In this document: piece after piece, positions 1-20,408 of the stretch
Layout: each line of letters starts with the position of its first letter
Position numbering within the stretch: position 1 is the first letter of the stretch
From: a virus
IMG/VR virus record: IMGVR_UViG_3300031162_000355
Location: 1-20,408 of that record
Length of the DNA: 20,408 nucleotides
Strand: one strand, 5' to 3'
Notes under the pieces: model-generated
Seen by the model: only the letters and a program-made list of their open reading frames with translations
Databases searched by the model: none
Told to the model about the DNA's origin: nothing
Made by a program: the position numbers and the translations under genes

Positions 1-213
1 AAATACGATAAACTTGTCGACCAAGCAAACAATTCAGTAGTATACATTGGAGAGAGAACTCCTTCCGCGGGTAATACTGCCGCATCTGTTTGGAGAATAA
101 AACAGATAGACGAAACATTAAACCCAATATCAATATTGTGGGCAAATGGTTCAGCAAATACAATACACGTTTGGGATGATCGTGCGACATATACGTATAC
201 GGAGTTGGTGTAG
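1..213 (+). CDS. C-terminal part of a small phage structural-type protein (5' truncated)
   Basis: The open frame enters from the left edge and ends at TAG 211-213, leaving 70 codons. The visible sequence contains VYIGERTPSAG, then VWRIKQID, then ILWANGS and a final VWDDRATYTY. From memory, this order (YIG.A.PG, WRIKRI, WADG, .WDDRA..Y) recurs in small proteins of the structural clusters of many tailed phages, whose exact role is not known. No catalytic motif is seen. The following gene starts on the very next base, which suggests one transcript and coupled translation. The start lies outside the window. The family assignment rests on recalled patterns, not on a search. Confidence 0.75.
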   Translation, partial: KYDKLVDQANNSVVYIGERTPSAGNTAASVWRIKQIDETLNPISILWANGSANTIHVWDDRATYTYTELV

Positions 214-642
214 ATGATAATAATAGTTATACATAATGCTAATGCTACTGATGAAAAACAATGGGAATATATACTTTCTAATTTTCAATCAGATAAAATC
301 TATATTATGGAAAGTACACATGAATGTACTGGTACAGTGTGCTCTGGACAACCACATGTCCAAACTATTTCTGATGTTCCAGAGGCAGCAACAATGCCAG
401 TGATATGTCTAACACCATTCATATCATTTTATTTTAAAGGAACTAAAATACCATTACAAGATTTTGTGCATCCAACTGATGCCATATATGTTTTTGGCCC
501 AAATAATACTCATTTAGATCCATCCGAATTTTTCCCAAATGGTGAAACTTATCAAGAAGTTTATATACCAAATGACACTAATGATGAGATGTTTAGTCAA
601 ACAGTATACGCAGTAACTATGTGGGATAGACTACATGGCTAA
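214..642 (+). CDS. SPOUT-type RNA methyltransferase-like protein (degenerate), 142 aa
   Basis: The ATG directly follows the upstream stop and has GGAG at 201-204, nine bases before it. The second half resembles the cofactor-binding knot of SPOUT (TrmH/SpoU-type) RNA methyltransferases: YFKGT near residue 73, an HP pair at 86-87, IYVFGPNN at 91-98, VYIPN at 116-120, and a closing helix TVYAVTMWDR. In known members the second loop is GxExxG and the last motif is IP....LN.S.A. Here they read GPNNTH and IPNDTNDEMFSQ, so the catalytic and SAM-binding details have diverged. It may modify RNA, or it may be a pseudoenzyme. It sits inside a structural-gene cluster and overlaps the next gene by 8 bases. 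The fold call is an inference from motif order. Confidence 0.6.
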   Translation: MIIIVIHNANATDEKQWEYILSNFQSDKIYIMESTHECTGTVCSGQPHVQTISDVPEAATMPVICLTPFISFYFKGTKIPLQDFVHPTDAIYVFGPNNTHLDPSEFFPNGETYQEVYIPNDTNDEMFSQTVYAVTMWDRLHG

Positions 643-2545
643 TAGAATTATTGAAAACCGAGTATTAGTTACCACAGCAGATGTGGTTACTGGTTTTGTT
701 GACCTATCAGGTGGGGCTGCTGGTGCACAAGATACAGAAATCTTCTTTGAAGGTACTGCTTCTGTAGGACAATATGTTACATCATCTATTGATGGACTTC
801 TTTATAACTTTGCTTCACCTCAAGATTTTACTGGTAATGTATTCTATCTTTTAGTGAACTGTGGTATTGTGGGTCTACTTGCAACAAAGGCGGCAGGTGG
901 ATTTCGTGTTAGATTTACAGGAGCCACAGTAACAGATTGGTTTGAGGTATATGTTGCGGGTTCTGATAACTGGCCAGCATCCTTTTCTGGTGGTTGGACA
1001 CTTTTTGTTGTTGATACACATGATGCACGTGCCGCAGCAGTCACAAATGGTTGGACTAATGGTACAACACCAGCAGTAACCGCAATTCAACGTGTAGGTT
1101 TTGCTGCTATAACTGGTGGTGTTATGCCTCGAATGGTAGATAATACATGGATCGATGCAATGTATCGTTTACCATATGGTAGGCCAGCAATCGTTGTCGA
1201 AGGTCAGAATGGCGGCACAACTGATTGGAATTTTTCTGATGTTGTTACCCAAATGACAACTGCCGAAAGTCCAGTGGCACGTTTTGGTGCTGGTGGTTCT
1301 ATCACTTTATCAGGGCCCGTGCAGTTTGGTAACAATGATACAGTGACTCACGGATTTACAGATACAAACCGAGTTATTCTTTGGGACAACCAAGAATTTG
1401 CATCAGCAAACCTTTATGGGTTTACTGCTAACTGTGGCACAACAGGAACAATGAATCTAACATGGGGTGCAAAAACAGGAACAGGTGATACTGCAACTGG
1501 TGCACAAGGTCTTGTTGTTTCTGCTGCTTCTGATGCTACTCGTTGGTTCTTAGATTTTGATAGTGCAAATACAACCTCACTTGGTCTTTATGGTTGTTCG
1601 TTTCAGCATGGTGCTGATCTCGAACTTGATGACGTTGCAGTATCTTCTATATCAAATCTATTCATTGACTGTCGTTCGGCAAACATTGTAAACATTTCAG
1701 ATTTTACTAGTTGCTCTATCATTAATGCAAACACTGGTGACAACCAAGCATTTCTTACATCAAACAACTTCAATGATATTGTATTCAGTTCATTTCAATT
1801 TTCTGACGGTCATGCGGTTGAACTCGTATCACCTACTATCGCAACACATACAGTTAAGGGTAATGGCTTTACGGGTTATAGTACAACAGTTGATAGTGAT
1901 AAAGCGGTATATAATAATACAGGACAAGCGATTGTACTTAATATTACAGATTCTGGTACTGGTCTTGCTGTTGATACCGATATTCGTAATGGTACTGGTG
2001 CTTCAACAACAGTACAAAACTCTGTTACATTAACAATAACTGGTATACGAACAGACTCAAACGTTCTTGTAGTGCCTGTAAGTAGTGCTGATACAACTGG
2101 TGATTTTCCATTAGCAGAAACAGAATCCACAACATCTATATTAACAACAGTTGTTATAGTAAGTGCTGGATCTGGATATACAGTAAATGATAAACTTACA
2201 TTAACTGGTGGAACTTTCTCTACCGCTGCAGTACTTAATGTTGATTCGGTTGATGGTGGTGGTGCAATAACTGGAGTATCTATTGACAATACTGGTGCTG
2301 GTTATTCTATTGATCCAACAAACCCTGTTTCACATACAGGTGGTACAGGTACATTAGCAACATTTAATACAGAGTTTACAGGAACATTCTCATATTCATA
2401 TAATGCTGTTGCGGGTGTTATTGTGGATATTAATATTTACAACCTAGATTTTGAAGATGTTCGTTTCGTAAGTTTCGAATTAGCTATAGAAAATCAGACA
2501 ATACCTATTCAACAATCAAACGATAGAAATTATTTGAATCCGTAA
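635..2545 (+). CDS. Large beta-rich virion structural protein, 636 aa
   Basis: The protein is rich in Gly, Thr, Ser, Asn and Val, poor in Lys, and has no enzyme motif, as is typical of phage fibre or baseplate-associated proteins. Residues 1-190 look like a globular domain (WFEVYVAGSDNWP, DAMYRLPYGRP). The middle (about 230-420) has the irregular short-strand look of a beta-helix. Residues about 505-565 carry two copies of a glycine-rich motif (GSGYTVNDKLTLTGG and GAGYSIDPTNPVSHTGG) that recurs in phage adhesion and tail proteins. The C-terminus DRNYLNP resembles the end of the next protein (ERNYLNDA). The start overlaps the previous gene by 8 bases, suggesting translational coupling. Neck, fibre or baseplate placement cannot be decided from sequence alone. 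Confidence 0.8.
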   Translation: MANRIIENRVLVTTADVVTGFVDLSGGAAGAQDTEIFFEGTASVGQYVTSSIDGLLYNFASPQDFTGNVFYLLVNCGIVGLLATKAAGGFRVRFTGATVTDWFEVYVAGSDNWPASFSGGWTLFVVDTHDARAAAVTNGWTNGTTPAVTAIQRVGFAAITGGVMPRMVDNTWIDAMYRLPYGRPAIVVEGQNGGTTDWNFSDVVTQMTTAESPVARFGAGGSITLSGPVQFGNNDTVTHGFTDTNRVILWDNQEFASANLYGFTANCGTTGTMNLTWGAKTGTGDTATGAQGLVVSAASDATRWFLDFDSANTTSLGLYGCSFQHGADLELDDVAVSSISNLFIDCRSANIVNISDFTSCSIINANTGDNQAFLTSNNFNDIVFSSFQFSDGHAVELVSPTIATHTVKGNGFTGYSTTVDSDKAVYNNTGQAIVLNITDSGTGLAVDTDIRNGTGASTTVQNSVTLTITGIRTDSNVLVVPVSSADTTGDFPLAETESTTSILTTVVIVSAGSGYTVNDKLTLTGGTFSTAAVLNVDSVDGGGAITGVSIDNTGAGYSIDPTNPVSHTGGTGTLATFNTEFTGTFSYSYNAVAGVIVDINIYNLDFEDVRFVSFELAIENQTIPIQQSNDRNYLNP

Positions 2546-2549
2546 TAAT

Positions 2550-2557
2550 TATAAATA
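2550..2557 (+). promoter_or_regulatory. T4-type late promoter (TATAAATA)
   Basis: Perfect match to the T4 late-promoter octamer, lying in the short gap after the 636-aa gene. It is 40 bases before the next ATG. Late promoters of this type are read by RNA polymerase carrying gp55, which is encoded in this window. Confidence 0.85.
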
Positions 2558-2596
2558 GAAGAAGAAAGTTTCAACTTAAATATAGAGGAATACCAA

Positions 2597-5449
2597 ATGG
2601 CAGTAATAACTGATCCAGATTTACTTAGCAGATATAGTGTCGTATTCGGTACTGATTCACAAAAAGTATCATTATACCCATTATCTACTGGAGAACAAAG
2701 AGGTTCTACTGTCACTAACGCATATGTTGGTACAACAGGAACTATAGATTCTATAGCAGCATCATTTTCTGGCACAATCGCAGAGGGTGACGTTGTTGCA
2801 ATCCTAAATGGTGCAAACGCAGGGCATTATTATGTAGATGCTTCACCTACAACATCAGCATTAACATTAGTTGATATTGATACTGGTACAGCAGGTGCAG
2901 CAACAACAGGACTTACAGTAGAATCATATGGTGCGTTTACACCTTCAATAGCAGCAAACGTTATCACATTAGCAGCACATGGTTATGCTACTGGTGATGC
3001 TTTAGTGTATGAAGCGGGTACTGGTGCAATCACAGGTCTTTCTGATGGTGTAGTTTATTATGTTATCTGGTTATCAACATCTACATTCTCATTAGCAACA
3101 TCATACGCAAATGCTATTGCTGGAACATCAACACCTATATCTGGTGGTACTGGTGCTAATCATGATTTCCATAAACGAATTCTTGTCGGTGCGTTCCAAA
3201 ACGGTGCTTCAACATCAGAACAAATTGGTGGTAACTCTACTAATGGTAATGGTAACGGTGACATTGTTGACGGTGTAACCCTACAGTGTGCTTACTCATT
3301 CTCTAAAGAAGAATGGAGAACTGATTCATTAGTTACTGATCTATCTGGTAGTTATAATGACGATCTTGCACGACATGGTACACCATACGAATCTATTACA
3401 TCTGAGCAGTTCGAAATCGGGGGTGGTTCTCACATAGATTGGAACTGGTTTAACGGTTACACAGATAAAAAGGTTCGTACAGGGGGTTGGGCGGAAAAGA
3501 ACACAGTTTCTGCTGCTAATGACTTCTCTCGTAAGACAGGTATCGTAACATTGGGTAGTCTGGACACAGATACTCAAGTTTATTTCCAACAACAATCACC
3601 AACTACAGCACCTACAGACTTCACATTCTTAGGCCCTGTGAACGAATCAATTCAAATTTATCTTGACTCTGATCAAAATGGTACAGTTGATGCGACTTGG
3701 AATAGAACAACTTACTTAAAACTATTCGCACGTAAAAAGGCTCGTACTTATGTACAGTCTGAAATTGCGGATATTGGTGTAAGTACAATTCAAACAATTG
3801 TTAATCGTTTCCCGCTTGCTCACACAACAGATGCCGCTATTACTCTTAATGATGCTAATATTCTTGGTGTAACACCTTATCGTGATACATTTAGACAAGT
3901 TACTGGTGTTAATGGTACTGACGGTGCTGTGACTATTGGTGGTACAACTTTTACATCTACTCTTTCTACATTTAGAACCACTGGTTTAGTAACTATTGGT
4001 GATACTTTAAGAATTACATCAGGAACACAAGCTGCTTATTATACAATTTCAGGTGTACAGGAAACTGTACTTGATATTCAAAGAGATTTTGAAAACACTT
4101 CAACTGGTTGGGCTTCATCTGAATCATCACTTACATTTGAAATTTATTCATATGTTCGTGAAGCAGATAAAACCGCTAATACTGCTGCTGATTATACATC
4201 AGGTGGTGGTGGTAATGATGGTATATTAGATGCTGGTGGTGGATTTGGTACTCTTACTGACTCTGGTGCTACATTTGCAAATACAATCGTGGGTGATATT
4301 CTTTGGGTTACTGGTGGTACAACAAATACAGAACTTCAAGGTCTTTATAAGATCACGACTGTTGCTGCTAACAACTCACAAGTAACTGCAAATACATTTG
4401 ACCAATCATGGCCATCTGCTCTTGATGCTGCTGTTACTTATAGAGTATTGACATCAGGAATGTATCTACAATATAAGAACGTTACTGAAGATACCATTAA
4501 TACTGGTTCAGGTGCGACTCATATAAGATACACATCTGCTAATGCTAACTATTCAAGTTCTCCTACAATTTCAATTGCTGGTGATACTTTCAATCCATCA
4601 ATTGGTCAAGGAACATTAATCACAATATCCAACACTAACCCTGTTGCTGTTGATCCATCTGGTACATATACAGTATTTTCAAGACCTCTTGCGAATACAA
4701 TCGTGTTAGTATCAACTGATACACTTGTTAATTTTGTAGAAAACCCATCAGTGAATACTGCTGTGGTAGTCTCAGAAGGTTTCCGTAGAACAGTTGGTTC
4801 AAGTATATTCGGATTTAACTGGAGATTATTTACAAATAGTCAGGGTCTTGCTGAGGCATATCAATTTGCACAACATCAATTGAGACAAGCAACAGACATC
4901 GACTATGGTGGTGGTACTTTCCGTGGAGATATTACTGACTTGTTAATGTCATTTGCTTCACCTACAGGTACGGGTATCAACCTTTACTTTGATGATTTAG
5001 ATACAAACGACATCAACAACACCACTGTTCAGGATCACAGTGCAACTAACCGTTCTTTCCCATTCACAGCTGCTGGTACATTGGTATTCAATGATAACTT
5101 GCAGAATGATACTAATGCGAAATACTGGTTATACTTCACTAATGACGATGCTGGTGATAACCAAGGTCGTGATTACGGTACTGACGCTGCAATCGTTGTT
5201 AATGACTTTGATGGTAATCCAATACAAAATAACGTGGCTGCAGCAGCATCTGTTGCGTTTACATTTGACTTTGACAACAACGTTCAACGTGGGTCTGCGT
5301 CATCAGCAACTACCGCACCAGTTACATTGGTTGCTATAGGACTTCAAACTGCTCAGTTCGTTGTGACAACTGCAAACATTACCAGAACAACTGGTATTAC
5401 AATTTCTGCGGTTGCCGCTTTGGAACGTAACTATTTGAACGACGCATAA
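2597..5449 (+). CDS. Large virion structural protein, 950 aa
   Basis: A very long beta-rich, Thr/Gly/Asn/Ala-rich protein with no catalytic motif. The ATG has GAGGA about eight bases upstream and a late promoter 40 bases upstream. The N-terminus (MAVITDPDLLSRYSVVFG) is not a signal peptide. Residues 120-190 form a module seen in phage tail and fibre proteins: NVITLAAHGYATGDALVY, GLSDGVVYYVI, then FSLATSYANAIAG. A more polar globular section with several Trp and Tyr follows (about 225-300). The last 150 residues form another compact domain ending ERNYLNDA, which is like the end of the preceding protein. It is likely a late, abundant virion protein of the tail, baseplate or fibre. The exact T4 equivalent, if any, is not recognisable. 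Confidence 0.8.
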   Translation: MAVITDPDLLSRYSVVFGTDSQKVSLYPLSTGEQRGSTVTNAYVGTTGTIDSIAASFSGTIAEGDVVAILNGANAGHYYVDASPTTSALTLVDIDTGTAGAATTGLTVESYGAFTPSIAANVITLAAHGYATGDALVYEAGTGAITGLSDGVVYYVIWLSTSTFSLATSYANAIAGTSTPISGGTGANHDFHKRILVGAFQNGASTSEQIGGNSTNGNGNGDIVDGVTLQCAYSFSKEEWRTDSLVTDLSGSYNDDLARHGTPYESITSEQFEIGGGSHIDWNWFNGYTDKKVRTGGWAEKNTVSAANDFSRKTGIVTLGSLDTDTQVYFQQQSPTTAPTDFTFLGPVNESIQIYLDSDQNGTVDATWNRTTYLKLFARKKARTYVQSEIADIGVSTIQTIVNRFPLAHTTDAAITLNDANILGVTPYRDTFRQVTGVNGTDGAVTIGGTTFTSTLSTFRTTGLVTIGDTLRITSGTQAAYYTISGVQETVLDIQRDFENTSTGWASSESSLTFEIYSYVREADKTANTAADYTSGGGGNDGILDAGGGFGTLTDSGATFANTIVGDILWVTGGTTNTELQGLYKITTVAANNSQVTANTFDQSWPSALDAAVTYRVLTSGMYLQYKNVTEDTINTGSGATHIRYTSANANYSSSPTISIAGDTFNPSIGQGTLITISNTNPVAVDPSGTYTVFSRPLANTIVLVSTDTLVNFVENPSVNTAVVVSEGFRRTVGSSIFGFNWRLFTNSQGLAEAYQFAQHQLRQATDIDYGGGTFRGDITDLLMSFASPTGTGINLYFDDLDTNDINNTTVQDHSATNRSFPFTAAGTLVFNDNLQNDTNAKYWLYFTNDDAGDNQGRDYGTDAAIVVNDFDGNPIQNNVAAAASVAFTFDFDNNVQRGSASSATTAPVTLVAIGLQTAQFVVTTANITRTTGITISAVAALERNYLNDA

Positions 5450-5465
5450 ATAGTAGTGAGTTAAT

Positions 5466-5488
5466 GAAGGGGTCATTATGACCCCTTC
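5466..5488 (+). terminator. Hairpin, probable terminator after the 950-aa gene
   Basis: GAAGGGGTCA (5466-5475), loop TTA, then the exact complement TGACCCCTTC (5479-5488). This is a perfect 10-bp stem, extended by one T-A pair. The tail AATTCTATAT is only moderately T-rich, so termination may be partial. It lies 16 bases after the stop of the structural gene. Confidence 0.7.
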
Positions 5489-5511
5489 AATTCTATATAA
5501 GAGGATAAACT

Positions 5512-5919
5512 ATGTTAAAAGATATAAGTGAAGCTGATTTGATAAAAATGTCCAAAGGTATTATTGAAACTGATTCAATAGAATATTGGTTAAGATATTT
5601 CAACGAACCAGTAGAAACTAAAAGTGCATTACGTGCAAAACGTAAACAAGTTCGTCAGGCAGTACACGAAATCCGCAAACAACAAAAACTTCATAATGAA
5701 ATTAATGATAACAAATTAAACGCAATAGTTGAAATATTTTCATCTAAACTAAGTTCCAACATGGGAATTGGTTATGATAGGTTTACATTTTCTTGGGACA
5801 TCCATCCAAACAATCCGGTTGACATAGTGTTACGTGAACATTGGACAAAAGAAGGTGGTGGGTTCGATGAAGAAGTCGGAGTGTGTGCACCAACAGCATT
5901 TACAGAACAGGAACTTTAA
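5512..5919 (+). CDS. Hypothetical protein, 135 aa
   Basis: I do not recognise this protein. It starts at ATG with AGAGGA about eight bases upstream, just after the hairpin at 5466-5488. The first 80 residues look helical and charged (SALRAKRKQVRQAVHEIRKQQ is near residue 38). The C-terminal part is more beta-like (GIGYDRFTFSWDIHP, VDIVLREHW) and ends acidic. It contains no signal peptide, membrane segment or known catalytic motif. The next gene follows after two bases, so the two are probably co-translated. It may be transcribed by read-through of the hairpin or from the near-consensus CATAAATA at 5445-5452. Confidence 0.7.
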   Translation: MLKDISEADLIKMSKGIIETDSIEYWLRYFNEPVETKSALRAKRKQVRQAVHEIRKQQKLHNEINDNKLNAIVEIFSSKLSSNMGIGYDRFTFSWDIHPNNPVDIVLREHWTKEGGGFDEEVGVCAPTAFTEQEL

Positions 5920-5921
5920 TT

Positions 5922-6464
5922 ATGAAATGTATATATACTGAATCATTGATAATTGATTCTGGAGCTCAAATAATCCTTTGTCCTACCAATGCAGAAAATG
6001 TAATGGATAAAGAACAAGAATTATTTCAACATTGTTTTCCAGAAGCAAAGAAATCATTAGAGAATATGTTTACTGCATCTGATCACGGTGAAGAACAACC
6101 AAGATTAGGTGATGTTATATGGTTTCAACCAAGTCAAAATAGATACATTGGATTTTGTATTGTAAGAAATACACCAATGGATGAGATAAGTCTACCAGCA
6201 TTAGAAGTTTGTTGTAAATCAGTGAACAAAAAGTGCATAGAATTTCAACAGGTATGTGTTGGAATGGGGCAATTTGATTGTAATGGTGATGATTGGTCTA
6301 AAATCGTTGACACCATTGAAGATACACTAGAACCACAATTAGTTGTGTGCCTACCTAAAAACGAAATACTTATGGATTTCGTTAATAAACTACCAAGACA
6401 AGACGAATTAAAAACAATGTCATTTGATATAAATAGTATATTAACAGAGAATAGTATACACTAA
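5922..6464 (+). CDS. Degenerate macro-domain-like protein, 180 aa
   Basis: The start is taken at ATG 5922, two bases after the upstream stop. The in-frame ATG at 5883 would overlap the previous gene by 37 bases. The motif order follows the macro (ADP-ribose-binding) fold of the DarG/ALC1-like type: an N-terminal strand, then AQIILCPTNAENVMD (residues 15-29) where macro domains have an N-rich ADP-ribose loop, then FPEAKKS, then LGDVIWFQ near 65, then a helix with ALEVCC, then VGMGQFDCNGDDWSKIVDTI near 113-132, which parallels the GxGxGGxDW..V...I motif. The Gly-rich loop normally found after the Asn is replaced by VMDKEQ, so ligand binding may be lost or altered. Proposed roles (ADP-ribose or nucleotide-derivative sensing, anti-defence) are inference. 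A virion location is possible from context only. Confidence 0.6.
   Translation: MKCIYTESLIIDSGAQIILCPTNAENVMDKEQELFQHCFPEAKKSLENMFTASDHGEEQPRLGDVIWFQPSQNRYIGFCIVRNTPMDEISLPALEVCCKSVNKKCIEFQQVCVGMGQFDCNGDDWSKIVDTIEDTLEPQLVVCLPKNEILMDFVNKLPRQDELKTMSFDINSILTENSIH
6428..6435 (+). promoter_or_regulatory. T4-type late promoter (TATAAATA) inside the 3' end of the macro-like gene
   Basis: Perfect TATAAATA octamer, 44 bases before the ATG of the following gene and embedded in the last codons of the upstream gene. Spacing to the downstream ATG matches the other late promoters in this window. Confidence 0.75.
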
Positions 6465-6478
6465 GGTATTTAATTTAT

Positions 6479-7006
6479 ATGGCAAAGCTAGATTTCTATG
6501 GTGCTAACACTACAATTGTTATAAAATCTGGAATTACGGATTTAGACGTAAAGATTGATTTATATTCAGATTGGAAGGAATGGGCAACAGCAAACAGTTA
6601 TAATGCAGCATTTCCAAAAGCAATTTCTGCTATTGGTGGTGACCCCATTACAGGCACACAGTCAGTTGGTGTTACATATTTCCTAGAAAATGGTTGGAGA
6701 ATACAGCCATGGGAAGGTAATACATTTATTACTGTGAGTGGAAACTTATATACACGTGAGACAGGACAATCACCTTATCTACAACCAATTGGACAATATA
6801 GAGTTGTAATAGAAACAAACAGAAGTAACTTGGTTGACCAAATATCAACAGGTTCTGGTGTTCTACCATCAGATATTATTAGTATTGCTGATAGAGCTGC
6901 AAATTCAGTTTGGAGTCAAGACATATCAGGATTTTCTAATGATACTGCTGGTAAAAAGGTCGTTGATAATCTTACCAAGATACAGAAAATATATCTTGAT
7001 GATTAA
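6479..7006 (+). CDS. Conserved phage structural-cluster protein, 175 aa
   Basis: The sequence contains a recurring pattern of small proteins in tailed-phage structural clusters: an N-terminal KLDFYGANTTIVI, then VDLYS-type KIDLYSDWKEWA (residues 26-37), AFPKAISAIGGDPI (44-57), YFLENGWRI near 67-75 and a VSGNLYT strand near 86. Members are often found beside tail or neck genes. The precise function is not established to my knowledge. The C-terminal third (DIISIADRAANSVW...) looks helical and may be an oligomerisation segment. The start is ATG with weak AAGG 12-15 bases upstream. It is expressed late from the promoter at 6428. The partial gene at 1-213 belongs to the same kind of accessory virion proteins. 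Confidence 0.75.
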   Translation: MAKLDFYGANTTIVIKSGITDLDVKIDLYSDWKEWATANSYNAAFPKAISAIGGDPITGTQSVGVTYFLENGWRIQPWEGNTFITVSGNLYTRETGQSPYLQPIGQYRVVIETNRSNLVDQISTGSGVLPSDIISIADRAANSVWSQDISGFSNDTAGKKVVDNLTKIQKIYLDD

Positions 7007-7011
7007 AATAT

Positions 7012-7019
7012 TATAAATA
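7012..7019 (+). promoter_or_regulatory. T4-type late promoter (TATAAATA) for the head-assembly block
   Basis: Perfect octamer in the 45-base gap between two genes, 33 bases before the next ATG. It would drive the translationally coupled run of five genes up to gp21. Confidence 0.85.
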
Positions 7020-7051
7020 GAGAAAGAAATAATAAATTTGGAGACATTTTA

Positions 7052-7459
7052 ATGACAAAATTAGTAGTTAAGAGCGTAATGAAATCTGGATCAAACATAA
7101 AGGGTGATAAGAAAGATTACGACAAGAAAAATAAATTTGGTGTGAAAGGTTCTGTTAAACCAGCAAAGGGTTCAGGACATCAAGTTAAGGTATTCCCTGA
7201 CACCCCAGAAGGTCGCAAAGAAGCAAAGGCATTTGCTGGTGGTGGAACTATTAAAAAAGTTTCTGATAAGATTGCATCTGACCCATCTAAACTTATGTCA
7301 TTGTTCTCAGAAGGAACACTTATAAACACATTGGAAAGTGGCAGTGTCGTTGATTTTAAAGAAATGGTCAAAGAACGTTTAGACACAATGGTACAAGATC
7401 GCATACAACTTAAGAGAATTGAAATAGGTTCATCAATCTTAGGTTCAACCGGAGAATAA
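7052..7459 (+). CDS. Putative prohead core protein in the gp67/gp68 position, 135 aa
   Basis: The ATG has GGAG at 7040-7043. The N-terminal 60 residues are very Lys/Gly-rich and probably disordered (GDKKDYDKKNKFGVKG). The C-terminal third is helical: FKEMVKERLDTMV, then IQLKRIEIGSSIL. That pattern of an F-x-x-x-V-K-x-x-L helix followed by K..IA..LF-like residues is common in T4-type prohead core proteins. Position supports the call: in T4 the genes before 21-22-23 are 67 and 68, both core components. It is small and charged and has no enzymatic motif. The assignment rests on position and composition more than on similarity. An alternative is a DNA-binding internal head protein. Confidence 0.55.
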   Translation: MTKLVVKSVMKSGSNIKGDKKDYDKKNKFGVKGSVKPAKGSGHQVKVFPDTPEGRKEAKAFAGGGTIKKVSDKIASDPSKLMSLFSEGTLINTLESGSVVDFKEMVKERLDTMVQDRIQLKRIEIGSSILGSTGE

Positions 7460-7462
7460 TAG

Positions 7463-7948
7463 ATGAAATCTTTCAAACAATTTTCAATGGAGAGAGCAGA
7501 GTTCTTTGAGGATGCACAACGTGTACCCGCAAAGGAACTAAAAGATGCCCCTGTTCCTAAAGATGAAATCGAGGACATGGAGCCTCGTTCAAAAGGTGAG
7601 AAAGATTTCAAAAAACTTCACACCGATAAAAAAGAAGTGATCCCACATCCAGTAGGAACAAAAGGTCAATTTGATTCGAACAATAAACAAGATGATCATC
7701 TTGCAGATGGTGCGAAGGACGAAGATGGTGAGAAAACTCCTATCAAGTCTGGAACATCAGATGTCAAAGGTGATGAAAAAGATGGTTCAAAGAAACGTGA
7801 CACATCTAAGGCAGCTGGAAAAGACAATGGTGAAAAGAAACCTGTAATGCAAGGTTCATCAGACGTACCTAAAGACCCTGAGATACAGGAAGAAATTGAT
7901 CCTGTCATGGCACATTACCTTAGTGCTATTACTAGAGACATTTCGTAA
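7463..7948 (+). CDS. Disordered internal head/core protein with capsid-targeting-like N-terminus, 161 aa
   Basis: The N-terminus MKSFKQFSME resembles the capsid-targeting sequence of T4 internal head proteins (MKTYQEFIAE). The middle is highly charged and low complexity and contains a repeat of about 18 residues: GEKTPIKSGTSDV (from residue 89) and GEKKPVMQGSSDV (from residue 123), a 34-residue period. The C-terminus EEIDPVMAHYLSAITR (143-158) matches the end of the gp22 scaffold in this window (EEVNPTMNRYVDAISK). Carrying both a targeting-like start and a scaffold-like end, it is likely part of the prohead core, processed by gp21. It overlaps the next gene by one base (TAATG). Its position corresponds to T4 gene 68, but sequence homology to gp68 is not claimed. 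Confidence 0.65.
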   Translation: MKSFKQFSMERAEFFEDAQRVPAKELKDAPVPKDEIEDMEPRSKGEKDFKKLHTDKKEVIPHPVGTKGQFDSNNKQDDHLADGAKDEDGEKTPIKSGTSDVKGDEKDGSKKRDTSKAAGKDNGEKKPVMQGSSDVPKDPEIQEEIDPVMAHYLSAITRDIS

Positions 7949-8316
7949 TGTCTCACATTTCAGTAAACCAAAAAGGTGGTTCTATTGTCTTTTCGGCAAA
8001 TAATGATGTTGGTTTGGTTTTAAATACTGATTTGGCTTCATTTCCAGGCGTGTTGGGTGCTAATACACCCGGCGAGACTGTAGTAGAAATGGCAATGACA
8101 CATTTTGTCGCATCTGGTCATTGGCATATTTTTCGTGGCACTGAGATGATTTGGGACACTGGGAATCAAAATGGGGGATTTCAGGCTGATTTTCAAACAC
8201 ACGGTTTGAGATTAGAAAAACTTGATACACATTTACAAGCAAATATCCATTGTGAACTTGTAGGTGGGAATGGATATTTATTAGTTAAATTACATAAGAG
8301 GTCTACAATAACATAA
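7948..8316 (+). CDS. Small beta-rich protein, first of a tandem paralogous pair, 122 aa
   Basis: It is clearly paralogous to the next gene. Shared landmarks in order are QKGGSIVF, LGANTPGETV (near 33-42), SGHWHIFRG (near 52-60), WDTGNQN, FQADFQTHGLRLE and LVKLHKR at the end. Alternating short strands and glycines suggest a beta-sandwich. There is no signal peptide or catalytic triad. The start codon is inside the upstream stop (TAATG, one-base overlap) and the gene ends the same way, so the proteins are probably made in fixed ratio. Being between core-protein and protease genes, a head component such as a decoration or internal protein is plausible. The family is not recognised and the function is unknown. 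Confidence 0.75.
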   Translation: MSHISVNQKGGSIVFSANNDVGLVLNTDLASFPGVLGANTPGETVVEMAMTHFVASGHWHIFRGTEMIWDTGNQNGGFQADFQTHGLRLEKLDTHLQANIHCELVGGNGYLLVKLHKRSTIT

Positions 8317-8681
8317 TGCCAATAACAATAAAACAAAAAGGTAGTGGGATTGTCACAATCAATACCTCAAACGCATCAGAAGGACTTCTCTTAAATTTTG
8401 CTGGAGGTGACATTGAAGGTGCTAATACATCTGGTGAATCAGTATCAGTAATGTCTGTATCGGAAGTTATGTTCACTGGTCACTGGCATATATTAAGAGG
8501 TGCTAACGTTATATTTGATACTGGTAATGCCAATTCGGTTGGACATTTTGACTTTCAGGCATCAAATATGAGACTAGAAGCAGACAATGCACAACTAACA
8601 TCTAATGTTACTGCATCATTTCAAGGTGGTGGTGATGGAACGATGATACTTAAAATGCACAAACAATCAGGACAACTATAA
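8316..8681 (+). CDS. Small beta-rich protein, second of a tandem paralogous pair, 121 aa
   Basis: It aligns end to end with the preceding protein by eye: IKQKGSGIVTIN, EGANTSGESV, TGHWHILRG, FDTGNANS, FDFQASNMRLE and a LKMHKQS ending. I estimate roughly a third of positions are identical, consistent with an old tandem duplication. The GHWHI[FL]RG core is the best conserved stretch, and its two His and Trp could bind a ligand or metal or simply be structural. It is joined to both neighbours by TAATG one-base overlaps. It is most likely a late virion protein; the role is unknown. The two copies may form a hetero-oligomer. Confidence 0.75.
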   Translation: MPITIKQKGSGIVTINTSNASEGLLLNFAGGDIEGANTSGESVSVMSVSEVMFTGHWHILRGANVIFDTGNANSVGHFDFQASNMRLEADNAQLTSNVTASFQGGGDGTMILKMHKQSGQL

Positions 8682-9331
8682 TGTTACTTATCACAGAATC
8701 AGCAGAATCAGTTACATATCTAGCAGAAGAAAAAGACGGTAAAAAGAATTACTTTGTTGAAGGTATCTTCATGCAGGGTGACATCAAACACCGCAACGGT
8801 CGTCTATACCCTGTTTCTGTGCTTGAAAATGAAGTTAATAAATATATAAAAGAAAAGGTAGATACTAAAAGAGCATACGGAGAACTTGGACACCCACAGG
8901 GGCCAACCATCAATCTTCCTCTTGCATCACACGTATTCACAGAGATCAAAAAAGACGGTGCGAACTTTGTAGGTCGTGCAAAAATTTTAGATACTAATAA
9001 TGGTAAGGTTGTGAAAAATCTTATTGATGAAGGACTTTCGTTTGGTATGAGTTCACGTGGTATGGGTTCACTTGAATTAAAGAACGGAGTTAATGAAGTA
9101 CAGAGTGATTTTAAACTAGCAACTGCTGGTGATATTGTCTCTGACCCATCAGCACCAGACGCATTTGTTAATGGCATAATGGAAGGTGTGGAGTTCTGGT
9201 TTAATGAGGAAAATGGATTATGGGAACGTGCAGCAATGGAAGCAAGACAAGAAGTTCGATCACTCAAATCCGGACAAATTACAGAAGAAAATCTATTAAA
9301 CATATTCAATAGATTTTGTTCAAAACTTTAA
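8681..9331 (+). CDS. 21: Prohead maturation protease gp21
   Basis: T4 gp21-type serine protease (peptidase family S77, same fold as the HK97 and herpesvirus assembly proteases). It sits inside the prohead, cleaves scaffold and capsid proteins after Glu in an [LI]xE context, and destroys the core before DNA packaging. Visible motifs are NGRLYP (39-44), GELGHPQG with the catalytic His at 71, and FGMSSRG (121-127) with the nucleophile at Ser124 or Ser125. An Asp around 151-155 (GDIVSDPSAP) fits the conserved region after it. The length of 216 aa is close to T4 gp21 (212 aa). The start is ATG overlapping the previous stop by one base. It lies immediately before gp22 and gp23, as in T4. Confidence 0.92.
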   Translation: MLLITESAESVTYLAEEKDGKKNYFVEGIFMQGDIKHRNGRLYPVSVLENEVNKYIKEKVDTKRAYGELGHPQGPTINLPLASHVFTEIKKDGANFVGRAKILDTNNGKVVKNLIDEGLSFGMSSRGMGSLELKNGVNEVQSDFKLATAGDIVSDPSAPDAFVNGIMEGVEFWFNEENGLWERAAMEARQEVRSLKSGQITEENLLNIFNRFCSKL

Positions 9332-9334
9332 TCT

Positions 9335-9342
9335 TATAAATA
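9335..9342 (+). promoter_or_regulatory. T4-type late promoter (TATAAATA) for gp22
   Basis: Perfect octamer in the gap after gp21, about 31-37 bases before the possible gp22 start codons. It allows scaffold to be made in larger amounts than the protease. Confidence 0.87.
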
Positions 9343-9378
9343 TACGAAAGAAACAAAATTCTCTAGGAGTTAATGCAA

Positions 9379-10644
9379 ATGTTAATAAATGAAACCTACT
9401 ATGTCGTTGAAGAAGATGGAACAATTATGTTCATCGAGGCAGAAGAAGTAAAGGACGCAAAAGAAAAAGGTCTTAAAGTGATGAAGGCTAAGTCTGACGA
9501 AGATGATGAAGAAGAAGAAGATGATGAAGAAATGTCAGCAGAAGAAGTTGAAGAACTTGAAGCAGAACTTATTGAGTTCAAAGCAGACGGTGAAAACTCA
9601 TCTACAGCAGACCCAGTTGGTGGTCAAACTCCAACTCGTAGAGCAGATAAAAGAAACCCAGAAGCAAAACCTATGAAGCCAGGTTCAGGTATTGATTATG
9701 CTAACGCATCAAAATCATCAATGCTATCAGGTATGGTTAAATCACTTAAATCTATGGACAATAATGAATTATCATCATTGTACAAAAAGATTGTATCTAT
9801 GTCTAAACAGGGTCTTGAAATTCAAAAAGAAGAAACTGATGAAGATGAAGAAGATGTGAAAGCAAAGGATATGAAGAAGAAAGTATCTAAAGATGATGTT
9901 GATGTCGAAGAAGATATTAAAGCAATCTTTAAAGGTTCTGATCTCTCTGAAGAATTCCAATCAAAGGCAACTGAGATTTTCGAAGCAGCAGTCGTTTCTA
10001 AAGTAAATGACATTCTTGAGTCAGTATATATTGATCAAGAAGCACAGTTCGAAATCGCAAAAGTACAAATGGAAGAAACTCTTGACGAGCAATTGAATGA
10101 GTATCTTGAATACGTTGTAACTAACTGGATGGGAGAAAACACCCTTGCAGTAGAAAAAGGTATTCGTGCTGAGATTGCAGAAAATGTTCTTGAAGGTCTT
10201 AAATCTTTATTTGATGAAAACTACATCGAAGTTCCAGAAGATAAGATTGACATCATTGAAGAACTTGTTGCTAAGAACGAAGAACTTGAAGAAGAATTAA
10301 ATCAAGCAACCGCTGCAGCAGCAGGGCACTTTAACAAAGTAAAAGAATTTGAAACCGAGATCGCATTCGTAGAAGCAGCAGATGGTCTATCTGATACTGA
10401 GGAAGCAAAATTGAAGTCACTTGCAGAAAGCATTGATTTTGATAGTGTTGAACAGTACAAAGAGAAACTTTCAAGTCTGAGAGAATCATATTTCGGTGAA
10501 GATGATAATGGAGTGGAGTTAGAAATTCTTGATGAGTCTGATTCAGGTGTCGCACTTGATGAAGAATCAGCAGTAATCATAGAAGAAGAAGTGAACCCAA
10601 CAATGAATCGTTATGTCGATGCCATTTCGAAAACACTTGGATAA
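9379..10644 (+). CDS. 22: Prohead core scaffolding protein gp22
   Basis: Main scaffold of the T4-type prohead core, around which gp23 polymerises; it is later degraded by gp21. The protein (421 aa from this start) is strongly acidic, with an almost pure Asp/Glu run near residues 39-54, long predicted coiled-coil helices (for example IDIIEELVAKNEELEEELN), and FEAAVVSKVNDIL in the middle. Its C-terminus NPTMNRYVDAIS is of the type thought to contact the shell. Two start codons are possible: ATG 9373 lies only 3 bases after AGGAG (9365-9369), whereas ATG 9379 lies 9 bases after it and is preferred. It is longer than T4 gp22 (269 aa), as often in marine relatives. The same C-terminal motif occurs in the 161-aa protein at 7463-7948. 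Confidence 0.88.
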   Translation: MLINETYYVVEEDGTIMFIEAEEVKDAKEKGLKVMKAKSDEDDEEEEDDEEMSAEEVEELEAELIEFKADGENSSTADPVGGQTPTRRADKRNPEAKPMKPGSGIDYANASKSSMLSGMVKSLKSMDNNELSSLYKKIVSMSKQGLEIQKEETDEDEEDVKAKDMKKKVSKDDVDVEEDIKAIFKGSDLSEEFQSKATEIFEAAVVSKVNDILESVYIDQEAQFEIAKVQMEETLDEQLNEYLEYVVTNWMGENTLAVEKGIRAEIAENVLEGLKSLFDENYIEVPEDKIDIIEELVAKNEELEEELNQATAAAAGHFNKVKEFETEIAFVEAADGLSDTEEAKLKSLAESIDFDSVEQYKEKLSSLRESYFGEDDNGVELEILDESDSGVALDEESAVIIEEEVNPTMNRYVDAISKTLG

Positions 10645-10661
10645 CTTGAGTTTTTAAATAT

Positions 10662-10669
10662 TATAAATA
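10662..10669 (+). promoter_or_regulatory. T4-type late promoter (TATAAATA) for the major capsid gene
   Basis: Perfect octamer 59 bases before the gp23 ATG. This is the longest leader among the late promoters here. The AT-rich leader contains AGGAG at 10713-10717, ten bases before the ATG. Confidence 0.88.
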
Positions 10670-10727
10670 ACTATATAACAATATATTAAAGGTTGAATTA
10701 ATTTTCAAATTTAGGAGATAAACAGAA

Positions 10728-12137
10728 ATGATCCTTTCAGAAACAACATTAAAGAAGTGGCAACCAGTTCTTGATCACAGGGAACTTCCTGAGATCAAAG
10801 AATCAGCAAAACGAAAAGTTGTTGCAACACTTTTAGAAAACACAGAAGAAGCTGCTCGTAACGGCAATCTTGGTGGTTACCGTATGCCTTCACTTCTTGG
10901 TGAAATGTCACACGCAGAGTTAGCAGAAGCAGCACCAACAAACGCAATGGGTGCATCTTCTTCTACAGCAGGTGATGGTGCTATCGACATTTTCGACCCA
11001 GTACTTATTTCACTTGTTAGACGTTCAATGCCTAACCTTATTGCATACGATGTATGTGGTGTACAACCAATGACAGGCCCAACAGGTCTTATCTTTGCAT
11101 TACGCCCACGTTACAACAGTCAAACAGGTAAGGAAGCGTTCTTCAATGAAGCAAACGTAACTCACTCAGCAATTGGTTCAACAACTGCTAACACAGCAAA
11201 CTTCCATGGTGTTGTTAATGGTGCTGCTGGTACAACAGTTGGTACAGACCAATTTGACCCTACTGCTCGTGCATCTGGTACTGGTTATACAGTTCACCAA
11301 GGTATGTCTACAGCAGTTGCAGAAGCACTTGGTGATTCATCAGGTAATGCTTTCGCAGAAATGGGTTTCAGTGTTGAAAAAGTATCTGTAACAGCAGTTT
11401 CACGTGCTCTTAAAGCAGAGTACACAATGGAACTTGCACAAGACCTTAAAGCAATTCACGGTCTTTCAGCAGAAACAGAACTTGCTAACATTTTGTCAGC
11501 AGAAGTTCTTGCAGAAATCAACAGAGAAATTGTTCGTACAATTAACTATACCGCAACAGTTGGTGCACAAGATAACGTTGAAGCCGCTGGTACGTTTAAC
11601 CTTGACACAGACGCAAACGGTCGTTGGTCAGTAGAACGTTTCAAAGGTCTTATCTTCCAACTTGAAAGAGAGTCAAATGCGATTGCGAAATCAACACGTA
11701 GAGGTAAGGGTAACGTTATGATTTGTGGTTCTGATGTAGCGTCAGCACTTCAAATGGCAGGTGTATTAGATTATACTCCAGCACTTAACAACAGCTTACA
11801 AGTTGATGACACTGGTAACACTTTTGCAGGTGTGATGAATGGTCGTATCAAAGTATACATAGACCCATACTTCTCATCTTCAACAGGTTTGCAATATGCA
11901 ACTATGGGTTATAAAGGTAATGCCTCATCTTTTGATGCTGGTCTTTTCTACTGCCCTTACGTTCCATTACAAATGGTACGTGCGGTTGGTGAAGATACTT
12001 TCCAACCAAAGATTGGTTTCAAGACTCGTTACGGTGTAGTGGCAAACCCATTCGCAACCGCAGCAGCAGATGGAACTATCTCATATGCAAACGCAAACAT
12101 ATATTATCGCCTTATAGCTATCTCGAATTTAATGTAA
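10728..12137 (+). CDS. 23: Major capsid protein gp23
   Basis: The 469-aa protein matches T4-type gp23 (HK97 fold; T4 gp23 is 521 aa). Diagnostic stretches are IFDPVLISLVRRSMPNLIAYD (residues about 87-107), CGVQPMTGPTGLIFALRPRY near 109-128, and a C-terminal region with KIGFKTRYGVVANPF. The precursor propeptide is visible: HAELAE/AAPTN places the gp21 cleavage after Glu67 in an LAE context, equivalent to the cleavage after Glu65 in T4. AGGAG lies ten bases before the ATG. It has its own late promoter upstream and a strong terminator downstream, fitting the most highly expressed virion gene. No adjacent gp24 vertex paralogue is seen. Confidence 0.96.
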   Translation: MILSETTLKKWQPVLDHRELPEIKESAKRKVVATLLENTEEAARNGNLGGYRMPSLLGEMSHAELAEAAPTNAMGASSSTAGDGAIDIFDPVLISLVRRSMPNLIAYDVCGVQPMTGPTGLIFALRPRYNSQTGKEAFFNEANVTHSAIGSTTANTANFHGVVNGAAGTTVGTDQFDPTARASGTGYTVHQGMSTAVAEALGDSSGNAFAEMGFSVEKVSVTAVSRALKAEYTMELAQDLKAIHGLSAETELANILSAEVLAEINREIVRTINYTATVGAQDNVEAAGTFNLDTDANGRWSVERFKGLIFQLERESNAIAKSTRRGKGNVMICGSDVASALQMAGVLDYTPALNNSLQVDDTGNTFAGVMNGRIKVYIDPYFSSSTGLQYATMGYKGNASSFDAGLFYCPYVPLQMVRAVGEDTFQPKIGFKTRYGVVANPFATAAADGTISYANANIYYRLIAISNLM

Positions 12138-12162
12138 TCGTAGAATTACAAGCAGTAACCTT

Positions 12163-12190
12163 AAAACCCCTCCTCGTGAGGGGTTTTTTT
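12163..12190 (+). terminator. Strong intrinsic terminator after gp23
   Basis: AAAACCCCTC (12163-12172), loop CTCGT, then GAGGGG (12178-12183) followed by seven T. The GC stem is 6 bp and extends through A-T pairs. This is a textbook rho-independent terminator, 25 bases after the gp23 stop. Confidence 0.92.
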
Positions 12191-12195
12191 ATGCT

Positions 12196-12203
12196 TATAA
12201 ATA
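12196..12203 (+). promoter_or_regulatory. T4-type late promoter (TATAAATA) abutting a start codon
   Basis: Perfect octamer six bases after the gp23 terminator. In T4 the octamer spans about -13 to -6, which puts the start point at about 12209, the A of the next ATG. The transcript would therefore be leaderless. Confidence 0.82.
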
Positions 12204-12208
12204 GTAGT

Positions 12209-12225
12209 ATGAAAACGTTTAAAGA
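12209..12225 (+). repeat. 17-bp direct repeat encoding the targeting N-terminus, copy 1
   Basis: The first 17 bases of this gene (ATGAAAACGTTTAAAGA) are identical to the first 17 of the next gene at 12481-12497. The identity stops soon after the targeting segment. Confidence 0.85.
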
Positions 12226-12484
12226 GTTTATGTCGGAGAGCAATGGTTTTACTGCTATAAAGAAAGGTCAAAATAAAGCAGGGAAATGGTTTGCTCTTGC
12301 CAAAGAAGGTAATATATATACGGTGTATGCCCGTGGTGGTAATTATGATGGTAGTGTTCCCGGCGGCATTAGATATGCTTGGAGAACTGCGAATTATGAT
12401 CGCAAGAATCCATCTGGACATTATGATAACCTAGAGGATGCAACTAAGTTTTACGAAAAGGTACTTAAAGGTAAAAGAAAATGA
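12209..12484 (+). CDS. Small protein with capsid-targeting-like N-terminus, 91 aa
   Basis: The start is taken at ATG 12209 because the product then begins MKTFKEFMSE, matching the T4 internal-protein targeting sequence (MKTYQEFIAE). Cleavage by gp21 after Glu10 is plausible. In-frame ATGs at 12176 (inside the terminator) and 12191 would add 11 or 6 residues. The mature part is basic, with Trp, Tyr and Gly-rich strands (WFALAKEGNIYTVYARGG) and a C-terminal helix (LEDATKFYEKVLKG). No catalytic motif is recognised. It is the first gene of a three-gene run joined by ATGA and TAATG overlaps. It is likely packaged in the head and perhaps injected; the target is unknown. Confidence 0.72.
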   Translation: MKTFKEFMSESNGFTAIKKGQNKAGKWFALAKEGNIYTVYARGGNYDGSVPGGIRYAWRTANYDRKNPSGHYDNLEDATKFYEKVLKGKRK

Positions 12485-12497
12485 AAACGTTTAAAGA
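12481..12497 (+). repeat. 17-bp direct repeat encoding the targeting N-terminus, copy 2
   Basis: Identical to 12209-12225. Because both copies begin at the ATG, the repeat may be a duplicated targeting cassette or conserved by coding constraint. Confidence 0.85.
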
Positions 12498-13194
12498 ATA
12501 TATAACAGAAGCCGGTGGTGAAGGTGCAGGTAAAATGGAACTTGTTTCTACTCCATACCCAAAGGCAGTTAAACACGCAGAAAAACTTTTCACGGATAGT
12601 GGTAAATCATTCGAAAAAGAAATCCCGAATTTTGATAAGAACTATAAGATTGCACAGAAGCAAGCAAACCTTGGTTACACACAAAGAAAAGATATGCCTG
12701 TCATTGACACATCAGATGTCAAGAAGTTACAAGCAAAACTTAAGTCAGGTTTTATTGATGTTAATGCACCCCACGCACCAGTAACCAGTAATGCAAATCC
12801 TTTTCCAGAAGGACTATCAGGTGAAGATGCTTTAAAGTTCTTAAAGGCAGGGTTAGATGATGGTAGTAAAACAGATGATAAGGTTAAGGTGTTATTAAAG
12901 AAAGTACAGGTATCAAAATTAAAACCAATACAGAAACAAATATATTTTGACAAGTCTATTGGTAGTACAGCAGAGTTTGGTGCAGATGTTACTAAAGGCT
13001 TCTTGGAAAGTAAATCTATTTTTATTGCATCATCTGATTTATATATCATAGATGGACATCATAGATACCTTTCTGGTATGTTGGTTGATCCGAAAATGAA
13101 AGTTAAGGTACTTGTTATTGATTTACCAATCAAAGATTTATTGCCAATGACTTTGGCATATGGTGATGCTATAGGTAATAAAAGAAACGCATAA
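12481..13194 (+). CDS. Capsid-targeted ParB/sulfiredoxin-like protein, 237 aa
   Basis: The N-terminus MKTFKEYITE/A fits both the T4 capsid-targeting sequence and the gp21 cleavage rule (I-x-E). The C-terminal half resembles the ParB/sulfiredoxin superfamily: VQVSKLKPIQKQI (143-154), a strand FIASSDLYIIDGHHRYLSGM with the hallmark DGHHRY at 191-196, then VKVLVIDLPIKDLL (208-221). Members bind or hydrolyse nucleotides, or act as nucleases. Which activity applies here is unknown. Residues 11-140 are a Lys-rich region with no recognised domain. The start overlaps the upstream stop (ATGA) and the end overlaps the next start (TAATG). The combination suggests an enzyme carried in the head and delivered with phage DNA, which is inference. 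Confidence 0.72.
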   Translation: MKTFKEYITEAGGEGAGKMELVSTPYPKAVKHAEKLFTDSGKSFEKEIPNFDKNYKIAQKQANLGYTQRKDMPVIDTSDVKKLQAKLKSGFIDVNAPHAPVTSNANPFPEGLSGEDALKFLKAGLDDGSKTDDKVKVLLKKVQVSKLKPIQKQIYFDKSIGSTAEFGADVTKGFLESKSIFIASSDLYIIDGHHRYLSGMLVDPKMKVKVLVIDLPIKDLLPMTLAYGDAIGNKRNA

Positions 13195-13661
13195 TGAAGT
13201 CGTATAAAGAATTTCACGAAGCAGCAACAAATAATAAACTTACTTGGAAGAAAGTACAAGATGGGTTTGCTACACGTATGGGTGCTAAAAGATATAAATA
13301 TGTTACCACAGATGGTAGATATGAAATAACATCTGGTGGGAATACATTTGATCGTAAACTAAGTGGGAAACAAAAAGATACTCTTTGGTGGCATATATCT
13401 GATCTATCTAAACCAGAACATACGACAAAAAGATATTGGGAACACCCGCATAAAACAATAGAAAAGGCAAAGGCAGCAGTACAGAAATCACATACAAACG
13501 AACTTGATCCGTTGGGTGAATTAGTTAAAGAGTATAGTGCTAAACCTAAAGCAAAACTACAAGATATGTATGATAGGTATCAAGAACTTGATTTGAAGAA
13601 ATTATCAGACTTTCAATTGTTACATTATAAAGCAATCAAGAAAGTATTAAAGATTAAATAA
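13194..13661 (+). CDS. Protein with capsid-targeting-like N-terminus, 155 aa
   Basis: It begins MKSYKEFHEA, a third version of the capsid-targeting pattern; a gp21 cut after Glu9 (FHE/A) would be less canonical than in the preceding gene. The body is basic, with WKKVQDGFATRMGAKRYKYV, TDGRYEITSGG, LWWHIS and a region YWEHPHKTIEKAKAAV. Strands followed by an H....[ED]KA helix loosely recall the layout of the 91-aa protein, so both may share a small domain. The C-terminal 50 residues are Leu/Lys-rich helices. I recognise no family. It is the last gene of the late operon starting at 12196. Its ATG shares a base with the upstream TAA. Likely an internal head protein. Confidence 0.68.
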   Translation: MKSYKEFHEAATNNKLTWKKVQDGFATRMGAKRYKYVTTDGRYEITSGGNTFDRKLSGKQKDTLWWHISDLSKPEHTTKRYWEHPHKTIEKAKAAVQKSHTNELDPLGELVKEYSAKPKAKLQDMYDRYQELDLKKLSDFQLLHYKAIKKVLKIK

Positions 13662-13714
13662 TACATATAACTTCTCTTATGTCACATAGACAATTATACA
13701 GGAATATTTAACAA

Positions 13715-14227
13715 GTGTCAACCCCTAATAATCAGAACTATTTGTCACCAGTAGGGTTTCGTTTAATCCTAAAAAGACTACCTAATGTAGAGTTCTTCTG
13801 CAAACGTGTATCTTTACCGTCAATGACTTTAGGTGAGGTTGCAATACCTACCCCATTGGGTGCTTCTAACTATGAGCCGGGTTCTAAGTTATCCTATGAT
13901 CCAATAAGTGTGACCTTCCATGTCGATGAGGACATGAGGAACTATGAAGAAATCAACGAATGGATGGTTGGACTATCAGCACCAATCGACCATCAACAAT
14001 ATGTTTCATATGTACAACAATCAGCAAAATCCAGACCACGTGAAAATGTGTTCTCCGATGCAGCACTACAAATACTGACATCCCACAAGAATGTTAGCAA
14101 AACTTATAAGTTTTCAGACTGTTTCCCTACAAACCTTACCCCACTTGACTTTGATGTGGGTGATACAGAGATACAATATCTTGAAGCTACCTTGACTTTA
14201 AGGTATGTTTCGTATAAAATAGTATAG
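13715..14227 (+). CDS. gp19-like tail-tube-type structural protein, 170 aa (GTG start)
   Basis: The start is GTG 13715 (the product begins with STPNNQNYLSPVGF); GGA at 13701-13703 is a weak ribosome site. The pattern matches the T4 gp19 tail-tube family layout: FRLILKRLPNVEFFCKRVSLP (residues 15-35) is like the gp19 strand pair with Cys and LP; then SYDPISVTFHVDED, a helix NYEEINEWMVGL, and a C-terminal LQILTSHKNVSKTYKFSDCFPTNL followed by IQYLEATLTLRYVSY. T4 gp19 has a matching ...GLWPTNVGEL and EIQTFEVTLALDY. It could be the tube protein, a tube terminator/initiator, or a baseplate hub paralogue. It sits alone between the internal-protein operon and uvsY, away from any visible sheath gene. 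Confidence 0.7.
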   Translation: MSTPNNQNYLSPVGFRLILKRLPNVEFFCKRVSLPSMTLGEVAIPTPLGASNYEPGSKLSYDPISVTFHVDEDMRNYEEINEWMVGLSAPIDHQQYVSYVQQSAKSRPRENVFSDAALQILTSHKNVSKTYKFSDCFPTNLTPLDFDVGDTEIQYLEATLTLRYVSYKIV

Positions 14228-14234
14228 AAATCAA

Positions 14235-14263
14235 GCACTTACGAAAGTATTTGACTTTAGTGC
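14235..14263 (+). repeat. Imperfect inverted repeat overlapping the uvsY promoter -35
   Basis: GCACT (14235-14239), TACG, AAAGT (14244-14248), loop ATTTG, then ACTTT AGTGC (14254-14263). Ten pairs form with a 4-base bulge. It could be an operator masking the -35, or a weak terminator of the upstream gene. Confidence 0.55.
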
Positions 14264-14279
14264 GTTATTCCTGTAGAAT
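14251..14279 (+). promoter_or_regulatory. Sigma70-type early promoter for uvsY (TTGACT-17-TAGAAT)
   Basis: TTGACT (14251-14256) and TAGAAT (14274-14279) are each one base from consensus, with an exact 17-base spacer. The expected start point, seven bases after the -10, is position 14286, the A of the uvsY ATG. It would open the recombination/transcription block before gp55 is available, using unmodified host polymerase. Confidence 0.8.
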
Positions 14280-14285
14280 AGACGT

Positions 14286-14726
14286 ATGAAAAAAATAGAA
14301 GAAATCCTTGATGATTGGAAAAAAGATGCAACCTTTGATCGAACTGATCTGGCAGTTGCCAGTGGCAATGTACCTATACTACATAGTAAGTATATGATGT
14401 TGCTTGGTGATGCCAAGAAAATGAAACGTAAACTTGACATGGACAAGGCAAGGATAACACGTGAGTTAAATGATTATTATGGTGGTTATTGTGATGTGCG
14501 AGACTTAACAAGAATGAACCGCACACCATGGCCACGCAAACTAATGAAAAATGAAATCCCTGAATATATCAGGAGTGATGATGAATATTTAAAACTGGTA
14601 GATAGGATGTCCTATGTGGATGATAGTATCGCAGTTCTAAGTGAAATCATAAAACAAATCAACAATCGTAGTTTCTTAATAAAGGATATGATTGCTTGGT
14701 ATCAACTAACAGAATTTAGTGCATAA
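14286..14726 (+). CDS. uvsY: UvsY recombination mediator
   Basis: UvsY loads the UvsX recombinase onto gp32-coated single-stranded DNA in T4 recombination-dependent replication. The 146-aa length is close to T4 UvsY (137 aa). Visible agreement includes the start IEEILDDWKKDATFDRTDLA against the T4 pattern of an acidic helix then LKKDVFIDSTKL, ILHSKY against MLYSKW, KARITRELNDYYGG against KARLDYYSG, and a final helix NNRSFLIKDMIAWY against KSRGFAIKHIQDM. ATG 14286 has no recognisable ribosome site, and the upstream promoter would start transcription at this base. It overlaps uvsW by 8 bases. In T4 the order is uvsW then uvsY; here it is reversed, as in marine relatives. Confidence 0.88.
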   Translation: MKKIEEILDDWKKDATFDRTDLAVASGNVPILHSKYMMLLGDAKKMKRKLDMDKARITRELNDYYGGYCDVRDLTRMNRTPWPRKLMKNEIPEYIRSDDEYLKLVDRMSYVDDSIAVLSEIIKQINNRSFLIKDMIAWYQLTEFSA

Positions 14727-16176
14727 TGGAATAATACGATTAAGTAAAATAAATGAAACATACATGAGGGTTGACGCGGATCAATCAATACTCATGGAGG
14801 TGTCAGATTTTTTCGTCTATAAAATAAAAGACTTTCCACGACACGGTAGATTAAAGAAATGGGATGGAACAATCAGACTGTTCAATCGTAAAGGGAACAA
14901 ACTTTACATAGGTCTGATAACTTACCTTGCAAAGTTCTGTAAGGATAGAAACTATAAAGTTATATGTGAGGATGAAGAATTATATAAGACTGATAAAGTA
15001 TCAACTGGTGAAGTACTTGAGTTTTTAAAATCATTAAACATACCCGAAGAAATAAATGAACGAGATTATCAGGTTGATTCAATAGCATACCTTCTTACAA
15101 AGAAACGTGCCGCCTTATTATCCCCGACAAGTTCTGGCAAAACATTCATGGCATATGTTGTACAGAAATATATAAATGAAAAAACATTATTGATAGTTCC
15201 CACTCTTTCATTGTTATATCAAATGAGAGATGATTTTGTTAAGTATGGTTCTACAGAAGATGTTCATATTATAAAATCAGGTGAAGAAAAAAATAGCAAT
15301 GCACGTATTATCATATCAACGTGGCAATCAATACACGAATTAGATGAAGAATGGTTTAACCAATTCGATGTCATCTTTGCTGATGAATGTCACCAGTATA
15401 AAGCAAAGTGTTTGAAGTCTATTATGGAAAAGAGTACTAACGTTGCATACCGTTTCGGTGTCACTGGTACGATTGATGATGAAGATACAGATGTTAATAG
15501 ATTATTAGTTGAAGGATTGTTTGGTAAAGTAAAACGATTTATAACAACAAGAGAGTTAATTGACCAAGGACATGCCTGTGAGATAAAAATAAATGTTGTG
15601 ACATTCAATCATTCACTGTCAGACTGTATGGAAGCAAAGAATAAAGATTGGCAACAGGAGATTGAGTTTATATCAGGGCATGAAAAGAGAAATGAATTCA
15701 TAGTCAACCTTGCGACTAAGTTAGATAATAATGTTATGATACTCTATCAACGTATAGAGAAACATGGGGATATACTCTATGCGATGCTACAGAAAAAAAC
15801 TAATAAACCAATATTTTATATCAATGGAAAAACACCAGCAGAAGATAGAGAGCAAGTCAGAAAGATTGCCGAAACCCATAATAATGCTATTATTCTGGCT
15901 TCTTACGGTACTTTTTCTACTGGTGTTAGTATCAACAATTTGCATCACCTTATCTTTGCATCTCCTTTTAAGGGTTTGGTTCGCAACTTACAATCTATTG
16001 GTAGGATGTTACGGCTACACGATTCAAAAGATTTTGCAACCCTTTGGGATTTAGCAGATGATTTCAGACCAACCCCTGATTCAAAAACAAACACAACATT
16101 GGAATGGTTGGGTAAAAGAATTGTAAGATATATAAAAGAGAAATTTCCATACAACCAAAAAAGGATAAAATTATGA
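14719..16176 (+). CDS. uvsW: UvsW helicase (superfamily 2), GTG start
   Basis: UvsW unwinds branched DNA and R-loops and moves T4 replication from origin-dependent to recombination-dependent. Superfamily-2 motifs are in order: N-terminal UvsW domain with RLKKWDGTIRLF (44-55), Q-like region RDYQVDSI (115-122), Walker A SPTSSGKT (135-142), motif Ia VPTLSLLYQ, motif II DECH (222-225), motif III VTGT (248-251), motif V-like ASYGTFSTGVSI (394-405) and motif VI QSIGRMLR (425-432). The length of 485 aa is close to T4 (503 aa). The GTG start overlaps the uvsY stop by 8 bases; ATG 14725 is out of frame and stops at once. The last codon overlaps the next ATG (ATGA). Confidence 0.95.
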   Translation: MHNGIIRLSKINETYMRVDADQSILMEVSDFFVYKIKDFPRHGRLKKWDGTIRLFNRKGNKLYIGLITYLAKFCKDRNYKVICEDEELYKTDKVSTGEVLEFLKSLNIPEEINERDYQVDSIAYLLTKKRAALLSPTSSGKTFMAYVVQKYINEKTLLIVPTLSLLYQMRDDFVKYGSTEDVHIIKSGEEKNSNARIIISTWQSIHELDEEWFNQFDVIFADECHQYKAKCLKSIMEKSTNVAYRFGVTGTIDDEDTDVNRLLVEGLFGKVKRFITTRELIDQGHACEIKINVVTFNHSLSDCMEAKNKDWQQEIEFISGHEKRNEFIVNLATKLDNNVMILYQRIEKHGDILYAMLQKKTNKPIFYINGKTPAEDREQVRKIAETHNNAIILASYGTFSTGVSINNLHHLIFASPFKGLVRNLQSIGRMLRLHDSKDFATLWDLADDFRPTPDSKTNTTLEWLGKRIVRYIKEKFPYNQKRIKL

Positions 16177-16517
16177 CAAAAATATGTTACCTAAAATTGG
16201 TTACAGGTGAGGAAATAGTTTCCAAGATAGAGATGATTGAAAATGGAGAGAGGAAACTTGTACGAATGATAGACCCTTTTGTAATGCACCACCACGTTGA
16301 TCCAGATGTCGGTGTCCGTGACTATGCCATAAGGTATATGCCTCTAACAACAAAGAACAGTTTTATATTAGATGCAGATCATGTCTTAACTATAACAGAC
16401 CCATCCCCAATGGTGATTAACGATTATGAAATTATGTTACAAGATGAAGAAGCAAATGAAGAATTTGACAAAGAAATAACAAACCCGAAAGCAAACAATG
16501 TAGTGACCCTACATTAA
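16173..16517 (+). CDS. Small conserved-looking protein, possible Sm-like fold, 114 aa
   Basis: It starts at an ATG overlapping the uvsW stop by four bases. The N-terminal half has the strand pattern of an Sm/LSm-type barrel: YLKLVTGEEIVSKIE (6-20), a short turn, KLVRMIDPFVMH (28-39), YAIRYMPL, then SFILDADHVLTI (63-74). A helix INDYEIMLQDEEANEEF follows, with an acidic tail. Such small proteins occur between uvsW and gene 55 in other marine T4-like phages as I recall, with unknown function. An RNA-binding role is only suggested by the fold guess. No Hfq-specific signature is visible. An unrelated small barrel is equally possible. Confidence 0.65.
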   Translation: MTKICYLKLVTGEEIVSKIEMIENGERKLVRMIDPFVMHHHVDPDVGVRDYAIRYMPLTTKNSFILDADHVLTITDPSPMVINDYEIMLQDEEANEEFDKEITNPKANNVVTLH

Positions 16518-16532
16518 AATTATGGAGTTATC

Positions 16533-17102
16533 ATGGCTAACAAAAAGAAAAATCCTCATTATGTAAATAACAAAGATTTATTTGCAGCAATGGTTGAGTA
16601 TGGCATACAGGTCAAAGAAGCAGAAGAAGCAAACGAACCAAGACCAAGACCATCAGAGTACATAGGTGAGTCGATTATGAAAATCGCAACACACCTTTCA
16701 TTTAAACCAAACTTTGTAAACTATCCTTTCGTACAGGAAATGATAGGTGATGGTATAGAGAATTGTTTACAGTATATTGATAATTTTAATCCGGAGAAAT
16801 CAAAGAATCCCTTTGCATACTTCACACAGATAATTTACTTTGCATTTCTTAGACGCATTGAGAAAGAGAAGAAACAATTATATACCAAGTATAAAGCAAC
16901 AGAGCGTGCTAATGTTCTTGGTGTGACAAGTGATACACAAGAACATGATAGTCAAACATCATATAACGATGATGTTGTATCTGGTGAATGGAGTCAACAA
17001 CATATTGAGAAATTCATTACCGACTTTGAAGAAAGTAAACGAACCAAGAAGTTGAAAAAAGATGAAAAAGAACGACAAGCAAATCTCGATAGTCGAAGTT
17101 AG
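16533..17102 (+). CDS. 55: Late-transcription sigma factor gp55
   Basis: gp55 is the highly diverged sigma factor that directs host RNA polymerase to TATAAATA late promoters, with help from the sliding clamp gp45 and the co-activator gp33 in T4. The 189-aa length matches T4 (185 aa). Recognisable signature: YIGESIMKIATHLSFKPNF (43-61), then MIGDGIENCLQYIDNFNPEKS (about 70-90) and FAYFTQIIYFAFLRRIEKE (about 94-112), equivalent to sigma region 2. The C-terminus is Lys-rich and ends NLDSRS; the hydrophobic-acidic clamp-binding tail known in T4 is not obvious, unless FITDFEE (about 162-168) plays that role. GGAG precedes the ATG. Six perfect cognate promoters occur in this window. Confidence 0.93.
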   Translation: MANKKKNPHYVNNKDLFAAMVEYGIQVKEAEEANEPRPRPSEYIGESIMKIATHLSFKPNFVNYPFVQEMIGDGIENCLQYIDNFNPEKSKNPFAYFTQIIYFAFLRRIEKEKKQLYTKYKATERANVLGVTSDTQEHDSQTSYNDDVVSGEWSQQHIEKFITDFEESKRTKKLKKDEKERQANLDSRS

Positions 17103-17230
17103 TTCGTCCCATTCACAAAAAGAAATTTAATTTAAAGGTATTTGCTATTCGCCCCGACGGGAACGGGTTTCTAGTAGAAGGTTTATAGAACGAATAATAT
17201 AATGAATATTATTATAAAGGGTTATGACAT
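17103..17230 (+). other. Longest intergenic gap (128 bases), gp55-gp47
   Basis: Contents: the stop of gp55, a short GC-rich patch CCCCGACGGGAACGGGTTT (17152-17170) that could form a small CCCG/CGGG hairpin ending in TTT, a TTCTAGTAGAA palindrome, the AT inverted repeat with TATAAT, and AAAGGG at 17216-17221 as the ribosome site for gp47. No tRNA or late octamer is present. A separate promoter for gp47/gp46 is plausible but not proven. Confidence 0.5.
17193..17213 (+). repeat. Perfect AT inverted repeat before gp47, overlapping a TATAAT
   Basis: AATAATAT (17193-17200), loop AATGA, ATATTATT (17206-17213). The left arm and loop contain TATAAT (17198-17203), a perfect -10 hexamer, but no good -35 is present 16-18 bases upstream. 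It may be an operator or simple AT-rich sequence. Confidence 0.45.
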
Positions 17231-18298
17231 ATGAAAGTAGGATTGATAACAGATCAGCACATAGGCGTTAGAAATGACAGTCTTGTATTTGCAGCATATC
17301 AAAAAAAGTTTTATGACGAGATTTTTTTCCCATATTTAGAAAAAAACAAGATAAAAACTATTATTGATATGGGTGATACATTTGACAGACGCAAGTTTCT
17401 TAACACACATATATTGAAGTTAGGTAAAGAAATGTGGTTTGACCGTATTGAGAATGAGGGTTACAAGTTACATTGTATTATAGGCAACCATTCAACTTAT
17501 TATCGTTCTTCTAACCACGTGAATAATATATCCACTAACTTCTCACATTATAAAAACATTGAGATATATCCAGAGGTTCAGGATATAAAAATTGATGGTA
17601 AATTAATATCATTTGTGCCTTGGGTTAATCCAAGTAACCATGACAGTACAATAGAACACCTTAAAAACAGTAAGGCAAAGATTGCACTTGGTCATTTGGA
17701 ATTAGAAGGGTTTGCCATGTATCGTGGTTCACCTAAACTTGGTGGATTTGGGGTTGATCATTTTGATGATTATGACCTTGTATGTTCAGGACACTTTCAT
17801 CATAAGAGTAAGAGGAAGCACATACATTATCTTGGTAGTCCATATGAAATGACTTGGAGTGACTACAATGATAAACGTGGTTTTCATATACTGGACACAG
17901 ATACATGTGAGTTAGAGTTTATCAAAAATCCATACAGTATGTTTTATAAAATAATGTATAAGGATGAAGGTAATGACATCGCATATGTAAATAAGATGGA
18001 TGTATCACACTTAGATGGTAAATATGTTAAGGTGGTTGTTCAGGAAAAAACTGATAATTACATGTTTGATAAGTTTATGGACAAAGTATATAATAGTAAT
18101 CCAGAGAAGGTAACTATTGTTGAAGATCACCGTAATCTTGATAAGCAAGATGATACTGACATAGGCAAGTTAGAAGATACATTGACTATACTGAGCAGTC
18201 ACGTTAAGAGAGCGGAATACAAACACATAGATAAAACAAAACTACAAGGTTTGTTATCTTCATTGTATAATGAAGCACAAAATATGGTAATTGAATAA
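17231..18298 (+). CDS. 47: Recombination nuclease subunit gp47 (Mre11/SbcD-like)
   Basis: gp47 is the Mn-dependent nuclease that pairs with the gp46 ATPase to resect DNA ends for recombination-dependent replication. Calcineurin-like phosphoesterase motifs are complete: D8-x-H10 (LITDQH), GDTFDRR at 48-54 with the metal-bridging Asp49, GNHS with Asn86-His87, GHLE with His155, and GHFHHK at 187-192. The 355-aa length is near T4 gp47 (339 aa). AAAGGG lies nine bases before the ATG. Two bases separate its stop from the gp46 ATG. All metal ligands expected from the family are present, so it should be active. Confidence 0.95.
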   Translation: MKVGLITDQHIGVRNDSLVFAAYQKKFYDEIFFPYLEKNKIKTIIDMGDTFDRRKFLNTHILKLGKEMWFDRIENEGYKLHCIIGNHSTYYRSSNHVNNISTNFSHYKNIEIYPEVQDIKIDGKLISFVPWVNPSNHDSTIEHLKNSKAKIALGHLELEGFAMYRGSPKLGGFGVDHFDDYDLVCSGHFHHKSKRKHIHYLGSPYEMTWSDYNDKRGFHILDTDTCELEFIKNPYSMFYKIMYKDEGNDIAYVNKMDVSHLDGKYVKVVVQEKTDNYMFDKFMDKVYNSNPEKVTIVEDHRNLDKQDDTDIGKLEDTLTILSSHVKRAEYKHIDKTKLQGLLSSLYNEAQNMVIE

Positions 18299-18300
18299 TA

Positions 18301-20016
18301 ATGATAAAGTTTATTAAACTCCGATACAGAAATATTCTATCCACTGGTAACGTGTGGGCAGAAATAAATTTCACAGAGACAAAGAACACATTGATTGTCG
18401 GTGACAATGGCGCGGGTAAGTCTACTATGTTAGACGCACTGTGCTTTGGTTTATTCGGCAAACCTTTCCGTAAGATAACTTTGGCAAAACTCATAAACTC
18501 TATAAACGAGAAGGGGTTAGAGGTTGAAGTTTATTTTACAATAGGTAAAAGAAAGTATAAGATCATTCGTGGTATGAAACCCACAAAACTTGAGATATAC
18601 ATCAATGATAAACTACAAGAACAAGATGCAAAGAAAGGTGATCAACAAAAGTTCCTAGAGAAATCTATACTCAAGTTGAGTTACAATTCTTTTATTCAGA
18701 TTGTTATACTTGGCTCCAACTTCAAACCGTTTATGAAGTTGACAGCAAGAGAACGTAGAGAAATCATTGAGGATTTACTTGACATATCTATTTTCAGTGC
18801 AATGAACTCATTGCTCAAAGAACGCATGAAAGAAAATCTTGCGTTCATAACAGAACTTGAGTATGAGATTAAACTGTGTAAAGAAAAGGTTAAAGTACAC
18901 AAGCAATATATCATTGACATTAAGAATAACAATGATAAACGTAAGGTGGAAATCACACAGTCATTGTCTGATGTTGAATCAACAATTCAAACATTGAATA
19001 ATGATATTGCAGACCTAACAGTTAAGGCAAAGGAGTATAGTGAGAATTATATTAAACTAAATACAGAACTGATTGCAAATCAAACAGAGTTCAAAAATAA
19101 ACTAAAGGTGTTTGATGCTGCTAAGTCAGAAGCATTTAAACTCGGTAAGTTTTTAACAGACAATGCACATTGTCCTACATGTGAACAGGATATAGCACCG
19201 GATTTTAAGAAAAATAAAATCAAGGAATTGAAGTGTAAACATGATGAGGCAAAAGAAGATATAGTGATACTGGAAGCAGAGTATAATTATATTCATGAAG
19301 ATGAAAAATATCTTAGAGAATTTGTCACAGAAAGATATGATAGTGGTGAAAAACTTGCTGCGAAGAAAGCAGAACTTACTGCAATGCAAAATAGTTATGA
19401 AAGTTTAAAACAACAGTTGGCTGCAGTAAAACAGACAGGCAATCTGGAGAAAGAAAAGTCAGAACTTATTGCAATTGCCAATGAAGGTAAGAAGCAAGAG
19501 ACAAAGAGAAAGTCACACGTTGAGGAGGCAGCACTACTAGCAGTTGCACAGGAAATGTTAAAGGATGATGGTGTTAAGACTACTATCATTAAACAATACA
19601 TACCAGTGATGAACAAACTCATCAACAAGTATCTGGCAAGCATGGACTTCTTTATTAACTTTGAGTTGGATGAAAACTTCAATGAAGTTATTAAGTCAAG
19701 ACACCGTGATGATTTCACATATGATTCATTCAGTGAGGGTGAGAAGTCAAGGTTAGACTTGAGTTTGTTATTTGCTTGGAGGTCAGTTGCAAAGTTAAAG
19801 AACAGTGTTAATACAAACTTATTGATACTTGATGAGGTGTTTGACAGTTCACTTGACGTGGCGGGAATGGATTATCTCTTAAACATTTTTGCAGAGGCAA
19901 ACAAAGATGGAACAAATATCTTTGTTATATCTCATAGAGGTGATGTGTTACAAGATAAGTTCGACAGGACAATCAAGTTCGAGAAAGTTAAAAGTTTTAG
20001 TCAAATAGAGGAATAG
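18301..20016 (+). CDS. 46: Recombination nuclease subunit gp46 (Rad50/SbcC-like ATPase)
   Basis: SMC-type ABC ATPase partner of gp47. Domains in order: N-terminal Walker A GDNGAGKST (34-42), Q-loop region near SYNSFIQIVILG (about 128-139), long coiled coil (about 180-280), zinc hook CPTC with Cys291 and Cys294, returning coiled coil (about 300-415), signature FSEGEKSRLDLS (Ser478-Gly480-Glu481), and Walker B LLILDEVFD with Asp511-Glu512. The length of 571 aa is close to T4 gp46 (560 aa). It starts two bases after gp47. An SD is not obvious, suggesting translational coupling. Four bases separate its stop region from the deformylase ATG. Confidence 0.95.
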   Translation: MIKFIKLRYRNILSTGNVWAEINFTETKNTLIVGDNGAGKSTMLDALCFGLFGKPFRKITLAKLINSINEKGLEVEVYFTIGKRKYKIIRGMKPTKLEIYINDKLQEQDAKKGDQQKFLEKSILKLSYNSFIQIVILGSNFKPFMKLTARERREIIEDLLDISIFSAMNSLLKERMKENLAFITELEYEIKLCKEKVKVHKQYIIDIKNNNDKRKVEITQSLSDVESTIQTLNNDIADLTVKAKEYSENYIKLNTELIANQTEFKNKLKVFDAAKSEAFKLGKFLTDNAHCPTCEQDIAPDFKKNKIKELKCKHDEAKEDIVILEAEYNYIHEDEKYLREFVTERYDSGEKLAAKKAELTAMQNSYESLKQQLAAVKQTGNLEKEKSELIAIANEGKKQETKRKSHVEEAALLAVAQEMLKDDGVKTTIIKQYIPVMNKLINKYLASMDFFINFELDENFNEVIKSRHRDDFTYDSFSEGEKSRLDLSLLFAWRSVAKLKNSVNTNLLILDEVFDSSLDVAGMDYLLNIFAEANKDGTNIFVISHRGDVLQDKFDRTIKFEKVKSFSQIEE

Positions 20017-20019
20017 ATA

Positions 20020-20408
20020 ATGATATATGATATACTATCAGTAGATAAATTTATAGAAAAGTACAAAGATGTGGAAGTGGAGGATTTTGATTTTGACAAT
20101 CCACCACTAGACCCCAAAGAGTTAGCAGCAAATCTCATAGAGACTATGATTGATGGTAAAGGGATAGGAATGGCTGCAACACAGGTTGATATACCATATA
20201 AAGTATTTGCAATTGGCAACCCTTTAGAACCAGAAGAATGTTCTGTTATCTTTAACCCAACTATAACTAACACAAGTGAAGAAATGGTAAAGATGGAAGA
20301 AGGATGTATTTCATTCCCTAATCTGTTTCTAAAGATAAAACGTCCATCTGATATTCGTATGCGTATGACAGATATGAATGGTGAAACAATAACAGAGAAG
20401 TTTTATGG
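20020..20408 (+). CDS. def: Peptide deformylase, N-terminal 129 codons (3' truncated by window end)
   Basis: ATG 20020 lies just after the gp46 stop (20014-20016). The reading frame stays open to the right edge. Peptide deformylase removes the formyl group from new proteins. Motif 1 GIGMAATQ (48-55; family GIGLAAxQ) and motif 2 EGCISFP (94-100; family EGCLSxP) are clear, including the metal-binding Cys96. The HExxH motif should follow outside the window. Deformylase genes are known in several marine myoviruses, where they are thought to support translation of phage or host photosystem proteins; that role is not shown here. The N-terminal 20 residues are slightly longer than in typical phage versions. 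Confidence 0.9.
   Translation, partial: MIYDILSVDKFIEKYKDVEVEDFDFDNPPLDPKELAANLIETMIDGKGIGMAATQVDIPYKVFAIGNPLEPEECSVIFNPTITNTSEEMVKMEEGCISFPNLFLKIKRPSDIRMRMTDMNGETITEKFY

Follow-up and report, generated by a model that had tools for sequence, protein, structure and literature searches.

The window analysed here, 20,408 bases long, takes up an entire IMG/VR record; it comes from a T4-like phage, a marine relative of T4. It carries the gp67-like, gp21, gp22 and gp23 genes listed in Table 1, together with a gp19-type tail tube gene, so that both the gp21 protease and the gp22 core expected alongside T4-type cargo are encoded by the phage itself. The L-x-E propeptide site of gp23 is shared with T4 and a further six phages. 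Between the tagged gene at 7463 and gp21, at 7948-8681, there is a tandem pair of similar small genes, and the first of them has homologues in many gp23-related loci.

Directly after gp23 we found three genes, ORF1, ORF2 and ORF3, in which each start overlaps the preceding stop (ATGA, TAATG), an arrangement of tight coupling. As the initial annotation had described, they have near-identical starts and then unlike bodies. Once the tag was removed, no meaningful similarity was left among their products and that of a further tagged gene at 7463 (best BLASTP E-value 0.03). The three mature proteins are all strongly basic, with pI values from 9.3 to 9.9, like the basic internal proteins of T4. An intrinsic terminator sets the operon apart from gp23. 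The operon had also been credited with its own late promoter, and this was borne out in part: a T4-type match, TATAAATA, does follow the gp23 terminator, but it lies only 5 nt from the ATG, and ATAAATA is not over-represented in the window (10 found versus 8.9 expected). Seven of these ten sites lie at most about 60 nt upstream of a gene on the + strand. With such a short distance and the spacing known from T4, transcription would begin close to the ATG itself and the ORF1 transcript would be leaderless. A similar spacing between promoter and ATG was found in L178, L182, L196 and L206, from a large marine family.

Table 1. Positions of the head genes, the operon behind gp23 and their sequence features in the window
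Feature	Position	Strand	Remarks
gp67-like prohead protein	7052..7459	+	PHROG match, weak, E 0.002
Tagged protein, start MKSFKQFSMER	7463..7948	+	161 aa, acidic, pI 5.2, between gp67 and gp21
gp21 prohead protease	8681..9331	+	Peptidase_S77, E 7.6e-38
gp22 scaffold	9373..10644	+	T4_CASP, E 6.6e-58
gp23 major capsid protein	10728..12137	+	L-x-E propeptide site
Intrinsic terminator 3' of gp23	12163..12187	+	-14.4 kcal/mol, z -3.8
T4-type late promoter match TATAAATA	12196..12203	+	5 nt ahead of ORF1 ATG
ORF1	12209..12484	+	91 aa, start MKTFKEFMSES, mature pI 9.9, cargo candidate
ORF1 tag MKTFKEFMSE	12209..12238	+	residues 1-7 identical to T4 IPI
ORF2	12481..13194	+	237 aa, start MKTFKEYITEA, mature pI 9.3, cargo candidate
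ORF2 tag MKTFKEYITE	12481..12510	+	12/20 N-terminal residues identical to T4 IPII
Putative ParB/sulfiredoxin-type domain of ORF2	12886..13164	+	residues 136-228, DGHHR motif, confidently modelled
ORF3	13194..13661	+	155 aa, start MKSYKEFHEAA, mature pI 9.8, cargo candidate
ORF3 tag MKSYKEFHE	13194..13220	+	aromatic positions kept

The N-terminal tag and its predicted cleavage site

T4 IPI starts MKTFKEFTST, while IPII and IPIII start MKTYQEFIAE. ORF1 resembles IPI, and ORF2 resembles IPII, over no more than the first 20 residues or so. According to T4 genetics, ten residues suffice for packaging, and in IPIII positions 4 and 7 matter most in targeting and positions 8 and 10 in processing (PMC9026906). 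In all four tags of the window, positions 4 and 7 are aromatic. T4 Alt had been listed as sharing the tag, but it begins MELITELFDE and has to be removed from the comparison.

The pattern MK[TS][FY]K[EQ][FY] starts four of the 23 genes of the window and none of 1554 ORFs taken from 80 loci with a related gp23, which excludes chance (probability of at least four in 23, about 1.5e-9). A search with the DNA form of the tag in 21 records gave 24 matches, and the reversed-pattern control gave none; the only matches in T4 are ipII, ipIII and gene 61.1. Since gene 61.1 (L289:667-831) starts MKTFKEFIKED, it may be an unrecognised T4 internal protein. The isolates with the nearest gp23, Mosig, Melnitz, DLP_6 and HTVC008M, gave no match to MKx[FY]x[EQ][FY], and hence the tag is not universal among gp23 relatives. 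Within the open-access papers searched, the tag is described for T4-type coliphages only.

Regarding the number of tagged genes, all three originally reported are confirmed, but the list was incomplete, as the gene at 7463-7948 had been overlooked. Some 24 gp23-related loci encode homologues of its product ahead of gp21, and most of these homologues start MK[KTR]FK..[LF]..E or similar. By its position and acidity it is likely a prohead-core protein, and its tag links the motif to the core.

The gp21 protease cleaves after L/I-x-E (PMC9026906), and that of the window is presumed to be the enzyme that removes the tags. A gp21-type site had been proposed in all three, yet the strict form is present in ORF2 only (ITE before A), ORF1 having MSE before S and ORF3 FHE before A. 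T4 IPI is also without L/I-x-E at position 10; the missing site in ORF1 and ORF3 is therefore not disqualifying, although it makes the claim of cleavage weaker. Among the homologues of ORF2, L/I-x-E stands at the junction of tag and body in 18 of 24 distinct sequences, compared with 3.9% of control windows, a contrast whose p-value is overstated because the homologues are related and not independent. Judging by this motif, the ORF2 tag is likely cut by gp21 after ITE. ORF1 and ORF3 are probably cut after the nearby Glu, less surely than ORF2.

Protein bodies and exchange of tags

ORF1 and ORF3 have orphan bodies, with no homologues found when these were sought in viral contigs. The single-sequence model of ORF1 is a small beta-alpha structure of low confidence (pLDDT 62), and the fold search with this weak model returned nothing usable. 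We rejected the weak profile matches of ORF1 to QslA and of ORF3 to ATP-synt_E, WsfD and PDC-S13, which were under the cut-offs or short.

ORF2 is a different case. The initial annotation recognised none of the three bodies, and indeed no T4 internal protein is among them, but the C-terminus of ORF2 holds a predicted ParB/sulfiredoxin-type domain. The modelled domain gave ParB/sulfiredoxin matches in BFVD, with E-values down to 7e-7, and its top rows against the PDB were nearly all ParB/Srx (best E 0.04, best Z 6.2). With moderate, not decisive, confidence we assign residues 136-228 to a predicted ParB/sulfiredoxin fold. The Pfam model ParBc_2 was matched by 5 of 21 homologues, with a best E-value of 0.0035, and ORF2 itself scored 12.5 bits, under the cut-off of 23.6. 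It has been proposed that ParB-type domains act as effectors that are packaged and injected, and P1 DdrB has been reported in the head (PMC5512222). Like P1 DdrB and the DdrB-like ParB domains of polyvalent proteins, ORF2 would be a phage protein with a ParB/sulfiredoxin fold. Polyvalent proteins are long and contain an autopeptidase (PMC5512222), whereas ORF2 is shorter and bears a T4-type tag; no DdrB-type model is among the Pfam matches of ORF2 and its homologues, an absence that does not decide against kinship with DdrB.

The homologues of ORF2 also bear on the tag. We identified 29 of full length in uncultured viral contigs, with a patchy distribution. Their bodies align well, but their first dozen residues do not; the homologues tend to bear a tag, such as MKLTESKLRKIIKEEIQKLNE, MRLQ.YINE or MNFREYL, that also stands on unrelated genes in the contig they come from (p=1.5e-4, permutation of homologues among 17 contigs). 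A few contigs, such as those of L086 and L099, gave no tag match at the threshold used. A gp21-type protease was found in ten of the contigs with ORF2 homologues, and a crude test for closeness of the homologues to gp21 or gp23 was not significant (0.55). Besides, the gp21-type protease match in L313 (7718-8155) and the contig of L096 contains two in-frame TGA codons, which suggests TGA readthrough or recoding in that lineage.

Virion evidence and readings of the operon

For the T4-like cyanophage S-CREM2, the published virion proteome covers 52 of 219 ORFs (PMC10665884). Using a rule drawn from T4 genetics, four out of four tagged ORFs were detected in the virion by mass spectrometry (p=0.003), and using a relaxed rule five out of seven (p=0.009), where both rules were our own choice, the first made after the table of detected proteins had been seen and before the N-termini were extracted, and the relaxed one later. 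The four proteins are a SAM hydrolase, a kinase, a cytidylyltransferase and a small protein. In S-CREM2, S-SCSM1 and S-SZBM1, the tag is found on five of the six virion enzymes that are neither structural nor lytic, including the NMNAT of S-SCSM1 and the cytidylyltransferase of S-SZBM1. When one uniform strict DNA motif was applied to the three cyanophages, 3 of 6 tagged proteins were among those detected (p=0.07); S-SZBM1 ORF191 and ORF192 and S-SCSM1 ORF30 are tagged and absent from the detected virion proteins. The available portions of the cyanophage proteome papers contain no mention of the tag or of a T4 targeting sequence. Apart from the cyanophages, one family with MKTFKE[FY] starts has a match to a PHROG that bears the label virion structural protein; for its PA5oct relative, detection by mass spectrometry is on record. 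For the core proposal, a T4-type capsid-targeting tag on unrelated proteins, comparison and proteomics of relatives give good support.

Tag-like segments were also seen elsewhere in two virion-detected proteins. S-SCSM1 ORF93 (L295:5627-5836), of 69 residues, has RTFKEFLEYIE at its C-terminus and not at its N-terminus. S-CREM2 ORF12 (L283:6727-9336), annotated as Cas9, has LRFASFMAEA within its first 27 residues, and S-CRM01 g128 has a start similar to that of ORF12.

We consider it very likely that ORF1-3 form a late, separately terminated cargo module of the T4 internal-protein type. The first ten or so residues would fold into a short helix carrying aromatics at positions 4 and 7. As a capsid-targeting sequence, this segment would dock the three proteins on a prohead core of the gp22/gp67 type, by the same route as the tagged core-position protein encoded at 7463. 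The gp21 protease encoded nearby would then remove the tag, and the basic mature proteins would stay by the DNA in the head and accompany it into the next host cell. In this process ORF2 would be an effector with a nucleotide-binding or nuclease fold of the ParB/sulfiredoxin type, and ORF1 and ORF3 would be unrelated, lineage-specific effectors. We strongly infer that the three proteins are packaged into heads; we also infer their ejection into the host and a role there as effectors. An anti-restriction role is plausible from the likeness to T4 IPI.

One could argue that the tag serves structural docking on the prohead core and nothing else, ORF1-3 being extra core or head-size proteins like gp67 and gp68 with no role in the next host. 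The operon does lie directly after gp23, the conserved core-position protein bears the same tag, and T4 IPIII affects head assembly (PMC9026906). However, ORF1 and ORF3 are without relatives found and ORF2 is patchy, unlike assembly genes; the three bodies are basic, versus the acidic core-position protein; and there are enzymes among the tagged virion proteins of S-CREM2. We hence regard this reading as unlikely.

The chances are slimmer still that the tag leads to another late-phase site, for instance in tail, neck or membrane assembly, with the cyanophage proteins bound to the surface or present as contaminants. The tag matches the experimentally defined T4 head signal, a gp21-type motif stands at the junction and a gene of the gp67-gp21 core block is tagged, which outweigh the annotation of the tagged PA5oct homologue only as a structural protein and the statement of the S-CREM2 authors that such enzymes could be contaminants of the CsCl preparation. 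Just as improbable is that the shared starts arose by gene conversion or duplication of gene starts, or by selection for leaderless translation initiation, and are no address: the position of the promoter match before ORF1, its counterpart in the large marine family and the almost identical DNA of ORF1 and ORF2 over the first 21 nt would fit, but ORF2 and ORF3 are internal to the operon and need no leaderless start, conservation is at the protein level (aromatics 4 and 7, L/I-x-E) across tags unrelated in sequence, and the tag correlates with virion presence in S-CREM2.

Read as a cargo module, the operon shares with T4 IPI-IPIII the N-terminal MKT[FY].E[FY], aromatics at positions 4 and 7, unrelated basic bodies, and a phage that encodes gp21, gp22 and gp23. 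It differs in that no T4 internal protein is related to the bodies, a core-position protein bears the tag as well and the strict L/I-x-E is in ORF2 only; in addition, the T4 genes are scattered, while those of the window form an operon directly behind gp23. The virion enzymes of T4-like cyanophages have the same form of tag and were found in virions by mass spectrometry, but their enzyme bodies are other ones. Ejection proteins of the SPN3US/phiKZ type likewise have removable N-terminal propeptides on head-packaged proteins, several of them of more than 100 residues (PMC5694885), compared with about 10 for the tags of the window. The module is new in its cargo and setting, and the surprising part is the existence of lineage dialects.

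Putative lineage-specific tags in other viral contigs

In a contig of 113.6 kb (L102/L123-L128), 20 genes between 18.6 and 38.9 kb, around gp23, start MKLTESKLRKIIKEEIQKLNE, and none of the 190 pairs of their bodies is related; MKLTESKLRKIIKEEIQKLNE is a second, longer type of tag. Another contig of 55.8 kb (L133-L135), where neither a gp21 nor a gp23 match was found, has about 16 genes that start MRLQ.YINE, one of them for a HAD-like protein. MKTFKE[FY] starts sampled in viral contigs stand before many bodies with no kinship to each other, some of them encoded in runs of successive tagged genes.

On balance, we lean towards a general, lineage-specific address code for cargo in tailed phages with T4-type heads, in which cargo genes that move between lineages are refitted with the local dialect, such as MKTFKEY, MRLQKYINE, MNFREYL or MKLTESKLRKIIKEEIQKLNE, each on up to 20 unrelated proteins. 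If this is true, the sequences of uncultured phages could directly reveal their cargo repertoire, and targeting becomes testable across dialects. A short motif would predict which proteins a phage brings into the cell, so that head-packaged effectors, which are candidates for counter-defence and host takeover, could be listed from metagenomes without culturing the phage. It would also give a sequence-level reason for the recurrent enzymes in cyanophage virions, where the authors could not exclude contamination.

Two further gene arrays were observed in these contigs. At L180:1041-6794, seven consecutive genes, mostly coupled and including a HAD-like phosphatase, start MKTFK[QE]Y or MTKKFKEYL. 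Finally, between 94 and 111 kb of the L123-L128 contig, about 30 short genes with MKYYII-type starts constitute a separate repeated gene family.

Follow-up and report, generated by a model that had tools for sequence, protein, structure and literature searches.

Organization of the head-gene cluster and the cargo operon

The 20.4-kb virus record, analysed over its whole length of 20,408 nucleotides and referred to here as the window, holds a T4-type head cluster, recognized by profile matches, upstream of a three-gene cargo operon. The cluster is located on the plus strand and encodes the gp21 prohead protease (Peptidase_S77; 8681-9331), which is the predicted remover of the leader described below, the gp22 prohead scaffold (9373-10644), and the gp23 major capsid protein (10728-12137). 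Maturation of gp23 is predicted after residue 67 (LAE67|A), compared with residue 65 in T4, and the closest gp23 proteins of isolates (about 63%) belong to Stenotrophomonas phage DLP6 and to Pelagibacter phage Mosig. Gp23 is followed by an intrinsic terminator (12163-12187, plus strand), a trio of short genes, a tail tube gene at 13715-14227, and then uvsY, uvsW, gp47, and gp46, of which uvsW, gp46, and gp47 were named putatively from position and sequence. In the region upstream of the head genes, an open reading frame (ORF) at 5928-6464 appeared macrodomain-like by eye (LCPTNAENVM...), making it a candidate ADP-ribose-binding protein; it gave no Pfam or PHROG matches.

The gene under study, coding for a ParB/sulfiredoxin (Srx)-like protein with a capsid-targeting sequence (CTS) at its start (12481-13194, plus strand), lies second among these short, overlapping genes, the three products of which are all CTS-tagged and basic (pI 9.2 – 9.8). 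The upstream gene (12209-12484, plus strand) encodes a tagged protein of 91 amino acids (pI 9.8; MKTFKEFMSE|S) and overlaps the ParB gene by ATGA, the first 17 nucleotides of the two genes being identical. The downstream gene (13194-13661, plus strand) encodes a tagged protein of 155 amino acids (pI 9.7; MKSYKEFHE|A) and has a one-base overlap with the ParB stop codon (TAATG). A CTS-like start (MKSFKQFSMERAE) also opens a fourth ORF, located amid late genes (7463-7948, plus strand), which encodes an acidic, low-complexity product of 161 amino acids, in which a clear L/I-x-E[AGS] site was not found.

The octamer TATAAATA, which we take to be the core of the T4 late promoter, occurs at seven sites in the window (2550, 6428, 7012, 9335, 10662, 12196, and 13293), versus 2.1 expected, and late genes are usually located directly 3' of these sites, gp22, gp23, and the cargo operon included. 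The T4-late-promoter-like copy at 12196-12203 (plus strand) lies downstream of the gp23 terminator, and only five bases separate its end from the start codon (ATG) that opens the cargo operon at 12209. With the spacing of T4 late promoters, the cargo transcript would thus begin at the ATG as a leaderless mRNA, unless the gp23 terminator is read through. The ORF at 16533-17102 showed a weak match to sigma-70 region 2 and may encode a gp55-like late sigma factor.

The ParB gene product and its capsid-targeting leader

Translation, relatives, and a structure model together delimit a protein of 237 amino acids, with a predicted mature form of 227 amino acids (24.8 kDa, pI 9.3). The translation carries MKTFKEYITEAGGEGAGK at its N-terminus, LKPIQ at residues 147-151, and YIIDGHHRYLSGM at residues 188-200; the original prediction had located the latter motif correctly and had started LKPIQ one residue too late, at 148. 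Three parts can be distinguished on the plus strand, namely the leader MKTFKEYITE (12481-12510), a helical N-terminal body with the motifs AGG..AGK[LM]E and R69-K-D-M72-P73-V-I, delimited by conservation and the model (12511-12873), and a domain of the ParB/sulfiredoxin fold, with a Box I-like LKPIQ (147-151) and a Box II-like IIDGHHR (189-195), delimited by the model, a fold search, and alignments (12874-13191). Relatives in IMG/VR (29 near full-length and at least 276 by profile) and an invariant DGHHR motif mark 12481-13194 as a real gene.

The start of the protein (MKTFKEYITE|A) closely resembles those of the T4 internal proteins (IP), namely IPIII and IPII (MKTYQEFIAE|A) and IPI (MKTFKEF). 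In T4 IPIII, the first 10 residues are sufficient, targeting depending mainly on residues 4 and 7 and processing on residues 8 and 10, and gp21 cleaves after L/I-x-E (reviewed in PMC9026906). At the positions mapped in IPIII, the leader carries residues of the matching classes (F4, Y7, I8, and E10), and its end presents a predicted gp21 motif (ITE10|A), with the cut expected after E10. Both its length (10-19 residues in the class) and its hydrophobic or aromatic residues at positions 4 and 7 place MKTFKEYITE among the propeptides of the T4-type CTS class. Chance as the origin of the leader could be ruled out, since a degenerate pattern of 20 bases encoding MK[TS][FY]K[EQ][FY] has four matches in the window, all of them at the start of an ORF, versus 0.00 expected from 100 shuffles. 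The capsid-targeting start that had been proposed from the DNA was therefore borne out by the translation, the T4 leaders, the shuffle test, and the leaders of the family presented below. Past the cleavage site, T4 IPII bears some resemblance to the family (ARVGAGKLE versus AGGEGAGKME), but homology is not claimed, as a leader profile missed IPII at E 0.05 among 3,601 N-termini.

Fold and nucleotide pocket

AlphaFold2 modelled the full-length protein with high confidence from 73 sequences (pLDDT 92.1, pTM 0.88), the sole internal stretch below a pLDDT of 50 being residues 8-12, around the predicted cut. Structure prediction had been named in the original prediction as a refuting test, and the ParB/Srx barrel is present in the model. 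Residues ~132-236 were confirmed, in the model, as a ParB/sulfiredoxin fold, since the leading solved matches over this region are all ParB, Noc, PadC, KorB, sulfiredoxin, SerK, or SbnI; the best scores are modest (Z 5.8, Foldseek E 8e-3) and the match list is uniform. In addition, the BFVD matches to the model are phage ParB/Srx proteins. The earlier assignment of a ParB/Srx domain with DGHHRY hence holds through AlphaFold2 and the fold search and not through Pfam. Indeed, Pfam alone could not name the domain, as ParBc_2 (PF08857) scored 12.5 bits (E = 0.16), below the gathering cut-off of 23.6, and was matched weakly by 13 of the 73 members. A sequence search of the PDB with the single protein found nothing but designed toroid proteins, whose match is compositional and was discarded. 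The N-terminal body was modelled with confidence only together with the core (pLDDT >90 in the full-length model, versus pLDDT 72 and pTM 0.42 when modelled alone), indicating that this helical segment probably caps the ParB domain. A fold search with the low-confidence model of the body alone gave no match.

Residues L147, P149, and Q151 (Box I) and D191-G-H-H-R195 (Box II) are invariant, DGHHR being so in all 73 aligned members, and the assignment of both boxes to the nucleotide pocket was made by motif and alignment rather than from a solved complex. Fold and invariant pocket residues together suggest that the protein most likely binds, and perhaps hydrolyses, a nucleoside triphosphate (NTP). 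A fold-wide survey (PNAS 2025) reported NTP binding in diverse members, with a ligand that is not predictable from sequence (PMC12704722). The protein shares its fold and pocket position with SerK, SbnI, ParB, and sulfiredoxin, and SerK also has a DGHHRW string, although the serine kinase activity of SerK was rejected because its catalytic Glu30 aligns with the invariant Gln151 (profile alignment, E30Q chain). Gln151 also corresponds to the position of the ParB glutamine. In sulfiredoxin, the motif G-C-H-R holds the catalytic Cys. This residue is absent from the protein, its position being taken by the invariant His193 of DGHHR, so that sulfiredoxin activity was rejected as well. Both substitutions favour an NTP binder or NTPase of the ParB kind over a serine kinase or a sulfiredoxin. 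The helix-turn-helix (HTH) and C-terminal dimerization domains of chromosome and plasmid ParB are absent, the chain ending after the ParB/Srx core.

Distribution of the family and leader swapping

A first scan of IMG/VR yielded 29 essentially full-length relatives (49-62% identity) and a profile scan at least 276, and all 73 members examined matched the profile of phrog_2859, a family with a function that is not known. The CTS-tagged ParB/Srx family is, on sequence grounds, widespread in uncultured T4-like phages. No counterpart of the full-length family was found among 50,697 isolate phage records, in which partial matches occurred in 10 records only. Likewise, the ParB part had no match in plasmids, and the protein had none among the PADLOC defence families. 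Seven contigs of metagenome-assembled genomes (MAG) in GTDB contained matches and are likely phage-derived.

Within the family, conservation is lowest in the leader (mean identity 26%) and highest in the RKDMPVI region and in the ParB domain (51-52%). The 51 distinct leaders of the deduplicated set show [LIVF]-x-E immediately N-terminal to the conserved AGG..AGK[LM]E body, with L or I at P3 in 46 of 51 and A, G, or S at P1' in 38 of 51. An aromatic residue or Leu was present at both targeting positions in 26 of 34 short leaders, versus none of 153 control windows in mature bodies. Local leader dialects could be recognized (MKTFKEY, MKKSELRKIIKEEIKKL, MKLTESKLRKLIREE, and MRFKKYLxE), which are common to unrelated ORFs within one locus. 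Under a strict threshold, 7 of 44 loci had an unrelated ORF matching the leader of the family member, versus 1.0 expected (0 of 5000 permutations), and under a looser threshold 8 loci did, versus 2.2 expected. As flanks were short and a match over 10 residues was required, this sharing, although significant, was found in only about one-sixth of the loci. These locus-specific leaders on unrelated neighbours indicate that the same ParB body has been re-tagged repeatedly, hundreds of uncultured relatives bearing the same predicted cargo with differing tags. At the loci L017, L008, and L014, long leaders (MKLTESKLRKLIREE.. and MKKSELRKIIKEE..) recur on several unrelated ORFs per contig; they may be the capsid tags of other T4-like lineages.

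Genome context of the relatives

The genes for gp21 (phrog_207) and gp23 (phrog_138) co-occurred in the same 17 of 31 relatives' records and were both encoded in 15 of the 16 records of at least 90 kb (raw counts). In one relative's record of 115 kb, neither was detected with these two profiles, for which T4 served as positive control and P1 and two smaller phages as negative controls. Among the 95 immediate neighbour proteins, DUF6267 was the most frequent family (12 by Pfam, phrog_455 in 21), besides cytidyltransferase phrog_3041 (12), zeta-toxin/AAA kinase (5), ART-PolyVal (2), and LPD11 (1); gp20, gp21, neck, tail-stabilizer, and terminase proteins were found too. Leader-like starts with a cleavage site were present in 81 of 2470 ORFs, the ParB family counted in, versus 9 in shuffled N-termini. 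Several enzyme neighbours are tagged, MKNFKSYITEAA preceding an ADP-ribosyltransferase (ART), MKTFNEFLTE a cytidylyltransferase/kinase, and MLTFQEYVTEA a DUF6267 protein. This layout is that of the T4 Alt/IP arrangement, the enzymes being different.

Individual loci illustrate this diversity. Directly 5' of one ParB relative (L055:5542-5979), a protein tagged with MKNFKSYITEAA showed a weak ART-PolyVal match and is a candidate analogue of T4 Alt. A CTS-tagged fusion of a cytidylyltransferase-like domain and a zeta-toxin/AAA kinase lies directly 3' of the ParB relative at several loci (L027:4449-5735 and similar), and a CTS-tagged DUF6267 protein overlaps the start of the ParB relative at others (L064:4787-6001 and similar). 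In the cultured Aeromonas phage Aswh_1 (L036:4051-4899), a zeta-toxin-like kinase with the start MKRFKDFVLEE is encoded two genes from a short ParB relative and is possible tagged cargo, judging from this start.

Comparison with known proteins

The T4 proteins IPI, IPII, and IPIII, as well as Alt, have the same type of head genes, the same cargo route, and a small basic mature protein, and the 10-residue leaders of IPII and IPIII, with their gp21 site, are near-identical to that of the ParB protein. In contrast, the mature parts of the T4 proteins are unrelated in sequence, none has a ParB/Srx fold, and the T4 IP genes are located away from gp23.

Over the R..MP motif and the ParB domain, the family is homologous to short R..MPQ/DGHHR (or DGSHR) proteins (hhalign E 8e-27). 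These are carried by Aeromonas phage 65 (65p144), Stenotrophomonas phage Marzo (gp058, annotated as 'virion-associated'), and Vibrio, Chryseobacterium, and Tenacibaculum phages, the Tenacibaculum gene lying between the portal and protease genes. A member from the Ackermannviridae matched the family profile (E 4e-10). The Sajous1 member, gp192, occupies a gene neighbourhood shared with the LIMEstone-type 'unknown structural protein' and was detected with 11 spectra in the mass spectrometry of CsCl-purified virions, in a list that also includes likely contaminants (PMC10892097, Table 6). The short proteins of Ackermannviridae, Aeromonas, and Stenotrophomonas phages differ from the family in their shorter N-terminal segment and their locus, and a T4-type CTS leader was absent from the short-clade members inspected, Ackermannviridae included. 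The same ParB subdomain also occurs in giant polyvalent PLxRFG-type or structural proteins (Klebsiella phage ZX1, Pseudomonas phage Epa33), but there it is one domain embedded in a giant protein instead of a tagged stand-alone one, and these phages are without a detectable gp21. Finally, DdrB of phage P1, of the ParB/Srx superfamily, is a phage head protein (PMC5512222, PMC9024508), although of another ParB subfamily and another packaging system. Membership of the DdrB-like ParB family (PF18763) was rejected, as none of the 73 members matched it, versus 2e-39 for P1 DdrB itself, and hhalign to DdrB found nothing.

Virion ParB-like domains are thus already known, from P1 DdrB and Vi01-like phages. 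The earlier statement that no case of this pairing had been described must be qualified, since ParB-like proteins had been reported before, P1 DdrB in the phage head and Sajous1 gp192 in virions. What appears to be new, from the sequences compared, is a T4-type CTS on a stand-alone ParB/Srx internal protein, together with a recurrent tagged cargo operon.

Predicted function

The ParB protein is probably an internal head protein of the T4 type that is ejected, binds a nucleotide, and acts early on targets of the host or its defence, as suggested by its sequence, its model, and the analogy with T4. As in T4, the gene would be expressed late, alongside the head genes, the 10-residue leader would bind the protein into the prohead core, and gp21 would cut after ITE10. 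Sequence and context suggest that the basic mature protein of 227 residues would then be packaged with the DNA and enter the next host with it. There, it would most likely act as a nucleotide-dependent early effector against nucleic-acid-based defence or host-takeover targets, delivered together with further tagged effectors as one set, ADP-ribosyltransferases and cytidylyltransferase/kinases among them. Support for packaging and ejection comes from the genomic context, from the conservation of leader features throughout the family, and from the swapping of leaders. The delivery in the head and the anti-defence or takeover role proposed in the original prediction are reasonable and in part supported. 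The target is the least certain part of this mechanism, for which anti-defence is the strongest analogy. Indeed, T4 IP1-3 all inhibit GmrSD type IV restriction enzymes, the NTPase domain of which is ParB_n (PMC12373910).

An injected nuclease, with a ParB/Srx domain that would nick or degrade the DNA of the host or of rivals, seems unlikely. DNase activity in ParB-like domains has been reviewed, having been proposed for the ParB domains of polyvalent proteins and demonstrated in some related proteins such as Osa (PMC5512222), and the basic mature protein (pI 9.3) would agree with such an enzyme, as would its suitability for head delivery. However, the invariant residues fit the boxes of a nucleotide pocket instead of a metal-nuclease signature, NTP binding is found in diverse members of the fold (PMC12704722), and a DNase packaged in contact with the phage genome would have to be kept in check.

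That the protein is a decoy in type IV restriction, mimicking or poisoning the NTPase module (ParB_n, DUF262) of GmrSD-like enzymes, we regard as quite improbable. The T4 proteins that inhibit GmrSD do carry the same kind of leader, and two-gene systems with a ParB_n-only subunit exist (PMC12373910), but the protein matched neither DUF262 in sequence nor a PADLOC defence family, and the strict conservation of the pocket over divergent phages points to catalysis or switching instead of host-specific mimicry. Little weight can likewise be given to a broader form, in which the ParB-fold protein of T4-like phages would disable ParB_n (DUF262) type IV restriction, or another ParB-fold defence, through mimicry or through mixed assembly, with the capsid tag serving as a lineage-specific 'postcode' swapped onto a common arsenal of nucleotide-using effectors.

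There is very little chance that the protein is a structural or DNA-condensing internal protein that aids head filling without a role in the host. T4 does have small basic packaged proteins, and the mature protein and its tagged neighbours are basic, but the DGHHR/LKPIQ pocket is invariant, the protein is more than a simple basic peptide, and the tagged neighbours in relatives are enzymes. Lastly, an ordinary intracellular enzyme of the ParB, SerK, or sulfiredoxin kind with an incidental leader is highly improbable, for although the fold acts inside cells in many contexts, 65p144 of Aeromonas phage 65 lacks a leader and adjoins a thymidine kinase gene, and the profile matches the DGHHRW of SerK, the family-wide L/I-x-E leader, its swapping, and the head-gene context oppose this, and neither known activity is expected with Gln151 in place of SerK Glu30 and without the sulfiredoxin Cys.

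The T4 internal proteins are the classic injected anti-defence factors, few of which are known outside enterobacterial phages. The probable ejected effector described here belongs to a large, conserved, and recognizable family of candidate injected proteins in uncultured marine-type T4-like phages. Furthermore, the L/I-x-E leaders common to unrelated neighbours provide a practical rule for finding the remaining injected arsenal. The role of virion ParB domains, a question since the polyvalent-protein survey of 2017, is now testable in a compact single-domain protein.
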